Positions 1 through 64,000 of a stretch of DNA of 64,000 nt are shown here, one piece after another. Position 1 is the stretch's first letter. Each line of letters opens with the position of its first letter. Both the position numbers and the translations under genes were made by a program. Origin of the DNA: Pseudomonas fluorescens (GTDB lineage: Bacteria > Pseudomonadota > Gammaproteobacteria > Pseudomonadales > Pseudomonadaceae); NCBI RefSeq assembly GCF_000730425.1, contig NZ_CP008896.1, positions 5,022,001 to 5,086,000 on the forward strand, read 5' to 3'. The notes below the pieces were generated by a model that ran no database searches, had not been told where the DNA came from, and saw only the letters and a list, made by a program, of their open reading frames with translations.

Positions 1-888
1 CAGCACCACGTTGCCAAAGGTTTCGGTGAGGCTGGGGAACAGAAACAGGTCCCCCGATGCATAGTGCCGCGCCAGCTCCTCACCCCGTTGCGTCCCGCAG
101 AAAATCGCGGTGGGGAGGGTCGTTGCCAGTGCTTCGCGTTGCGGCCCGTCGCCAACGACGACCAGCGTCAGCCGACGCTGTGGATAAGTTGCCTGCAACG
201 CCTCGAAGCAGCGTTTGAGCAAGCCGAGGTTTTTCTCCGGTGCCAGGCGTCCGACATGCATGACGGCGATATCGTCATTGCCCAGCCCCCATTGTTCACG
301 CAGGGCATTGTCACGCCTGGCGGGGTGGAACAGTTGACTGTCTACGCCGCGCGATAACAGGTCCAGGCGCTCGAAGTGGCGGCGCTCCAGTTCCACGCGC
401 TGGCTGACGCTGGGCACCAGGGTCAGGGTGGAGCGGTTGTGGAACCAGCGCAGGTAGTGGGTCAGGAGGCGGCTGAGCATGCCCAGGCCGTATTGGCTGG
501 AATACTGCTGGAAGTTGGTATGGAAACCGCTGACCACACTGATCCCCAGGCGCCGTGCCGCACGCAGTGCCGACAAGCCCAGCGGGCCTTCGGTGGCAAT
601 GTACAGCACGTCTGGACGCTGGCGTTTCCAGCGCCGCAGCAGTTTGTGCATCGAGGACTGCCCCCATTGCAGGCCCGGGTAGCCCGGCAGAGGCCAGCCG
701 CGACACAGCAGCAGGCTGTCGTCACTGAGGCGGCTCAAGTCATCACCTTGGCGCGGGCGCACCAACTCCACCTGATGCCCGCGTGCGCGCAGGCCGTCAC
801 ACAGGCGGCCAAGGGTGTTGGCCACGCCGTTGATTTCCGGTGGGAAGGTTTCGGTAATCAGGGTGATGTTCAAGAAGGCTGTCGTCAT
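1..888 (-). CDS. Glycosyltransferase family 4 (GT-B fold), 3' end outside window
   Basis: Probable retaining glycosyltransferase moving a sugar from a nucleotide-sugar donor, most likely for lipid or envelope glycan synthesis. The N-terminus (MTTAFLNITLITETFPPEINGV) is the usual GT4 opening strand and glycine loop. The donor-domain signature VGRLAPEKNLGLL follows at about residues 250-265, and the visible part ends in the FPSLTETFG region that precedes the second glutamate of the EX7E motif. The start ATG is at 886-888. About 296 codons are visible of an expected 370-400, so only the last quarter is missing. It resembles the alpha-mannosyltransferase-like proteins of pseudomonads, but the acceptor cannot be read from sequence. 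Confidence 0.85.
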   Translation of the reverse strand, partial: MTTAFLNITLITETFPPEINGVANTLGRLCDGLRARGHQVELVRPRQGDDLSRLSDDSLLLCRGWPLPGYPGLQWGQSSMHKLLRRWKRQRPDVLYIATEGPLGLSALRAARRLGISVVSGFHTNFQQYSSQYGLGMLSRLLTHYLRWFHNRSTLTLVPSVSQRVELERRHFERLDLLSRGVDSQLFHPARRDNALREQWGLGNDDIAVMHVGRLAPEKNLGLLKRCFEALQATYPQRRLTLVVVGDGPQREALATTLPTAIFCGTQRGEELARHYASGDLFLFPSLTETFGNVVL

Positions 889-967
889 GCAGCCAGTGTC
901 GGTGCGGGCCGTGTCGTCATTGTGTCGTCACGATGACGGATTTGTGACGATGCGGCCCGGTAGTGGT

Positions 968-1960
968 TTAGTTGAACGGCGCAGGACGCGGGGTCTTGGC
1001 CGAGGACGGCGGCAGCATCGGCAACTTGAAGTCCGGCTGGTCACCGGTCAGCGTGTCGAGGAACGCGACAATCTGGCTCACCTCATCGGTGCTCAACGTG
1101 CGTCCCAGTTGCAGGCGCGCCATGACGTCCACTGCTTCGCTCAGGTTCCAGTAGGCACCGTCGTGGAAGTAGGGGTAGGTCAGGGCGACGTTACGCAAGG
1201 TCGGCACCTTGAACATCATCCGGTCCTGATCCTTGCCGGTCAGGCCGGCCACACCCTGGGCCGGGTTCTTGGTGGCATAGGGTTCGACCATGCCCATTTT
1301 CTGGAAGGTACTGCCGCCTACTGCCTCGCCGTTGTGGCACGCCACGCAGCCGATGCTCTTGAACAACTGGTAGCCTTGCGCCGCCGTGGCGCTGATGGCT
1401 TTTTTATCGCCCAGCAGCCAGCGGTCGAACGGGGCGTTGGGGGTGACCAGGGTTTCTTCAAAGGCAGCGATAGCATTGGTCACATCGTCGAACTGGATGC
1501 CGTCATCGCCATACACCTTCTTGAACGAAGCCTGGTACTGCGGGATCGAGCGCAGTACGTCCACGGCCAGGTCATGGGTGAAGCCCATTTCGCCAGGATT
1601 GGAAATCGGGCCGCCGGCCTGTTCCTGCAACGTTGCCGCGCGCCCATCCCAGAACTGCGCGACGCTCATGCTGGAGTTGAGCACCGTTGGGGAGTTGATC
1701 GGCCCCTGGTGCCAGTTGTGCCCGATGGAGGTGGGCAGATTGTCGCTGCCGCCCATGCTCAGGTTGTGGCAGGAGTTGCAGGAAATAAAGCCGGACTTGG
1801 ACAAGCGTGGGTCGAAGAACAATTGCTTGCCCAACTCGACCTTATTGGCATCGGTGATCTTCGCCGGCTGTACCGGCAGTATGGGCTCATTGGCGGCGGC
1901 GGCCCCCCAGGCCTCGCCGCCCAACATCAATCCGAACATCAGCATCAACGGTCTGTACAT
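968..1960 (-). CDS. ccpR: Di-haem cytochrome c peroxidase, periplasmic
   Basis: Bacterial cytochrome c peroxidase (CcpA/MauG superfamily), which reduces hydrogen peroxide to water in the periplasm with electrons from small c-type cytochromes. The 330-residue protein has a signal peptide ending near AWGA (residue 20) and two haem-binding CXXCH motifs, CNSCH at 61-65 and CVACH at 205-209, the spacing expected of a peroxidase haem and an electron-transfer haem. Length fits the family (about 320-350). It stands alone between a glycosyltransferase and cysZ. An ANR-type box lies upstream, consistent with the known induction of this enzyme in pseudomonads under low oxygen. A MauG-like role is less likely because the length and both haem contexts match classical CCP. 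Confidence 0.93.
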   Translation of the reverse strand: MYRPLMLMFGLMLGGEAWGAAAANEPILPVQPAKITDANKVELGKQLFFDPRLSKSGFISCNSCHNLSMGGSDNLPTSIGHNWHQGPINSPTVLNSSMSVAQFWDGRAATLQEQAGGPISNPGEMGFTHDLAVDVLRSIPQYQASFKKVYGDDGIQFDDVTNAIAAFEETLVTPNAPFDRWLLGDKKAISATAAQGYQLFKSIGCVACHNGEAVGGSTFQKMGMVEPYATKNPAQGVAGLTGKDQDRMMFKVPTLRNVALTYPYFHDGAYWNLSEAVDVMARLQLGRTLSTDEVSQIVAFLDTLTGDQPDFKLPMLPPSSAKTPRPAPFN

Positions 1961-2020
1961 GGTGCGCTCCCCACAGGCTTATAGTTTTAATAACCATGTG
2001 CTCTGCATGGGCAAATCGCC

Positions 2021-2034
2021 ATGATCCAGGTCAA
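2021..2034 (-). promoter_or_regulatory. ANR/FNR-type box upstream of cytochrome c peroxidase
   Basis: Read on the minus strand the site is TTGACCTGGATCAT, 8 of 10 conserved positions of the FNR/ANR consensus TTGAT-N4-ATCAA. It lies 61 bases upstream of the peroxidase ATG. If it sits at the usual -41.5 position, transcription would begin near 1986, leaving a leader of about 25 bases. Anaerobic or microaerobic activation is the inference. Confidence 0.65.
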
Positions 2035-2043
2035 TCGAACCGC

Positions 2044-2799
2044 CTAGGGGGTTTTCGCCAGCATCGTTTCGGCGCCTTGCTCACGCACCCAGAACAGCGT
2101 CGCTCCCGCTACCGCCGCCGGCATCATCAGCAGGTTGACCACCGGCACCAGCAACACCAGGTAGACAATCCCGCCGAAGCTCATGCTCTGCCAGCGCTTC
2201 TGGCGCAGCCAGGCGAGCATTTCGTTCCAGCCCAGTTTGTGGTTGTCGGCCGGGTAGTCGATGTACTGGATCGCCATCATCCACACCCCGAACAGCAGCC
2301 ACAGCGGCGCGGCAATCAAGTTGACCACCGGGATGAAGGACAGGATGAACAGGCCGATGGCCCGGGGCAGGAAGTAGCCCAGCTTGCGCATTTCCCGGGC
2401 CAGGGTGCGCGGGACCATGGCGAACAGCTCGGCCCAACTGAAGGCCGGGAAGTCATCGGTGCCACGCACCACCACTTCGACTTTTTCGGCGAGAAAACCG
2501 TTAAAGGGCGCGGCGATGATATTGGCGAGCATGGTGAAGCTGAAAAACACCATGAATGCCACCAGCAGCACGAACAGCGGCCACAGGATGTAGCTGAGGA
2601 AACTCAACCAACTGGGCAACGTCGGCATCAGGGTATCGACCCACAGGCTGAACTGATGGCCAGCAAAATAGATCAACCCGACGAACAGTATCAGGTTGAT
2701 CGCCAGGGGCAGCAGGACGAACAGGCGCAGGCCTGGGCTCAAGACCAGTTTCAGGCCTTCACGCAGGTATTGTGGGCCTGACAGAACGGGGGCGGGCAT
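2044..2799 (-). CDS. cysZ: Sulfate transporter CysZ
   Basis: Inner-membrane sulfate uptake protein of the CysZ/EI24 family that feeds assimilatory sulfate reduction. The 251-residue product (E. coli CysZ is about 253) opens with the family-typical [12 protein letters not shown] segment. It has hydrophobic stretches at about 24-46, 66-96, 140-180 and 205-236 and the internal FLAEKVE and [11 protein letters not shown] elements expected of CysZ. A Shine-Dalgarno sequence (CCGGAG) precedes the ATG. It stands alone on the minus strand next to trxB, which is divergent. No CysB site was recognised upstream. Confidence 0.9.
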
Positions 2800-4054
<1,255 letters not shown>

Positions 4055-4065
4055 GCCGTTGCAAT

Positions 4066-4095
4066 AAAAAAACCGGCCGTGAGGCCGGTTTTTTT
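4066..4095 (+). terminator. Intrinsic terminator after trxB
   Basis: Perfect stem AACCGGCC/GGCCGGTT with loop GTGA, followed by a run of T, 15 bases after the trxB stop. An A-run on the 5' side means it could also act on the opposite strand. Confidence 0.92.
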
Positions 4096-4156
4096 ATGTG
4101 CGCGATTTGACGAACACCGCAATCCAATCAATGTGGGAGCTGGGTTTTAAGCTGGA

Positions 4157-4495
4157 TCAGCGTCGGGCCAAGGGCTGTGTGTTGAATTTCACACCCGCCA
4201 GGCCATGCTCGATCAACGCGCGGATGTTGCTGTGATCTGTGCCCTCAGGCGTCGCCAACACCGAACGGTAATGCTCACCGAACGCCAGCAAAGCCTGCTG
4301 GTCGCTCAAGCCTTCTAGCAGTGCCAGGCCCAGGGTCTTGCACGAGCCTTCGTTCTGCCCGGCGGCGTTTTCCACGCCACCATTGCAGAAGGCCTGTGGC
4401 TGGTAGTCGTAGTTGGCGGCGATAAAGGCCAGGGTCTGGGCAAAGGCATGTTCGCCGCTGTCGAGGCTGGCGCGCAGGGTGTTCAGGTCAGTCAT
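4157..4495 (-). CDS. HopJ-family small protein
   Basis: 112-residue cytoplasmic protein of the family named after the Pseudomonas HopJ effector; motifs are FNGGVENAAGQNEGSC-like in the middle (FCNGGVENAAGQNEGSCK) and a C-terminal NIRALIEHGL. No signal, membrane segment or type III chaperone/secretion context is present, and the protein is encoded with DUF1244 and folate-type genes, so a housekeeping role is more likely than an effector role. The start ATG (4493-4495) overlaps the last eight bases of the DUF1244 gene, which indicates translational coupling. Function is unknown. Bases 4096-4156 before its stop carry a decayed REP-like sequence. Confidence 0.8.
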   Translation of the reverse strand: MTDLNTLRASLDSGEHAFAQTLAFIAANYDYQPQAFCNGGVENAAGQNEGSCKTLGLALLEGLSDQQALLAFGEHYRSVLATPEGTDHSNIRALIEHGLAGVKFNTQPLARR

Positions 4496-4784
4496 GGGGT
4501 TTTCCTTTGGCAAACGCCGCCTGTTGCTCGGCGCTGGCTTCTTGCTGGTATTGGGCTTTCCACTCGGCGTACGGCATGCCGTAGACCACTTCGCGGGCGT
4601 CATCGAGGCTGATCTCGATCTGGCGTTCGTCGGCCTCGGCCTTGTACCACTTGGACAGGCAGTTGCGGCAGAACCCGGCGAGGTTCATCAGGTCGATGTT
4701 CTGTACGTCCTTGCGGCTGTCCAGGTGTGCAACCAGCCGGCGGAAGGCCGCCGCTTCGAGTTCCAGGCGTTGTTGGTCGGTCAT
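4488..4784 (-). CDS. DUF1244 domain protein
   Basis: 98-residue protein with the DUF1244 signature: a central LAGFCRNCLSKWY helix-turn with two cysteines, followed by YGMPYAEWKAQYQ and a polar tail. Widely conserved in proteobacteria without an assigned function. The ATG at 4784 was chosen because GTGA lies at Shine-Dalgarno distance; an in-frame GTG at 4793 would add three residues. It is 23 bases after folX and overlaps the following HopJ-family gene, so folM-folX-DUF1244-hopJ is probably one transcript. Confidence 0.85.
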   Translation of the reverse strand: MTDQQRLELEAAAFRRLVAHLDSRKDVQNIDLMNLAGFCRNCLSKWYKAEADERQIEISLDDAREVVYGMPYAEWKAQYQQEASAEQQAAFAKGKPHD

Positions 4785-4807
4785 AGGGTTCACGTAGATT
4801 CAGGGGG

Positions 4808-5179
4808 TTAACGGCTGGCTGCCAGGGTAATCGAAACCGACTCGGCAAAGCGCAGCGCATGGGGCTTGTCGACTTCGACTTCGGCATACAGCACCGATTC
4901 ATTGCTCATCACCAGGTCCAGCAACTCCTGGGTCAGGCGCTCAAGCAGGGCAAAGCGGTTGCCCTCGACGTGGGCGATGATGGCCTTGGTGATGGTGCGG
5001 TAGTTCAAGGCGTGGTCGATATCGTTGTCGCGCACGGCGTCTTGTGCGGCATACAGGATGGTCAGGTTGATCAACACATCTTGCTTGTTGAGGATCTCAT
5101 CCTCGTTGATGCCAATGAAGGTGCGCAGACACAGGTCCTTGACCCGGATACGCGCCATACCTGGTTGAAGTTGTGGCAT
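4808..5179 (-). CDS. folX: Dihydroneopterin triphosphate 2'-epimerase FolX
   Basis: 123-residue member of the dihydroneopterin aldolase/epimerase fold. It converts dihydroneopterin triphosphate to dihydromonapterin triphosphate, the first dedicated step to tetrahydromonapterin. Features are [19 protein letters not shown] at the N-terminus, [10 protein letters not shown] in the middle and the [16 protein letters not shown] strand that carries the pterin-binding region. FolX rather than FolB is preferred because of the length (E. coli FolX 120) and the adjacent folM. The start at 5179 has GGAG at nine bases; a longer in-frame extension to 5257 would run into folM and lacks a ribosome site. The minus-strand order is folM then folX. 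Confidence 0.85.
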
Positions 5180-5234
5180 TGCTACTTGCTCCGTCCAATC
5201 AATTGCAGGAACCCCACGCGGCTGGTGTTCGGGT

Positions 5235-5945
5235 TTACTTGACATGCCGCCCGCCATTGACGGTCAGGGTGGTGCCGGTCACATAAGGGTTGTCCAGCAG
5301 GTAACGCAGGCTCTGGTAAATCACTTCGGCGCCGGGCTCGATACCCAGTGCTGACTTGGCCAGGACCTTGGCGCGATAGGCCGCGTCGTCGCCGTCGTTG
5401 AACATCACCATGGCTGGCGCGATGCCATTGACCTTGATCCGGGGCGCGTATTGAGCGGCGAAGGACAGGGTCAGGCTGTCGAGCCCGGCCTTGGTGGCAC
5501 AGTAGGCGATGTGCTGGCGGCTACCCTTGCGGGTCACGTCGTCGCTGATATGCACAATGTCGGCTGGCGTCGAGTGTCTTAGCAAGTCAGCACAATGCAG
5601 GTTGATCAGGTACGGCGCAAGCATGTGCACACTGAACATATCGATAAAGGCGTTGGCCTCGTCCCCCGGTGTTTCTGCGGCCCAGGTCGAGGCGTTGTGG
5701 ATGATCGCCCGCAGGCTGTCGGTATGGGTCTTGAGTTCGCTGATGAACGCCAGGATACCGGCCTCGCAGGAAAAATCGGCAAATACGCCAATCGCGCCAC
5801 GCTCGCGCAAGGCCTGCACGCCGGGACGTTCACTGCGATAGCTGAAGATCACCGGCTGCTGTTCATCCAGCAGGCGCAGGGCACAGTGCAGGCCGACACG
5901 TTGGCCGGCGCCGGTGATCAGGATCGGGGCGGGGGTGGAGGTCAT
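5235..5945 (-). CDS. folM: Dihydromonapterin reductase FolM
   Basis: Short-chain dehydrogenase that reduces dihydromonapterin to tetrahydromonapterin with NADPH. 236 residues with the SDR cofactor motif in the FolM form (TGAGQRVG, arginine in place of a middle glycine), the NAS/NAG-equivalent HNAS, the active-site YCATK and a C-terminal NGGRHVK. Established work in E. coli and P. aeruginosa shows FolX and FolM act together to make the pterin cofactor of phenylalanine hydroxylase. The start ATG at 5945 matches the conserved [12 protein letters not shown] opening. A TATAGT -10-like sequence lies just upstream, without a good -35. Confidence 0.87.
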
Positions 5946-6006
5946 GGCAGGCTCGGGTCGCGGGCAAGCCAAAACTATACCAGCGACCGGCCTGTAGCGG
6001 ACCGGC

Positions 6007-6567
6007 TTAAACGGTTGCTTCGGCAGGTTTTACCCGTCGCGGGGCCGGATTGAGCCAGCCTGCCAGCAAATGGGTCGACAGCGGAATGAACAGATAGACC
6101 ATCAAGGGCGTCAGGGCCAGGGTGCTGACCAGCACGCGGCTGAACAAGCCCAGTTCGGCCAATAGCGGTTCCAGGCCGAAGTTGAACAGCAGCGACACCG
6201 GGAAAAACGCCAGCCAGATCGCCACGGCCTGTTTCCAGCGCGGTGGGCGCTGGCCCGCCGCACCAAACCAGCCTTCCATGCCGCTGACGCGATGCTCCAT
6301 GGGGTCTGCGAACAATTCGCTGCCGCGCCCGAGCCAGGCGCTGCGCGAGGCAGAGAACTCCCAGGCATGCAGGGTCTGCTCGTCGGCGAAGCGGAAGATG
6401 ATCTGGAATTCGCCACCGTCGGCAGGCGGTGCAAGCACGCCTGAACCCAGGTAGCCGGGGAAGTCAGTGGCCAGTTGCTCGCCTTCGCGCAGCCAGCTCA
6501 TCATGTCCTGATAACGGCCTTGGGCCGCGCGGCGCGCAACCATCAAGGTGACGGGGAGGGTAGACAT
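6007..6567 (-). CDS. Antibiotic biosynthesis monooxygenase-fold membrane protein
   Basis: 186-residue protein. The first about 95 residues look like an ABM/YgiN-type ferredoxin-like alpha-beta domain (PVTLMVARRAAQGRYQDMMSWL, then GYLGSGVL and FQIIFRFADEQTLHAWEFS). Two membrane segments follow at about 115-135 and 143-168. This ABM-plus-two-helices form is common in proteobacteria but has no assigned reaction. GGAGA precedes the ATG. It is divergent from the MerR-type regulator at 6781, across a 213-base region with a palindrome that could be the regulator's site, so it is a candidate target of that regulator. Confidence 0.7.
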   Translation of the reverse strand: MSTLPVTLMVARRAAQGRYQDMMSWLREGEQLATDFPGYLGSGVLAPPADGGEFQIIFRFADEQTLHAWEFSASRSAWLGRGSELFADPMEHRVSGMEGWFGAAGQRPPRWKQAVAIWLAFFPVSLLFNFGLEPLLAELGLFSRVLVSTLALTPLMVYLFIPLSTHLLAGWLNPAPRRVKPAEATV

Positions 6568-6754
6568 TGTGTATCTCCGAATGTGTGGGGGCGCTGCACC
6601 GGGTAGGTGGCGTCCCTGGCGAGGCCGCAGGGTAGGGCGGCGACGCAAAAAAACAGGCAAGGATTATTCCTGATTTGACGAAATACGCCAGCGGCATTGG
6701 ACGGCTGGGCAGATCCCTTGAAAAAGACAGGTATAAAAGCGTTATATGGGATCC

Positions 6755-6769
6755 AACTTCGTACAAGTT
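6755..6769. promoter_or_regulatory. Palindrome in the divergent promoter region, candidate LitR-type operator
   Basis: AACTTCGTACAAGTT, arms AACTT/AAGTT around CGTAC, sits 11 bases before the MerR-type start codon. A plausible sigma-70 pair lies just upstream (TTGAAA at 6719, TTATAT at 6743, 18 bases apart). MerR/LitR proteins bind TGTACA-like palindromes, and autoregulation from such a site is common. Assignment to this regulator is inferred from position only. Confidence 0.4.
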
Positions 6770-6780
6770 TTGGTCATTCG

Positions 6781-7740
6781 ATGCCTGTAACCACAGCCCT
6801 TTCCCCTGGTCTTGAGCATGGCGGTCTATCCGCCGCGGATGAGTTGTTCCCGATTCGTGAAGTCGCAAGATTGACAGGTATCAACCCGGTTACCCTGCGC
6901 GCGTGGGAGCGTCGCTATGGTTTGATTCAGCCGGTGCGCACCGAAAGCGGGCATCGCCTGTACACGCAGAAGGACATCGAGACCGTTCATCGCATTCTGG
7001 ATTGGATCGAGCGTGGCGTGGCGGTCAGCAAGGTCGGCAAGATCCTCGCCCGGGACAATGCGCAAGTGTCTTCACTGCAGCACCTGCAGGAAGGCAGCGG
7101 CCATCACGAGTGGTCCCAGTGGCAGCAGCAGTTGCAACTCGCCATCGGCGCGTTTGATGAGCTGCAACTCGAGCGTCTGTATGGGCAGGTCTTTGCGGCG
7201 TACCCCGCTGCAGTCGCGTTCCAGGACATCCTGATGCCCCTTTGGCGTCAATTGTTGCGGCATCAGGGGCGTTTTGGACAAGCCAGCGAATGGTTGTTTT
7301 TCGACAGTTTCCTGCGTGCGCGGATTTCCCAGCGCCTGCAACTGGCCCGCGCTGGCCGCACGCCGCAGGTACTGCTGGCGGCCATTGCCGGCGAGTGCCG
7401 AGAACTGGAATTGCTGGTGGCGGGGCTCATGCTCAGTGGTGACGAACTGGCCGTTCATGTGCTGAACGTGGGCCAGCCCCTGGATGAGTTGACACTGATC
7501 TGCGAGAAGACTCGCCCGCAGGCGCTGGTGCTGTTCTCCAACCGTTCACCAACCCATGAGTTGCCCAAGCGGTTGGCGCGGTTGGCCCTGACCCTGGAGT
7601 GCCCAGTGCTGCTGGCCGGTGATGCCTCGGACATGGCAGAGCAGCCACTGGCCGGTACTGCCATCGGCTGCCTGGGCAATGAGGGACGGTTGATGCAACG
7701 GCGCTTGCAGCAGTTTCTCGGGGGAACCCTGGATACCTGA
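6781..7740 (+). CDS. MerR-family regulator with B12-fold domain, class II LitR type
   Basis: Transcription regulator of 319 residues. The N-terminal MerR winged helix (FPIREVARLTGINPVTLRAW, then GHRLYTQKDIE) is at about 20-90. A helical-bundle domain and a Rossmann-like domain of CarH/LitR type follow. The cobalamin ligands of CarH are missing: where a D/E-x-H-x-x-G motif would lie there is ECRELE, and the EH of the helical bundle is replaced (ASEWLFFD). This matches class II LitR proteins, which in P. putida control light-inducible genes together with a LOV protein. The start ATG was chosen at the conserved MPVTTAL; the Shine-Dalgarno sequence is weak. Its neighbours are a LOV photoreceptor and a PilZ-like gene, convergent. 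Confidence 0.8.
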   Translation: MPVTTALSPGLEHGGLSAADELFPIREVARLTGINPVTLRAWERRYGLIQPVRTESGHRLYTQKDIETVHRILDWIERGVAVSKVGKILARDNAQVSSLQHLQEGSGHHEWSQWQQQLQLAIGAFDELQLERLYGQVFAAYPAAVAFQDILMPLWRQLLRHQGRFGQASEWLFFDSFLRARISQRLQLARAGRTPQVLLAAIAGECRELELLVAGLMLSGDELAVHVLNVGQPLDELTLICEKTRPQALVLFSNRSPTHELPKRLARLALTLECPVLLAGDASDMAEQPLAGTAIGCLGNEGRLMQRRLQQFLGGTLDT

Positions 7741-7742
7741 GA

Positions 7743-8348
7743 TCAGGCATGCACTTCGGGGTGGGCCAGGCGATGCTGTTGCAGGATGAACTGGCGCAGG
7801 CGCTCGGTTTCATCCACATCGCCCTGGCTCAAGCGGTAGGCAAACAGGCCACGGGCTGTCTCGCGCTCCAGCGTGCCACGCACGGCAATCCGCTCGTAGC
7901 CGGAGGGGCTGAACCACATCGAGAAGGTCCGAGGTGGTTTGCTACGGCCACGGGCCTGCACCAGCAGGCCCTTGAATGACACTTCATGCACCCATAGCGC
8001 ACCGGGCTGGCCCCTGACATTTTCCAGGGCCACCGGCTCTTCGAGCACCAGGCGCCAAGGCCGGATCATCGGTCCATCCTCGAAAATGCTCGGGACGCCC
8101 AGGCGCAGGTGCAGCGTGTGAAACTCGTCCTCTACCAATTGCAGGGGAAAGGTCATCTGCTGGTTATCGAACTGCGCCTGGATTGTCACTTGTTCATGGG
8201 CCGCCAGACGCGTGAGCAAGTCGCGGATCTGCGCGCCACCGTTGACCGTCAGGCTCGACGACACATCCCGCACATTCAGTTGCGGGTTGTGGTGCATAGT
8301 CTGGATGAAGTCCAGTTCGTCCTGCGTCAAAAGCGCGTCGCGTTGCAT
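7743..8348 (-). CDS. YcgR/PilZ-like protein
   Basis: 201-residue soluble protein. Residues about 30-85 resemble the YcgR N-terminal domain, and 95-195 resemble PilZ: RPWRLVLEEPVAL then EVSFKGLLVQ, ending with VRGTLE and LRQFILQQH. PilZ proteins bind cyclic di-GMP through RxxxR and D/NxSxxG. Here the pair reads RPWR and ExSxxG, so both motifs deviate and binding is uncertain. It lies 58 bases downstream of the LOV gene on the same strand, probably cotranscribed, and convergent with the MerR regulator (stop codons two bases apart). It could tie light sensing to motility or surface behaviour. The domain call rests on motif reading. Confidence 0.55.
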   Translation of the reverse strand: MQRDALLTQDELDFIQTMHHNPQLNVRDVSSSLTVNGGAQIRDLLTRLAAHEQVTIQAQFDNQQMTFPLQLVEDEFHTLHLRLGVPSIFEDGPMIRPWRLVLEEPVALENVRGQPGALWVHEVSFKGLLVQARGRSKPPRTFSMWFSPSGYERIAVRGTLERETARGLFAYRLSQGDVDETERLRQFILQQHRLAHPEVHA

Positions 8349-8406
8349 TGATGTGGCTCAAGGAAATGCGTGAGTGAACTGATTATCACCCTAAAGACCG
8401 TGTTTT

Positions 8407-8874
8407 CTAAAGTTTGTTAGATCCGCTCGTCGCTCGGAGTGCTGCCAATTCGGCTGTAAGCTGCGCCACTTGGGCTTCCAGCTGCGCCACACGCAGCTGG
8501 GCCTTGACCTGGAGCGTTACGTCTTTCTGTACGCCGACGAAATAAGTCTGCTGATCGGCCGGGTTGTAAACCGTCGATAATGACAGTTCATTCCAGAAGT
8601 GCGTGCCGTCCTTGCGGTAGTTGCGCAGGATTTCCCGGCACGCGCCGCCACTGTCCAGGGCTTCACGGATGGCCATCAGGGCTGGCTGGTCACGGTCGCC
8701 CGACTGCAGGAAGCGGCAATCCTGATAAAGGATATCGTCCAGGGCGTAGCCGGTCATGCGTTCAAAGGCCGGGTTCACGTAAATCAGCGGCTTGTCCTGG
8801 CCTTCCCGTTCCGCCACGACGATCCCGTCGTTGGAGGCGTTGACCACCATTTGCATCAGCTTGGCGTTGATCAT
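8407..8874 (-). CDS. Short LOV blue-light photoreceptor
   Basis: 155-residue LOV protein closely resembling the P. putida short LOV proteins (PpSB1-LOV type). A PAS core carries the photoactive cysteine in YQDCRFLQ, falling at residue 53 when counted from MINAKL, the position of the adduct-forming Cys53 in that family. ASNDGIVVAE, NYRKDGTHFWNEL and the YFVGVQKDVT strand with its flavin-contacting glutamine are all intact. A C-terminal coiled coil (about 120-145) serves dimerisation; no effector domain is fused. The start at MINA has GGAT at seven bases; an in-frame ATG four codons earlier lacks a ribosome site. It is divergent from the flavodoxin gene. Confidence 0.9.
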   Translation of the reverse strand: MINAKLMQMVVNASNDGIVVAEREGQDKPLIYVNPAFERMTGYALDDILYQDCRFLQSGDRDQPALMAIREALDSGGACREILRNYRKDGTHFWNELSLSTVYNPADQQTYFVGVQKDVTLQVKAQLRVAQLEAQVAQLTAELAALRATSGSNKL

Positions 8875-8977
8875 TGAGCGATCCATGGCTTGTTTATGGA
8901 ATGTTTAGTGTAAGACAACCCTCCCGGCGGCCAACTGTTAATATCCCAGGCTTTCACTCAACTACAGGATCAGATTG

Positions 8978-9433
8978 ATGAAAGTCGCCATCCTTTCCGG
9001 CTCGGTCTATGGCACGGCAGAAGAAGTTGCCCGCCACGCCATGGATATCCTCAACGCTGCCGGTTTCGAGGCCTGGCATAACCCGCGGGCGACCCTGGCC
9101 GATGTGCAGGCCTTCGCTCCGGACGCCTTTCTGGCCGTCACTTCCACCACCGGCATGGGCGAGCTGCCGGACAACCTGATGCCGCTCTACTCGACCCTGC
9201 GCGACCAACTGCCCGCCGCCTGGCGCGGTCTGCCGGGAGCGGTGATCGGCCTGGGGGACGCCAGCTACGGCGATACCTTCTGCGGTGGCGGCGAGCAGAT
9301 GCGCGAGCTGTTTGGCGAACTGGGCGTGCGCGAAGTGCTGCCGATGCTGCGCCTGGATGCCAGCGAAAGCGTCACTCCTGAAGCGGATGCCGAGCCTTGG
9401 CTGGCAGAGCTGGTCACGGTACTGCGCGGCTGA
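8978..9433 (+). CDS. Flavodoxin (MioC-like)
   Basis: 151-residue flavodoxin that carries single electrons on FMN. The phosphate-binding loop SGSVYGTAEEVA is at about 7-18; the isoalloxazine-contact loops are TSTTGMGELPDN and GLGDASYGDTFCGGG. Length and loops match short-chain flavodoxins and MioC. The ATG is preceded by AGGAT; an in-frame TTG one codon earlier is not needed. It is divergent from the LOV gene across 103 bases. The redox partner is not visible here. A stable hairpin follows the stop. Confidence 0.88.
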   Translation: MKVAILSGSVYGTAEEVARHAMDILNAAGFEAWHNPRATLADVQAFAPDAFLAVTSTTGMGELPDNLMPLYSTLRDQLPAAWRGLPGAVIGLGDASYGDTFCGGGEQMRELFGELGVREVLPMLRLDASESVTPEADAEPWLAELVTVLRG

Positions 9434-9699
9434 TCGGGTACTCACGCAGTCACGCCTGGGCGGCTGTCGACAGATAGGCGCCCAGGCGCCAGACAAAGGC
9501 GGGGACCTGAGTGTTTGCCGCCTCTTTATTGGCGTCGCTTCTCTGGCACCACGGTGTACGAATCCGAACTATCCTCACGGTTGACTCGCTCGGTCATCAA
9601 GCTGGCTGCCAACGCAACTACGGCTACCTTGAGGTCTGACTAGACTGGCCCTTCAGTCCAAAAAAACAATAAGAACACCACCGCGTCGAGGTCATTGCC
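9434..9699. other. Intergenic region with stable hairpins
   Basis: 266 bases between flavodoxin and the aldolase. A ten-base perfect stem (CGCCTGGGCG, 9453-9462, with 9479-9488) is followed by a second stem (AGGCGG/CCGCCT) and CTTTATT, which may end the flavodoxin transcript. The promoter of the aldolase operon should lie in 9580-9660, where TTGAGG and TAGACT are seen at poor spacing. No open reading frame of note. Confidence 0.4.
9665..9675 (+). promoter_or_regulatory. Hfq/Crc catabolite-repression (CA) motif
   Basis: Two overlapping AAnAAnAA motifs (AACAATAA, AATAAGAA) lie between the presumed promoter and the Shine-Dalgarno GAGG of the aldolase gene. In pseudomonads such leader motifs are where Hfq/Crc block translation of catabolic mRNAs. 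Control is inferred. Confidence 0.5.
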
Positions 9700-10482
9700 G
9701 TGAGCCTAGCCCCCGTTCAATCGACACAGAGTGTAAAAGACCAGGTCAGCGCTGCCGAATGGCAGACCCGTATCGACCTGGCAGCCTGCTATCGCCTGGT
9801 TGCCATGCATGGCTGGGATGACCTGATTTTCACCCATATCTCAGCCAAAGTGCCGGGCACCGAGGACTTCCTGATCAACCCGTTCGGGCTGATGTTCCAC
9901 GAAATCACCGCCTCCAGCCTGGTCAAGGTCGATCAGGCCGGCCACAAACTGATGGACAGCCCCTACGAGATCAACCCGGCGGGCTATACCATCCACAGCG
10001 CTGTACACGAAGTGCGCCACGACGTGGTCTGCGTGCTGCACACCCACACCGCAGCCGGCGTGGCCGTATCGGCACAGAAGCAGGGCGTGCTGCCCATCAG
10101 CCAGCAGTCGCTGTTTGTGCTGTCGAGCCTGGCTTATCATGCCTACGAAGGTGTGGCGCTGAACCACGAGGAAAAGGCCCGCCTGCAAGCCGACCTGGGG
10201 CCTAGCAATTTCCTGATGCTGCACAACCATGGCCTGTTGACCTGTGGCGCGACCATTGCCGATACCTTCCTGATGATGTTCACCTTCCAGCGCGCCTGCG
10301 ATATCCAGGTGCTGGCGCAAAATGGCGGGGCCGAATTGATCGCCATCGAACCGCAGATTCTTGCGGGCGCCAAGGCGATGATTGCCGGCGTGACCAAAAG
10401 CGCCCAAGGCATGGGGGGCGCATTGGCCTGGCCGGCCTTGCTGCGCAAGCTCGATAAACAAGACCCAGGATACCGACTCTGA
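9700..10482 (+). CDS. Class II aldolase/adducin-domain protein
   Basis: 260-residue member of the class II aldolase/adducin fold, a zinc-dependent family that cleaves or epimerises sugar-phosphate-like hydroxyacids. The metal ligands are visible as HTHT near residues 112-115 and HNHG near 175-178, together with THISAKVPG and NPFGLMFHEITAS. It belongs to the long 'adducin-like' subgroup rather than the L-fuculose-phosphate aldolases, so the substrate is unknown. GTG start with GAGG at nine bases. The stop overlaps the ATG of the hydrolase (TGATG), indicating coupled translation. An A-rich Crc-type motif precedes it. Confidence 0.82.
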   Translation: MSLAPVQSTQSVKDQVSAAEWQTRIDLAACYRLVAMHGWDDLIFTHISAKVPGTEDFLINPFGLMFHEITASSLVKVDQAGHKLMDSPYEINPAGYTIHSAVHEVRHDVVCVLHTHTAAGVAVSAQKQGVLPISQQSLFVLSSLAYHAYEGVALNHEEKARLQADLGPSNFLMLHNHGLLTCGATIADTFLMMFTFQRACDIQVLAQNGGAELIAIEPQILAGAKAMIAGVTKSAQGMGGALAWPALLRKLDKQDPGYRL

Positions 10483-11426
10483 TGCCACTGGCGGAGATTC
10501 CCCTGAGTGCCTGGCGCAAGCGCGGGCAGAGTTTTGTGTTTCGCGGCCAGACCATCCGTTACTGGGTGGCCGGGCAAGGTGAGCCCTTGCTGTTGATCCA
10601 CGGCTTCCCCAGCGCCAGTTGGGACTGGCACTACCTCTGGCAGCCCTTGGCCCAGCGCAACCTGGTGATTGCCTGCGACATGCTCGGCTTTGGCGACTCG
10701 GCCAAGCCCCTGGACCATACTTATTGCCTGCTGGAGCAGGCCGACCTGCAACAGGCCCTGCTGGCCCATCTGCGGATTCAGCAGCCGGTGCATGTCATGG
10801 CTCACGACTACGGCGACAGCGTGGCCCAGGAACTGCTCGCCCGGCACTACGAGGGCCGCTTTCCGCTGGCCAGTTGTGTGTTTCTCAATGGCGGGCTCTT
10901 CCCCGAGACCCACCGCGCGGCCCTGGTGCAAAAACTGTTGCTCAGCCCCTTGGGCTGGATGATCGGCCGCGCATTTGGGCGCAACGCCCTGGCCGACAGC
11001 TTCAAGCAGATCTTCGGCCCCGACACCCGCCCCAGCGAAAGCGCCCTGGATGACTTCTGGAGCCTGATCGAAAATAACGACGGCCCGCGGATCCTGCACA
11101 AACTCATCGCCTACATCCCCCAGCGCCGCCGCCAGCGCGAGCGCTGGGTGGCGGCCATGCAGCGTGGCGAGGTGCCGTTGCGGGTGATCGATGGTGAAGT
11201 CGACCCGATCTCCGGCGCGCACATGGTCGCGCGCTACCGTGAGCTGATACCTGACGCCGACACGGTGCTGCTGGCCAATATCGGCCACTACCCGCAGATC
11301 GAATCACCGGTGCAGGTGCTCAAGCACTACCTGGCGTTTCGCGAACGTATTGATCGCACTAAAGACCCCATGTGGGAAAGGGCTTGTGTGGGAGCTGGCT
11401 TGCCTGCGATGCGGACACCTCGATAA
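10482..11426 (+). CDS. Alpha/beta hydrolase, epoxide hydrolase/haloalkane dehalogenase type
   Basis: 314-residue alpha/beta hydrolase with an aspartate nucleophile. The oxyanion HGFP is at 40-43, the nucleophile elbow AHDYGD gives Asp109, a likely acid is Asp241 (DGEVDP) and the catalytic histidine is His269 (NIGHYPQ). An aspartate nucleophile points to epoxide hydrolase or dehalogenase chemistry rather than an esterase. About the last 12-15 codons are encoded by a REP palindrome, so the native C-terminus has been extended or replaced by repeat insertion. Translationally coupled to the preceding aldolase-fold gene. Substrate unknown. Confidence 0.82.
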   Translation: MPLAEIPLSAWRKRGQSFVFRGQTIRYWVAGQGEPLLLIHGFPSASWDWHYLWQPLAQRNLVIACDMLGFGDSAKPLDHTYCLLEQADLQQALLAHLRIQQPVHVMAHDYGDSVAQELLARHYEGRFPLASCVFLNGGLFPETHRAALVQKLLLSPLGWMIGRAFGRNALADSFKQIFGPDTRPSESALDDFWSLIENNDGPRILHKLIAYIPQRRRQRERWVAAMQRGEVPLRVIDGEVDPISGAHMVARYRELIPDADTVLLANIGHYPQIESPVQVLKHYLAFRERIDRTKDPMWERACVGAGLPAMRTPR

Positions 11427-11475
11427 ATCAGTTGCACCGAGGTGTCGGCATCGCAGGCAAGCCAGCTCCTACACG
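11386..11475. repeat. REP doublet (GAGCTGGCTTGCCTGCGA class)
   Basis: Two inverted REP units, TGTGGGAGCTGGCTTGCCTG and its complement, flank a short spacer. The left unit overlaps the 3' end of the hydrolase gene. The same class occurs at 60301-60389. Confidence 0.85.
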
Positions 11476-11591
11476 AGCCAATCATCCCCGTACCTTATTG
11501 CGCACCATTCACCCCCGCCCGTATTTATTGTGACCACACGCCCTGTGCCTGACACTCGACCCATCGTCCACTGTCTTCGCTGGAGTTCCCT

Positions 11592-12503
11592 ATGAGTGAG
11601 TCTGTGCAGTTCCAAGATAAAGTCGTGATCGTCACCGGTGCCGGTGGCGGCCTGGGTCGTGCCCATGCGCTGCTGTTCGCCAGGCACGGGGCCAAGGTAC
11701 TGGTCAACGATCTTGGCGGCTCGACTCAGGGCGAAGGTGCCAACGCCTCGGCGGCCGACCGCGTAGTGGCCGAGATCCGCGAGGCCGGCGGGATTGCCGA
11801 GGCCAACCACGACTCGGTGACTGACGGCGAAAAGATCGTGCAACATGCCCTCGATGTGTTTGGCCGCATCGACGTGGTGGTGAACAACGCCGGGATCTTG
11901 CGCGACAAGACCTTCCATAAAATGGAGGACGGCGACTGGGACCTGGTGTACCGGGTGCATGTCGAAGGCGCCTACAAAGTGACCCGTGCCGCCTGGCCGC
12001 ATATGCGCGAGCAGGGTTATGGGCGGGTGATTTTCACCGCCTCGACGTCGGGCATCTACGGCAACTTCGGCCAGTCCAACTACGGCATGGCCAAGCTCGG
12101 CCTGTATGGCCTGACCCGCACCCTGGCGTTGGAAGGGCGCAAGAACAACATCCTGGTCAATGCCATCGCGCCTACCGGCGGCACGCGCATGACCGAAGGC
12201 CTGATCCCGCCGCAGGTGTTCGAAAGGCTCAAGCCCGAACTGGTCAGCCCGCTGGTGGTATACCTGGGCAGCGATGCCTGCCAGGAAACCTCCGGGCTGT
12301 TTGAAGTGGGTGGCGGCTGGATCGGCAAGACCCGCTGGGAGCGCAGCCTGGGCGTGGGCTTTGATCCCGAGGCAGGCTTTTCGCCAGAGGATGTGGCGGC
12401 GCACTGGCAGCAGATTTGTGACTTTGACGGGGCGGTCCATCCCAAGGACAACATCGAAGCCTTGAAGGAGATGATGGACAACCTGCACAAGTACAGCCTG
12501 TGA
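11592..12503 (+). CDS. Short-chain dehydrogenase, multifunctional-enzyme (MFE-2) type
   Basis: 303-residue SDR of the kind found at the N-terminus of peroxisomal multifunctional enzyme 2 (3-hydroxyacyl-CoA/17-beta-hydroxysteroid dehydrogenase). NAD-binding TGAGGGLG is at 15-22; NDLGGS binds the cofactor ribose; NNAGILRD and the active-site YGMAK follow, with the family-typical insertion GSTQGEGANAS. A C-terminal extension of about 60 residues (GGGWIGKTRWERS onward) is also typical. It may oxidise a beta-hydroxyacyl intermediate in the same pathway as the upstream hydrolase and aldolase-fold proteins; no partner hydratase is present. A terminator follows. Confidence 0.85.
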   Translation: MSESVQFQDKVVIVTGAGGGLGRAHALLFARHGAKVLVNDLGGSTQGEGANASAADRVVAEIREAGGIAEANHDSVTDGEKIVQHALDVFGRIDVVVNNAGILRDKTFHKMEDGDWDLVYRVHVEGAYKVTRAAWPHMREQGYGRVIFTASTSGIYGNFGQSNYGMAKLGLYGLTRTLALEGRKNNILVNAIAPTGGTRMTEGLIPPQVFERLKPELVSPLVVYLGSDACQETSGLFEVGGGWIGKTRWERSLGVGFDPEAGFSPEDVAAHWQQICDFDGAVHPKDNIEALKEMMDNLHKYSL

Positions 12504-12530
12504 TCGTTACCTGAAAAATACTCAATCCTG

Positions 12531-12556
12531 CGGGGCGCTGATAGCGCCCCGCTTTG
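12531..12556 (+). terminator. Intrinsic terminator after the SDR gene
   Basis: Stem CGGGGCGCT/AGCGCCCCG with a three-base loop, then GCTTTGTTT, 27 bases after the SDR stop. Confidence 0.8.
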
Positions 12557-12565
12557 TTTCAGGCA

Positions 12566-12716
12566 TAAAAAAGGCCGCTGCATAAGCAGCGGCCGAAGTA
12601 AGACGTTGGATCAAGGAGCTACAAATCAACGTCAGTGAACACCGGTAACGGACTGAAAATACGCCTCAATCCATCAAAAACTGGCTTTCGTGAAACGGGC
12701 GGTTTGCCTTGAAAGC
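12566..12716 (-). ncRNA. Candidate trans-acting small RNA (about 150 nt)
   Basis: On the minus strand, with no gene to terminate, there is a textbook intrinsic terminator: stem GGCCGCTGC/GCAGCGGCC (12573-12594) followed by six T (12572-12567). Just 5' of it a seven-pair hairpin GACGTTG/CAACGTC (12602-12633) exposes CUCCUU in its loop, complementary to a Shine-Dalgarno sequence. A further stem GGCTTTC/GAAAGCC lies near the 5' end. A possible promoter is -10 TATTCT (12728-12723) with a weak -35. Anti-Shine-Dalgarno loops plus a U-run are the usual layout of Hfq-dependent regulators. Ends are estimates; no named family was recognised. Confidence 0.5.
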
Positions 12717-12802
12717 CCGATCAGAATAGTCCGTTGTAACAGAATGAAAAATACTGATTCAGGACAAGGACTGTTACCAAAACAACAACAGTGCCGACTC
12801 TT

Positions 12803-12899
12803 AGGAGCGAACTTGCTCGCGAAAAACGTTAACGATGACGCGTTGAGTCTGGTTTAACGCGGCGTCCTGAAGCTCTTCGCGAGCAAACTCGCTCCTACA
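12803..12899. repeat. REP doublet (GAGCGAACTTGCTCGCGA class with GTTAACGATGACGCG core)
   Basis: Outer inverted units AGGAGCGAACTTGCTCGCGA and its degenerate complement flank an inner sequence that includes GTTAACGATGACGCG. The repeat at 45281-45374 shares this core, so the two belong to the same subfamily. The remaining gap of 12900-13085 before the DUF1302 gene shows no gene. Confidence 0.8.
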
Positions 12900-13085
12900 G
12901 GGGGTGGGGGTTATCCATGCGCTTGATGGCGCTTCATCCACTGCGTCGATAGCCCTGCCAGCACCCAAGCTAGAGCCTGCGCTAATCCTTTCGAGTGACA
13001 AAACGAATACCTCCTTGGTGCGCTTATCGCTCCTGATGGCGGGCAGTAGGGTGAGGCCTTCTGTCACACCACCTTAGGAAGACGC

Positions 13086-14876
13086 ATGACAAAAACAACA
13101 ATGCGCGCCATCTTCAGGCCACAGGCGCTGGCCGCTGCGGTTGCTTTGGGGTGCTGCGTTCAGGCGCAGGCTGTTTCATTCAATATCGGCGAGATCGAGG
13201 GGCAATTCGATTCGTCGCTGTCGGTAGGGGCCAGTTGGGGCATGCGCGATGTCGACCGTAAGCTGGTGGGCACGGTCAATGGCGGCAGTGGCCAGGCCTC
13301 CACCGGGGATGACGGGCGCCTGAACTTCAAGAAGGGCCAGACCTTCTCGAAAATCTTCAAGGGCCTGCATGACCTGGAACTCAAGTACGGCGATACCGGT
13401 GTGTTTGTGCGGGGCAAATACTGGTACGACTTCGAGCTCAAGGACGAAGACCGCGAGTTCAAGCCGATCAGCGACCACAACCGCAAAGAGGGCGCCAAAT
13501 CCAGCGGTGCGCAGATCCTCGATGCCTTCGTCTATCACAACTATTCCCTGGGCGACCTGCCGGGCACTGTGAGAGCCGGTAAGCAGGTGGTCAGTTGGGG
13601 CGAAAGTACCTTCATCGGCAACTCCATCAACAGCATCAACCCCATCGACGTCTCGGCCTTCCGCCGTCCGGGCGCCGAGATCAAGGAAGGCCTGATTCCA
13701 GTCAATATGCTGTTCGCTTCCCAGGGCCTGACCAACCAACTGACCGTGGAAGGTTTCTATCAGTTGGAGTGGGACCAGACCGTGCTGGATAACTGCGGCA
13801 CCTTCTTTGGCGGCGATGTGGCGGCCGATGGCTGCACGGATAACTACACCGTCGGCAGCCCGGCGATCCGCCCGTTGCAGCCGGTCGCGGCAGCGCTCGG
13901 CCAGGGTTTTGGCGTGACCAATGAGGGGGTGATCGTGCGCCGCGCCGCCGACCGCGATGCACGGGATTCCGGGCAGTTCGGCATGGCCTTGCGCTGGCTC
14001 GGTGACGACACCGAGTACGGCCTGTACTTCATGAACTACCACAGCCGCACGCCGACCGTGGGCACCCTCACGGCCAACACCAACCTGGCGACCATCGGCA
14101 ATATCATCAATGCCGCCAACCGCCTCTCCCCGGGCAGTGGCGCCGGCCTGGCGCAGAGCGTGATGCTCGGACGCGGCCAGTACTACCTGGATTACCCGCA
14201 AGACATTCGCCTGTACGGCGCCAGCTTCTCCACGACCCTGCCCACCGGCACGGCCTGGACCGGGGAAATCAGCTATCGCCCCAACGCACCGGTGCAACTC
14301 AACACCACGGACCTGACCCTGGCCCTGGTCAACCCGATTGCCGGCAATACCGTATCGCCGATCAAAAGCTCATTCGGTGCCGATAACACCGGCTACCGGC
14401 GCAAGGAAATCACCCAGTTCCAGACCACCATGACGCAGTTTTTCGACCAGGTCCTGGGCGCCGAGCGCCTGACGGTGGTGGGCGAAGCGGCCATCGTACG
14501 GGTGGGCGGGCTGGAGAACAAAACCAAGCTGCGCTATGGCCGCGACTCGGTCTATGGCCAATACGGCTTTGGCGGTGATACCGACGGCTTCGTCACGGCG
14601 ACTTCCTGGGGGTATCGCGCCAGGGCGATCCTCGACTACAGCAACCTGATCGCCGGGATCAACCTCAAGCCCAACCTGTCCTGGTCCCATGACGTCAAGG
14701 GCTATGGCCCCAACGGCCTGTTCAACGAAGGCGCCAAGGCGCTGAGCGTCGGGGTCGATGCGGACTACCGCAACACCTACACCGCGAGCCTGAGCTACAC
14801 CGACTTTTTTGGCGGTGACTACAACACCCTGACCGACCGCGACTTCCTCGCCCTCAGCTTCGGCGTGAACTTCTGA
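13086..14876 (+). CDS. DUF1302 outer-membrane protein
   Basis: 596-residue secreted protein with a signal peptide cut near QAQA|V (about residue 29). The mature part has alternating aromatic/polar strands typical of an outer-membrane beta-barrel, ending in FLALSFGVNF with a terminal phenylalanine. DUF1302 proteins almost always sit next to DUF1329 proteins, as here, and are linked to handling of hydrophobic substrates, but no activity is established. A TTAGGA ribosome site precedes the ATG. Only 30 bases separate it from the DUF1329 gene, so they are cotranscribed. It follows an SDR, hydrolase and aldolase-fold gene in the same orientation. Confidence 0.85.
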   Translation: MTKTTMRAIFRPQALAAAVALGCCVQAQAVSFNIGEIEGQFDSSLSVGASWGMRDVDRKLVGTVNGGSGQASTGDDGRLNFKKGQTFSKIFKGLHDLELKYGDTGVFVRGKYWYDFELKDEDREFKPISDHNRKEGAKSSGAQILDAFVYHNYSLGDLPGTVRAGKQVVSWGESTFIGNSINSINPIDVSAFRRPGAEIKEGLIPVNMLFASQGLTNQLTVEGFYQLEWDQTVLDNCGTFFGGDVAADGCTDNYTVGSPAIRPLQPVAAALGQGFGVTNEGVIVRRAADRDARDSGQFGMALRWLGDDTEYGLYFMNYHSRTPTVGTLTANTNLATIGNIINAANRLSPGSGAGLAQSVMLGRGQYYLDYPQDIRLYGASFSTTLPTGTAWTGEISYRPNAPVQLNTTDLTLALVNPIAGNTVSPIKSSFGADNTGYRRKEITQFQTTMTQFFDQVLGAERLTVVGEAAIVRVGGLENKTKLRYGRDSVYGQYGFGGDTDGFVTATSWGYRARAILDYSNLIAGINLKPNLSWSHDVKGYGPNGLFNEGAKALSVGVDADYRNTYTASLSYTDFFGGDYNTLTDRDFLALSFGVNF

Positions 14877-14887
14877 TTCGGCTAAAA

Positions 14888-14895
14888 AAGAACAA
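14888..14895 (+). promoter_or_regulatory. Hfq/Crc CA motif before DUF1329 gene
   Basis: AAGAACAA, a perfect AAnAAnAA motif, lies 11 bases before the ATG and next to the Shine-Dalgarno AAGGAC. Function inferred by analogy with known Crc targets. Confidence 0.45.
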
Positions 14896-14906
14896 GGACA
14901 ATAACC

Positions 14907-16274
14907 ATGGGTAAGATGATTTTGCAGTGCGGCGCACTGGCCCTCAGCCTGCTGGCCGCCAACGTGATGGCTGCCGTGTCACCGGAAGAAGCCGCCAAGC
15001 TTGGGGCCACCTTGACTCCGATCGGCGCGGAAAAGGCCGGTAACGCCGATGGCTCGATCCCGGCCTGGACCGGTGGCATCCCGAAAAACGCTGGTGCAGT
15101 GGACAGCAAGGGCTTTTTGGCCGACCCGTTCGCCAATGAAAAACCGCTGTTCGTGATCACCGCCGCCACGGTCGACCAGTACAAGGACAAGCTGTCGGAT
15201 GGCCAGGTGGCGATGTTCAAGCGTTACCCCGAGACCTACAAGATTCCGGTCTACACCACCCACCGCACGGTCAACCTGCCCGACGACATCTACGAGTCGA
15301 TCAAGCGCAGTGCACTCAACGTCAAGTCGATCAACGACGGCAACGGCCTGGAGAACTTCACCGGCAACCGCTACTACGCCTTCCCGATTCCGAAAAATGG
15401 CGTTGAGGTGTTGTGGAACCACATCACCCGTTATCACGGCGGCAACCTGCGGCGCATCATCACCCAGGCCACCCCGCAGACCAACGGCAGCTACACGCCG
15501 ATCCGCTTCGAGGAGGAGGTGGCGGTGCCGCAACTGATCCCGGACATGGACCCGGCCAAGGGGGCCAACGTGCTGACCTTCTTCAAACAGTCGGTCACCG
15601 CCCCCGCGCGCCTGGCGGGCAACGTGCTGCTGGTTCACGAAACCCTCGACCAGGTGAAGGAACCGCGCCTGGCGTGGATCTACAACGCCGGCCAACGCCG
15701 CGTACGCCGCGCACCGCAAGTGGCCTACGACGGGCCGGGCACTGCGTCTGACGGCCTGCGCACGTCGGATAACTTCGACATGTTCTCCGGTGCGCCCGAT
15801 CGCTACGACTGGAAGCTGGTGGGCAAGAAGGAAATGTACATTCCCTACAACGCCTACAAGCTCGACTCGCCTTCGCTCAAGTACGACGACATCATCAAGG
15901 CCGGCCACATCAACCAGGACCTGACCCGCTACGAGCTGCACCGGGTCTGGGAGGTGGTGGGCACGGTGAAGCCCAGTGAGCGGCACATCTACGCCAAGCG
16001 CCACATGTACATTGACGAAGACAGCTGGCAGGTGGCACTGGTGGATCACTATGACGGTCGTGGCCAATTGTGGCGCGTGGCCGAAGGCCATGCGCAGTTC
16101 TACTACAACCACCAGACCCCGGCCTACACCGTCGAGACCCTGTACGACATCATCGCCGGACGCTACATCGCCCTGGGCATGAAGAACGAAGAAAAAAGCA
16201 GCTTCGTGTTCGGCTTCAATGCCAAGGCGGCGGACTACACCCCATCGGCCCTGCGCGCCTCGGGCGTACGCTGA
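14907..16274 (+). CDS. DUF1329 periplasmic protein (LolA-like fold)
   Basis: 455-residue exported protein: signal peptide to about NVMA (residue 22), then the DUF1329 opening VSPEEAAKLGATLTPIGAEKAGNADGSIPAWTGG. Later conserved segments include PRLAWIYNAGQRRVRRAP and ERHIYAKRHMYIDEDSW. The C-terminal half has the LolA/LppX-type half-barrel pattern thought to carry lipid-like molecules across the periplasm. It is the standard partner of DUF1302. Together they probably move a hydrophobic substrate or product for the enzymes encoded upstream; the ligand is unknown. Confidence 0.88.
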   Translation: MGKMILQCGALALSLLAANVMAAVSPEEAAKLGATLTPIGAEKAGNADGSIPAWTGGIPKNAGAVDSKGFLADPFANEKPLFVITAATVDQYKDKLSDGQVAMFKRYPETYKIPVYTTHRTVNLPDDIYESIKRSALNVKSINDGNGLENFTGNRYYAFPIPKNGVEVLWNHITRYHGGNLRRIITQATPQTNGSYTPIRFEEEVAVPQLIPDMDPAKGANVLTFFKQSVTAPARLAGNVLLVHETLDQVKEPRLAWIYNAGQRRVRRAPQVAYDGPGTASDGLRTSDNFDMFSGAPDRYDWKLVGKKEMYIPYNAYKLDSPSLKYDDIIKAGHINQDLTRYELHRVWEVVGTVKPSERHIYAKRHMYIDEDSWQVALVDHYDGRGQLWRVAEGHAQFYYNHQTPAYTVETLYDIIAGRYIALGMKNEEKSSFVFGFNAKAADYTPSALRASGVR

Positions 16275-16289
16275 TCCAATACACCCCCC

Positions 16290-16381
16290 TGTAGGAGCCG
16301 GCTTGCCGGCGATAGCGCCAGCCCCGGCAAAGACTATTCATCTGAGGCTCCGCCATCGCCGGCAAGCCGGCGCCTACAGGG
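16290..16381. repeat. REP doublet (GAGCCGGCTTGCCGGCGA class)
   Basis: Inverted REP units CTGTAGGAGCCGGCTTGCCG and the complement ending CGCCTACAGG flank about 40 bases. It separates the DUF1329 gene from the LuxR-type regulator. Confidence 0.85.
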
Positions 16382-16486
16382 AGGTGCCGTTCATGAGGTC
16401 CGGCTTTTTTATGCCCGGCAATCAGCCCGCTGAATACTTCTTCAACAACGCCCATTGACAGGACTACGGTAGGCCACACGCCGCAT

Positions 16487-16497
16487 AACAATAAAAA
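16487..16497 (+). promoter_or_regulatory. Hfq/Crc CA motif before the LuxR regulator
   Basis: AACAATAA overlapping AATAAAAA, immediately before the ribosome site GGGACG of the regulator gene. This is the third such motif in the 9.7-19 kb cluster. Confidence 0.45.
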
Positions 16498-16510
16498 AAG
16501 GGACGCTGTA

Positions 16511-19051
16511 ATGACTGCCATGACCCGTCGCCTGGATCGCCCTGGATTCATGCCACGTTTGTCTTCCCACCATTTGCTGCGCCCACGCCTGGCCGAGCCG
16601 TTGCTGGCTAGCGAGGCGCGGGTCAGGTTGCTGTGCGCACCGGCCGGCAGTGGCAAGAGTGCCTTGCTGGCCGAATGTGCCCTGCGGGCCCCGGCGAGCG
16701 GCCAGGTGTATTGGCTGGCGCTCAACGGCGCGGCCCTGGAACCACTGGAGTTGTGTCAACGCCTGGCACAAAGCCTGGGCCTGGCGTTTATCGATGAAGC
16801 CACCTTGTTGCTGGACTTGAGCCGCTGGCAAGCGCCGGCCTGGCTGATGCTCGATGACTATTGCCGAGTGGCGGCACCGGCTTTGGATGCCTTGCTCGAT
16901 CGGGTGCTGGCGGCCAGCAGCCCGACCTTGATCTGGTGGCTGGGTGCGCGGCGTCGGCCAGCCTGCAATTGGCCGCGTCTGCTGCTCGATGATGAGTTGT
17001 GGGAGTGCGGCACTGCGGAGTTGGCGTTCGATCAGCAGGAGATTCAGCAACTGCTCGATCATCACACAGGGACGGGACAGACCGCCGACAAGGTCCTGCA
17101 GTTTTGCGCCGGCTGGTGCGCAGGGGTGCGTATCGCCCTGCTCGAAGGCGACAGTCATCCCGACAGCGGCGCCTGGCATGGGCGTTCCCAGACCTTGCTC
17201 GATTATTTGCAACACGAGCTGTTCAGCACGTTGCCCGAAGAGTTGGAGGAAGCCTGGCGCGTACTGGCGCACTTGCCGCGTTTCAATCCGAGCTTGTGCG
17301 AGCACTTGTTCGGGTTTGGCGATGGGGCCGGTTACCTGCGCGATCTTCAGGCCCTGGGCGCGTTTATCGAACCCTGGGAAGACTCACCGGACTGGCTGCA
17401 CGTCTTCACCCCCCTGGCTCAGTTGCTGCGCGACGAACCCTGGCCGGCCCGGCGTTCCTGGCACCGGCGTGCCTGCCAATGGTTTAGCGCCGCACAGGAT
17501 TGGCAGGCTGCATTCGAGCAGGCACTGCTGGCTGAGGAGTACGAAATGGCCGTCAGCCTGCTGGAACATTTCAGTTTTGAAGACCTGTTCCGCCAGCAGA
17601 ATGCGGTGCTGTTGTTGCGCCTGCATGAGCAACATGGTGATGAGTTGATGCTCGGCTCGGCGCAAAGGGTGGGGCTGGTCACGGCGGCCTTGCTGTTTGC
17701 CGGGCGTTTCGACCAGGCCGCGCAATGTATCGATCAACTGGCACGTTTCACGCCGCAACCCACGGCAGCCCAGCAACGGCACCTGCTGGCGCGCTGGCAG
17801 GCGCAGTGGGGGTGGCTGTTGCACCTTAATGGGGACGCGGTACCTGCGCGCGAGCATTTTCTGGAGGCGTTGAATGACTTGCCGGACAGCGCCTGGACGT
17901 CGCGGTTGATGTGCTTGTCGGGGCTGACCCAGCAAGCGCTGTTGCGCGGCGAGCTGGACGTGGCCCAGGCCCTCAACCGCGAGGCGTTGTGCCTGGCGCG
18001 GGCCAATGGTTCGTTGCTGCTGGAGGCGGTGCTGGAGCTTGATCATGCCCAACTGCTGGAACAGCGGGGCGCACCGTATCGGGCCCAGAGCCTGTTGGAA
18101 GGCGTGCAGGCGATGCTGGTGCAACAGCGCCTCAAGGCCGGGCCGTTGATGGGCCGGCTCGCCTTGCGCCGTGGGCACCTGGCATTGCGCCAGGGGCATG
18201 ACACCTTGGCCCGCGAGTGCCTTGAAGCCGGCCTGGGCATGTGCTTGTACAGCCAGGACAAGCGCGTGCTCTATGGTTTCCTCGGGTTGGCGATGCTGGC
18301 GGCCAATCGTGGTGATTACGCCCAGGCGTTTATCCAGTTGCGCGACGCCGAACGCCTGATGCAGCGTCGACATGTGCCCGACACGGTGTATCGGGCCGTG
18401 TTGCTGTTGCTCAGTGGGCATTTCTGGCTGCAGCAGGGGCGAGCCGAACTGACCCAGGAAGCGGTCAGCCGGGTGCTGCGCCACTTTCACGGCCCCCAGG
18501 CCAAACAGGCCCCGCCGGCGACCCTGGAGCTGATCCCCCGGCTGGAATACCTGCTGGTGCTGGCCCAGGTCAAATTGCGCCGGGCCGAGCAGCCTATCCA
18601 GCGGCTCATGGCCCTGCTCGACACCGCCCGCGAGCGAGGCATGCAGTGCCTGGAAGTGGAGCTGCACTTGGTCTTGGGCGAGGTGGCCTGGCAGTTGGGC
18701 GAGCGAGCGCAGGCGATGTGTGCGCTGCAAACCGGGCTGGCCCTGGCGGCGCGCTGCCAGGTGCAGCAGGCCGTGCGTGAACTGCGCCTGCGTCAGCCGG
18801 GGCTGCTCAGTGAGTTGGGGCTTGAACCCCAAGAGGCGGTGGCGGCGCCAGGGGAGAACCCGCTGAGCCAGCGGGAGCTGGAAGTGTTGCAACTGATCGC
18901 CCTGGGCAACTCCAACCTGGAAATTGCCGATCGGCTGTTTATCTCGCTGCACACGGTCAAGACCCATGCACGGCGGATTCACAGCAAGTTGGGGGTGGAG
19001 CGACGGACCCAGGCAGTGGCCAAGGCCAAGATCCTGGGCCTGATGGCCTGA
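16511..19051 (+). CDS. MalT-type LuxR ATP-dependent transcription regulator (LAL/STAND)
   Basis: 846-residue regulator. P-loop APAGSGKS is at 43-50, with the Walker B-like WLMLDD near 115-120. A long array of TPR-like helices covers about 330-770, and a C-terminal LuxR helix-turn-helix occupies roughly 785-846 ([41 protein letters not shown]). Such proteins bind ATP and an inducer, then oligomerise on DNA, as MalT does. It lies at the end of the aldolase-hydrolase-SDR-DUF1302-DUF1329 cluster and is very likely its activator. The start is the ATG with GGGACG upstream. The inducer is unknown. Confidence 0.88.
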
Positions 19052-19080
19052 GCGACGGCACTACAGAGAATGGAGACCAA

Positions 19081-19172
19081 ATGTGGGAGCGGGCTTGCTC
19101 GCGAAAGCGGTGTATCAGTCGCCGGATAAATTGACTGAAGCACCGCTTTCGCGAGCAAGCTCGCTCCCACAT
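19081..19172. repeat. REP doublet (GAGCGGGCTTGCTCGCGA class), may terminate the regulator transcript
   Basis: ATGTGGGAGCGGGCTTGCTC and its complement GCGAGCAAGCTCGCTCCCAC flank 50 bases. The right unit is followed by six T, so the structure can work as a terminator for the regulator gene. Confidence 0.85.
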
Positions 19173-19199
19173 TTTTTGTGTGCATTCAGTAAGGGTGGG

Positions 19200-19988
19200 T
19201 CAGGGCTGGTAGCCCATCCGCCAACTCACCGCCTGGCTCGCCGCAAGCAATTGCCCGGCGGCGGGTCCATCTTCATCGGCATGGAACAGCGAGGTAGGCC
19301 CTACCACCGTCATCACGGCCACCACCTGTCCCATCCCATTGAACACCGGCGCCGAGAGCGCATCGACCCCCGGCATCAGCAAGCCATGGACAAAGTGCAG
19401 GCCACGTTGGCGAATCTGCTCGCAGGTTTGTGCATAGCTCTGATCGTCCGCCAGTGCATGGGCGGTACCGGTCTGGATTTCCCGGGTGCGCAGGTCCAGG
19501 GTCTCCCGCTCAGGTAGAAACGCACTGAACACCAACCCGGTGGAAGAGCTGAGCAGCGGCAGCACCGACCCCAACTGTGTCACCACCGTGACCGCGCGCA
19601 CCGCCGGTTCGATATGCACCACGGTCGCGCCGTGGTTGCCCCACACCGCGAGAAAGCAGGTTTCATTCAATTCATCGCGCAACTGTGCCAGGGGCAGGGT
19701 GGCGACTTTCAGCACGTCCATGCTGCCCAGCGCCGCCAGCCCCACCCGCAAAGCCTCGCGGCCCAGGCCGTAATGGTTGGTGGCGACGTTCTGTTCGGCA
19801 AAACCCGAGGCAATCAGGGCTTGCAAGTAACGGTGGACCTTACTCGCCGGCATCTGCACATGCTCGGCCAGACGCGACAAGGACGTGGCCGGCGACAGTT
19901 CGGCCAGGGCCTTGAGGATGTCGGTGCCGACTTCGGCCGAGCGGACTTTCTGTTTACCGGTGTCGCGGGGGGCGGGCGGCTTTTCCAT
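19200..19988 (-). CDS. hmgR: IclR-family repressor HmgR
   Basis: 262-residue IclR-type regulator. The N-terminal winged helix is at about 18-75 (VGTDILKALAEL, TSLSRLAEHVQMPASKVHRYLQALIASGF). The effector-binding domain is at 95-260 (LRDELNETCFLAVWGNHGATVVHIEP, LPLLSSSTGLVFSAFLPE, GVDALSAPVFNGMGQVVAVMTVVGP). Divergent from hmgA, with inverted repeats in between. In P. putida HmgR represses hmgABC and is relieved by homogentisate, and the same arrangement is seen here. Shine-Dalgarno is weak. Confidence 0.88.
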   Translation of the reverse strand: MEKPPAPRDTGKQKVRSAEVGTDILKALAELSPATSLSRLAEHVQMPASKVHRYLQALIASGFAEQNVATNHYGLGREALRVGLAALGSMDVLKVATLPLAQLRDELNETCFLAVWGNHGATVVHIEPAVRAVTVVTQLGSVLPLLSSSTGLVFSAFLPERETLDLRTREIQTGTAHALADDQSYAQTCEQIRQRGLHFVHGLLMPGVDALSAPVFNGMGQVVAVMTVVGPTSLFHADEDGPAAGQLLAASQAVSWRMGYQP

Positions 19989-20029
19989 GGAGAGCGTATG
20001 TCCGAAAGACGAATGGCGGTCTTTATAGC

Positions 20030-20076
20030 TTGACGCTCGACATCGAGCAAATTACGTTATGCGTAACTGGATTACG
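20030..20076 (+). promoter_or_regulatory. hmgA promoter with overlapping HmgR operator repeats
   Basis: TTGACG (20030-20035) and TACGTT (20053-20058) are 17 bases apart. Three alternating half-sites, ATTACG (20051), CGTAAC (20062) and ATTACG (20071), form two overlapping inverted repeats. The second, CGTAACTGGATTACG, resembles the palindrome reported for HmgR of P. putida. The sites cover the -10 and the transcription start, as expected for a repressor. Confidence 0.7.
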
Positions 20077-20078
20077 AT

Positions 20079-20086
20079 AAAAACAA
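20079..20086 (+). promoter_or_regulatory. Hfq/Crc CA motif before hmgA
   Basis: AAAAACAA fits AAnAAnAA and lies 21 bases before the hmgA ATG. Homogentisate genes are known to be under Crc control in P. putida, which supports the reading. Confidence 0.45.
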
Positions 20087-20107
20087 CTTCCTTACTGAGG
20101 ATGATCC

Positions 20108-21391
20108 ATGACCCTCGATTATCAATCGGGCTTTGGCAACGAATTCGCCAGCGAAGCCTTGCCAGGCGCGCTGCCGGTCGGCCAGAACTCTCCGCAAAAA
20201 GCTCCCTACGGGCTGTACACCGAGCTGTTCTCCGGTACCGCCTTCACCATGGTACGCAGCGAAGCCCGGCGCACCTGGCTGTACCGCATCCAGCCGTCGG
20301 CCAATCATCCGGCGTTCGTCAAGCTGGAGCGGCAACTGGCCGGTGGCCCGTTGGGCGAGGTCACGCCCAACCGCCTGCGCTGGAACCCGCTGGATATCCC
20401 GGCTGAACCTACCGACTTTATCGATGGGCTGGTGGCCATGGTGGCCAACGCCGGCGCCGAAAAGCCTTCAGGCATCAGCATCTATCATTACCGCGCCAAC
20501 CGCTCCATGGAGCGCGTGTTCTTCAACGCCGACGGCGAGCTGCTGATCGTTCCCGAGCAGGGCCGCCTGCGCATCGCCACCGAACTGGGTGTGCTGGAGG
20601 TCGAGCCGCTGGAAATCGTCGTGCTGCCACGGGGCTTGAAATTTCGCATCGAACTGCTGGATGCCCAGGCCCGTGGCTACGTTGCGGAAAACCACGGCGC
20701 GCCGCTGCGCCTGCCGGACCTGGGGCCGATTGGCAGCAATGGCCTGGCCAACCCCCGGGATTTCCTGACCCCGGTCGCCCACTACGAAAACCTTTCGCAA
20801 CCCACGCCTCTGGTGCAGAAGTTCCTCGGCGAGCTGTGGGGCTGCACCCTGGACCATTCGCCGTTGAACGTGGTGGCCTGGCACGGCAATAACGTGCCGT
20901 ACAAATACGACCTGCGCCGCTTCAACACCCTCGGTACGGTGAGTTTCGATCACCCGGACCCGTCGATCTTTACCGTGTTGACCTCGCCCACCAGCGTCCA
21001 CGGCCTGGCCAACCTCGACTTCGTGATCTTCCCGCCGCGCTGGATGGTGGCCGAGAACACCTTCCGGCCGCCGTGGTTCCACCGCAACCTGATGAACGAA
21101 TACATGGGGCTGATCCACGGCGCCTACGATGCCAAGGCCGAAGGTTTCCTGCCGGGCGGTGCGTCGCTGCACAGTTGCATGAGTGCCCATGGCCCGGATG
21201 GCGAGACCTGTACCAAGGCCATCGCCGCGGACCTGGCGCCGCACAAGATCGATAACACCATGGCTTTCATGTTCGAGACCAGCCAGGTGCTGCGCCCGAC
21301 CCGGTTCGCCCTGGACTGCCCGCAACTGCAAACCACCTACGACGCTTGCTGGGCCACGTTGCCGGCAACCTTCAACCCGAATCGGAGATAA
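20108..21391 (+). CDS. hmgA: Homogentisate 1,2-dioxygenase
   Basis: Iron(II) ring-cleavage dioxygenase converting homogentisate to maleylacetoacetate in tyrosine/phenylalanine breakdown. 427 residues. The opening [19 protein letters not shown] is diagnostic. The three iron ligands are conserved at His325, Glu331 (HRNLMNE) and His361 (MSAHG), with the +6/+36 spacing of the human enzyme. First gene of hmgA-fahA-maiA: three bases to fahA, whose ribosome site lies inside the hmgA end. Regulated by divergent hmgR. Confidence 0.97.
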
Positions 21392-21394
21392 ACC

Positions 21395-22693
21395 ATGACT
21401 CAGTCCACTCTCACCCGTAGTTGGGTGGCCTCGGCCAACGGTCACACGGATTTCCCCCTGCAGAACCTGCCCCTGGGCATCTTCAGCCTCAATGGTTCGG
21501 CAGCGCGCAGTGGCGTGGCGATTGGCGAGCATATTTTTGATCTGCAGGCCGCCCGTGACCTGTTTGACGGTGACGCGCGCCGCGCCATCGATGCCATGGC
21601 AGACGGCCAACTGAATGCTTTCTTTGAACTGGGCCGTGGCCCGCGGGTTGCCTTGCGCGAACGCCTGCTGGCACTGCTGGCCGAGGGCAGCAGCCAGCAA
21701 GCCAGGCTGCAAGCCCTGGGTGCCCAGGTGTTGCCGCTGGCCGCAGATTGCCAGATGCACCTGCCCGCGAAAATCAACGATTACACCGACTTCTACGTCG
21801 GCATTGAGCACGCGCAGAACGTTGGCAAACTGTTCCGCCCGGACAACCCCTTGCTGCCCAACTACAAGTACGTGCCGATTGGTTATCACGGCCGTGCGTC
21901 GACGATCCGTACCTCCGGCACCGAGGTGCGCCGGCCCAAGGGCCAGACCCTGCCAGCCGGCCAGACCGAACCGACCTTCGGCCCCTGCGCCCGCCTGGAC
22001 TACGAATTGGAGCTGGGTATCTGGATCGGCCAGGGCAATGCCATGGGCGACTCGATTGCCATTGGCGATGCCGCCGAGCATATCGCCGGCTTCTGCCTGC
22101 TCAACGACTGGTCGGCGCGGGATATCCAGGCCTGGGAATACCAGCCGCTAGGGCCATTCCTGTCGAAAAGCTTTATCACCAGCATCTCGCCCTGGGTGGT
22201 CACGGCCGAAGCGCTGGAACCGTTCCGCAAGGCCCAGCCTGCGCGTCCGGCCGGTGATCCACAACCGCTGCCGTATCTGTTGGACACCCACGACCAGGCG
22301 GCTGGCGGCTTTGATATCGAACTGCAAGTGCTGCTGACCACCGCCGCGATGCGCGAGCAGAACCTGCCGGCCCATCGCCTGACCCTGAGCAACACCCGGC
22401 ACATGTACTGGACCGTGGCGCAAATGGTCGCGCACCACAGCGTCAACGGCTGCCAGTTGCAGGCCGGCGACCTGTTTGGTTCGGGCACCTTGTCGGGCCC
22501 TGAAGCCGGCCAGTTCGGCAGCTTGCTGGAAATCACCGAAGGTGGGAAAAAACCGATCGAACTGGCCAGCGGCGAGGTGCGCAAATTCCTTGAAGACGGC
22601 GACGAAATCATCCTGCGCGCTCGCTGCACGCGGGACGGTTTTGCTTCCATCGGCTTTGGCGAATGCCGTGGCACCGTGGTTGCGGCGCGCTGA
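21395..22693 (+). CDS. fahA: Fumarylacetoacetase
   Basis: Hydrolyses fumarylacetoacetate to fumarate and acetoacetate, the last step of the homogentisate pathway (called hmgB in pseudomonads). 432 residues: an N-terminal SH3-like domain (about 15-115), then the metal-binding catalytic domain with YTDFYVGIEHAQNVG, GYHGRASTI and the DYELELGIWIGQGN metal-ligand segment. LLNDWSARDIQAWEYQPLGPF and the C-terminal FGECRGTV are also present. Length fits the eukaryotic-type fumarylacetoacetase. GGAG precedes the ATG, inside the hmgA 3' end. Confidence 0.96.
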   Translation: MTQSTLTRSWVASANGHTDFPLQNLPLGIFSLNGSAARSGVAIGEHIFDLQAARDLFDGDARRAIDAMADGQLNAFFELGRGPRVALRERLLALLAEGSSQQARLQALGAQVLPLAADCQMHLPAKINDYTDFYVGIEHAQNVGKLFRPDNPLLPNYKYVPIGYHGRASTIRTSGTEVRRPKGQTLPAGQTEPTFGPCARLDYELELGIWIGQGNAMGDSIAIGDAAEHIAGFCLLNDWSARDIQAWEYQPLGPFLSKSFITSISPWVVTAEALEPFRKAQPARPAGDPQPLPYLLDTHDQAAGGFDIELQVLLTTAAMREQNLPAHRLTLSNTRHMYWTVAQMVAHHSVNGCQLQAGDLFGSGTLSGPEAGQFGSLLEITEGGKKPIELASGEVRKFLEDGDEIILRARCTRDGFASIGFGECRGTVVAAR

Positions 22694-22705
22694 GAGGGCA
22701 GGGGC

Positions 22706-23341
22706 ATGGAACTCTATACCTACTATCGCTCCACCGCGTCTTACCGGGTGCGTATCGCCCTGGCACTCAAGGGCCTGGACTTCACCGCGCTGCCGGTCAA
22801 CCTGCTGGTGCCCAAGGGGGGCGCCAACCGCCAGCCCGAGTACCTGGCGATCAACCCCCAGGGCCGGGTACCGGCCTTGCGCACCGATGAGGGCCAATTG
22901 TTGATTCAGTCGTCGGCGATCATCGAGTACCTGGACGAACGTTATCCACAGGTGCCGATGCTCGCCAAGGATCTGGCAACCCGCGCCCACGAGCGGGCGG
23001 TGGCTTCGATCATTAGCTGTGACATTCATCCGCTGCACAACTCCAGCACCCAGAATCTGTTGCGCCAGTGGGGGCATGACGAGGCGCAATTGCTGGAGTG
23101 GATCGGGCACTGGATCAGCCAGGGCCTGGGCGCCGTGGAGCAATTGATCGGCGAGCAGGGTTACTGCTTTGGCGACCAGCCAGGGCTGGCGGATGCGTTT
23201 CTGATTCCACAGTTGTACGCGGCAGAGCGCTTCAAGGTGGCGCTGGATGGCTACCCACGAATCCTGCGGGTCGCCGCGCTGGCAGCAGAACACCCCGCAT
23301 TCATCCAGGCCCACCCCGCAAACCAACCCGACACCCCCTGA
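22706..23341 (+). CDS. maiA: Maleylacetoacetate isomerase
   Basis: Zeta-class glutathione S-transferase that isomerises maleylacetoacetate to fumarylacetoacetate using glutathione (hmgC of pseudomonads). 211 residues. The thioredoxin-like N-terminal domain has the active-site stretch YYRSTASYRVRIAL, in which the usual SSCS is STAS; the catalytic serine pair is kept. NPQGRVPAL and SSAIIEYLDE bind glutathione, and CDIHPLHN is typical of the zeta class. Starts 12 bases after fahA with AGGGGC before the ATG. Confidence 0.95.
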   Translation: MELYTYYRSTASYRVRIALALKGLDFTALPVNLLVPKGGANRQPEYLAINPQGRVPALRTDEGQLLIQSSAIIEYLDERYPQVPMLAKDLATRAHERAVASIISCDIHPLHNSSTQNLLRQWGHDEAQLLEWIGHWISQGLGAVEQLIGEQGYCFGDQPGLADAFLIPQLYAAERFKVALDGYPRILRVAALAAEHPAFIQAHPANQPDTP

Positions 23342-23344
23342 CCC

Positions 23345-23418
23345 CTGCACGAGCCGGCTTGCCGACGATGACGTTGTACCTGATACACCGCCATCGCCGG
23401 CAAGCCGGCTCCTGCACG
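23345..23418. repeat. REP doublet between maiA and the MFS gene
   Basis: GAGCCGGCTTGCCGACGAT and CGCCGGCAAGCCGGCTCCTG form an inverted pair with a short spacer. It separates maiA from the transporter and could stabilise the hmg mRNA end. Confidence 0.8.
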
Positions 23419-23430
23419 CGGATACCCCAT

Positions 23431-23438
23431 AAAAACAA
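23431..23438 (+). promoter_or_regulatory. Hfq/Crc CA motif before the MFS transporter
   Basis: AAAAACAA, fitting AAnAAnAA, stands 15 bases before the transporter ATG and next to its ribosome site AGGTA. Confidence 0.4.
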
Positions 23439-23453
23439 AACAGGTACCTTGCG

Positions 23454-24788
23454 ATGCACAATCAGATTGCCAGCTTTCGCGCGGCACTCGACGCCCGTCC
23501 GGTGTCGCGCTACCAGTGGTTGATTCTCCTGTTATTGGCGTTGCTGCTGGTGACTGATGGCTACGACGCCCAGGTGCTGGGCTACGTGGTCCCGGCGCTG
23601 GCCCAGGACTGGGGGCTGGAAAAGGCCGCCTTCGGCCCGGTGTTCAGCGCCAACCTGCTGGGGCTGACCCTCGGCTCCCTGGCCGTGACGCCCCTGGCTG
23701 ACCGCTTCGGTGTACGCCGCATTTTGCTCGCTTGCGTCTTGATCTACGCCAGCCTCACGGTGCTGATGGTATTTGCCAACTCCCTGAACACGCTGATGGC
23801 CGCGCGGTTTATCTGTGGCATTGGCATGGGCGGCGCGATGCCCAGCGCCATGGCCTTGATGTCGGAGTACTCGCCGCCGCGCATGCGCACCTTGATGGTG
23901 ACGTTGGCGGCCTGTGGCTTTTCGTTCGGAGGGGCTGCCGGCGGCTTTGTGGCGGCAGGCTTTATCGACAGCTTCGGCTGGCAGGCGGTGTTCCTCGCCG
24001 GTGGCGTGACGCCGTTGCTGTTGTTTCCATTCCTGGTATGGCTGTTGCCTGAATCCCTGCCGCGTTTGTTGCGTGATGCACCGCCCTATGCGCGCCTGCA
24101 AAAAGTCACGGCGCGCATGCTGCCCGGTTGGCAGGCACCGGCGGCCAGCGAAGAACAGAATCGCCAGGAGCAGGACAGCAAACTGACCGTGGTGGAGTTG
24201 TTTCGCAATGGTTATGCTCGGCCGACGCTGCTGATCTGGTCGACCTTTTTTGTCAGCCTGATCCTGCTGTATTTCATGATCAGTTGGTTGCCGTCACTGC
24301 TGCTGGAAAGTGGCATGGCCTTGAATAAAGCCAACCTGGTGACGTCGATGTTTCTGTTTGCCGGCACCGTGGGCGCAATTGGCATGGCCTGGTTTGCCGA
24401 CCGCCTGAAAAGCAAAGTGCGCCTGCTTTCCGTTGTGTTGGCGGCGGCGGCGGTGTGCACCATTCTGCTGGGGCTCAACCATGACAACCCGCGTTACCTG
24501 GTGGCGTTTGTGTTTGCAGCGGGCTTTTGCATCATCGGCGGCCAGTTGACCCTCAATGCCTTTGCCAGCAACTTCTACCCGGCCCATGTGCGGGCCACGG
24601 GCACGGGCTGGGCACTGGGTGTCGGGCGGTTTGGTTCGATCCTCGGGCCGCTGTTTGGCAGCATGCTGCTGGCGATGCACGTGCCGGTGCAGCAGATTTT
24701 CTTTTTTTGCGCGATCCCGGCAGTGATCGCCGCGTTGCTGATCATTCAGGTGCGCACGCCGCAAGCCAAGCCTCCCCTAAAGGTCTGA
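23454..24788 (+). CDS. MFS transporter, aromatic acid:H+ symporter type
   Basis: 444-residue, 12-helix major facilitator. The first helix carries LLLVTDGYDAQVLGYVVP, the acidic DGYD(A/G)Q motif of the AAHS family (PcaK, BenK, VanK). The loop 2-3 signature is PLADRFGVRRI, and the second half has the related ADRLKSKVRLL. A central cytoplasmic loop lies at about 205-245. Placed directly after hmgA-fahA-maiA, it probably imports homogentisate or a related aromatic acid such as 4-hydroxyphenylacetate; substrate is inferred from context. Confidence 0.88.
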   Translation: MHNQIASFRAALDARPVSRYQWLILLLLALLLVTDGYDAQVLGYVVPALAQDWGLEKAAFGPVFSANLLGLTLGSLAVTPLADRFGVRRILLACVLIYASLTVLMVFANSLNTLMAARFICGIGMGGAMPSAMALMSEYSPPRMRTLMVTLAACGFSFGGAAGGFVAAGFIDSFGWQAVFLAGGVTPLLLFPFLVWLLPESLPRLLRDAPPYARLQKVTARMLPGWQAPAASEEQNRQEQDSKLTVVELFRNGYARPTLLIWSTFFVSLILLYFMISWLPSLLLESGMALNKANLVTSMFLFAGTVGAIGMAWFADRLKSKVRLLSVVLAAAAVCTILLGLNHDNPRYLVAFVFAAGFCIIGGQLTLNAFASNFYPAHVRATGTGWALGVGRFGSILGPLFGSMLLAMHVPVQQIFFFCAIPAVIAALLIIQVRTPQAKPPLKV

Positions 24789-24799
24789 GGCCCGTCACA

Positions 24800-24828
24800 T
24801 GCAGGGGCCGGCTTGCCGGCTCCTCCTA
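24800..24828. repeat. Single collapsed REP unit
   Basis: GCAGGGGCCGGCTTGCCGGC followed directly by TCCTCC: a REP palindrome with its spacer lost. It overlaps the last bases of the convergent SirB1 gene. Confidence 0.6.
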
Positions 24829-25629
24829 GTGCACCACCGCGCCAGGTGGCAGGTGGCCCAGGCGTTCAGTCAGTCTCAGCCGCTGCACCGGGTCCTCGCT
24901 GAGCAGCAGCGCATGCTCCAGATCAAAACGCTCGGCATTCGGGCAATCCAGGTGCTTATACAGGCTGGCCCGCGCCAGATAGTCGGCGGCATTGGCGTCG
25001 CCCAGCTCCAGCACTCGTTCGGCGTCGATCAGCGCCGCCAGGTGATTGTCATTGGCCAGGTGCAGTTGCCGCAGGTTGCGCGACAGCCGTTGCAGGATCA
25101 GCCGCGGCTCAGCGCTACGCAGGTGTTCGGCTTGCAGCTTGAGAGTGGGGCCGTACTGGCGTTGCAGCAATTCGCGGCAGTCGTTGGGGTACAGTCGCCG
25201 CCCGCCACAAGGGTCGAGCAAATGGTCGGCGCCATTTACCCGTAGCAGAAAGTGCCCCGGAAAGTTCACCCCGACCATGGGGATCTCCAGGCGTCGTGCC
25301 AACTCCAGGGCAATCAGGCCCAGGGCCAGGGGCTGCCCGCGCTGGCGTTGCAAGACCTTGTCCAGCAGTGCGGCGGCAGGGCGCAGCGGGGTGAAGTCGT
25401 CCTGGGCGAACCCCAGCTCATTCATCATCCGCAGCAATGGCTGGCCCAGCTCATCGGCGGGTAGCAAAGGCATGCGGAGGCTGACCTGCTGTTGCAGCAC
25501 AGCAACGTCAGCCAGGATCGCCCGTGGGGCCACCGCAGGGTCGTGCTCGGCAGCGATCCATAACGCCGCTTCAAACAGCGCCGGTGGCGAACGGTGCAGG
25601 CAGTCGAAAAAGGCTTGGCGGGGATTCAT
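24826..25629 (-). CDS. SirB1-family transglutaminase-like protein
   Basis: 267-residue cytoplasmic protein of the SirB1 family. The transglutaminase-like part (about 90-170) contains QRGQPLALGLIALELARRLEIPMVGVNFPGHFLLRV and the following DPCGGR. Notably the usual catalytic cysteine of papain-like relatives is not evident in this stretch. A TPR-like C-terminal half (195-260) follows. Orthologues elsewhere are often beside prmC/hemA, but here it stands alone and convergent with the MFS gene. Function unknown. Confidence 0.75.
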   Translation of the reverse strand: MNPRQAFFDCLHRSPPALFEAALWIAAEHDPAVAPRAILADVAVLQQQVSLRMPLLPADELGQPLLRMMNELGFAQDDFTPLRPAAALLDKVLQRQRGQPLALGLIALELARRLEIPMVGVNFPGHFLLRVNGADHLLDPCGGRRLYPNDCRELLQRQYGPTLKLQAEHLRSAEPRLILQRLSRNLRQLHLANDNHLAALIDAERVLELGDANAADYLARASLYKHLDCPNAERFDLEHALLLSEDPVQRLRLTERLGHLPPGAVVH

Positions 25630-25814
25630 TGCATTCTCCGTCGGATGTCTCGTTTTAGCCTTGCAGAGAACTTTCGTCCAGCTTCTTGAGAATCAGCCTA
25701 CTTGTTTATGTCACAAAGCCTGAAATTGCGGCCGGCTTATTCCCGCGTGCTCCGGCAATCTTTTACCGGCGGCCTATACTTGGCGACTACAAGAAGTGAT
25801 TCGGGAGCTTGACG

Positions 25815-26834
25815 ATGTTTGCTCTCATGCACAGCACCCGCCTTGAATCCCTGCACCTGAGCGTTGACCCGGTGACCGGGCTGAAGGCGGTCATTGCCAT
25901 TCACAGCAGTCGCCTGGGGCCGGCGCTGGGCGGCTGTCGCTACCTGGCTTACCCCGACGACGAAAGCGCCGTGGCCGATGCTGCACGCCTGGCCCAAGGC
26001 ATGAGCTACAAAGCCGCGCTGGCCGGTTTGCCGGTGGGCGGCGGCAATGCGGTGATCATCCGCCCCGCCCATGTGGAAAGCCGCGCCGCATTGTTCGAAG
26101 CCTTCGGCCGGTGTATCGAGCAACTCGATGGCCGCTACATCACCGCTATCGACAGCGGCACCTCTGTGGCCGACATGGACTGCATCGCCCAGCACACCCG
26201 CTTTGTCACCAGTACCACCGCCGCCGGCGACCCATCACCCCATGCGGCCATGGGCGTATTCGCCGGGATTCGCACCGCCGCCATGGCCCGCCTGGGCAGC
26301 GACAACCTGGAAGGTCTGCGTGTGGCGATCCAGGGCCTGGGCAATGTCGGCTACGCCCTGGCTGAACAACTGCACGCCGCTGGCGCCGAACTGCTGGTGA
26401 GCGATATCGACCCTGGCAAAGTGCAACTGGCCATGGAACAGCTGGGGGCTCACCCGATTGCCAACGACGCCTTGCTCAGCACCCCGTGCGACATTCTCGC
26501 GCCCTGCGGGCTGGGCGCTGTATTCAATCGCCAGAGCGTCGCCCAACTACGCTGCGCCGCCGTGGCCGGCTCTGCCAGTGCGCAACTGACTCACCTGCAA
26601 GTGGCCGACCAGTTGGAGGCGCGTGGCATCCTCTACGCGCCGGACTACGTGATCAACTCCGGCGGCCTGATCTACGTCGCCCTCAAGCACGGTGGCGCGG
26701 ACCTGGCGACCATCACCGCGCACCTGTCCAACATCGGCACGCGCCTGACCGAAATCTTCGGCCACGCCCAAGCCGAAAAACGCTCTCCCGCCCGAGTGGC
26801 CGATGAACTGGCCGAGCGGTTGCTGTACGCCTAG
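25815..26834 (+). CDS. Leucine/phenylalanine/valine dehydrogenase homologue with altered active site
   Basis: 339-residue member of the Glu/Leu/Phe/Val dehydrogenase family, which reversibly deaminates amino acids with NAD+. The substrate domain has LGPALGGCRY and QGMSYKAALAG with the substrate-binding lysine (Lys66). The second, catalytic lysine of GGGK is replaced: the codon is AAT, giving GGGN, Asn78. The spacing (12 residues) equals Lys68/Lys80 of Bacillus leucine dehydrogenase. The Rossmann motif GLGNVGYALAE is intact (about 175-185), as is APDYVINSGGLI. Without this lysine hydride transfer should be badly impaired, so it may be an inactive or repurposed paralogue. ATG at 25815 follows GGGAGC. 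Confidence 0.85.
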   Translation: MFALMHSTRLESLHLSVDPVTGLKAVIAIHSSRLGPALGGCRYLAYPDDESAVADAARLAQGMSYKAALAGLPVGGGNAVIIRPAHVESRAALFEAFGRCIEQLDGRYITAIDSGTSVADMDCIAQHTRFVTSTTAAGDPSPHAAMGVFAGIRTAAMARLGSDNLEGLRVAIQGLGNVGYALAEQLHAAGAELLVSDIDPGKVQLAMEQLGAHPIANDALLSTPCDILAPCGLGAVFNRQSVAQLRCAAVAGSASAQLTHLQVADQLEARGILYAPDYVINSGGLIYVALKHGGADLATITAHLSNIGTRLTEIFGHAQAEKRSPARVADELAERLLYA

Positions 26835-26842
26835 CACTGATT

Positions 26843-26874
26843 AAAAAGGCCCTGAATCGATGATTCAGGGCCTG
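26843..26874 (-). terminator. Intrinsic terminator of yebG (minus strand)
   Basis: Perfect stem AGGCCCTGAATC/GATTCAGGGCCT; on the minus strand it is followed by TTTTTAAT. The hairpin also lies eight bases beyond the convergent dehydrogenase gene but lacks a T-run on that side. Confidence 0.85.
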
Positions 26875-26887
26875 TTCAATTCGGGCT

Positions 26888-27148
26888 TTATTCCGCCGCC
26901 GGGTTCAGCAACTCGGACAACGCATCCGGTTGGCTCTTGAACGCCTTGGCAAACACATCGCGATTCTTCGCCATGTAGATCCCGGCTTCCTCCACCTGCT
27001 GCTCGCTCAGGGACGGCACGGCTTTTTGCAACACTTCTGCGAGCAACTCAGCGAGTTCAAGCATCTTGTCATGACGGTCAGCTTCGGCTTTATCCATGAA
27101 CAAACGCTCCAGATCTCGGCTGCTGCGGTATACCACTTCGACGGCCAT
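26888..27148 (-). CDS. yebG: YebG-family SOS protein
   Basis: 86-residue protein of the YebG family. The N-terminal MAVEVVYRSSRD strand, KAEADRHDKMLELAELLAEVL helix and a C-terminal helical part with LYMAKNRDV-like sequence (IYMAKNRDVF) match E. coli YebG. YebG is a DNA-damage-induced protein of unresolved biochemical role. A perfect LexA box 44 bases upstream confirms the SOS link. Single-gene transcript with its own terminator. Confidence 0.88.
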   Translation of the reverse strand: MAVEVVYRSSRDLERLFMDKAEADRHDKMLELAELLAEVLQKAVPSLSEQQVEEAGIYMAKNRDVFAKAFKSQPDALSELLNPAAE

Positions 27149-27191
27149 TCACCACCTCACATGCCTTCACGATAGTTGTCTATTGCGATTA

Positions 27192-27207
27192 CTGTATTTA
27201 TATACAG
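27192..27207 (-). promoter_or_regulatory. LexA (SOS) box
   Basis: CTGTATTTATATACAG, matching the gammaproteobacterial LexA consensus CTGT-N8-ACAG with an AT-rich centre. It sits in the yebG promoter region, 44 bases before the start codon. Confidence 0.92.
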
Positions 27208-27480
27208 TTAAAAGGATAAGCCAATCCAGGGGGTTTGGGTAGCAGCTTTTTAATGTAGTCGGGAAATGGGGTTTGTCAGGTGTCCGGGTGCCGCAGTCGT
27301 AAGCTGCGAAGGCAAGATAAGTGCCTCATGTCATTCCACCATCATCTCATTCAGCAATCTGTGGCCTTCTTTCTGCATGCAGAGAAATCGTCATGCCAAA
27401 CGGGCATCATCCACCCGGGCCGAAGCATGGCGTAGGCAATGGCATACAGTTGGCTATTTTTTAAACAGTGGTGGTGAGTA

Positions 27481-27930
27481 ATGACAGAAATGAAGTGGGC
27501 CGACAAAGTGCGCAAAAGCTTGCATGCGAGTGCAGATTCCCTGGGCAACCTGGCGGTGGAGGCGTTTCACTACCTGGCGCTTTTTGGTATCGGTGCTATC
27601 ACCGCCTATGCGGCAATAATGACCTTTATCGACATGTTGCAAAAAGGCGGCATCAGCGTTGATGACATCCTGCTGCTGTTTATCTACCTGGAGCTGGGCG
27701 CCATGGTGGGGATCTATTTCAAGACCAACCACATGCCCATCCGCTTCCTGCTCTACGTGGCGATCACGGCATTGACCCGCCTGCTGATTGGCGACGTATC
27801 CCACCACAACGCCCCGGACCTGGGGATCATCTACCTGTGTGGCGGGATTCTGTTGTTGGCATTCGCCATCCTGGTGGTGCGTTTTGCCTCGTCGCGCTAC
27901 CCATCGGTCAAGGACAAGTCCGAGTCCTGA
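27481..27930 (+). CDS. psiE: PsiE-family membrane protein
   Basis: 149-residue inner-membrane protein with four predicted helices (about 25-50, 60-80, 85-105 and 110-132) and the PsiE pattern DDILLLFIYLELGAMVGIYF followed by MPIRFLLYVAITALTRLLIGD. Named after phosphate-starvation-inducible PsiE of E. coli; its function is unknown. GGTGAG precedes the ATG. No Pho box was recognised in the 270-base upstream region (27210-27480), which otherwise holds nothing I can identify. Convergent with the DUF3509 gene, one base apart. Confidence 0.82.
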   Translation: MTEMKWADKVRKSLHASADSLGNLAVEAFHYLALFGIGAITAYAAIMTFIDMLQKGGISVDDILLLFIYLELGAMVGIYFKTNHMPIRFLLYVAITALTRLLIGDVSHHNAPDLGIIYLCGGILLLAFAILVVRFASSRYPSVKDKSES

Positions 27931-27931
27931 G

Positions 27932-28249
27932 TCAGAACCCGGCCGTGATCGGCGGCCGGTTGCTCGGCCGGCGCTGCAACAGCTTGTGGCTGTCGCCGTC
28001 GGTCATCACCGCCAAAATCTCCATGGCGCTGTGCCCCTGTTCAATGGCAATGCCCAATTGCACGCTTTGCACCAGGCGTTTGAGCCGTTGCGGGTCGTTG
28101 CGTTGTTCGGCGCTGATCATGCGTTTGGCAACCACGCCGCTGTCGTCGGAGAGGGTCAGCATGATGCTGCCGTCCAGGCGCTGGATGCTCAGGTTGACCC
28201 GGTATTGGGGGGTGAACGTGTCGGTGATCAGTTGAAAAGGATTGTCCAT
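27932..28249 (-). CDS. DUF3509 protein
   Basis: 105-residue small soluble protein of the Pseudomonas-specific DUF3509 family: MDNPFQLITDTFTPQYRVNLSIQRLDGS, then MLTLSD and LVQSVQLGIAIEQGHS. No catalytic motif or export signal is visible, and function is unknown. It stands alone, converging with psiE. Bases 28250-28405 upstream contain nothing recognisable apart from its presumed promoter. Confidence 0.75.
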   Translation of the reverse strand: MDNPFQLITDTFTPQYRVNLSIQRLDGSIMLTLSDDSGVVAKRMISAEQRNDPQRLKRLVQSVQLGIAIEQGHSAMEILAVMTDGDSHKLLQRRPSNRPPITAGF

Positions 28250-28405
28250 GGTGCGTTACCGCCTGATAAGAACATGCACTGATTGACGACCGGTATCGGG
28301 ATTGGTTCGTGTTGCCTGACCACCGGTCACAAGCTCCGTTTTCCTTCCAAGGGGTGTACAGCAAAGGCCGTGCCGTACAAGAATCTTTCAGACAACGAAC
28401 TGCCC

Positions 28406-28499
28406 CTGTGGGAGCGGGCTTGCCCGCGATTGCGGTGGATCAGCCAACCATTCAGTGACTGACATACCGCCATCGCGGGCAAGCCCGCTCCTACAGGGT
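28406..28499. repeat. REP doublet (GAGCGGGCTTGCCCGCGA class)
   Basis: CTGTGGGAGCGGGCTTGCCC and GGGCAAGCCCGCTCCTACAG form an inverted pair around 50 bases, directly before the stop of the convergently placed serine transporter gene. Confidence 0.85.
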
Positions 28500-28507
28500 G
28501 ATCTGTT

Positions 28508-29794
28508 TCAGGGCACCAGCGAAAAAATGACCGCAGACAGCGCAATCAACCCCACCAACACCACAAACACATTCGACACCTGGCCCGAATACTGGCGCAG
28601 CGATGGCACGCGGCGAATCGCATACATTGGCATCAGGAACAGCAGGCACGCGATGATCGGCCCACCGAGGGTCTCGATCATGCCCAGGATGCTTGGGTTG
28701 AACGTGGCGACAGCCCAGCAGCTGAGGATCATGAACACGGCGGTGCAACGCTCCAGCCAGCGCGCCGACAGGGTGCGGTTGCGCCCGCGCAGGGATTTGA
28801 CGATCAGGCCCTGGAAGCCTTCGCTGGCGCCGATGTAGTGGCCGAGGAAGGACTTGGTGATGGCCACCAGCGCGATCAGCGGCGCCGCGTAGGCGATGAC
28901 CGGGGTCTGGAAGTGGTTGGCCAGGTAGGACAGGATCGAGATGTTCTGTGCCTTGGCGGCAGCGAGGTCGGCGGGTGACAGGGCCAGGACGCAGCTGAAG
29001 CAGAAGAACATCACCGTCAGTACCATCATGCCGTGAGCCATGGCCAGGATGCCGCTGCTCTTGCGTTCGGCTTGGGCACCGTACACGCGTTTCTGGTCAA
29101 CGGCGAAGGCCGAGATGATCGGCGAATGGTTAAACGAAAACACCATCACCGGAATCGCCAGCCACAGGGTATTGAAGAAGGTCGGCAGGGGCATGCCTTC
29201 GCTTGCGGAGGCGAAGAACGCGCCGTTCCAGTTGGGGATCAGGCTCAGCGCCAGTAACAGCAAGGCGGCGACAAATGGATAGACCAGCACGCTCATGGCC
29301 TTGACGATCACGCCCTGGCCGCAGCGCACAATGGCCATCAGGCCGAGGATCAGCACCAGGGACAGGATCGCCCGTGGCGGCGGGGCCATTTGCAGTTGGT
29401 GTTCCATAAAGCTGCCGAGGGTGTTGGTCAGCGCGACGCTGTACACCAGCAGGATCGGGAAGATGGCGAAGAAGTACAGCAAGGTAATCAATTTGCCGGC
29501 GCCGACGCCGAAATGTTCTTCCACCACGTCAGTGATGTCGCCGGATTTGCCCGACAGCACAAAGCGCGTCAACCCACGGTGGGCGAAGAAGGTCATGGGG
29601 AAGGCCAGCAGCGCCAGCACGATCAGCGGCCAGAAGCCGCCGACCCCGGCGTTGATCGGCAGGAACAGGGTGCCAGCACCGATGGCGGTGCCGTAGAGGC
29701 CCAGCATCCAGGTGGTGTCGTGTTTGCTCCAGCCCGTTGTCACGGTGTGTTCTACAACAGGATTTCCGGCAGCAGGTGTACGTACATCGGTCAT
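28508..29794 (-). CDS. Serine/threonine transporter (HAAAP/SdaC type)
   Basis: 428-residue, 11-helix amino acid:proton symporter of the hydroxy/aromatic amino acid permease family, close to SdaC. Motifs are MLGLYGTAIGAGTLFLPINAG in helix 1, HRGLTRFVLSG, and VFSFNHSPIISAFAVDQKRVYG in the middle. A serine substrate is inferred from the adjacent serine dehydratase gene, which is transcribed first on the same strand with 60 bases between. The start at MTDVRT has GAGG upstream; a longer frame to 29830 lacks one. The leader carries Crc-type A-rich motifs. Confidence 0.87.
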   Translation of the reverse strand: MTDVRTPAAGNPVVEHTVTTGWSKHDTTWMLGLYGTAIGAGTLFLPINAGVGGFWPLIVLALLAFPMTFFAHRGLTRFVLSGKSGDITDVVEEHFGVGAGKLITLLYFFAIFPILLVYSVALTNTLGSFMEHQLQMAPPPRAILSLVLILGLMAIVRCGQGVIVKAMSVLVYPFVAALLLLALSLIPNWNGAFFASASEGMPLPTFFNTLWLAIPVMVFSFNHSPIISAFAVDQKRVYGAQAERKSSGILAMAHGMMVLTVMFFCFSCVLALSPADLAAAKAQNISILSYLANHFQTPVIAYAAPLIALVAITKSFLGHYIGASEGFQGLIVKSLRGRNRTLSARWLERCTAVFMILSCWAVATFNPSILGMIETLGGPIIACLLFLMPMYAIRRVPSLRQYSGQVSNVFVVLVGLIALSAVIFSLVP

Positions 29795-29807
29795 CGTTAT
29801 TGCCTCG

Positions 29808-29818
29808 TTATTATTTTT
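29808..29818 (-). promoter_or_regulatory. Hfq/Crc CA motif before the serine transporter
   Basis: On the minus strand AAAAATAA overlaps AATAATAA just before the GAGG ribosome site. Amino acid uptake genes are frequent Crc targets in pseudomonads; control here is inferred. Confidence 0.45.
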
Positions 29819-29854
29819 GCGCGGGCTCACGTAGGGGGCGGGTAGTCGTGCTCC

Positions 29855-31231
29855 TCAGCACTCCACCCAACTGACCGCCAGGCCGCCCCGTGAAGTTTCT
29901 TTGTATTTGTCATGCATATCGGCGCCGGTATCGCGCATGGTGCGGATCACCCGGTCGAGGGAGATGAAGTGCTTGCCGTCGCCGCGCAGGGCCATTTGTG
30001 TGGCGTTGATGGCTTTGACGGCGGCGATGGCGTTGCGCTCGATACAGGGCACCTGAACCAGGCCGCCCACCGGGTCGCAGGTCAGGCCAAGGTTGTGCTC
30101 CAGGCCGATTTCGGCGGCGTTTTCCAGTTGCTCCGGGGTGGCGCCGAGAATATCGGCCAGGCCAGCGGCGGCCATGGCGCAGGCTGAACCGACTTCGCCC
30201 TGGCAGCCGACTTCGGCGCCGGAGATCGAGGCGTTTTTCTTGCACAGGATGCCGACGGCGGCGGCGGCCAGGAAGAAATTCACCACGTCGTCATCGCACG
30301 CGTCGGCGTTGAATTTCATGTAGTAGTGCAGCACTGCCGGGATGATCCCGGCCGCGCCATTGGTCGGCGCAGTGACCATGCGCCCACCGGCGGCGTTTTC
30401 TTCGTTGACGGCGAGGGCAAACAGGTTGACCCACTCCATGGCCGAGAGGGTCGAGGTGATCACATTCGGTTTGCCGATTTCCAGCAGGCTGCGGTGCAGT
30501 TTTGCCGCGCGGCGTGGCACATCCAGGCCACCGGGCAAGATGCCTTCATCGCGTAGGCCTTGTTCGACGCACTCGCGCATGACCGACCAGATGTGCAGCA
30601 GGCCGCTACGGATTTCTTCGTCGCTACGCCAGGCGCGTTCGTTGGCCATCATCAGTTCGCTAACCCGCAGGCCATGCTTGTTGCACAGGGCCAGCAGTTC
30701 GACGGCGCTGGAAAAGTCGTAGGGCAGTTCTACGTCGCTGGTGGGAGCAATACCCGATTCGGCTTCCGCTGCCTCGATAATGAAACCGCCGCCTACCGAG
30801 TAGTAGGTCTGCTCGCTCAACAGGCCGTTTTCCCCGTAGGCATGCAGGGACATGGCATTGGGGTGGTAGGGCAGGCTTTCCTCCAGCAGCAGGAGATCGT
30901 GCTGCCAGTTGAAGGCAATTTCTTGGGTGCCGCCAAGCAACAACCGGCCGGACTCATGCAACTGCTGGATACGCGGCCCGATCGAGGTCGGGTCAACCCG
31001 ATCTGGCCATTGGCCCATCAACCCCATCACGCAGGCACGGTCGGTGGCATGGCCTACGCCGGTGGCGGAGAGGGAACCGTACAGGCGCACTTCCACGCGC
31101 CGGGTTTGCTCCAGCAATTGTTGGTCGGTGAGGGACTGGGCGAAGGTTGCCGCCGCCCGCATGGGGCCTACGGTATGGGAGCTGGACGGGCCGATGCCCA
31201 CCTTGAATAGATCAAAAACGCTGATAGCCAT
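29855..31231 (-). CDS. L-serine ammonia-lyase (iron-sulfur serine dehydratase)
   Basis: 458-residue single-chain enzyme converting L-serine to pyruvate and ammonia with a 4Fe-4S cluster. The beta domain opens with [21 protein letters not shown]. The alpha domain contains [39 protein letters not shown] and [20 protein letters not shown], which supply the conserved cysteines. Length and order match SdaA/SdaB. Probably an operon with the serine transporter downstream, and divergent from a LysR gene that may control it. In the 137-base gap no known operator was recognised. Confidence 0.95.
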
Positions 31232-31368
31232 GCTAAAGCCTTACAAGCTATGGAGTAGAAATCGCTGCCATGTTTTGTAGGACAAGCGGAAGTGGCGCGA
31301 TACTGAGCCTCTGGATCGGCACTGACCAACGAATTATCCTAAGACACCCTTTAGCAGGACTAAACCCT

Positions 31369-32316
31369 ATGGCCCGCCCGCTTCATGCCCAGACCTATGT
31401 CTGGTTGCACGTATTCGCCTGCGCTGCACGGCATTTATCCTTTACCCGCTGCGCTGAAGAACTGCACATCACGCCGGGGGCGGTCAGCCAGCAGATTCGT
31501 CAATTGGAAGAGCGCTTGGGCTTTCGCCTGTTTCATCGCCGGGCGCGCGGCGTGGAGTTGAGTGCAGAGGGGCAGCGGCTGGCGATCACGGTGAGTGAGG
31601 CTTACGGCAGCATCGATGCCGAGTTGCAACGCCTGGATGCGGGGATGATCAGCGGCACCTTGCGCCTGCGCTCCATTCCGTCCTTTCTTGGCAAGTGGCT
31701 GACGCCGCGCCTGCCGCGTTTGCAGCAGCGTTTCCCGGATATCCAACTGCGCCTGGTGGCTGAAGACAGCAGCATTGCCCTGCACGAAGGTGACTTCGAC
31801 CTGGCCATCGACCTCAACGACGGCAGCTATCCGGGTTTGTTATCCACAGCCCTGCTCGATGAGCAGATCTTCCCGGTGTGCGCGCCGAGCCTGTTGCGCG
31901 GACGGCCGCCGCTGCATGGCCCGGCCGACCTGGTGCATTTCCCGCTGTTGCACGACATCACCGCCTGGCGTGGGAGTTATGAATACGCTGAGTGGGAGTT
32001 TTATCTGAATGCTATCGGCTATCACCAGGCTGACGTGCGGCGCGGGCATACCTTCAACCGCAACCACCTGACCATTGAGGCGGCCATTGCCGGCATGGGC
32101 GTAGCGATTGCCCGACGTACCCTGCTCAATGATGAATTGGAACGTGGCACCCTGATCGTGCCGTTTGGCCTCGCGGTGCCAAATCACAAGCGTTATGTGC
32201 TGCTCTACGCACCAGGCGCGCTGAACCACCCCGGCGTGCGTGCGGTGCATGACTGGCTGGTGGAAGAGGCGGGGATTTTTCGCGGATTGCACCCCTTGGG
32301 AGAGGGGCAATTGTGA
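31369..32316 (+). CDS. LysR-family regulator (GcvA-like)
   Basis: 315-residue LTTR. The N-terminal winged helix (LHVFACAARHLSFTRCAEELHITPGAVSQQIRQLEERLG) is followed by FHRRARGVELSAEGQ, and the effector domain covers about 90-300. The ATG at 31369 (MARPLHAQTY) has AGGAC upstream and matches the family length. Divergent from the serine dehydratase gene across 137 bases, the classical position for a LysR activator of the neighbouring gene. Serine or a related amino acid is a reasonable guess as effector. Confidence 0.87.
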   Translation: MARPLHAQTYVWLHVFACAARHLSFTRCAEELHITPGAVSQQIRQLEERLGFRLFHRRARGVELSAEGQRLAITVSEAYGSIDAELQRLDAGMISGTLRLRSIPSFLGKWLTPRLPRLQQRFPDIQLRLVAEDSSIALHEGDFDLAIDLNDGSYPGLLSTALLDEQIFPVCAPSLLRGRPPLHGPADLVHFPLLHDITAWRGSYEYAEWEFYLNAIGYHQADVRRGHTFNRNHLTIEAAIAGMGVAIARRTLLNDELERGTLIVPFGLAVPNHKRYVLLYAPGALNHPGVRAVHDWLVEEAGIFRGLHPLGEGQL

Positions 32317-32455
32317 GGATTTACTGAGGTAGGAGGGTGTACCCAACTCCCGACGATAACAGCGCTTCGGGAGGTTGTCAGACTTAATTTGTAATGTAGG
32401 ATTTATCTTTGCAAAGGGGTTGAATTGTTCCGTCAGGTGCTCAATTGTGTAATCA

Positions 32456-32499
32456 AGAGGTCATGGTTTCACCGCATCGGTGTTGCAGTTGTGACCTCT
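32456..32499 (+). promoter_or_regulatory. Nested hairpin in the leader of the HPF/RaiA gene
   Basis: Outer perfect stem AGAGGTCA/TGACCTCT (32456-32463 with 32492-32499) and inner stem CACCG/CGGTG around CAT. It ends 29 bases before the start codon and has no T-run, so it is not a terminator. It may be an RNA control element or an operator. The rest of 32317-32528 shows no gene. Confidence 0.5.
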
Positions 32500-32528
32500 G
32501 GCGAGCTAGCTGAAATAAGGGAAACACT

Positions 32529-32936
32529 ATGCAAATCCAAGTCAACAGCGACAACCATATTGAAAGCAGCATCCGACTGGAGGAGTGGGTACGTACTACC
32601 ATTGAGAGCACGCTCGAACGTTATGAAGAAGACCTGACCCGTGTTGAGGTCTACCTGCGCGATGAAAACGGCGACAAGCCGGGGCCCCACGATTTGAGTT
32701 GCCGCCTGGAAGCGCGGCCAAAGGGTCATCAACCTATTTCTGTCATTCATAAAGCCGATACCCTGGAGCAAGCGATCGACGGGGCGGCCACCAAGCTGGA
32801 TAACGCGCTGGAGCATCTGTTCGGCAGACTGCAAGGCAAGCCGCGTGCAGAGAAGCGCACGCCAAACAACCAAGTCGACGATGCCGGGCTTGAAGAGGAA
32901 TTCCTGGAAAACGAACAGGCTGCGCTTAACAGCTGA
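32529..32936 (+). CDS. HPF/RaiA-family ribosome-associated protein
   Basis: 135-residue protein with the beta-alpha-beta-beta-beta-alpha fold of ribosome hibernation factors: MQIQVNSDNHIESSIRLEEWVRTTIESTLERYEEDLTRVEVYLRDEN, then the second helix TLEQAIDGAATKLDNALEHLFGRL. An acidic tail of about 25 residues ends it. Pseudomonads have a separate short HPF near rpoN, so this is a second, HPF-like paralogue that may bind the ribosome decoding site under stress. AAATAAGGGA precedes the ATG. A strong leader hairpin and a strong terminator make it a self-contained unit. Confidence 0.82.
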   Translation: MQIQVNSDNHIESSIRLEEWVRTTIESTLERYEEDLTRVEVYLRDENGDKPGPHDLSCRLEARPKGHQPISVIHKADTLEQAIDGAATKLDNALEHLFGRLQGKPRAEKRTPNNQVDDAGLEEEFLENEQAALNS

Positions 32937-32965
32937 TGGCTGAGCGTTTTTCAACCCCATACAAA

Positions 32966-32998
32966 GCGGGCCTGCAGATGCAGGCCCGTTTTTGTTTG
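32966..32998 (+). terminator. Intrinsic terminator after the HPF/RaiA gene
   Basis: Perfect stem CGGGCCTGC/GCAGGCCCG with loop AGAT, then TTTTTGTTTG, 30 bases after the stop codon. Confidence 0.92.
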
Positions 32999-33032
32999 TG
33001 CTTACTGTGCACTTAAATGTAGGAGCCGGTCG

Positions 33033-35378
33033 TTAGAACGCAACTGAGGTCTGCACATACACCGTCCGTGGCTCGCCCACGTATTTGCCCTTGTTGTTAT
33101 CGTCAAACGAGCGGGTGTAGTACTGGGTGTTGAAGATGTTTTTCACCCCTACCGCCACGTTCAAATCCGACAACTGCGGGCCGAAGTCGTACGCCGCGCG
33201 GCTGCTGAACAACATATAGCCGGGGATGCGCCCGGTGCTGCCATCGGCACTTTCGGCTCGGGTGTTGGCGTTGTCGGCGAACTGGCTGCTCTGGTAGGTG
33301 CTGTCCAGGTTCAACTTCCATTGACCTTCGGTGTAGCCCACGCCCAGGGTGCCTTTGTGCTTGGACGAGAAGGGCACGCGGTTGCCTTTGTTCGGGCCGT
33401 CTTCACGGATGGTTGCATCGACATAGGCGTAGCTGGCGTACACATCAAAGCCGGCCAGTGCCGGGCTCAAGCCGTCGAGGGCATAGTTGAGGCTGGACTC
33501 GATGCCCTGGTGCCGGGTTTCGCCACGGGCGATCACCGAGTCGTTGGTCTGGTTGCTTTCATACTGGTTGTCAAAGTTGATCAGGAACGCGCCGATCTCT
33601 GCACGCAGCGCACCATTGTCGTAGCGGGTGCCGACTTCCCAGGTGCGGGCCTTTTCCGGCTTGACCGCGCCACTGCTCACGCGGTTTGGCATCTGGCTGT
33701 ACTGCACGCTGCCGAAGGAGCCTTCGGTGTTGGCGTAGAGGTTCCAGTCGTCAGTCAGGTGATAGAGCACGTTCAACGCAGGCAAGGCGGTGTTGTAGTC
33801 GCCCTTGTATTTGACGTCGGTCAGGTTGTTGGTCTGCTGGGACTTGATCATTTCGTAGCGGATACCGGGGGTCACGGTCCACTTGCCGATATCGATCCGG
33901 TCATCGACGAAGAACGCATTGGCTTCGGTGCCGCCGCGGGTGTCGCGGTCGTTGCGGCTGTCGGTGTTGGGCAGTTGCTGGTTGGCACTGATCGGCGTGC
34001 GGTAGCGCAACTCGTGCCCGGCTTCGTTGATGTAGCGATAGCCTACGCCCACTTCGTGGCTGGTCGGGCCAAGGTCGAAGCCTTGGGCCAGGCGCGTTTC
34101 CAGGCCGCGTACCCAATACTCGCGCGGCGACAGCGAAAGGAAGCTGCCCTGATCCAGATAGCCGCTGCGCAAGGTCTTGGTGAAGAAGCTGTTGACAGTG
34201 AATTCCCGGCGATCTTCCTGGTAGCGATAGCCCACGTTGAACATCGTACGGCGACCCCAGAATTTGTCGTAGGGGCGAGTGGATTGATATGGGTCGGCCT
34301 TGTAGGCCGCAGTGCTCAAGCCGCCAGGCATATCGGCCTGACCTTCGTAGTACTGGGCCATGGCATTGAAGCTGTTGGCTTCGTCCAGTTGGTAGTGGCC
34401 CTTGAGGATCAGGTCGTCGATTTGTGTGTCGCTGTGTTCGCGCCAGTCACCGCCGCGGGTGCCGGAATACAGGATCGCACCACCCAGGCCGTTGTCGGCG
34501 GTGCCGCCTGCCAGCAGGTTGCCGGTAGTCTTGAAACCATCATGGCTGGAGGACGGGCTGGTCTCGGTCTGCAGGCCCCCCTTGACGGTCGGTGCATCGG
34601 GAATCGCCCGGGTCACGAAGTTGACCACGCCGCCGACGTTTTGCGGCCCGTAACGCACCGCGCCACCGCCGCGTACCACGTCCACTGCATCCATGTTGCC
34701 CATGCTGACCGGCGCGAATGACAGCTGCGGTTGGCCGTAGGGTGCGAACGGTACCGGAATGCCGTCCATCAATACTGTCGAGCGTGAGGCCAGGCGCGGG
34801 TTGAGCCCGCGAATGCCGAAGTTCAACGCCATGTCGTGGCTGCCGGTGCCGTTGTTTTGCGGCGCATTGACCCCGGGAATGCGGTTGAGCACGTCCCGGG
34901 CCTGGGTCGCACCCTGGCGCTCGAATTCTTCGCGACGAATCACATCCCGGGCGCCGGGGTGCTCGAAGACATTGGTCTGCGCGGCATCGCCCAGCCAGTC
35001 GCCCACCACGTTGGAGGTGCTTAGCTCCAGGGTGGCCGGGGTGTTGAGGGGTTGTAGGCTGTAGGCATTGTTACCTTCGGCGCGGGCTTGCAGGCCTGTG
35101 CCCTTGAGCAGTGCGTTCAAGCCTTGCTCGGTGGTGTAGTTGCCCGTCAGGCCCTGGCTTTGCGCGCCGGCGGTCACTTCGGAGCCAAAGGAAATCAGCA
35201 CACCGGCCTCGCGACCAAACTGATTCAGTGCCGCTTCCAAAGACGACGGGGCGATGTGATACGGCTTGGCCTCGGCCGCCACCGCGTAGGGCAGTGCGCT
35301 GAAACTGAGGCTGGCGCCCAGCAGCAAGTGGCGCAGCGTGCGGGCAAGTGGCGTCAGGCGAGTCGGTTGCTGGGGCAT
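33033..35378 (-). CDS. fecA: TonB-dependent ferric citrate receptor FecA with signalling domain
   Basis: 781-residue outer-membrane transducer. A signal peptide runs to about AVAA (residue 35), and the STN signalling domain (about 40-112) contacts FecR. The plug domain has RDVIRREEFERQGATQARDVLNRIPGV and GIRGLNPRLASRSTVLMDGIPVPFAPYGQPQL, with VVRGGGAVRYGPQNVGGVVNFVTR; this stretch is highly characteristic of FecA. The barrel ends in VQTSVAF. It imports ferric dicitrate and triggers its own expression through FecR and FecI, encoded just upstream in the same orientation. GAGGAA lies eight bases before the ATG. Confidence 0.92.
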   Translation of the reverse strand: MPQQPTRLTPLARTLRHLLLGASLSFSALPYAVAAEAKPYHIAPSSLEAALNQFGREAGVLISFGSEVTAGAQSQGLTGNYTTEQGLNALLKGTGLQARAEGNNAYSLQPLNTPATLELSTSNVVGDWLGDAAQTNVFEHPGARDVIRREEFERQGATQARDVLNRIPGVNAPQNNGTGSHDMALNFGIRGLNPRLASRSTVLMDGIPVPFAPYGQPQLSFAPVSMGNMDAVDVVRGGGAVRYGPQNVGGVVNFVTRAIPDAPTVKGGLQTETSPSSSHDGFKTTGNLLAGGTADNGLGGAILYSGTRGGDWREHSDTQIDDLILKGHYQLDEANSFNAMAQYYEGQADMPGGLSTAAYKADPYQSTRPYDKFWGRRTMFNVGYRYQEDRREFTVNSFFTKTLRSGYLDQGSFLSLSPREYWVRGLETRLAQGFDLGPTSHEVGVGYRYINEAGHELRYRTPISANQQLPNTDSRNDRDTRGGTEANAFFVDDRIDIGKWTVTPGIRYEMIKSQQTNNLTDVKYKGDYNTALPALNVLYHLTDDWNLYANTEGSFGSVQYSQMPNRVSSGAVKPEKARTWEVGTRYDNGALRAEIGAFLINFDNQYESNQTNDSVIARGETRHQGIESSLNYALDGLSPALAGFDVYASYAYVDATIREDGPNKGNRVPFSSKHKGTLGVGYTEGQWKLNLDSTYQSSQFADNANTRAESADGSTGRIPGYMLFSSRAAYDFGPQLSDLNVAVGVKNIFNTQYYTRSFDDNNKGKYVGEPRTVYVQTSVAF

Positions 35379-35469
35379 GAAGAACGTTCCTCAGAGGTGG
35401 GAAACTGGGTGGCTTTCCCTCTCTGTCACGCGAAGTACGGAAAACGGCTCACAGGTGCCTGAAAATAAT

Positions 35470-36414
35470 TCAGGCGCGGGCCTGGACGCTGACCCAATAG
35501 CGGGTAAAACGCCGCACTTTGACCGGCAGGCTGATTTGCAGCAGGTCGAGGATGCGTTCGCTGTCGTCCAGCGGGTAGCTGCCGGAGATCAGCAGGTTGG
35601 CCACCTGCGGATCGCACTGCAATTGGCCGTGACGATATCGGCTCAGTTCGTCGAGGAAATCGGCCAGGCGCATGTGCGATGCCACTAGCATGCCGTCGGC
35701 CCAAGCCCCGGTGTTGGCATCGGTGAGGCGTGGTGTATCCCAGCCTTTGCGGGTGAGGTTGGCCAGGCGGGATTTTTCCAGGGTCAGGGGCAGGCCGCTG
35801 TAGGACCTGGGGGCAATCTCCACCTGGCCATCGAGCACCGCAACCTGGGTGTGATCGCTGAACTGGCGCACATTCACCTGCGCTGCCTGGGTGGTGACGA
35901 TGCCTTGGGCGGTAATGATCTGCAACGCAGTGCTGGCGCGCAGCAATATCTCGCCTTCGAGCAGGTGGATCAGCCGCTGTGGGCCATCGAATTGCACATC
36001 CACGGCACTGGCCGTATTGAGTTGCAATTGGCTGCCATCGGCCAATTGCACCTTGCGCCGCTGGCCAAGGGGGCTGCGGTAGTCGGCGGTCAATGGCGGG
36101 ATCAAGTGTTGCTGGCGTAAACCCCAGGTCGCTGCCGAGCCGGCGCCGAGTATCAACAGCAGCTTCAGCGCCTGGCGCCGGCTGCTGGATTTGGGTGCGT
36201 TCAACGCAGCATGGGCCAGGGGCGAGGGCATCCCGCGCAGGCGCTGGTTGACCCGCTGTATATGCTCCCACGCCCGTTGATGTTCGCTGTGGGCATCCAG
36301 CCAGTGCTGCCAGTTGGCCTGCTGGCGCGGGTTGAGCGGGCCTTGCTGCATTTGCATCAGCCACTGCACCGCCTGTTCGGCGACTTGTGTGGAGAAGGTC
36401 GTGGCCGCGTTCAT
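35470..36414 (-). CDS. fecR: FecR anti-sigma/sigma regulator
   Basis: 314-residue single-pass inner-membrane protein. The N-terminal cytoplasmic DUF4880 part (AATTFSTQVAEQAVQWLMQMQQG, then WQHWLDAHSEHQRAWEHI) binds the sigma factor. One membrane helix lies at about 80-100 (ALKLLLILGAGSAATWGL), and the periplasmic FecR domain includes SPLGQRRKVQLADGSQLQLNTASAVDVQ. It passes the FecA signal to FecI. The ATG overlaps the fecI stop by four bases (ATGA). No good sigma-dependent promoter was recognised in the 91 bases before fecA. Confidence 0.92.
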   Translation of the reverse strand: MNAATTFSTQVAEQAVQWLMQMQQGPLNPRQQANWQHWLDAHSEHQRAWEHIQRVNQRLRGMPSPLAHAALNAPKSSSRRQALKLLLILGAGSAATWGLRQQHLIPPLTADYRSPLGQRRKVQLADGSQLQLNTASAVDVQFDGPQRLIHLLEGEILLRASTALQIITAQGIVTTQAAQVNVRQFSDHTQVAVLDGQVEIAPRSYSGLPLTLEKSRLANLTRKGWDTPRLTDANTGAWADGMLVASHMRLADFLDELSRYRHGQLQCDPQVANLLISGSYPLDDSERILDLLQISLPVKVRRFTRYWVSVQARA

Positions 36415-36899
36415 AGGGCGAAGTAACAGCGCATGGCCGCCTTATTCAAATGACGTTTGACGGTGGCGATGGAAATGCCCAGTTCGCCAGCGATTTGCGC
36501 GTAGGTCAGGCCATCGAGCTGGGCCAGCAGGAAGGCGCGTTTGACCAGTATCGGCAAACCGTCGAGTAACTGGTCCAGCTCCATCAGGGCTTGCAGAACA
36601 ATGGCCCGCTCTTCTTCCGACGGGGCAGCGAGTTCGGGCATTTGCGCCAGGGCATCGAGGTAGGCGCGCTCCAGGTCCTGGCGGCGGTAGTGGTTGAACA
36701 GTACGCGCTTGGCGATGGTCGTGAGGAAGGCGCGCGGCTCGATCAGCGTCGGTGTTTCGCGTGCGGTCAGCACCCGGATAAACGTGTCCTGGGCCAGGTC
36801 GGCGGCGCTTTGCGGGCAGCCGAGCTTGCGTCGCAACCAGCCGGTGAGCCAGTGGTGATGGTCGTGATACAGGACTTCGACGGTATTGGACGGCCGCAA
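36411..36899 (-). CDS. fecI: ECF sigma factor FecI
   Basis: Iron-starvation ECF sigma factor that directs RNA polymerase to fecA. Region 2 (VEVLYHDHHHWLTGWLRRKLGCPQSAADLAQDTFIRVL) and region 4 (LPILVKRAFLLAQLDGLTYAQIAGELGISIATVKRHLNKA) are complete. The frame stays open upstream to 37115, but a clear promoter (36951-36979) would start transcription near 36944, which excludes those longer starts. A TTG at 36899 with GGAG eight bases upstream gives 162 residues, the normal FecI size. A GTG at 36908 is the alternative. Confidence 0.85.
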   Translation of the reverse strand: MRPSNTVEVLYHDHHHWLTGWLRRKLGCPQSAADLAQDTFIRVLTARETPTLIEPRAFLTTIAKRVLFNHYRRQDLERAYLDALAQMPELAAPSEEERAIVLQALMELDQLLDGLPILVKRAFLLAQLDGLTYAQIAGELGISIATVKRHLNKAAMRCYFAL

Positions 36900-36931
36900 C
36901 GCGAACACTCCGGCAGCATTTGCATGCGTTA

Positions 36932-36979
36932 GATAACGAGAATTGTTCGCATTATAGAGAGCTGGATGGCATTCAGCAA
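36932..36979 (-). promoter_or_regulatory. fecI promoter with Fur box
   Basis: Minus strand: -35 TTGCTG (36979-36974), a 17-base spacer and a perfect -10 TATAAT (36956-36951). GCGAACAATTCTCGTTATC (36950-36932), 12 of 19 matches to the Fur consensus, covers the start point. Fe-Fur repression of fecIR is inferred. Confidence 0.7.
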
Positions 36980-37005
36980 TCAGCATAAGAGACCGATGGA
37001 CGATC

Positions 37006-37041
37006 TGTAGGCGCCGGCTTGCCGGCGATGCCGGCACCTCG
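37006..37041. repeat. Single REP unit in the fecI/DUF3649 divergent region
   Basis: CTGTAGGCGCCGGCTTGCCG then GCGATGCCGGCACC, one REP unit without a partner, lying between the two Fur-type promoters. Confidence 0.65.
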
Positions 37042-37092
37042 GTGTATCTGGCGTACCGTGGTGATGTGGAGGCTCGCGTCATTCGTTCTCTT

Positions 37093-37121
37093 TTGCTTAT
37101 GAGAATGTTTATCATTAGACT
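37093..37121 (+). promoter_or_regulatory. Fur-box promoter of the DUF3649-PepSY operon
   Basis: -35 TTGCTT (37093-37098) and -10 TAGACT (37116-37121) with a 17-base spacer. ATGAGAATGTTTATCATTA, a good Fur box, fills the spacer (37099-37117). Repression by Fe-Fur is a confident inference from sequence. Confidence 0.75.
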
Positions 37122-37151
37122 TGCGCCCCTGATAAACCAGGCGCTACTGGC

Positions 37152-37454
37152 ATGAAAAGCAAAGCATCACGTCCTCTTTCCTATCGCCTCGGTGTGACGT
37201 CGCGGCTGCTGGCGGCTGTCGTCGGCGGGTATGTGCTGGCGTCCCTGGCCAGCGTGTGCCTGACCTTCTGGCTGCCAATCTCCCGCGCTGACGCGGTGGT
37301 CAGCGGCATGCTCAGTTCCTTTGTGTTCTACCTGCTGGCGGTGATCTGGTGCTTTGCCTGCCGCAGCGCGGCCCGCGCCTGGTTTGGCGTGCTGGTGCCC
37401 TGTGTGATGCTGGCCACCCTGGCGGGCCTGGCCTATTGGATGGCACGGCCATGA
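37152..37454 (+). CDS. DUF3649 inner-membrane protein
   Basis: 100-residue membrane protein with three helices (about 18-40, 50-70 and 77-97). The DUF3649 family is found almost only upstream of PepSY-helix ferric reductase-like proteins in iron-regulated operons, exactly as here. The stop overlaps the PepSY start by four bases (ATGA). Role in siderophore-iron handling is inferred from operon and Fur box. Confidence 0.82.
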   Translation: MKSKASRPLSYRLGVTSRLLAAVVGGYVLASLASVCLTFWLPISRADAVVSGMLSSFVFYLLAVIWCFACRSAARAWFGVLVPCVMLATLAGLAYWMARP

Positions 37455-39025
37455 AAGAAGGTTTCCGCCAGGCCATGGCCTGGTTGCACACCTGGGCCGG
37501 GTTGATTTTCGGCTGGTTGCTGTTTGCGATTTTTCTTACCGGCACCCTGTCTTACTTCAAGGGCGAAATCACCCACTGGATGCAGCCGGAAGTGCCCGCG
37601 CATGCGGTGGACGATGGGCGCAGCGTCGCCGTGGCGCAACGCTATCTGGAGCAGCACGCGCCTGCGGCGGCGCGTTGGTTTATCGGCCTGCCCAACAGCC
37701 GCGACCCCGGTTTGTCGGTGATGTGGCAAGACAAGGTCGACCCAGGCCGGCGGGGTGACTTCATCGAGAAAATGCTCGACCCGGTCTCCGGTGAACCGCT
37801 CCAGGCCCGGGAAACCATGGGCGGCGAGTTCTTCTACCGGTTCCACTTCCAATTGCAGATGCCCCACCCCTGGGGTCGCTGGCTGTCGACCACCGCGGCG
37901 ATGGTGATGTTGGTCGCGCTGATCACCGGGATCATCACCCACAAGAAAATCTTCAAGGACTTCTTCACCTTCCGCCCGCGCAAGGGCCAGCGCTCCTGGC
38001 TCGATGGGCACAACGCGGTCGGCGTGCTGGTATTGCCGTTCCACCTGATGATCACCTACAGCAGCCTGGTGATCTTCATGACCATGGTCATGCCTGCCAG
38101 CATCCTCGCGTCCTATGACGGCGACACCCGTGCGTTCTTCAATGAATTGTTCCCGGCCACCAACAACGCGCCGGCCCTCGGCCAGCCCGGCAAACTGCTG
38201 CCTTTGGCGCCGCTGGTGGAACAGGCGCGGGCGCAGTGGGACGGTGGGCATGTGGGGCGGCTGGCGGTGAACAACCCGGGCGATGTGAATGCCTCGGTCA
38301 ATGTCTCCCGCGCCGGCTCTGACCGGGTGGTGCATGATTTCGGCAGCACCGTGTCCTTTAATGGCAGCACCGGCGAGCTGCTGCGGGTCAGTGCCGAACA
38401 GTCGCTGCCGATGGCCATTGGTGGCAGCTTCTACGGCCTGCACATGGGCCATTTTGCCGGCCCGGTGTTGCGCTGGTTGTACTTTATCTGCGGCCTGGCG
38501 GGCACGGCGATGATTGGCACCGGCCTGGTGATCTGGCTGGGCAAGCGTCAGCTCAAGCACGCCAAAGCGTCGGTGATGCCGTTTGAATTGCGCCTGGTGG
38601 AAGTGCTGAACCTTGCCAGCATGTCCGGGCTGGTCATCGCCATCGCGGTGTTTTTCTGGGCCAACCGCTTGCTGCCTGTGACCTTCGCCGAGCGTTCGGA
38701 TTGGGAAGTGCAAAGCTTCTTTATCGCCTGGGGCCTGACCGTGCTCCATGCCATGCTGCGCCGTGGCCGGCGTGCCTGGGTAGAGCAACTGGGGCTGGGG
38801 GCCGCGCTGTTTATGGCGGTGCCGCTGCTCAATGCGTTGACCACTTCCGAGCACCTGGGCGTGTCGCTGGTCAAGGGCGATTGGGCCATGGCCGGCTTTG
38901 ACCTGACGTGCCTGGGCAGCGGCCTGTTCCTGGCCTGGGCCGCCTGGAAAATGCGGCACCGCAGCGTCCCTCAACCCCGCGCCGAGCGTGCCCGCCCATT
39001 GACCCTCAAAGGCGAGGTGCACTGA
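37451..39025 (+). CDS. PepSY-associated transmembrane protein (PiuB type)
   Basis: 524-residue inner-membrane protein of the PepSY_TM family, thought to reduce or release iron from siderophores in the periplasm. Helix 1 (AMAWLHTWAGLIFGWLLFAIFLTGTLSYF) carries conserved histidine HTWAG; the later ones contain GRWLSTTAAMVMLVALITGIITHKKIF, LDGHNAVGVLVLPFHLMITYSSL and HMGHFAGPVLRWLYFICGLAG. Several histidines inside helices could bind haem. The ATG is at 37451, inside the DUF3649 stop. The longer upstream frame is not a real start because it overlaps DUF3649 extensively. Confidence 0.88.
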   Translation: MKEGFRQAMAWLHTWAGLIFGWLLFAIFLTGTLSYFKGEITHWMQPEVPAHAVDDGRSVAVAQRYLEQHAPAAARWFIGLPNSRDPGLSVMWQDKVDPGRRGDFIEKMLDPVSGEPLQARETMGGEFFYRFHFQLQMPHPWGRWLSTTAAMVMLVALITGIITHKKIFKDFFTFRPRKGQRSWLDGHNAVGVLVLPFHLMITYSSLVIFMTMVMPASILASYDGDTRAFFNELFPATNNAPALGQPGKLLPLAPLVEQARAQWDGGHVGRLAVNNPGDVNASVNVSRAGSDRVVHDFGSTVSFNGSTGELLRVSAEQSLPMAIGGSFYGLHMGHFAGPVLRWLYFICGLAGTAMIGTGLVIWLGKRQLKHAKASVMPFELRLVEVLNLASMSGLVIAIAVFFWANRLLPVTFAERSDWEVQSFFIAWGLTVLHAMLRRGRRAWVEQLGLGAALFMAVPLLNALTTSEHLGVSLVKGDWAMAGFDLTCLGSGLFLAWAAWKMRHRSVPQPRAERARPLTLKGEVH

Positions 39026-39351
39026 TGTTGCTGGCCTTGTTGCTGTGCTACGCAGGCTTTGTTGCACTGTGCCTGTCCCTGGACCGTCACCATGGCGAGT
39101 TGCTGCACAGCAAGCCTTCGCCACGACGGCGCCTGGGGTTGCGCCTGGGTGGATGGTTGCTGCTGGGGCTGTCGATTTGGCCGGCGGTACACATGGCGGG
39201 CTGGAGCCGGGGCCTGGTGGACTGGTGCGCCGTGCTGATGCTCAGTGGGCTGTTGTTGGTGTTGCTGTTGCCGTATCGGCCAAGGCTGGCCTTGATCCTC
39301 GCGGGCGCCGGCCTGCTGGCCAGCCCCGTTGCGGCCTTCGCGACCCTCTGA
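39025..39351 (+). CDS. DUF3325 membrane protein
   Basis: 108-residue inner-membrane protein with three to four helices (LLALLLCYAGFVALCLSL, LGGWLLLGLSIWPAVHMAGW, CAVLMLSGLLLVLLLPY). The DUF3325 family completes the conserved DUF3649-PepSY-DUF3325 iron operon. ATG overlaps the PepSY stop (TGATG). Biochemical role unknown. Confidence 0.82.
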   Translation: MLLALLLCYAGFVALCLSLDRHHGELLHSKPSPRRRLGLRLGGWLLLGLSIWPAVHMAGWSRGLVDWCAVLMLSGLLLVLLLPYRPRLALILAGAGLLASPVAAFATL

Positions 39352-39360
39352 GCGCCTTTG

Positions 39361-39936
39361 ATGATCACCACGCCACCCGAATCCCAGGATCACCCCCACG
39401 CAGAATCGTCGGGCGGGCGCGCACATTTCCTGCAGGTATTTTTGTCCCAGCGCTCACAGATGGAGGCGTTGGTCAGCCGCCGTGTAGGTTGCCGGGCGAC
39501 GGCGGCGGACCTGGTGCAGGACTTGTTCCTGCGCTTCTGGCGCCGGCCCCTGGTACAGGTCGAAGAACTCAGCACCTACCTGCTGCGCTGCGCTGGCAAT
39601 ATTGCCATCGACCACCTGCGCAGCGAAGGTGCGCGGGTGCGCGGCAATGAAGGCTGGTTGCCGGAACAGCAGGATCATCACGGCTCCGAGCCCCAGGCCG
39701 CGCTGGAAGCGGGCAACGATCTGCGCCATGTGGAGGCGGCGCTGCGCAGTTTGCCGGAACGGACGCGGCAGATCTTTTTGCTCAACCGCATCCACGGGCG
39801 CAAATACGCAGAGATCGCCAAGGCCATGGGCCTGTCCCAAAGTGCCGTGGAAAAACATATGATGCGCGCCCTCCAAGCCTGCAAAGCCAGCCTGCGGGAA
39901 GCCCATCCACCACGCTCGCCAGGGAAAGCACCGTGA
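39361..39936 (+). CDS. ECF sigma factor, iron-starvation (FecI/FoxI-like)
   Basis: 191-residue ECF sigma factor. Region 2 is FLSQRSQMEALVSRRVGCRATAADLVQDLFLRFW, and region 4 is RSLPERTRQIFLLNRIHGRKYAEIAKAMGLSQSAVEKHMMRAL. A 25-residue polar N-terminal extension precedes the core. It is nine bases after DUF3325 and overlaps the following FecR gene, so it is the fourth gene of the Fur-regulated operon. The likely target is the FoxA-like receptor at 41336. The in-frame TTG at 39358 is an unlikely start. Confidence 0.88.
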   Translation: MITTPPESQDHPHAESSGGRAHFLQVFLSQRSQMEALVSRRVGCRATAADLVQDLFLRFWRRPLVQVEELSTYLLRCAGNIAIDHLRSEGARVRGNEGWLPEQQDHHGSEPQAALEAGNDLRHVEAALRSLPERTRQIFLLNRIHGRKYAEIAKAMGLSQSAVEKHMMRALQACKASLREAHPPRSPGKAP

Positions 39937-40910
39937 ACATCACGCCGACGCCCGCCCAGGAGCAGGCCGCCCTGGCCTGGCTCAGCCTGCTGCACGATGC
40001 GCCCAGCGGTGGCGACCAGGCCGCCTTCAGCCACTGGTTGCGCGCCGACCCGGCCCACGTCGAGGCGTATGCCCAGGCCCAGGTGTTGTGGGAATTGAGC
40101 GAAGTGCCGGCAAGCATCCTGGCCACCGAAGACGCCTTGGCCTTGCAGCGTTACCTCAAGGCCATGGACGGCGCGAAACGTTCCCGCGTGCGCCGCTGGT
40201 CGGTGGCACTGGCGATGGCGGCGTGCCTGGTGTTGATGGTGTCGATCGGCGCGGGTTGGCAGCCACAACGCTGGTTCGACGACCTGGGCGCGGATTACGT
40301 CAGCGCGCCGGGTGAAGTCAAAACCGTGACCCTGGCCGATCAAAGCCAAATCACCCTGGATGCCGACAGCGCAATTGCCGTGGATTTTCGCCATGGCGAG
40401 CGCCACATCCAACTGCGCCGTGGCGCCGGTTTTTTCAGCGTGACCCACACGGGCCAAGCCTTTGTGGTGCACGCCGGCAGCGGTGAGGTGCGGGTGCTGG
40501 GTACGCAGTTTGAAGTGCGCCTGCAACCGACGGGCGCCCAAGTGACGGTGTTGTCGGGGCGGGTGGGGGTCAGGCCTTCGGCCCAGGGAGCTCAGCAGAT
40601 TCTGACGGCTGGACAGCAAGTGGACTACGCCGAAGGTGTGGCTGATGAGCGGCATGCCGTGGACAGTGAGGCACGCCTGGGGTGGCGCGACGGTTGGCTC
40701 AACTACTACAAGGCCCCACTGGCAGATGTGGTCAAGGACCTTGGTCGTTACTACCCAGGCCGCATCCTGCTGCTCAATGACGAACTCGGCGCCCGCCGGG
40801 TCAGCGGCAGCTTCCCGAGCAAGGACCCCGAGGCGGTGCTCAAGGCACTGCAAGCGGTGCTGGGTTTTGAACAGCACAGTGTGCTGGGCCGGTTGATCAT
40901 CGTCCGCTAA
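39933..40910 (+). CDS. FecR-family sigma regulator (FoxR-like)
   Basis: 325-residue anti-sigma/transducer partner. The cytoplasmic DUF4880 part contains LAWLSLLHDAPSGGDQAAFSHWLRADPAHVEAYAQ, the membrane helix is at about 88-108, and the periplasmic FecR domain includes APGEVKTVTLADQSQITLDADSAIAVDF and LGTQFEVRL. The GTG start overlaps the sigma stop by four bases (GTGA). It should pair with the STN domain of the FoxA-like receptor, from which it is separated by a REP element and the bL36 gene. Confidence 0.88.
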   Translation: MNITPTPAQEQAALAWLSLLHDAPSGGDQAAFSHWLRADPAHVEAYAQAQVLWELSEVPASILATEDALALQRYLKAMDGAKRSRVRRWSVALAMAACLVLMVSIGAGWQPQRWFDDLGADYVSAPGEVKTVTLADQSQITLDADSAIAVDFRHGERHIQLRRGAGFFSVTHTGQAFVVHAGSGEVRVLGTQFEVRLQPTGAQVTVLSGRVGVRPSAQGAQQILTAGQQVDYAEGVADERHAVDSEARLGWRDGWLNYYKAPLADVVKDLGRYYPGRILLLNDELGARRVSGSFPSKDPEAVLKALQAVLGFEQHSVLGRLIIVR

Positions 40911-40924
40911 AAACTATCCACACC

Positions 40925-40991
40925 CTGTAGGCGCCGGCAAGACCAGCGTAGGTCTTTAGGGCCTCATCGCTGGCAAGCCAGCGTCTACAGG
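40925..40991. repeat. Degenerate REP doublet
   Basis: CTGTAGGCGCCGGCAAGACC and GCTGGCAAGCCAGCGTCTAC flank a short spacer; the palindromes are partly eroded. Confidence 0.65.
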
Positions 40992-41012
40992 GAATGGTTG
41001 GGTGAGGGAGAG

Positions 41013-41054
41013 TTGATAACTGTTCTTATTTGCATTTATGATATGTTATTACAT
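41013..41054 (+). promoter_or_regulatory. Promoter of the alternative bL36 gene with candidate Zur site
   Basis: -35 TTGATA (41013-41018), 18-base spacer and -10 TATGAT (41037-41042). Directly after lies ATGTTATTACAT (41043-41054), a near-palindrome whose left half equals the Zur half-site ATGTTAT. Zinc-dependent repression is usual for this ribosomal paralogue; the right half-site is degenerate. Confidence 0.5.
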
Positions 41055-41075
41055 TCATGCAAAGGAGCCTCACCC

Positions 41076-41225
41076 ATGAAAGTCCTGTCCTCACTCAAAG
41101 AAGCCAAGAACCGTCACCGCGACTGCCAGATCGTCAAGCGGCGCGGGCGGATCTATGTGATCTGTAAATCCAACCCACGCTTCAAGGCCCGGCAGGGCGG
41201 GGCGAAGAATAAGAACAAGGGCTGA
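41076..41225 (+). CDS. rpmJ2: Alternative (zinc-free) ribosomal protein bL36
   Basis: 49-residue paralogue of bL36 (type B, YkgO-like) that replaces the zinc-binding form when zinc is scarce. The core [25 protein letters not shown] aligns with bL36. The first two cysteines of the C-x2-C pair have been lost or reduced to one, and the final histidine is phenylalanine, so no zinc site remains. AGGAG precedes the ATG. It has its own promoter inside the sigma/FecR/receptor locus, an unusual place; the companion bL31 paralogue is not nearby. Confidence 0.88.
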
Positions 41226-41227
41226 GA

Positions 41228-41249
41228 GTGAAATTATTTTCAATTTCAC
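41228..41249. other. Perfect inverted repeat after rpmJ2
   Basis: GTGAAAT/ATTTCAC around TATTTTCA, three bases after the rpmJ2 stop. No T-run follows. It may be a weak terminator or an operator for the receptor gene. Confidence 0.4.
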
Positions 41250-41335
41250 CTGAGGTAAAACTCCACGCCATCCGTGTAGTGCTTGAAACTGCGATCAATT
41301 CGCATTAACAGCTTTTTCTACACGGGTTCTCAAGC

Positions 41336-43759
41336 ATGAAGTCCAGGGCAAAGTCGGCGGCAGGCGGTTCGGTTAAACAGTGGCTGGGAGCCTCCCTTCT
41401 GGCCGCTTCAGGCCTGGCATTATTACCCTTGACCCTTTCGCAAGCGGCGCAGGTGCAAAGCGCAGTCTTCAGCTTTGCACTGCCGGCCAAGCCATTGCCC
41501 CAGGCACTGAGCGATTTCAGCCGTGTGACCGGCATCAGCGTGGTCTACACCGACGAAGCGCCCTACAACCTCAACGCCCCGGCTGTCAGTGGGCAGCTGA
41601 GTGCAGCCCAGGCCATGCAGCGCCTGTTGGGCAACACCGGCTTGACCTTCCGCCAGATCGACGCCCGCACCCTGGCCCTGGAGCCGTTGCCGACCGAAGG
41701 CGCACTCAACCTCGGCGCCACTACCATCAGCGGTGTCAATGCGCCGCCAACCACCAGCTACCAGCCGCCGCCCACCAGTTCGGTGATGCGTTCCCAGGGC
41801 CTGCTGCTGGAAATCCCGCAAACCGTGAACATGGTGCCGGCCCAGGTGATGCGCGACCAGGTGCCGCGCAACCTCGACGATGCCTTGGCCAACATCAGCG
41901 GTATCACCCAGGCCAACACCTTGGGCAGCACCCAGGATGCGGTGATGCTGCGCGGCTTTGGCGACAACCGGAATGGCTCGGTCATGCGCGACGGCATGCC
42001 GGTGGTGCAGGGCCGGGCGCTGAACGAAACCGCCGAGCGCGTCGAAGTACTCAAGGGCCCGGCGTCGTTGCTGTATGGCATCCAGGATCCGGGCGGGGTG
42101 ATCAATATCGTCAGCAAGAAACCCGAGCTGACCTCCACCACCGCCTTGACCGTGCGCGGCTCGACCTATGGCAGTGGCAAGAACGGCAGCGGTGGCAACC
42201 TCGACACCACGGGCCCGATTGGCGACAGCGGCCTGGCTTACCGTTTGATCGTTGACCATCAGGACGAAGATTACTGGCGCAACTTCGGCACCTATCGCGA
42301 AAGCCTGATCGCGCCGTCCCTGGCCTGGTACGGCGACACCACCAAGGTGTTGCTGGCCTACGAGCACCGCGAGTTCCTCTCGCCGTTCGACCGTGGCACG
42401 GCCATCGACCCCAAGACCAACCACCCGCTCGACATCCCCGCCACACGCCGCCTGGACGAGCCTTTCAACAATATGGAAGGCCGCTCCGACCTGTATCGCC
42501 TCGAGGTCGACCACGAGCTGAACGACGACTGGAAGGCCCACTTGGGCTACAGCTGGAACCGCGAAACCTACGACGCCAGCCAGGTGCGGGTGAGCAAGGT
42601 CAACGCCAATGGCACCCTGAACCGCAACATGGACGGTACCCAAGGCGCGCTGACCACCGACCGCTTCACGACCGTCAGCCTCGAAGGCAAGGTGAACGTG
42701 GCCGGCATGCGCCATGATCTGGTGTTCGGCCTGGATGACGAGTACCGCAAAATCTACCGCGCCGACCTGATCCGCCAGGCCAGCCGCAGCGTGTTCAGCT
42801 ACAACGACCCGGTGTATGGCCGCGAAGTGGCGGGTACCACCGTCAGTGCGCCGGACAGCAACCAGACCGACCTGCTGCGCAGCGACTCGGTATTTTTCCA
42901 GGACGCCATCCACCTGACCGACCAGTGGATCCTGGTGGGCGGTGCGCGCTTCCAGGAATACGACCAGTACGCCGGCAAAGGCCGCCCGTTCACGGCCAAC
43001 ACCGACAGCAACGGCCAGAAGTGGGTGCCTCGCGCCGGCCTGGTGTACCGCTACACCGATGAACTGTCGTTCTATGGCAGCTACACCGAATCGTTCAAGC
43101 CCAACTCCACCATCGCGCCGCTGAACAACAAGAGGGTGATCGACGGCAGCATCGCCCCGGAAGAGTCCAAGTCCTGGGAGCTGGGGGCCAAGCTCGATAT
43201 GCCGGGGCGCATAACCGCTAACGTGGCCTTGTTTGATATCCACAAGCGCAACGTGCTGGTGTCGATTGCCGAGGGCGCGACCTCGATCTACAGCGTTGCC
43301 GGCAAGGTACGCTCCCGTGGCCTGGAAATGGACCTGAGCGGGCAGTTGACGGACCAGTGGAGCCTGATCGGCAGCTATGCCTACACCGATGCGCAAGTCA
43401 CCGAAGACCCGGCCTACAAAGGCAAGGGCCTGCAAAACGTGGCGAAGAACTCCGGCTCTGTATCGGCTGTGTATGACTTCGGCACCCTCGTCGGCGGCGA
43501 TCAGCTGCGCGTCGGTGCTGGCGCACGTTATGTCGGCGAGCGGGCCGGCGATGCCCTCAACAGCTTCGACCTGCCGGGCTACACCGTGGCCGATGCGTTT
43601 GCCACCTATGACACCAAGGTCGACGGGCAGAAGGTCAAGTTCCAGCTCAATGTGAAGAACCTGTTTGACCGCACCTACTACACCTCGGCTGTCAGCCGTT
43701 TGTTTGTGTCCATGGGCGATGCCCGCCAGGTGTCGTTGTCCAGCACCCTGGAGTTCTGA
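41336..43759 (+). CDS. TonB-dependent siderophore receptor with signalling domain, FoxA-like
   Basis: 807-residue transducer: signal peptide to about SQAA (residue 37), STN domain (about 45-122, FSFALPAKPLPQALSDFSRVTGISVVYTDEAPY), then the plug (IPQTVNMVPAQVMRDQVPRNLDDALANISGI, RVEVLKGPASLLYGIQDPGGVINIVSKKP) and 22-strand barrel ending in SLSSTLEF. The plug and the GLAYRLIVDHQDEDYWRNFG stretch resemble FoxA ferrioxamine receptors, but the ligand is not proven. The STN domain requires a FecR partner, most simply the one at 39933. Shine-Dalgarno is weak (GGGTTC). Confidence 0.85.
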   Translation: MKSRAKSAAGGSVKQWLGASLLAASGLALLPLTLSQAAQVQSAVFSFALPAKPLPQALSDFSRVTGISVVYTDEAPYNLNAPAVSGQLSAAQAMQRLLGNTGLTFRQIDARTLALEPLPTEGALNLGATTISGVNAPPTTSYQPPPTSSVMRSQGLLLEIPQTVNMVPAQVMRDQVPRNLDDALANISGITQANTLGSTQDAVMLRGFGDNRNGSVMRDGMPVVQGRALNETAERVEVLKGPASLLYGIQDPGGVINIVSKKPELTSTTALTVRGSTYGSGKNGSGGNLDTTGPIGDSGLAYRLIVDHQDEDYWRNFGTYRESLIAPSLAWYGDTTKVLLAYEHREFLSPFDRGTAIDPKTNHPLDIPATRRLDEPFNNMEGRSDLYRLEVDHELNDDWKAHLGYSWNRETYDASQVRVSKVNANGTLNRNMDGTQGALTTDRFTTVSLEGKVNVAGMRHDLVFGLDDEYRKIYRADLIRQASRSVFSYNDPVYGREVAGTTVSAPDSNQTDLLRSDSVFFQDAIHLTDQWILVGGARFQEYDQYAGKGRPFTANTDSNGQKWVPRAGLVYRYTDELSFYGSYTESFKPNSTIAPLNNKRVIDGSIAPEESKSWELGAKLDMPGRITANVALFDIHKRNVLVSIAEGATSIYSVAGKVRSRGLEMDLSGQLTDQWSLIGSYAYTDAQVTEDPAYKGKGLQNVAKNSGSVSAVYDFGTLVGGDQLRVGAGARYVGERAGDALNSFDLPGYTVADAFATYDTKVDGQKVKFQLNVKNLFDRTYYTSAVSRLFVSMGDARQVSLSSTLEF

Positions 43760-43828
43760 TCGTCGGCGATGACGCTGGCGGCTTGAGCTGCTAGCGTTGC
43801 GCTCTTTGATGAATGGCGGGAAGTGTTG

Positions 43829-45283
43829 ATGCAGTTGGGACGATGGAGACACACCCGCGCCATGCTGGTGGGCGTGAGCCTGTTGTTGGCGGGCTGTGCC
43901 ACGCCTTCGAGAACCGGCGAGCAGGCGCTGGACCAGTTACTGGCCGATCCGGCCCTGGCGGGAGCCAGCGTTTCGTTGATGGTGCGCGATGCCCGCAGTG
44001 GCAGCACGCTGTACCAGCACAACCCCCGCACGCGGCTGGTGCCGGCCTCCAGCCTGAAACTGCTGACCACTGCGGCGGCCATGGATGTGCTGGGGCCGCA
44101 GTATCGGTTCTCCACACAGGTGCTGAGCAATGGCAGCCAGCAAGGCGCCCGCCTGATGGGCAACCTGTACCTGCGCGGCCTGGGCGATCCGACTATCCAG
44201 TGGGCGGACTACCAGGCACTGGCGGCGAACCTGGCCGGGCAGGGCATCGCGCAGATCCAGGGCGACCTGGTATTCGATGACAGTTGGTTCGACGCCGAAC
44301 GCCTGGGCGTCGATTGGGCCCATGACGACGAAGACAAGTATTACGGCGCGCAGATTTCCGCGTTGACCGTGTCGCCCAATGCCGATTTTGATGCGGGCAC
44401 CTTGATCGTCACGGCCAAGGCCCCCGTGGCAGCCGGCCAACCGCTGGGCGTCACCCTCAGCCCACCGACCGATTATGTGCAGCTGAGCAATCTGGCGGTC
44501 AGCGGCCCGGGCAACAGCTACGGGCTCAGTCGCCAGCATGGCAGCAACCTGCTGCGCCTGCGTGGCGCCCTGAAGCCGGGGACGCAAAGCCGCCAGTGGG
44601 TTAGCGTGTGGGAGCCGACGCAACTGGTGGCCAATCTGTTTGCCCGGGCCTTGGCGGAGCAGGGGATCAGCGTGCAGGGGCGGCGGGTGATCGGTGGTGT
44701 GAGCCCGCCAGCGGCCACGGTGCTGGCCACACACCAGTCGGCGCCCTTGCAGGCGCTGATCAGGCCCTTGCTCAAACAGTCCAATAACAGCATGGCCGAA
44801 GCGCTGCTCAAGGCCATGGGGCGTCAACAGGCAAATGCGGGCACCGCGGTTGCGGGTGTGGCGGCAGTGGCAGATTTTCTCAAGCGCCAGGGCCTGGACC
44901 CGGCAACGCTGAACCAGGTGGATGGCTCGGGTTTGTCGCGACGTAACCTGGTGTCGGCGCAGAGCTTCACGGACCTGCTGCTGGCCATGGGCAAGCAGCC
45001 GTGGTTCAACGCCTGGTACGACGCGCTGCCCATCGCCGGCCACCCGGATCGGCTGAGCGGCGGCAGCCTGCGTTACCGCCTGCGCGGGACCGCAGCGCAA
45101 AACAACCTGCAGGCCAAGACGGGATCGATGGGTGGGGTGTCTTCGTTGACTGGCTACATCACCGGTGCGGGTGGGCGGCGGTTGGTGTTTTCGATGCTGA
45201 CCAACAACTACGTGGTGGAGGGCAGTCGGATCAAGGCCCTGGAAGATCGGTTGGCGACGGTCCTTGCACAAAGCCCGCTGTAG
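43829..45283 (+). CDS. dacB: Penicillin-binding protein 4-type D-Ala-D-Ala carboxypeptidase, lipoprotein
   Basis: 484-residue S13 peptidase that trims or cleaves peptidoglycan cross-links. Active-site motifs are S74-S-L-K77, S318-N-N320 and K430-T-G432, with the insert domain typical of class C PBPs in between. A lipobox LLAG|C (Cys23) indicates outer- or inner-membrane lipoprotein anchoring instead of the soluble form of E. coli PBP4. The ATG at 43829 is preceded by GGGAAG; in-frame GTG and TTG just upstream are less likely. It lies 69 bases after the receptor, same strand. The TAG stop is supplied by a REP element. Confidence 0.88.
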   Translation: MQLGRWRHTRAMLVGVSLLLAGCATPSRTGEQALDQLLADPALAGASVSLMVRDARSGSTLYQHNPRTRLVPASSLKLLTTAAAMDVLGPQYRFSTQVLSNGSQQGARLMGNLYLRGLGDPTIQWADYQALAANLAGQGIAQIQGDLVFDDSWFDAERLGVDWAHDDEDKYYGAQISALTVSPNADFDAGTLIVTAKAPVAAGQPLGVTLSPPTDYVQLSNLAVSGPGNSYGLSRQHGSNLLRLRGALKPGTQSRQWVSVWEPTQLVANLFARALAEQGISVQGRRVIGGVSPPAATVLATHQSAPLQALIRPLLKQSNNSMAEALLKAMGRQQANAGTAVAGVAAVADFLKRQGLDPATLNQVDGSGLSRRNLVSAQSFTDLLLAMGKQPWFNAWYDALPIAGHPDRLSGGSLRYRLRGTAAQNNLQAKTGSMGGVSSLTGYITGAGGRRLVFSMLTNNYVVEGSRIKALEDRLATVLAQSPL

Positions 45284-45374
45284 GAGCGAGCTCGCGAAGG
45301 TCGTTAACGATAACGCGGGGAATCTGACTTCCCGCGTTGCCCTCAGGTTTTTCGCGAGCAAGCTCGCTCCTACA
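45281..45374. repeat. REP doublet shared by two convergent stop codons
   Basis: TAGGAGCGAGCTCGCGA and TCGCGAGCAAGCTCGCTCCTA flank a core with GTTAACGATAACGCG, the same subfamily as 12803-12899. The first TAG is the stop of dacB and the last CTA is the complement of the AraC stop. Confidence 0.85.
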
Positions 45375-46254
45375 GGGTGTGGGGTTGGAACGCCTGCCGG
45401 TATTCCCCCGGTGTCGCCCCCATCGCCTGGCGGAACCGGTTGGCAAAGTGGCTGGCACTGGAAAACCCGCACGCCAGGGCAATCTCGCCCAACGCCAGTG
45501 ATCCGCTGCGCAACATGGCCTGGGCCCGTGCCAGGCGGCGAGCCAGTACATATTGATGAGGCGGCAGGCCAAAGCTTTCGCGAAACATCCGTGCAAAGTG
45601 ATACTCCGACAACGCACACAACCCCGCCAGTTGCCCCAGGCTGATCGGCTCCGCCAGTTGCTGGTCGATGTATTCCACCAACTGCCGGCGCTGGTGCGCG
45701 GCCAACCCGCCCTTGAGCCGCAAGCCTTCGCGCAGGCCAACCTGGCTGAGCAGGGTGTGGCTGAGCATTTCATGGGCCAGGCTGCTGGTCAGCAGGCGTT
45801 CGGCAGGTTCCTGCCAGTTCAGGCCGATCAACCGGTGAAAGCGCCGGGCCTGCTGCGGGTCTTCCAGGAACGTGCTTTCGCGCAGTTGCAGCGCCCGGGG
45901 TTCGCGGTCCAGCAGGGTGACGCACCCCAAGGCAAACTGCTCCGCGCTGAAATACACATGGGCCAGGCGGATTTCGCCGTTGATCACCCAGGCCGACTGA
46001 TGCTCGGCGGGCAAAATGCACAGTTTGTCGGGGCCGCCCTTGGTGCCGGGCTGGCCACGACGAAATGTCTCGGTGCCACCGCCCACGTAGCAGGACAGGG
46101 TGTGATGGCTGGGGGCCTCGTAGTCCTGGGCGTCATGGTGGTTGCTCCACAAAGCTGCAGACAAGCCGTCACCCAGCTCGGCGCTTAGCTCCAGGCGAGC
46201 GTTGGGCGAGCGGTTGAGGGCTTGAAAGACTTGCAGGGTTTCCAGGGTTGGCAT
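45370..46254 (-). CDS. AraC-family regulator
   Basis: 294-residue regulator. An N-terminal cupin-like sensor occupies about 1-150. The C-terminal double helix-turn-helix (about 190-290) contains ISLGQLAGLCALSEYHFARMFRESFGLPPHQYVLARRLARAQ and LGEIALACGFSSASHFANRFRQAMGATPGEYR. Divergent from the EamA exporter gene across 138 bases and so probably its regulator. The last codons lie in a REP element, giving a short repeat-encoded tail. Confidence 0.88.
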   Translation of the reverse strand: MPTLETLQVFQALNRSPNARLELSAELGDGLSAALWSNHHDAQDYEAPSHHTLSCYVGGGTETFRRGQPGTKGGPDKLCILPAEHQSAWVINGEIRLAHVYFSAEQFALGCVTLLDREPRALQLRESTFLEDPQQARRFHRLIGLNWQEPAERLLTSSLAHEMLSHTLLSQVGLREGLRLKGGLAAHQRRQLVEYIDQQLAEPISLGQLAGLCALSEYHFARMFRESFGLPPHQYVLARRLARAQAMLRSGSLALGEIALACGFSSASHFANRFRQAMGATPGEYRQAFQPHTL

Positions 46255-46392
46255 AGTTCGTTCTCATCGACGCCTTGCATCCTACTCCCGGCGACGGGGG
46301 CTGTGATCCCTCGGGCCGACAAAAGCGCAAGAATCTGCAAGTGCCTGGCAGCCGGACAGGGCCACACTGTGGCTCAACCACCGGAGTGCGCC

Positions 46393-47292
46393 ATGAACCT
46401 ATCCCTGTACTTATTGACCGTGCTGATCTGGGGCACGACCTGGATTGCCCTCAAATGGCAGTTGGGCGTGGTGGCGATTCCGGTTTCCATCGTCTATCGC
46501 TTCGGCCTGGCGGCGTTGGTGCTGTTTGTGTTGCTGCTGCTCAGCCGTAAATTGCAGGTCATGAACCGCCGTGGGCACCTGATCTGCCTGGCGCAGGGCT
46601 TGTGTCTGTTTTGCGTGAACTTCATGTGCTTCCTCACGGCCAGCCAGTGGATCCCCAGTGGCCTGGTGGCCGTGGTGTTCTCCACCGCGACGTTGTGGAA
46701 TGCGCTGAATGCCCGGGTGTTCTTCGGCCAGAAAGTCGCCCGCAATGTATTGCTGGGCGGTGGCCTCGGTTTGCTGGGCCTGGGCTTGCTGTTCTGGCCG
46801 GAACTGGTCGGGCATACCGCCAGCCCCGAGACGCTGTTGGGCCTGGGCCTGGCGTTGTTGGGGACGATGTGTTTCTCGGCGGGCAACATGCTGTCGAGCC
46901 TGCAACAGAAAGCCGGGCTGCGGCCCTTGACCACCAATGCCTGGGGCATGGCTTACGGCGCGTCGATGCTGGCGCTGTACTGCGTGATCCAGGGCATTCC
47001 ATTTGATATGGAATGGAACACCCGCTATATCGGCTCGTTGTTGTATCTGGTGATCCCGGGCTCGGTGATCGGCTTTACCGCGTACCTGACCCTGGTTGGC
47101 CGCATGGGCCCGGAGCGGGCGGCGTATTGCACGGTGTTGTTCCCGGTGGTGGCGCTGAACGTGTCGGCGCTGGTCGAGGGCTACCAGTGGACGGCTCCGG
47201 CGTTGGCCGGGTTGGTGCTGGTGATGCTGGGGAATGTGTTGGTGTTCCGTAAGCCCGCAAGTGCCCGCCTGTCAGCGCTGAAACCCGCGTGA
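46393..47292 (+). CDS. EamA/DMT-family transporter
   Basis: 299-residue inner-membrane protein with ten helices in two EamA repeats. The first begins YLLTVLIWGTTWIALKWQLG; the second begins LGLALLGTMCFSAGNMLSSLQQK and ends VALNVSALVEGYQWTAPALAGLVLVMLGNVLVF. Members export amino acids, metabolites or drugs; the substrate cannot be told. CCGGAG precedes the ATG. Controlled probably by the divergent AraC protein. Confidence 0.88.
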   Translation: MNLSLYLLTVLIWGTTWIALKWQLGVVAIPVSIVYRFGLAALVLFVLLLLSRKLQVMNRRGHLICLAQGLCLFCVNFMCFLTASQWIPSGLVAVVFSTATLWNALNARVFFGQKVARNVLLGGGLGLLGLGLLFWPELVGHTASPETLLGLGLALLGTMCFSAGNMLSSLQQKAGLRPLTTNAWGMAYGASMLALYCVIQGIPFDMEWNTRYIGSLLYLVIPGSVIGFTAYLTLVGRMGPERAAYCTVLFPVVALNVSALVEGYQWTAPALAGLVLVMLGNVLVFRKPASARLSALKPA

Positions 47293-47294
47293 CC

Positions 47295-47381
47295 CTGTAG
47301 GCGCCGGCTTGCCGGCGATGAGGCCCTAAGGTTTGTGCTGAGCTTTCGGATGCCATCGCCGGCAAGCCGGCGCCTACAGGG
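47295..47381. repeat. REP doublet (GGCGCCGGCTTGCCGGCGA class)
   Basis: CTGTAGGCGCCGGCTTGCCG and GCCGGCAAGCCGGCGCCTAC flank 40 bases between the convergent transporter and NorR-type genes. Confidence 0.85.
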
Positions 47382-47383
47382 GG

Positions 47384-48925
47384 TTATTTCAGGCCCAGGC
47401 GCTTGGCCATGCGCCCCAGGTTGGCGCGGTCCAGGCCCAGTTCACGGGCGGCGCTGGCCCAGTTGTGCTGGTGGCGCTCCAGGCAGGCACCGATGACTTG
47501 CCGCTGATAGTGTTCGGTGGCCTGGCGCAGGTCGCCAGTCACTATCGCGATCTCGGCAGGCTCTTCTATCAGCGGTGCATACTCGTTGGGCAGGTCCAGG
47601 TCCTTGGCGCCAAGGCTGAGGATCTTCGGCCGTTCCCGGCAATTGCCCAGGGCTTTCAACGCGCTGCGGCCGATCAAGTGTTCCAGTTCGCGCACATTCC
47701 CGGGCCAGCCATAAGCCAGCAACGCCGCCTGGGCATCACTGGTCAGGCGCAGGCTGCCCAGGCCCATGCGTGAGCGGTTCTGCTCAAGGAAGAAACCTGC
47801 CAGCAGCAACACATCGCGCCCGCGTTCACGCAAGGCCGGGACTTGCAGCGGGTACACGCTCAGGCGGTGATAGAAGTCGGCGCGGTAACGGCCATTGCGC
47901 ACTTCTTCAGCCAGGTCGCGGTTGGTGGCGGCGATCAGGCGCACGTCCACTTGATGTTCCTTGTCCGAGCCCAGCCGCTGCAACTGCCCGCTTTGCAAAA
48001 CCCGCAACAGCTTGGCCTGGACTGTCAGCGACAATTCGCCCACTTCATCGAGGAACAAGGTGCCGCCATTGGCCAGTTCGAACTTGCCCCGCCGTTCATT
48101 CAGCGCACCGGTAAACGCGCCGCGCACGTGGCCGAACAGCTCGCTCTCCACCAGGGTTTCTGGCAAGGCTGCGCAGTTGAGGCTGATCAGCGGTTTCTCT
48201 GAGCGGGGCGAGGCGGAGTGGATGGCCTGGGCCACCAGTTCCTTGCCGACCCCGGTTTCGCCGGTGATCAACACGGTCAGGTCGCTGCCGCCCACCAGTT
48301 TGATTTCTTCCACCAGGCGCTTGTGGGTCTTGCTCTGGCCGATCATTTCCTTGTGCTGCTGGCCGCTGGCCTGGCGATAGATTTCTGCGCGCTGGTGCTC
48401 GTCCTCGGCCCGCAAGGCCAGGTGCTCGATGCGTTCGGCCACATTGACCGTGGCGGCGGCGAGGCTGGCAAAGGCCTGCAAGGCATCCAGCTCGACGCGC
48501 TCGAAGCGTTCGGTGTCCAGGGCATCCAGGGTCAGCAGGCCCCAGGGGCGATCGTCGACAAACAGCGGGCAGCCCATGCAGTCGTGGACTTCGAGATGCC
48601 CGTGCAGGCCATCGACCAAACCGTCGTAGGGGTCGGGCAGTTCGCTGTCGCTGTCGAAGCGGGTCGGGCCGGGGCCACTGAGCAGCACTTCAAAGCGCGG
48701 GTGCTCGCTGATCTTGAAGCGCCGGCCCAAGGTATCCGGGCTCAAGCCATCCACCGCCAGTGGCACCAGCCACTCGCCGTCCAGGCGCAACAGGGCAGCG
48801 GCGTCGCAGGGCAACAGGGTACGCATGGCTTGCAGCAGGCGCCGGTAGCGCTCGCCTTCTGGCAGTTCGCGGGACAGGTCGGCCACCAGCGGCAGCAGGG
48901 TGGTGAGCAGGGAATGTGCAGTCAT
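47384..48925 (-). CDS. fhpR: Nitric oxide-responsive sigma-54 activator NorR/FhpR
   Basis: 513-residue bacterial enhancer-binding protein. The N-terminal GAF domain (about 20-175) binds a non-haem iron that senses nitric oxide. The AAA+ domain (about 190-430) has Walker A GETGVGKE, the sigma-54 contact GAFTGA and Walker B GTLFLDEVGE. A Fis-type helix-turn-helix is at the end (NWASAARELGLDRANLGRMAKRLG). It activates the divergent flavohaemoglobin gene in pseudomonads. AAGGAG precedes the ATG. One of its own GTCA-N3-TGAC boxes overlaps its start codon, which suggests negative autoregulation. Confidence 0.93.
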   Translation of the reverse strand: MTAHSLLTTLLPLVADLSRELPEGERYRRLLQAMRTLLPCDAAALLRLDGEWLVPLAVDGLSPDTLGRRFKISEHPRFEVLLSGPGPTRFDSDSELPDPYDGLVDGLHGHLEVHDCMGCPLFVDDRPWGLLTLDALDTERFERVELDALQAFASLAAATVNVAERIEHLALRAEDEHQRAEIYRQASGQQHKEMIGQSKTHKRLVEEIKLVGGSDLTVLITGETGVGKELVAQAIHSASPRSEKPLISLNCAALPETLVESELFGHVRGAFTGALNERRGKFELANGGTLFLDEVGELSLTVQAKLLRVLQSGQLQRLGSDKEHQVDVRLIAATNRDLAEEVRNGRYRADFYHRLSVYPLQVPALRERGRDVLLLAGFFLEQNRSRMGLGSLRLTSDAQAALLAYGWPGNVRELEHLIGRSALKALGNCRERPKILSLGAKDLDLPNEYAPLIEEPAEIAIVTGDLRQATEHYQRQVIGACLERHQHNWASAARELGLDRANLGRMAKRLGLK

Positions 48926-48976
48926 AATGACTCCTTGTAGTCCTTGTGACTATACGATGTAGGAAGTCATTTTGAC
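48921..48976 (+). promoter_or_regulatory. Three NorR/FhpR binding boxes
   Basis: GTCATAATGAC (48921-48931), GTCCTTGTGAC (48940-48950) and GTCATTTTGAC (48966-48976) each match GT-N7-AC, with the first and third being perfect GTCA-N3-TGAC. They lie 40-100 bases upstream of a sigma-54 promoter, the expected enhancer position. Confidence 0.85.
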
Positions 48977-49017
48977 TATTTTTTAATTAAGTGACTGATA
49001 AATAAGGAGTTATTAAT

Positions 49018-49033
49018 TGGCATGAATACTGAT
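49018..49033 (+). promoter_or_regulatory. Sigma-54 (-24/-12) promoter of hmp
   Basis: TTGGCATG-AATA-CTGAT matches the conserved GG and GA/GC dinucleotides at the right spacing; the -12 element is imperfect. 48 bases before the hmp ATG. Confidence 0.65.
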
Positions 49034-49080
49034 TGTCATAGGGTAGTTATTCAGAAGCCCAAAAAGCTCAGGAGTCTCCC

Positions 49081-50262
49081 ATGCTTAGCGTTCAAGACCG
49101 TGCCATCGTCAAGTCCACTGTGCCGCTGCTGGAAAGTGGTGGCGAAGCCCTGATCACCCACTTCTACCGCATGATGCTGTCCGAATACCCCGAGGTGCGC
49201 CCGCTGTTCAACCAGGCCCACCAGGCCAGCGGCGACCAGCCCCGCGCCCTGGCCAACGGCGTGCTGATGTACGCCCGGCATATTGACCAGTTGGATCAGT
49301 TGGGCGACCTGGTGGCCAAGATCATCAACAAGCACGTGGCCCTGCAAATCCTGCCGGAACACTACCCGATTGTCGGCAGTTGCCTGCTGCGGGCGATTTC
49401 CGAGGTGCTGGGCGACGAAATCGCCACCCCTGAAGTGATGAGCGCATGGGGCGCGGCCTATGGCCAACTGGCGGATATCCTGATCGGTGCCGAGAGCGCC
49501 ATCTACGATGAAAAAGCCCAGGCCGTTGGCGGCTGGCGGGGGGCGCGGCCGTTTATGCTGGTCAAGCGCGTGGAAGAGAGCAATGAAATTGTCTCCTTGT
49601 ACTTTGCTCCTGTGGACAACGGCCCGATCCTCGCTGCCGAGCCCGGCCAGTACATCGGTATGAAAGTGATCCTCAACGGCGAAGAAGTGCGCCGTAACTA
49701 TTCATTGTCGGCGCGCACGGATTCGGGCCTGTACCGCATCAGCGTCAAGCGCGAAGCGGGCGGGCGGGTGTCCAATTACCTGCATGACCAGATGCACGTG
49801 GGCGCGAGCATCGACCTGTTCCCACCATCGGGGGAATTCATCCTGGTGCCGAGCGACAAACCCCTGGTGCTGATCAGTGGCGGCGTGGGCATCACGCCAA
49901 CCCTGCCGATGCTGGAAGCCGCTCTGGCGACCGAGCGTCCGGTGCACTTTATCCATTGCGCGCGCAATGGCGGTGTTCACGCGTTTCGCGACTGGGTCGA
50001 TGCCCTGGCTGCGCGTCATCCGCAATTGAAGCGCTTCTACTGCTATGCCGAGGATGATGGCATCAGCCCTGCGGCGGACAAGCTCGGCATGCTGACCCAG
50101 GAGCAACTGGCCGCGTGGTTGCCTGAGGAGCGTGACGTGGATGCCTACTTCCTCGGGCCGAAGGGCTTTATGAGTGCGATCAAGCGTCACCTCAAGGCCC
50201 TCGGCGTGCCTGAAAAGCAGAGCCGGTATGAGTTCTTCGGGCCTGCGGCGGCGCTGGAGTAA
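49081..50262 (+). CDS. hmp: Flavohaemoglobin, nitric oxide dioxygenase
   Basis: 393-residue enzyme (Fhp in pseudomonads) oxidising nitric oxide to nitrate with O2 and NAD(P)H. The globin domain is at 1-138 with distal Tyr29 and proximal His85 (NKHVALQI). The FAD domain at about 150-255 has RRNYSLSA, and the NAD domain at 260-393 has LISGGVGITPTLPML and a C-terminal EFFGP. All catalytic motifs are intact. Controlled by divergent fhpR through sigma-54. GGAG precedes the ATG. Confidence 0.97.
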   Translation: MLSVQDRAIVKSTVPLLESGGEALITHFYRMMLSEYPEVRPLFNQAHQASGDQPRALANGVLMYARHIDQLDQLGDLVAKIINKHVALQILPEHYPIVGSCLLRAISEVLGDEIATPEVMSAWGAAYGQLADILIGAESAIYDEKAQAVGGWRGARPFMLVKRVEESNEIVSLYFAPVDNGPILAAEPGQYIGMKVILNGEEVRRNYSLSARTDSGLYRISVKREAGGRVSNYLHDQMHVGASIDLFPPSGEFILVPSDKPLVLISGGVGITPTLPMLEAALATERPVHFIHCARNGGVHAFRDWVDALAARHPQLKRFYCYAEDDGISPAADKLGMLTQEQLAAWLPEERDVDAYFLGPKGFMSAIKRHLKALGVPEKQSRYEFFGPAAALE

Positions 50263-50279
50263 CCTCTCTCACCTGTCCC

Positions 50280-50363
50280 TGTAGGAGCCGGCTTGCCGGC
50301 GATGGCACCCGCAAGAACACAGCCGTTCTTGCGGGCCTCATCGCCGGCAAGCCGGCTCCTACA
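50280..50363. repeat. REP doublet (GAGCCGGCTTGCCGGCGA class)
   Basis: TGTAGGAGCCGGCTTGCCGG and CCGGCAAGCCGGCTCCTACA flank about 40 bases after hmp. Confidence 0.85.
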
Positions 50364-50481
50364 TTAATGTGTGGTTAACCCGGCCCTGTCTAACATCCCC
50401 CTGCCTACTGCTAAATTTTCACCTCCTGCGTGTAAACTTGCGGCCATTGGCACAACCATCATTAGGCAAAGGGAAACGGGG

Positions 50482-50988
50482 ATGATTGACGAAATGCGGT
50501 TGGGGCGTGAGCGGCGCTTTCTGGTGTTGCTGGGGATCATCTGCCTGGCGCTGATCGGTGGCGCGCTTTATATGCAAATAGTGCTGGGCGAAGCACCCTG
50601 CCCACTGTGCATCCTGCAGCGTTATGCCTTGTTGCTGATTGCAGTGTTCGCCTTTATGGGCGCGGCGATGCGCACCCCGCGCAGTGTCACGATCTTTGAA
50701 GTGCTGGTGGTGCTCAGTGCCCTGGGCGGTGTCGCGGCTGCCGGGCATCATGTGTATACCCAGTTCTATCCGGCCATCAGTTGCGGTGTCGATGTGCTGC
50801 AGCCGATTGTCGATGACCTGCCCCTGGCGAAGATCTTCCCCCTGGGCTTCCAGGTCGATGGTTTCTGCAGCACACCCTACCCGCCGGTGCTGGGCTTGTC
50901 CCTGGCCCAATGGGCGCTGGTGGCATTTGTGCTGACGGTGATCCTGGTGCCCCTGGGCATTTACCGTAATCGCAAGCGCGCAGTTTAA
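50482..50988 (+). CDS. dsbB: Disulfide bond formation protein B
   Basis: 168-residue, four-helix inner-membrane quinone reductase that reoxidises DsbA. The first periplasmic loop has the quinone-side pair C40-P-L-C43 followed by the essential Arg (LQRYALLL). The second loop has the DsbA-exchanging pair Cys101 and Cys129. The ATG at 50482 follows GGGAAACGGGG; an in-frame extension to 50371 would start inside REP-flanking sequence. Single gene with its own strong terminator. Confidence 0.93.
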   Translation: MIDEMRLGRERRFLVLLGIICLALIGGALYMQIVLGEAPCPLCILQRYALLLIAVFAFMGAAMRTPRSVTIFEVLVVLSALGGVAAAGHHVYTQFYPAISCGVDVLQPIVDDLPLAKIFPLGFQVDGFCSTPYPPVLGLSLAQWALVAFVLTVILVPLGIYRNRKRAV

Positions 50989-51000
50989 ATCGCCCCGGGA

Positions 51001-51036
51001 AACGCCCCGGTCCTGCTGATGCAGGCCGGGGCGTTT
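51001..51036 (+). terminator. Intrinsic terminator after dsbB
   Basis: Stem AACGCCCCGG/CCGGGGCGTT with an inner CCTGC/GCAGG stem, followed by TTTTTGTGT. Confidence 0.92.
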
Positions 51037-51037
51037 T

Positions 51038-51783
51038 TGTGTGTGGGCATTTTGTGAAAGCACTGTGACGCTGGACAAGATTGACCGCTCTTGGTGTGCG
51101 ACACGTTGTCACACCGAAGGTGCCGCAGGAGGCTTCCTACCCCTGGTTTTGCCGGTTAATCCACCTCTGCACAGTTGCATTTGCCTGTCACTTTCTGCTT
51201 GGGGCTGCGCCGCGAACGGCGTGCGTTACAGAACTGGCGCTGGTCTGCCAATGCCCTGTTTTTAGAGGGCTTGCCTGGGGTTTGCGGAGCCGGGGAGGGG
51301 GGAGAGGGTGCGACAGAAAGGGCAATAGCACGGCATTTTTTGTGGTTTTTGTTGAGAATCAAACGCGATACGATCCCGAACCTTTGCAACAATGGCGCAG
51401 GATTATTGCTGGAATCGATAAAAATTATTTCTTTATAAGTCATGGTTTATACATCGCTAGCTAACTACAATCGCCCGCACTGAGTGTCCGGTGCTGCTCA
51501 ACCCTGAGCAAATAGGGCGGTCGAGAGGCGAAAACATTGCTTCATGCGACCCCAGGTGCCGGCAGCCTTTCAACTATCCGCACCAAATGGAATTGGTCTG
51601 TAACAAGGCCTTTGACCAACGAAATCGAATAAGAATTCACCGCCAGACCTGGACGTGTCGATCAGCGCATGAAGCGCCGGGCAGGCCCTTATTCAATCGA
51701 AGAGAAATGCCAACCCTTGGCAGGGTGAAGTGTTGGCGATCAAAACCCAACTGCATTGCGCAAGCTGCTTTAGAGGTCGTGAG
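51038..51783. other. Long non-coding region upstream of cyoA
   Basis: About 745 bases without a credible gene. It contains a stem CGCCG/CGGCG with CGAA loop near 51210, a G-rich tract (51277-51308), and a possible promoter TTATTT (51425)-17-TATACA (51448) that would give a leader of about 325 bases. No ANR, Fur or RoxR box could be assigned with confidence. Confidence 0.5.
51277..51308 (+). other. G-rich tract, potential G-quadruplex
   Basis: Four runs of three or more G within 32 bases on the plus strand (GGGG at 51277, 51292 and a run of six at 51297, GGG at 51306). The motif allows a four-stranded structure with one long loop; formation is untested. Confidence 0.4.
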
Positions 51784-52722
51784 ATGAGTAAAAACAGGTA
51801 CACCCGATTACTAGGCATAGTGCCGCTTTTCGGCATGTTATTGCTGGGAGGCTGCAACTGGACGCTGCTGGACCCTGTGGGTCAGGTCGGCGTGGAACAA
51901 CGTAACCTGATCATCACTGCCACCTTGCTGATGCTGTTGGTCGTGGTGCCGGTGATCGTGATGACCTTCGCGTTCGCCTGGAAATACCGCGCGTCCAACA
52001 CCAAGGCGACCTACGCGCCGAAGTGGTCGCACTCCACCAAGATCGAGATCGCGGTGTGGCTGGTACCTGTACTCATCATCATCGCCCTGGGTTACATCAC
52101 CTATAAGTCGACCCATGAGCTGGACCCTTACCGTCCGCTGGAATCCGACGTGCCGCCGATCACCATCGAAGTGGTCGCGCTGGACTGGAAGTGGCTGTTC
52201 ATCTATCCCGAGCAAGGGATCGCCACCGTCAACAAGATCGTGTTCCCGGCCAACACCCCGATCAACTTCAAAGTGACCTCGGATGCGGTGATGAACTCCT
52301 TCTTCATCCCGGGCCTGGGCGGCCAGATCTACGCGATGGCGGGCATGCAGACCAAGCTGCACCTGATTGCCAACCAGAACGCCGAACTCGACGGTATCTC
52401 CGCCAACTACAGTGGCGCGGGCTTTACCGGCATGAAATTCAAAGCAATCGCCACCACCCAGGAAGACTTCAACGCCTGGGTACAAGAAGCCAAGAGCTCA
52501 CCAAAACAGCTTGAAAAAGCTGAATACGAAGCCCTTGCCAAGCCAAGCCAGAACAACCCTGTAGAGCTGTACTCCTCGTACACGCCGGACCTGTTTCAGA
52601 AAATCATCGATAAGTATGAAGGGATGAAGCCAGGCAAGCCGGTCAAGCACGAGAAGAAAGAAGTGGCTGCTGTGGAAGGGACGGACGCAAATTCGCATTC
52701 AGCTGCCGGGGCAGAGGAGTAA
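51784..52722 (+). CDS. cyoA: Cytochrome bo3 ubiquinol oxidase subunit II
   Basis: 312-residue lipoprotein subunit II. The lipobox is in LLLGGC (Cys about 24), followed by two membrane helices (about 40-65 and 85-108) and a periplasmic cupredoxin-like domain ([40 protein letters not shown]). The CuA ligands are missing, as in quinol oxidases. The COX-associated C-terminal part is extended with a lysine/glutamate-rich tail. First gene of cyoABCDE. GAGGTCGTGAG precedes the ATG. Confidence 0.95.
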
Positions 52723-52725
52723 ACG

Positions 52726-54744
52726 ATGTTTGGTAAATTAAGTTGGGACGCGGTCCCATTCCACGAGCCGATCGTGATGGTGACCATCGCCATGATCGCG
52801 CTGGGTGGTCTGGCGCTGTTTGCGGCAATCACCTACTTCAAGAAGTGGACCTACCTGTGGACCGAGTGGCTGACGTCGGTCGACCACAAGAAAATCGGCG
52901 TGATGTACATCATCGTCGCCATGGTCATGCTGCTGCGTGGTTTTGCCGACGCCATCATGATGCGGACCCAGTTGGCCATGGCCACCGAAGGTTCGCCTGG
53001 CTACCTGCCGCCTGAACACTATGACCAGATCTTCACCGCCCACGGTGTGATCATGATCATCTTCATGGCGATGCCTTTCTTCACTGGCCTGATGAACCTG
53101 GCAGTGCCGCTGCAGATCGGTGCGCGTGACGTTGCGTTCCCGTTCCTCAACTCCCTGAGCTTCTGGCTCCTGGTTTCCGGCGTTGTGCTGATCAACCTGT
53201 CCCTGGGTGTCGGCGAATTCGCCAAGACCGGCTGGGTTGCCTATCCGCCGTTGTCGGGGCTGCAATACAGTCCGGGCGTGGGGATGGATTACTACATCTG
53301 GGCGCTACAGCTATCCGGGTTGGGTACGACGCTGACGGGGGTCAACTTCCTGGCCACCGTGCTGAAAATGCGTACCCCAGGCATGAAACTGATGGACATG
53401 CCGATCTTCACCTGGACCTGCACCTGGGCCAACGTCCTGATCGTGGCTTCGTTCCCGATCCTGACCGCTACCCTGGCCCTGCTGACGCTTGACCGTTACA
53501 TGGATTTCCACATTTTCACCAATGAACTTGGTGGCAATCCAATGATGTACGTGAACCTGTTCTGGGCATGGGGTCACCCTGAGGTGTACATCCTGATCCT
53601 GCCAGCGTTCGGTATCTTCTCCGAAGTGATCTCGACCTTTACCGGCAAGCGCCTGTTCGGTCACCACTCGATGGTCTACGCTTCCGGCGCGATCTCGGTG
53701 CTGGGCTTCATGGTCTGGCTGCACCACTTCTTCACCATGGGTTCGGGGGCCAGCGTCAACGCCTTCTTCGGCCTGGCGACGATGCTGATTTCGATCCCGA
53801 CGGGGGTGAAGCTATTCAACTGGCTGTTCACCATCTACCACGGCCGCCTGCGCATCACCAGCCAGGTTCTGTGGACCCTGGGCTTCATGGTGACCTTCGC
53901 CATCGGCGGCATGACCGGCGTACTGCTGGCCATCCCGGGTGCTGACTTCGTGCTGCACAACAGCCTGTTCGTGATCGCTCACTTCCATAACGTGATCATC
54001 GGTGGTGCGGTATTCGGCTACATCGCAGGTTTCAGCTTCTACTTCCCGAAAGCGTTCGGCTTCAAGCTGCACGAAGGCTGGGGCAAGGCTGCATTCTGGT
54101 TCTGGATCACCGGCTTCTTCGTCGCCTTCATGCCGCTCTACGCACTGGGCTTCATGGGCATGACCCGTCGCCTGAACGCCACCACCAACCCTGAGTGGGT
54201 GCCGTACCTGTACGTTGCGATGTTCGGTGCGCTGATGATCGCTGTCGGCATCGCCTGCCAGCTGATCCAGCTGTACGTGAGTATCCGTGACCGCAAGCAG
54301 AACGAATGCGTGTCGGGCGACCCATGGAACGCACACACCCTGGAATGGTCGACCTCGTCGCCACCTCCGTTCTACAACTTTGCCGTGCTGCCTAAGGCCG
54401 AGACCATCGATCCGTTCACCGAAGCCAAGGAAGACGGTACTGCGTACCAGCGACCTGCGCGCTACGAACCGATCCACATGCCTAACAACACCGCCACCGG
54501 TGTGGTCATGGGTGCTCTGTTGACGGTATTCGGTTTCGCGATGATCTGGCACATCTGGTGGCTGGCCATCGCAAGCCTGGCTGGCACCGTGATCTATTTC
54601 GTGATCCACGCGGCTCGTGATGATCAAGGCTACATGGTGCCGGTCGACGTGATCGAGCGCATCGAAGCCGAGCAGCACGCTCGCCTGGTAGCCGAGAAGA
54701 AGATTCCGGCCAACCGTGTTGAAACCTCGTTGGAACAGGCTTAA
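52726..54744 (+). CDS. cyoB: Cytochrome bo3 ubiquinol oxidase subunit I
   Basis: 672-residue, 15-helix catalytic subunit that oxidises ubiquinol, reduces O2 and pumps protons. Low-spin haem ligand His106 (TAHGVIMI), CuB ligands in WGHPEVYI (His and cross-linked Tyr) and WLHHFF, and haem-o3/low-spin ligands in IAHFHNVI are all present in E. coli positions. Four bases after cyoA. Confidence 0.98.
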
Positions 54745-54747
54745 ACC

Positions 54748-55374
54748 ATGTCGAACTTAGTGACCAATGCTGGACACGCCCATGTCGATGACCATGGGCA
54801 CGATGACCATCACCACGACTCGGGCGAGATGACCGTATACGGTTTCTGGCTCTACCTGATGACCGACTGCATCCTGTTTGCATCGATCTTTGCGGTATAC
54901 GCGGTACTGGTAAACAACGTAGCGGGTGGCCCGTCGGGCCACGACATCTTCGAACTGAATTACGTACTGGGCGAAACCGCCTTGCTGCTGTTCAGTTCGA
55001 TCACCTACGGCTTCGCCATGCTGGCGTTCTTCCGGGGCAACAAGGCGGGCGTGCTGAAGTGGCTGGGCCTGACCTTCCTGCTCGGCCTTGGCTTTATCGC
55101 CATGGAGATCAACGAGTTCCACCTGCTGATCTCCGAAGGCTACGGCCCTAGCCGTTCCGGCTTCCTGTCGGCGTTCTTCACCCTGGTCGGTACCCACGGT
55201 CTGCACGTGACCGCCGGTCTGATCTGGATGGCGATCATGATGTACCAGGTCAACAAGCATGGCCTGACGTCGACCAACAAGACCCGCCTGAGCTGCCTGA
55301 GCCTGTTCTGGCACTTCCTGGACGTGGTCTGGATCTGCGTCTTCACCGTTGTCTACTTGATGGGGACCCTGTAA
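54748..55374 (+). CDS. cyoC: Cytochrome bo3 ubiquinol oxidase subunit III
   Basis: 208-residue, five-helix subunit III. A histidine-rich N-terminus ([15 protein letters not shown]) precedes the core [24 protein letters not shown] and the conserved [18 protein letters not shown] and [14 protein letters not shown] segments. The histidine cluster of about eight residues before helix 1 is longer than in E. coli CyoC and might bind metal. Two bases after cyoB; the stop overlaps cyoD. Confidence 0.96.
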
Positions 55375-55709
55375 TGGCTAATGCACCCTCCCATGACAGC
55401 CATGATGCGAGCCACGGCAGCGTCAAGTCTTACGCTATCGGCTTCATCCTGTCGGTGATCCTGACGATCATCCCGTTTGGCCTGGTGATGTACCCAACCC
55501 TGCCGAAGGCCACCACGCTGGCCATCGTGCTGTTGTTCGCGGTGATCCAGGTGGTTGTCCACCTGTATTACTTCCTGCACCTGGACCGTTCCCAGGCCCA
55601 GCGTAACAACGTGGTTGCGTTTGTGTTCACGGCCATTGTGATCGTGCTGCTGGTTGGCCTGTCGTTGTGGATCATGTTCAGTATCCACACCTACATGATG
55701 GCGAAGTGA
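55374..55709 (+). CDS. cyoD: Cytochrome bo3 ubiquinol oxidase subunit IV
   Basis: 111-residue subunit IV with three helices (AIGFILSVILTIIPFGLVM, LAIVLLFAVIQVVVHLYYFLHL, FVFTAIVIVLLVGLSLWIMF). It helps assembly and CuB insertion. ATG overlaps the cyoC stop by one base (TAATG). Confidence 0.95.
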   Translation: MANAPSHDSHDASHGSVKSYAIGFILSVILTIIPFGLVMYPTLPKATTLAIVLLFAVIQVVVHLYYFLHLDRSQAQRNNVVAFVFTAIVIVLLVGLSLWIMFSIHTYMMAK

Positions 55710-55720
55710 GGTAAGACCCG

Positions 55721-56608
55721 ATGTCGCTTAAGCACTTTATCCAAATCACCAAACCGGGGATCATTTTCGGTAACGTGCTTTCTGTGGCAGGCGGTTTCTT
55801 CCTGGCCTCCAAGGGGCATGTCGATCTGGCCATCTTCCTGGCGGCAATGATCGGCACTTCCCTTGTTGTGGCGTCCGGTTGCGTGTTCAACAACTGCATC
55901 GACCGTGACATCGATATCAAGATGGAGCGCACCAAGAATCGTGTGCTGGTCCAGGGCCTTATCTCCCTGAAACTGGCACTGATCTTTGCGACCGTCCTCG
56001 GTGTTGCCGGCGTGGCGTTGCTGTACACGGTGGCCAATCCGCTGGCGGCGTTGTTTGCCGTGATCGGTTTTGTCATCTACGTCGGCCTCTACAGCCTGTA
56101 CCTCAAGCGCAAGTCGGTTCACGGCACGCTGGTGGGCAGTCTGTCGGGGGCGATGCCGCCGGTGATTGGTTATGTGGCCGTGACCAATAGCTTCGACATG
56201 GCTGCGCTGGTGCTGCTGGTGATGTTCAGCCTGTGGCAGATGCCGCACTCCTACGCCATTGCGATCTTCCGTTTCAACGACTACCTGGCGGCTTCGATAC
56301 CGGTGCTGCCGGTCAAACGTGGCATCCAGGTGGCGAAGAAACACATCCTGCTCTACATCCTGGCCTTCCTCGTGGCGACCTTGATGTTGACCTTCAGTGG
56401 CTACGCCGGCATGAGCTACCTCGCCGTCGCCGCCGCCATGGGCATGTACTGGTTGTACATGGCCTGGACCGGCTACAAGGCTGTGGATGACACGGTCTGG
56501 GCGCGCAAATTGTTCGTCTTCTCGATCTTCACCATCACGGCCTTGAGCGTGATGATGTCCCTGGATTTCCAGGTACCGAAAGAGTTGCTGCTGACTTACG
56601 CCCACTGA
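55721..56608 (+). CDS. cyoE: Protohaem IX farnesyltransferase (haem O synthase)
   Basis: 295-residue UbiA-family membrane enzyme making haem O from haem B and farnesyl diphosphate for the oxidase. Prenyl-diphosphate motif [15 protein letters not shown] (about 60-75) and the second acidic site ([12 protein letters not shown] region), with [13 protein letters not shown] between. Eleven bases after cyoD; strong terminator follows. Confidence 0.96.
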
Positions 56609-56622
56609 GTTGGGATGCAATG

Positions 56623-56657
56623 AAAAGCCCCGCCTTCGGCAGAAGAGCGGGGCTTTT
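56623..56657 (+). terminator. Intrinsic terminator of the cyo operon
   Basis: Stem AAAAGCCCCGC/GCGGGGCTTTT with a 13-base loop, then further T, 14 bases after cyoE. Confidence 0.92.
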
Positions 56658-56686
56658 TTGTACGGCCTGAAAACACCACAGCCCCC

Positions 56687-56778
56687 ATGTGGGAGCGGGC
56701 TTGCTCGCGAAAGCAGTGGGTCAGCCAACACATGTATCGGCTGAAGCACCGCTTTCGCGAGCAAGCCCGCTCCCACAT
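56687..56778. repeat. REP doublet (GAGCGGGCTTGCTCGCGA class)
   Basis: TGTGGGAGCGGGCTTGCTCG and CGAGCAAGCCCGCTCCCACA around about 50 bases, between convergent cyoE and the unknown gene. Confidence 0.85.
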
Positions 56779-56798
56779 TAGAGAGGTGGTGTGGCGGC

Positions 56799-57503
56799 TT
56801 ATTGCTGGGCGATGCTGTAACCGTCAAACGCTGTCTGCTGCTGCAGCGCGGTAACGATGCTCTTGCGCGTCAAAGGCTGTTCGGCACCGGAGTTATCCAC
56901 AAAGGTCTCGCTCTCAAGCTCGGCCTCATCGCCTTCACCGACAAAGCTGAAGCCAAGGAACTCCAGGGCCTCGCGATCGACATTGAGCTTGGAACGCGGC
57001 GTGCGCAACGGCAGGGTGACGCTGATGCCGTCCTTGCTGATCACAAACACTTCCACTTCCTTCTTCGCCCGTGCGGCCTTGCCCTTGCCGGCGCTCGGGT
57101 TGCTGATGGCCTGGTGGGTCTGGTTCAGCACCTTGAGCGCCAGGCCGTAGACCAGTTCCTGGAACTCTGGGTCGTCCTTGAAGCTGGAGAGGATACGGCT
57201 GATCGAGAACCGGCTGCTCAGGTCTTCCAGGGCGGCGTTGTCGGCGGCTTCGGCGTCCTTGAGCTGCTTGAGCTGGCCCATCAGGTCGTAGGCCTTGTCA
57301 TCGTCAAAGGCGTCGTGGGCCTGGCGGATGGCCACGCGCAACTCGCGGATCTGGTCGCTTTCCTTGGAGGTATGGAACGCATCCAGCACCATTTCACTGA
57401 TGTTCTTGGCCGCTGGCACATGCTGTGAAAGATTGATGGCGTTTTCGTATTCAGCTTTGGACTGCAAGGTGACTACGGATTCTTCGGTACGGGAATCAGA
57501 CAT
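56799..57503 (-). CDS. Hypothetical protein, two-part soluble protein
   Basis: 234-residue protein that I do not recognise. Residues 1-125 are charged and helical (ESDQIRELRVAIRQAHDAFDDDKAYDLMGQLKQLKDAEAADNAALEDL), with coiled-coil potential around 45-95. A lysine-rich linker (GKGKAARAKKEVE) precedes a C-terminal alpha-beta part (about 150-234: VEVFVISKDGISVTLPLRTPRS, FLGFSFVGEGDEAELESETF). No signal peptide, membrane segment or catalytic motif. Codon use matches neighbours, so it is a genuine core-type gene. The linker and acidic first half suggest a nucleic-acid or protein adaptor, which is speculation. Bases 57504-57610 hold its promoter and nothing else visible. Confidence 0.7.
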   Translation of the reverse strand: MSDSRTEESVVTLQSKAEYENAINLSQHVPAAKNISEMVLDAFHTSKESDQIRELRVAIRQAHDAFDDDKAYDLMGQLKQLKDAEAADNAALEDLSSRFSISRILSSFKDDPEFQELVYGLALKVLNQTHQAISNPSAGKGKAARAKKEVEVFVISKDGISVTLPLRTPRSKLNVDREALEFLGFSFVGEGDEAELESETFVDNSGAEQPLTRKSIVTALQQQTAFDGYSIAQQ

Positions 57504-57610
57504 TGAAATTTCACTACTTCTGTAAGCGGGGAGACGAAAAAGCGTCGGGCATTTTCAAGGGCCAGGGTAGCAAGGTCAAGGCGGCACTCTGCCTTCATCG
57601 TCCTGCGCGT

Positions 57611-58524
<914 letters not shown>

Positions 58525-58528
<4 letters not shown>

Positions 58529-60261
58529 TCGATCACCGGCGGCAGGCCTTGCCACACGGCTTGCAGCGCCGTGCCTTCAAAGGCATTGAGGCGGTCGTAC
58601 ACCGGCCGCCCGTCGACCAGGGTCAGCAACACCTGGGTCTGGTGGATGTAGTTGCGCGCCGGCTGGGCGAACAGGTCACGGTCGATCACGATCAGGTCGG
58701 CGCATTTGCCCACTTCCAGGCTGCCGGTGGAATGTTCCAGGCCCATGGCGTGGGCGCCGTTGAGGGTTGCCACTTGCAGCGCCTGTTCCAGGGTGATCGG
58801 TTCGCCGAAGCAGTCGGGCTCCTGGTTCCAGGGGTTCTGCCGGGTGACCATGGTTTCCAGGGCCAGCCACGGATCAATCGAGGCCACCGGCCAGTCGGTG
58901 CCCATCACCGCCAGGCCGCCTTCGGCCAGCACGCCTTTGAAGTCATAGATGCGCTTGAGGCGCTCGACGCCATAACCGGAGCGGGCACCGCTGGCAAAGG
59001 GCGTGGGGTACCAGGCTGCCGGGGAAAACTCGGCGATCACGTTCAGCGCCTTGAAGCGCTTGAGGTTGCCCGGATGCAGCAGCGTGCTGTGGGCGCATTG
59101 GTGACGAATGCCGCTGTCGCCATTGACGCGCCGCGCCTCGGCCACCGCATCGAGGAACACATCGGAGGCGCCGTCGCCGGTGCAGTGGGCGATCACCCGC
59201 AGGCCGCGACGGTCCATGTCCACCACCATGTCGGTGATGTGTTCCGGGGTCAGGTTGAGCTTGCCGCGCCAGGTGGAGTCGGCGGCCCAAGGCGTCATCA
59301 GGTACGACGACTTGGGTTCCACGGTGCCGTCGAAGTGGAACTTCACCGCGTTGGCATTGAGCCGTGCGCTGCGGTAGTAGTGACGCTCGCCGCCGAGCAA
59401 TTCCCAGCGCCGGCGTACCGGGAAAATATCGTCCTGCCAACTGATGGCCGCCTCCACGCGCAGGCTCAATTCGCCGGCGTCGTCCAGTTCCTTGAGGGCG
59501 TCCAGGCGCCGCTCGCAGACGTGCACGTACTTGGTCGCCGTGACACCGCGTGAGCTCTGGAAATGCACGCCGTCACGATAGGCACGGCGCAGTACCGCCA
59601 CCGGGGTCGGCGGCATGGCGGCGTGGATCAGTGCGTAGGCGCCGTCGATCATCAGGCCGTTGGGCTCGCCGCTGAGTTCGTCGCGCTCCATGTAGCCATT
59701 GCGTGGGTCGGCGGTGTGGCGGTCGATGCCCGCCAGCTTCAAGGCGCAGGAGTTGACCATCATGGTGCCCCACATGCGGTCCAGCAGCGCCACCGGGCGG
59801 TCCGGCATGATGCTGTCGAGCCATTCGCGACCTGGCGTCAGCCCGGCTTCGCGGAAGGTGTAGCGCACCCAGTATTGGCCGTAGATCCAGCCATCGCCGG
59901 GGTGGGCGTCGGCATAGGCGTGGATCGCCGCCGCCAGTTGTTCGGGGGTGGGGTCTTCGATGCCCACGTCCAGGTCATCGCTGTAGCGCGGGGCCAGGGC
60001 CAGGTCGGGGTGAGTGTGCATGTCGTGCAGGCCGGGCATGCAGAATGCACCCAAGAGATCATGCTGGCGGGTCTGTGGGCCGATCAGGTGCTGGAGGCTG
60101 GCGAGCGTGCCCACCGCGATAAAGCGTCCCCCGCGAATCGCCACCGCGTCGGCCCATGGCTGGTTTGGGTCGAGGGTGTAGAAACGGCCATGGTGCAACA
60201 CCAGGTCAGCGTGCTCGCCGACAACGGAGTGGGTGGAAGTGAATTGGTCGGAAGCGGTCAC
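58525..60261 (-). CDS. Metal-dependent amidohydrolase (amidohydrolase 3/YtcJ-like)
   Basis: 578-residue cytoplasmic hydrolase of the amidohydrolase superfamily. The first metal site HTH is in PGLHDMHTHPD (about residue 85). Later ligands are probably in VIAHCTGDGAS and RHQCAHSTLLH, and the catalytic aspartate in VMGTDWPVASIDPW; the C-terminal small domain has LEVGKCADLIVIDRD. YtcJ-type enzymes cleave N-substituted amides or formamides; the substrate is unknown. The GTG at 60261 with GAGG at eight bases was chosen over a TTG ten codons upstream. Likely cotranscribed with the GTPase. Confidence 0.85.
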
Positions 60262-60300
60262 GGGGGGAACCTCAATATTCAAGACGAACAAAGATCAAAT

Positions 60301-60389
60301 GGGGGAGCTGGCTTGCCTGCGATAGCGGTGTACCCGTCACTGATGGGGTGGCTGGCATACCGCTATCGCAGGCAAGCCAGCTCCCACAT
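60301..60389. repeat. REP doublet (GAGCTGGCTTGCCTGCGA class)
   Basis: GGGAGCTGGCTTGCCTGCGA and its complement CGCAGGCAAGCCAGCTCCCA around 45 bases, between the aminotransferase and amidohydrolase genes. Confidence 0.85.
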
Positions 60390-60409
60390 CAATCCCAGTG
60401 TTCACATCA

Positions 60410-61591
60410 TCAACGGTTGGCTCTCAGGCCCTCGACGAACCCGGCAATGCGCTGGCAGGCGTCTTTGAGGGTGTCGTCGGCGACGGTAAAGGAGATGCGC
60501 ACAAAGCCCTCGGCACTGGCGCCAAACGCCTGGGCGTCGAGCACCGAGACGCCGGTGGCGCGGAACAGTTGCCAGGCAAAGTCCATGCTCGACAGCCCTG
60601 TGCGGCGCACGTCCACCAGCATGAACATCCCGGCCTGCGGCACCCGGCAATCGAGGTCGGCAATGCCGCCGAGGCCCGCTACTACCAGGTCACGCCGGCG
60701 GCGATACACCGTGCGCGCGTCGCTGACCACCTCGTCGTCCAGTTCCAGGGCCTTGATCGCCGCTTCCTGGATAAACCCCGGCAACCCATACAGCATGCAC
60801 AGCAGCAGGTTATCCAGGTGGCCCACCAACGCGGTCGGCGCCACCACCCAGCCCACGCGCCAGCCGGTCATGGCGTGGGTTTTCGACAGGCTGTTGAGCA
60901 CCACGGTGCGCTCGGCCATGCCCGGCAGCGAGGCAATGCTCAGGTGCGGCTGGTCGTAAGTGATCTGGCCGTAGACCTCATCGGAAATCACCCACAGGTC
61001 ATGCTCGCGCGCAACGTCGGCCACCAGTTCCAGCTCTTCACGGCTGTAGACGTTGCCGGTGGGGTTGCAGGGCGTGGCCAGGGCAATGCCCCGGGTCTTG
61101 GCGGTAATGGCTTTTTCCAGGGCGGCGCGGGTCAGGCGGAAACCGTTGGCCGCCGGTTGCTCGATGGTTGCGATGCGCGCACCGGAAGCGTGGATGCACG
61201 CTTCATAAGTCAGGTACATCGGTTCCGGCACCAGCACTTCGTCGCCCTGGCTGAACAGGCACAGCGAGGTCGCGAACAGGCCGTTTTGCGCGCCGGCCAC
61301 CAGGGCCACGTTATCGGCGTGTACAGCGATGCCTTGCAGGCGGCTTTGCTTGGCGGCAATCGCCTCGCGCAGGGCCGGTCGGCCGAGGACGTGGGTGTAA
61401 TGGGTGTCGCCGGCGCGCAGGGCATCGACGGCGGTTTCGCAAATGGCGCTGGCGGTGGCGAAGTCGGGGTCGCCCACGCTCAACACAATCACATCTTCGC
61501 CACGGCCACGGGCTTCGACGGCGGCGTAGTGAATATCCCAGGCGCTGACGGACTCGCCACTAATGCGCTCGACAAACGGTGAATAACGCAT
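60410..61591 (-). CDS. PLP-dependent aminotransferase, fold type I class I/II
   Basis: 393-residue aspartate-aminotransferase-fold enzyme. GDPDF opens the substrate region, VAGAQNGLFA binds PLP phosphate, ATPCNPTGNVYS contacts the cofactor, WVISDEVYGQ holds the pyridine-nitrogen aspartate, and LNSLSKTHAMTGWRVG carries the Schiff-base lysine. The C-terminal arginine FVRISF binds the substrate carboxylate. It lies downstream of an amino acid ABC transporter on the same strand (21 bases from the permease), so it probably deaminates the imported amino acid. GGAGAACAAGG precedes the ATG. Confidence 0.9.
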   Translation of the reverse strand: MRYSPFVERISGESVSAWDIHYAAVEARGRGEDVIVLSVGDPDFATASAICETAVDALRAGDTHYTHVLGRPALREAIAAKQSRLQGIAVHADNVALVAGAQNGLFATSLCLFSQGDEVLVPEPMYLTYEACIHASGARIATIEQPAANGFRLTRAALEKAITAKTRGIALATPCNPTGNVYSREELELVADVAREHDLWVISDEVYGQITYDQPHLSIASLPGMAERTVVLNSLSKTHAMTGWRVGWVVAPTALVGHLDNLLLCMLYGLPGFIQEAAIKALELDDEVVSDARTVYRRRRDLVVAGLGGIADLDCRVPQAGMFMLVDVRRTGLSSMDFAWQLFRATGVSVLDAQAFGASAEGFVRISFTVADDTLKDACQRIAGFVEGLRANR

Positions 61592-61612
61592 CCTTGTTCT
61601 CCTAAAATTGAT

Positions 61613-62302
61613 TCAAGCCTGGCGCTGCGGGACTTTGCCCCAGCGCGAGAAAACGTGTTCGATCACGAACGCCAGGACAATGTAGATCACCGCCACCGCC
61701 AATAGAGGCTCGTACACCCGCAGCGTCTGTGCACGCACCAGGTTGGCGGCGCCGAGCAGGTCGGTGACGGCGACGGTGGAGGCCAGTGCGGTGGCCTTGA
61801 GCAGCAGCACGGTTTCGCCCACCAGCGTCGGCTTCACCAGTTCCAGGGCCCGTGGCAGCCAGACCCGGCGCAGCACCATCAGACGCTTCATGCCGAAGGC
61901 CCGTGCCGCTTCCAGCTCGCCTCGCGGCACGGCACGCAGAGCGCCGCGCAGCACTTCGCCGACATAGGCACCGACACACAGAATCAATGCCAGGGCCACG
62001 TACCAGAAGCCTTCACGCAAGTACGGCCAGAGGAAGCTGCCGCGAATCAGCGGGTAGCTGGCAAACACGCTGCCCACGCCGTAATACAGGATGTAGATCT
62101 GCACCAGCAGCGGCGTGCCCCGGAACACAGCGGTATAGGCGCGCAACGGCGCACTGATCAGCGGGTTGGACGACAGGCGCCCCAGCGCAACCAGCACCGC
62201 CAGCAAGAAGCCGAACACCCCGGACAAGGCCAGCAACTTCAGGGTGATACCCAGGCCGTGCAGCAGCTCGTTGCCAAAACTGTTGATCCATGAAAAATCC
62301 AT
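61613..62302 (-). CDS. Polar amino acid ABC transporter permease (HisM-like)
   Basis: 229-residue inner-membrane permease with five helices and the HAAT EAA loop EAARAFGMKRLMVLRRVWLPRAL (about 145-168). LLVQIYILYYGVGSVF is typical of the amino acid subgroup. Twelve bases after the partner permease. Substrate inferred from the adjacent binding protein. Confidence 0.92.
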   Translation of the reverse strand: MDFSWINSFGNELLHGLGITLKLLALSGVFGFLLAVLVALGRLSSNPLISAPLRAYTAVFRGTPLLVQIYILYYGVGSVFASYPLIRGSFLWPYLREGFWYVALALILCVGAYVGEVLRGALRAVPRGELEAARAFGMKRLMVLRRVWLPRALELVKPTLVGETVLLLKATALASTVAVTDLLGAANLVRAQTLRVYEPLLAVAVIYIVLAFVIEHVFSRWGKVPQRQA

Positions 62303-62314
62303 CAGCTGCGCTCC

Positions 62315-63028
62315 TTAGTGCTGCGGCATCCAGCGGTTGATCCGTCGCTCGAACACCCGGAAGGCGCCGTTGGAAATCAGGGTGATGATGAAATACACCG
62401 CCGCCACTGCCAGGTAGAACACCAGGTAGTGCTTGGTGGAGCCGGCCGCCTGCTTGCCCACCGAGAGCAACTCGCTGTAGCCGACAATGCTGATCAGCGC
62501 GCTGTCCTTGACCAGCACCAGCCACAGGTTCGACAGGCCGGCCATGGCAAACGGCAACATGCTCGGCAGCAACACCCGGCGTACCAGCAGCCAGCGCTCG
62601 ATGCCGAAGGCTCGCGCCGCTTCCAGCTGGCCAACGGGAATGGCCTGGATCGCGCCGCGAATGATCTCCGCCGAATACGCGCCCTGCACGATCCCAAGCA
62701 CCAGCACGGCGGCGATAAAGCCGTTGACCGTCACGCTGTCGCGGCCCATCGCGGCCATCGCCATGTTCAGCAGGTCGGTGCCGGCGTAGTACAGCAGCAA
62801 AATCAGCAGCAACTCCGGCACCGCGCGATACAGCGTGGTGTAGAGGTTGGCCAGGCGCACCATCCAGCGCGGGCCCTTGAGCTTGATCATGGCCACCAGC
62901 AGGCCGATGCCCAGGCCCAGCACGAAGGCCCCGGCGGAAATCTGCAAGGTCACCACGGCCCCCTGGAGCAGGGCGGTGAGCCAGCCGTCGGCGACGAACA
63001 GCTGGGTGAGTTCGGACAAAGAAATCAT
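62315..63028 (-). CDS. Polar amino acid ABC transporter permease (HisQ-like)
   Basis: 237-residue partner permease with the EAA loop EAARAFGIERWLLVRRVLLPSMLP and YRAVPELLLILLLYYAG. It forms the membrane heterodimer with the HisM-like protein. Lies 18 bases after the substrate-binding protein gene. Confidence 0.92.
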   Translation of the reverse strand: MISLSELTQLFVADGWLTALLQGAVVTLQISAGAFVLGLGIGLLVAMIKLKGPRWMVRLANLYTTLYRAVPELLLILLLYYAGTDLLNMAMAAMGRDSVTVNGFIAAVLVLGIVQGAYSAEIIRGAIQAIPVGQLEAARAFGIERWLLVRRVLLPSMLPFAMAGLSNLWLVLVKDSALISIVGYSELLSVGKQAAGSTKHYLVFYLAVAAVYFIITLISNGAFRVFERRINRWMPQH

Positions 63029-63046
63029 GGCGCGTTCCGTTGGACG

Positions 63047-63820
63047 TTATTGCGCGGAAATATCGACGCTGAAATAGCGGCTGCGAATTTTGTCGTAGGT
63101 GCCGTCGGCTTTCATCGCCGCCAGTGCGGTGTTGAGCTGCTCGCGCAGGCGGTCGTCACCCTTGCGCACGGCGGCGCCGATGCCGGAGCCGAACAGTGGG
63201 TCTTTGGGCGCCAGGCCCTTGTCGGCCAGGCCGCTGCCGGCAGCGGACTTGAGCATCGGCTCGATGGTCAGGGCGTCGGCCAGCATCACGTCGATCCGCC
63301 CGCTTTGCATGTCGGCGGTCATGTCGTCCTGGGTGTTGTAGTAGCGCAGGGTCGAGCCCTTGGCGTAGTAAGCCTTGAGGTAGGTGGCGTTGGAGGTCGA
63401 GCCCTGCACGCCGATCAACTTGCCCTTGAGCCCGGCGGGGGTGGTGACCAGTTCCTGGCTTTTGTCGGCGACCCACATGGCCGGGGTCTGGTAGTACGGG
63501 GCGGTGAAGGCGATGACCTTCTCGCGCTCCTCAGTGATGCTCAGGGAGTTGAGGATCACGTCGATCTGGCTCGATTGCAGCGCCGGGATCAACCCGTCCC
63601 AGGACACTTCCTTGAGCGGGCATTGGGCTTGCAGCCGTTCGCACAGGGCCTTGATCAGGTCCGGCTCGAAACCGCTCCAGGCGCCATTGCCGGCTTTTTC
63701 GGAAAACGGCGGGTAGGGTTCCAGGGCGATGCCGAAGACGATTTTGTCGGCGGCCACTGCACTGTGGGAAAGCACGGCGAGCACGCAGCCGGCGGCGAGG
63801 GATTTGAGAGTGTTATGCAT
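63047..63820 (-). CDS. Periplasmic amino acid-binding protein
   Basis: 257-residue SBP family 3 protein. Signal peptide cut near AVAA (residue 23), then KIVFGIALEPYPPFSEKAGNGAWSGFEPDLIKALCERL with the ligand-stacking aromatic. A cysteine pair (Cys59 region, ALCERLQAQC) is typical of lysine/arginine/ornithine-type proteins. DVILNSLSITEEREKVIAFTAPYYQTPA and the GVQGSTSNATYL amino-acid-binding loop follow. Cationic or polar amino acids are likely ligands. Its leader holds a Crc-type motif. Confidence 0.9.
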   Translation of the reverse strand: MHNTLKSLAAGCVLAVLSHSAVAADKIVFGIALEPYPPFSEKAGNGAWSGFEPDLIKALCERLQAQCPLKEVSWDGLIPALQSSQIDVILNSLSITEEREKVIAFTAPYYQTPAMWVADKSQELVTTPAGLKGKLIGVQGSTSNATYLKAYYAKGSTLRYYNTQDDMTADMQSGRIDVMLADALTIEPMLKSAAGSGLADKGLAPKDPLFGSGIGAAVRKGDDRLREQLNTALAAMKADGTYDKIRSRYFSVDISAQ

Positions 63821-63838
63821 GGCTTGACCCTTTCGAAG

Positions 63839-63846
63839 TTATTGTT
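63839..63846 (-). promoter_or_regulatory. Hfq/Crc CA motif before the binding-protein gene
   Basis: On the minus strand AACAATAA, fitting AAnAAnAA, lies 18 bases before the start codon and next to GAAAGGG. Confidence 0.45.
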
Positions 63847-63867
63847 TTGAAGGATGGAAGCGGCAGT

Positions 63868-64000
63868 TCAAACGCGATTGTCCTGGGCCATGACGAACTG
63901 GCGGCAACGCTCGCTGGTGGGGTTCTGGAAGACTTGTTGTGGCGTGCCTTCTTCTTCAACCAGCCCCTGGTGCAAAAACATGACCTTGCTCGATACATCC
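63868..64000 (-). CDS. ABC transporter ATP-binding protein (HisP-like), C-terminal end only
   Basis: The last 44 codons of an amino acid ABC ATPase. Readable features are DVSSKVMFLHQGLVEEEGTPQQVFQNP, the D-loop-distal end of the nucleotide-binding domain, and a C-terminal SERCRQFVMAQDN. It completes the ATPase-binding protein-permease-permease order on the minus strand; the P-loop and signature lie beyond the window. Confidence 0.85.
   Translation of the reverse strand, partial: DVSSKVMFLHQGLVEEEGTPQQVFQNPTSERCRQFVMAQDNRV

Follow-up and report, generated by a model that had tools for sequence, protein, structure and literature searches.

A short LOV protein and a class II LitR regulator in Pseudomonas fluorescens resemble an already described type of blue-light switch, beside a nearly universal PilZ-like gene

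Introduction

Which described systems lie closest to a locus that encodes a short LOV protein next to a LitR-type regulator? In Pseudomonas mendocina NBRC 14162, Maruyama and colleagues report the genes pmlR2, PME15565 and pmSB-LOV together with folM, folE and folX, and describe pmlR2-PME15565-pmSB-LOV as a conserved cluster in Pseudomonas (PMC9758184). According to their report, the N-terminal HTH part of PmlR2 associates with the illuminated LOV protein in gel filtration, and surface plasmon resonance indicates that illuminated LOV inhibits DNA binding by PmlR2, with repression lifted in vitro. The same report describes a super-shifted complex, not a loss of DNA binding, in the gel shift, and a light-independent two-hybrid signal, present in both dark and light. 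Its Table 1 gives light-dependent fold changes of 27-33 for phrB, 25-33 for ufaM, 6-10 for pmlR1, 2.4-2.5 for folM, 1.4-1.5 for pmlR2 and 0.9-1.1 for pmSB-LOV. The folM promoter is described as bound by PmlR2 and as carrying TGTACA-N12-GGTATA, and the promoter P6650 as combining paired TGTACA operators with TTGACT-N16-TATGAT (PMC9758184). Likewise, P. putida KT2440 has class II LitR repressors, PplR1-3, and short LOV proteins, PpSB1-LOV and PpSB2-LOV (PMC9758184, PMC11417400).

Here we analyse a comparable locus in a window of the P. fluorescens genome, the window being the whole 64,000-nucleotide stretch of DNA that was studied. The original prediction held that a short LOV protein and a class II LitR regulator form a self-contained light switch at this locus, with an extra PilZ output. 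The core of that idea is already in print, since the three-gene cluster and its conservation in Pseudomonas are set out in PMC9758184. We propose, with a probability of roughly 0.85, that the LOV protein and LitR are an anti-repressor pair whose target is a distant RudS-LitR2-photolyase operon, and that they sit beside a nearly universal PilZ-like gene. The locus thus looks like a Pseudomonas blue-light switch of an already described type, with an ordinary LOV/class II LitR pair, and the analysis adds a further genome to the published system.

Results and Discussion

A short LOV receptor and a class II LitR regulator

The gene positions originally given are borne out by the open reading frames, family scans and comparison with the PDB. 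The LOV gene occupies 8407-8886 on the minus strand and encodes 159 residues from the first ATG, which places the adduct cysteine at residue 57; counted from the next ATG, at 8874, the cysteine is residue 53. Alignment to the best PDB relative, 7yx0_A (E 2.9e-88), suggests that 8874 is the native start, and the adduct cysteine 53 of the original prediction is correct in that frame. Scans with Pfam and NCBIfam find a PAS/LOV domain and no output domain, so that the 155-159-residue protein, with its LOV core and its cysteine in a CRFLQ motif, is a short LOV. This motif is shared by 129 of 133 LOV proteins of such loci, and the other four keep the cysteine in CRFMQ or CRLLQ.

The regulator gene (6697-7740, plus strand) more likely starts at ATG 6781, judged from where its relatives align, which would give a protein of 319 residues. 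Its MerR_1 match is strong (Pfam, E 8.1e-16) and its B12-binding_2 match falls below the cut-off (E 0.055). The combination of a MerR HTH and a B12-binding_2-like region, the latter sub-cut-off, without a B12-binding domain is that of a class II LitR; the PDB relatives and the genus survey described below also bear on the assignment.

Between the two lies the PilZ-like gene (7743-8348, minus strand), 58 bases downstream of the LOV gene on the same strand and convergent with litR, the two stop codons being 2 bases apart; the 58-base spacing agrees with the original prediction. On the far side of the LOV gene, a flavodoxin of the PRK05723 family (8975-9433, plus strand; NF004343 over the NCBIfam cut-off) is a conserved outer neighbour. 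The flavodoxin named in the original prediction is therefore secure, but the other predicted flank, an ABM protein at 6007-6660 on the minus strand (likely start 6567), matches PF03992 below the cut-off (E 0.0023); it is a conserved neighbour, and hydropathy places hydrophobic stretches in its C-terminal part. Beyond it on the minus strand follow FolM, dihydromonapterin reductase (5235-5972; NF005066), and FolX, dihydroneopterin triphosphate 2'-epimerase (4808-5257; NF008418), both over the NCBIfam cut-off. Rfam and tRNA scans of the window matched nothing.

The resemblance to P. mendocina is thus close: a short LOV with Cys53, a class II LitR, a gene between them and FolM and FolX nearby, with paired TGTACA operators and TTGACT-N16-TATGAT found elsewhere in the genome. 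This resemblance to the PmSB-LOV/PmlR2 pair supports the LOV and class II LitR assignment, and the anti-repressor mechanism that had been predicted is the one published for P. mendocina (PMC9758184). The two loci differ in that folE accompanies folM and folX in P. mendocina, whereas in the P. fluorescens window there is a direct overlap of folX with folM, and none of the following ORFs that were scanned is FolE.

LOV and LitR travel together

Among the best 80 of 533 LOV relatives, a sample biased to near kin, every LOV-anchored locus shows the order LitR plus, PilZ-like minus, LOV minus; within these limits the arrangement is not chance. Because of this bias, 298 genus genomes were surveyed, with thresholds of E<=0.001 for the PilZ-like gene, E<=1e-50 for a strong short LOV and E<=1e-60 for a LitR orthologue. 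A strong short LOV is present in 262 genomes, a weak match only (1e-28 to 1e-33) in 12, and none at 1e-25 in 24; a LitR orthologue is present in 263 and the PilZ-like gene in 290. LOV and LitR occur together in 260 genomes and are both missing from 33. LOV stands alone in two (G090 and G141) and LitR in three (G185, G275 and G222, the last 73% complete). Nine of the 263 LitR orthologues, each from a LOV genome, score in an intermediate range (1e-62 to 1e-79), and the worst case is therefore 11 LOV genomes without LitR rather than two. The PilZ-like gene behaves differently: it accompanies LOV in 256 genomes, is missing from six LOV genomes, occurs without LOV in 34 and, like LOV, is lacking in two, so that genomes without a strong LOV carry it as often (34/36) as those with one (256/262). 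Fisher's test gives p = 5e-38 for LOV with LitR and p = 0.25 for LOV with the PilZ-like gene; kinship is uncorrected, and both values are descriptive only because the genomes are related.

A tree built on the flavodoxin of 90 loci, a set in which LOV-less genomes are over-represented, requires at least 11 changes for LOV and 9 for LitR, and a single one for the PilZ-like gene. On this tree LitR changes the same way as LOV in 3.7 of four supported independent LOV pairs and the PilZ-like gene in 0.0. The tree agrees with the survey table, but four pairs cannot reach significance, and kinship-corrected support for joint inheritance of LOV and LitR (260 both, 33 neither, five mixed) is weak. That only four supported independent LOV changes are available counts against our preferred reading.

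The individual loci tell a similar story. Thirty-four loci without a strong LOV were fetched, 24 with no LOV match and 10 whose weak match lies elsewhere. In 31 of them the 1.5-kb flanks contain neither LOV nor LitR; the other three, L025, L121 and L138, have retained LitR. The PilZ-like gene still adjoins the flavodoxin in every one of the 34. Conversely, L176-L180 have no PilZ-like gene, and there LitR and LOV stand next to each other, flanked by ABM and flavodoxin. These are five of the six LOV genomes without a PilZ-like gene, the sixth, G143, not being among the fetched loci. The survey thus separates a coupled pair, LOV with its LitR, from a next-door resident, the PilZ-like gene. The conserved co-occurrence of all three genes on which the original prediction was to be judged accordingly holds for LOV with LitR and is uninformative for the PilZ-like gene, present as it is in 290 of 298 genomes.

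In four fetched LOV loci (L160, L167, L168 and L170), LitR is not beside LOV and is found 2-3 kb away or on a different contig, an observation that counts against the preferred reading.

A distant paired operator is the clearest target

Where would this LitR act? We searched for the consensus T(G/A)TACA-N12-TGTA(C/T)A with at most two mismatches in the window and found no site in the locus; the window holds four matches, all at 15.8 kb or beyond, with 1.6 expected and at least four in 9 of 100 shuffles. The genome itself contains three exact sites, two of which begin at 5004191 and 5004241, a distance of 50 bp. The paired operator (genome positions 5004191-5004264) lies 24 kb left of the locus and in front of an operon composed of a 2-thiouracil desulfurase-DUF1722 gene, which is the make-up of RudS (PMC11417400), a second LitR (LitR2), a photolyase (PhrB) and further genes to CMAS (UfaM-like). 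This operon resembles the RudS-PplR1-PhrB cluster of KT2440 (PP_0739-0741; PMC11417400). Read by eye, the paired-operator stretch also contains TTGACT-N16-TATGAT, the layout reported for P6650. The third exact site, at 1547951, sits inside an ORF and was rejected as probably chance. With one mismatch allowed, the genome has 15 sites against 16 in the control, and therefore only exact or paired sites are informative. The paired pattern, counted genome-wide at whatever position, occurs in 199 of the 298 genomes and its reversed control in none.

We infer that this distant paired operator, at 24 kb, is where the LOV/LitR pair of the locus acts. Class II LitR would occupy the paired TGTACA-N12-TGTACA operators in the dark and block sigma-70 promoters. 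Under blue light a bond would form between the LOV cysteine and FMN, and lit LOV would bind the HTH part of LitR, inhibit its DNA binding and let the promoters fire. In the P. fluorescens genome the clear target of such a mechanism would be the RudS-LitR2-photolyase operon, not the neighbouring genes. The LOV-LitR mechanism has been shown in another species, and the same genes, operator and promoter layout are found here. It is the paralogue LitR2 that adjoins the exact paired operators, and binding by the LitR of the locus is predicted. The super-shift in place of a loss of DNA binding in P. mendocina, and the light-independent two-hybrid signal (PMC9758184), count against this reading.

Could the locus instead be a self-contained switch over its own neighbours, namely folM, ABM, LitR and LOV? 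The P. mendocina folM gene, light-induced and with a PmlR2-bound TGTACA-N12-GGTATA promoter (PMC9758184), speaks for this, and so do some relatives of the present locus. The stretch before folM was scanned in 76 of 86 sequences having both folM and ABM, and the best site has one mismatch in seven (L070, L074 and L176-L180), two in another seven and 3-6 in the remaining 62, counts that come without a shuffle control. In the window, unlike in P. mendocina, the site (5976-5999, minus strand; CGCTACAGGCCGGTCGCTGGTATA) is eroded, with six mismatches to the consensus and its left half lost. Among 80 named relatives, the fetched stretch contains a one-mismatch site in L070 and L074 only, and pmlR2 and pmSB-LOV themselves change just 0.9-1.5-fold in light (PMC9758184). 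The idea that the locus itself contains an intact LitR operator was accordingly rejected, and with the paired operator 24 kb away we consider a self-contained switch unlikely; this part of the original prediction is not supported.

The GGTATA half of the pre-folM site is conserved, perhaps for no other reason than that it serves as a -10 box.

The paired operator is more frequent in genomes with a strong LOV (182/262) than in those without (17/36; p = 0.013). Its presence in 17 of the 36 latter genomes counts against our preferred reading. Sixteen genomes have the paired operator without a strong short LOV and without a LitR orthologue. What lifts repression by LitR in genomes that keep the operator without a short LOV can be put to the test.

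The PilZ-like protein

The window's PilZ-like protein by itself matches nothing in Pfam or NCBIfam, PF07238 included. Its membership of the family comes from its relatives: of the 96 in the alignment, 29 hit PF07238 at E<=0.01, and three of ten scanned relatives (L149, L165 and L167) exceed the cut-off, over residues 94-189. The name PilZ-like hence fits the family, although the window protein alone would not have earned it. A PDB profile search with the alignment gave no matches, and a comparison of profiles against four PilZ domains encoded in the same genome was weak (probability 4.2, E 0.0098), though in the expected register. The PilZ c-di-GMP receptor motif consists of RxxxR and (D/N)xSxxG, and the window protein keeps neither. 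Across the 96 rows G92, R96 and R99 are invariant; position 95, the first Arg of RxxxR, is Arg in 16 rows and Ile in the window protein, and position 122, the Asp of the second element, is Glu in 88. ExSxxG aligns weakly with the (D/N)xSxxG of PF07238. Some LOV-less relatives outside this alignment, such as L137, have Asp at that position, and the altered motif is therefore not universal. We predict that the protein binds c-di-GMP weakly or not at all.

Might the three genes nonetheless form one module, in which illuminated LOV acts on both LitR and the PilZ-like protein and ties light to a c-di-GMP-controlled lifestyle? The LOV and PilZ-like genes lie close together on the same strand, and their matches are 59-71 bases apart, stop codon included, in 111 loci. 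PP_4629 of P. putida is a short LOV, and PP_4630 would on that basis correspond to the LitR studied here. Among P. putida mutants reported to have lost a colony phenotype that depends on c-di-GMP is one with a transposon in PP_4630, whose annotation is MerR regulator (PMC4951495); no other outside evidence favours a PilZ output as much. Against these points stand the altered motif and a PilZ-like gene no rarer in genomes without a strong LOV, and we regard a single module as improbable; the extra PilZ output is not supported, for the same reasons. An extended version, which we hold equally doubtful, is that the PilZ-like protein, with its invariant RxxR and mostly ExSxxG, is a third, modulatory partner coupling LOV/LitR to a second messenger without canonical c-di-GMP binding and, separately, that the 16 operator-keeping genomes without a strong short LOV or LitR orthologue use another light input on a remaining LitR-like regulator.

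Beside the anti-repressor pair, then, the PilZ-like gene is probably a nearly universal, older resident of the region rather than a component specific to the switch. It may be co-transcribed with LOV, which does not require it. A promoter scan of 5900-9100 gave two promoter-like matches before the PilZ-like gene, with 0.7 expected. A DNA element before the gene had two copies at three mismatches in the same genome against five in the control, and the pattern missed the window's own copy. The PilZ-like gene is presumably, by position, PME15565 of P. mendocina; the main text of PMC9758184 does not contain the word PilZ, and we found no report linking PilZ, LOV and LitR in the open-licence literature searched.

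LitR and B12

Finally, the best solved relative of LitR is CarH. Two CarH histidine positions that are B12 contacts are occupied in the LitR rows by Trp (119/120) and by Arg (114/120), with His kept in five at the second, and a CarH-like B12 photosensor was rejected on this ground. That LitR is a class I, CarH-like protein sensing light itself through B12, with LOV incidental, is thus very improbable: the MerR match with weak B12-binding_2 similarity, the kinship to CarH and one paper that calls class II LitR B12-dependent (PMC11417400) favour it, but the two substituted positions, the joint occurrence of LOV and LitR across the genus and a report that B12 is unnecessary in P. putida (PMC9758184) oppose it. 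The complement of such proteins also varies between species, KT2440 having three LitR and two short LOV proteins (PMC9758184) and the P. fluorescens genome two LitR and one short LOV.

Conserved DNA elements at the LOV locus

In most loci that carry the short LOV blue-light receptor, an element close to GACGAACGG-N4-AAC lies approximately 67-88 bp upstream of the start of the PilZ-like gene. In the window, this element is located at 8423-8431, where LOV ends, and overlaps the final LOV codons; in distant relatives it abuts the LOV stop, as judged by eye. It is also present upstream of the PilZ-like gene in, for example, the relative loci L121-L126, L134, L135, and L169-L175, and it is kept in some LOV-less genomes. 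At least eight of the nine positions are matched in 96 of 133 LOV loci and in 10 of 34 LOV-less loci, the rows being related to one another; in the base-shuffle control the corresponding value is 2.6%. Two of the 10 LOV-less loci containing the element resemble LOV remnants. Perhaps GACGAACGG-N4-AAC serves the PilZ-like gene as a promoter element and in this way shapes the tail of LOV.

A second stretch, the inverted-repeat-like AAACAGGCAAGGATTATTCCTGATTT, occupies 6651-6676 in the gap between the ABM and LitR genes. Its core, AAGGATTATTCC, is found in 65 of 80 named relatives, and the stretch is a possible operator or leader.

LOV loss and paired LitR operators

Two loci, L025 (genome G185) and L121 (G222), have no LOV, yet apparent final LOV codons are left upstream of the PilZ-like gene; because these codons remain, both losses look recent. 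In-frame stops occur inside some LOV matches (G118, G127, G206, G242, and others, as well as L151). In the two examined, L183 (G127) and L184 (G242), the stops fall 3-4 residues from the end, and therefore the LOV tail is only shortened there.

Finally, paired LitR operators occur in 16 genomes without a strong short LOV or an orthologue of the LitR at this locus (G018, G028, G053, G103, G109, G126, G148, G180, G188, G189, G194, G228, G234, G258, G279, and G290), each of which retains one weaker LitR-like match.
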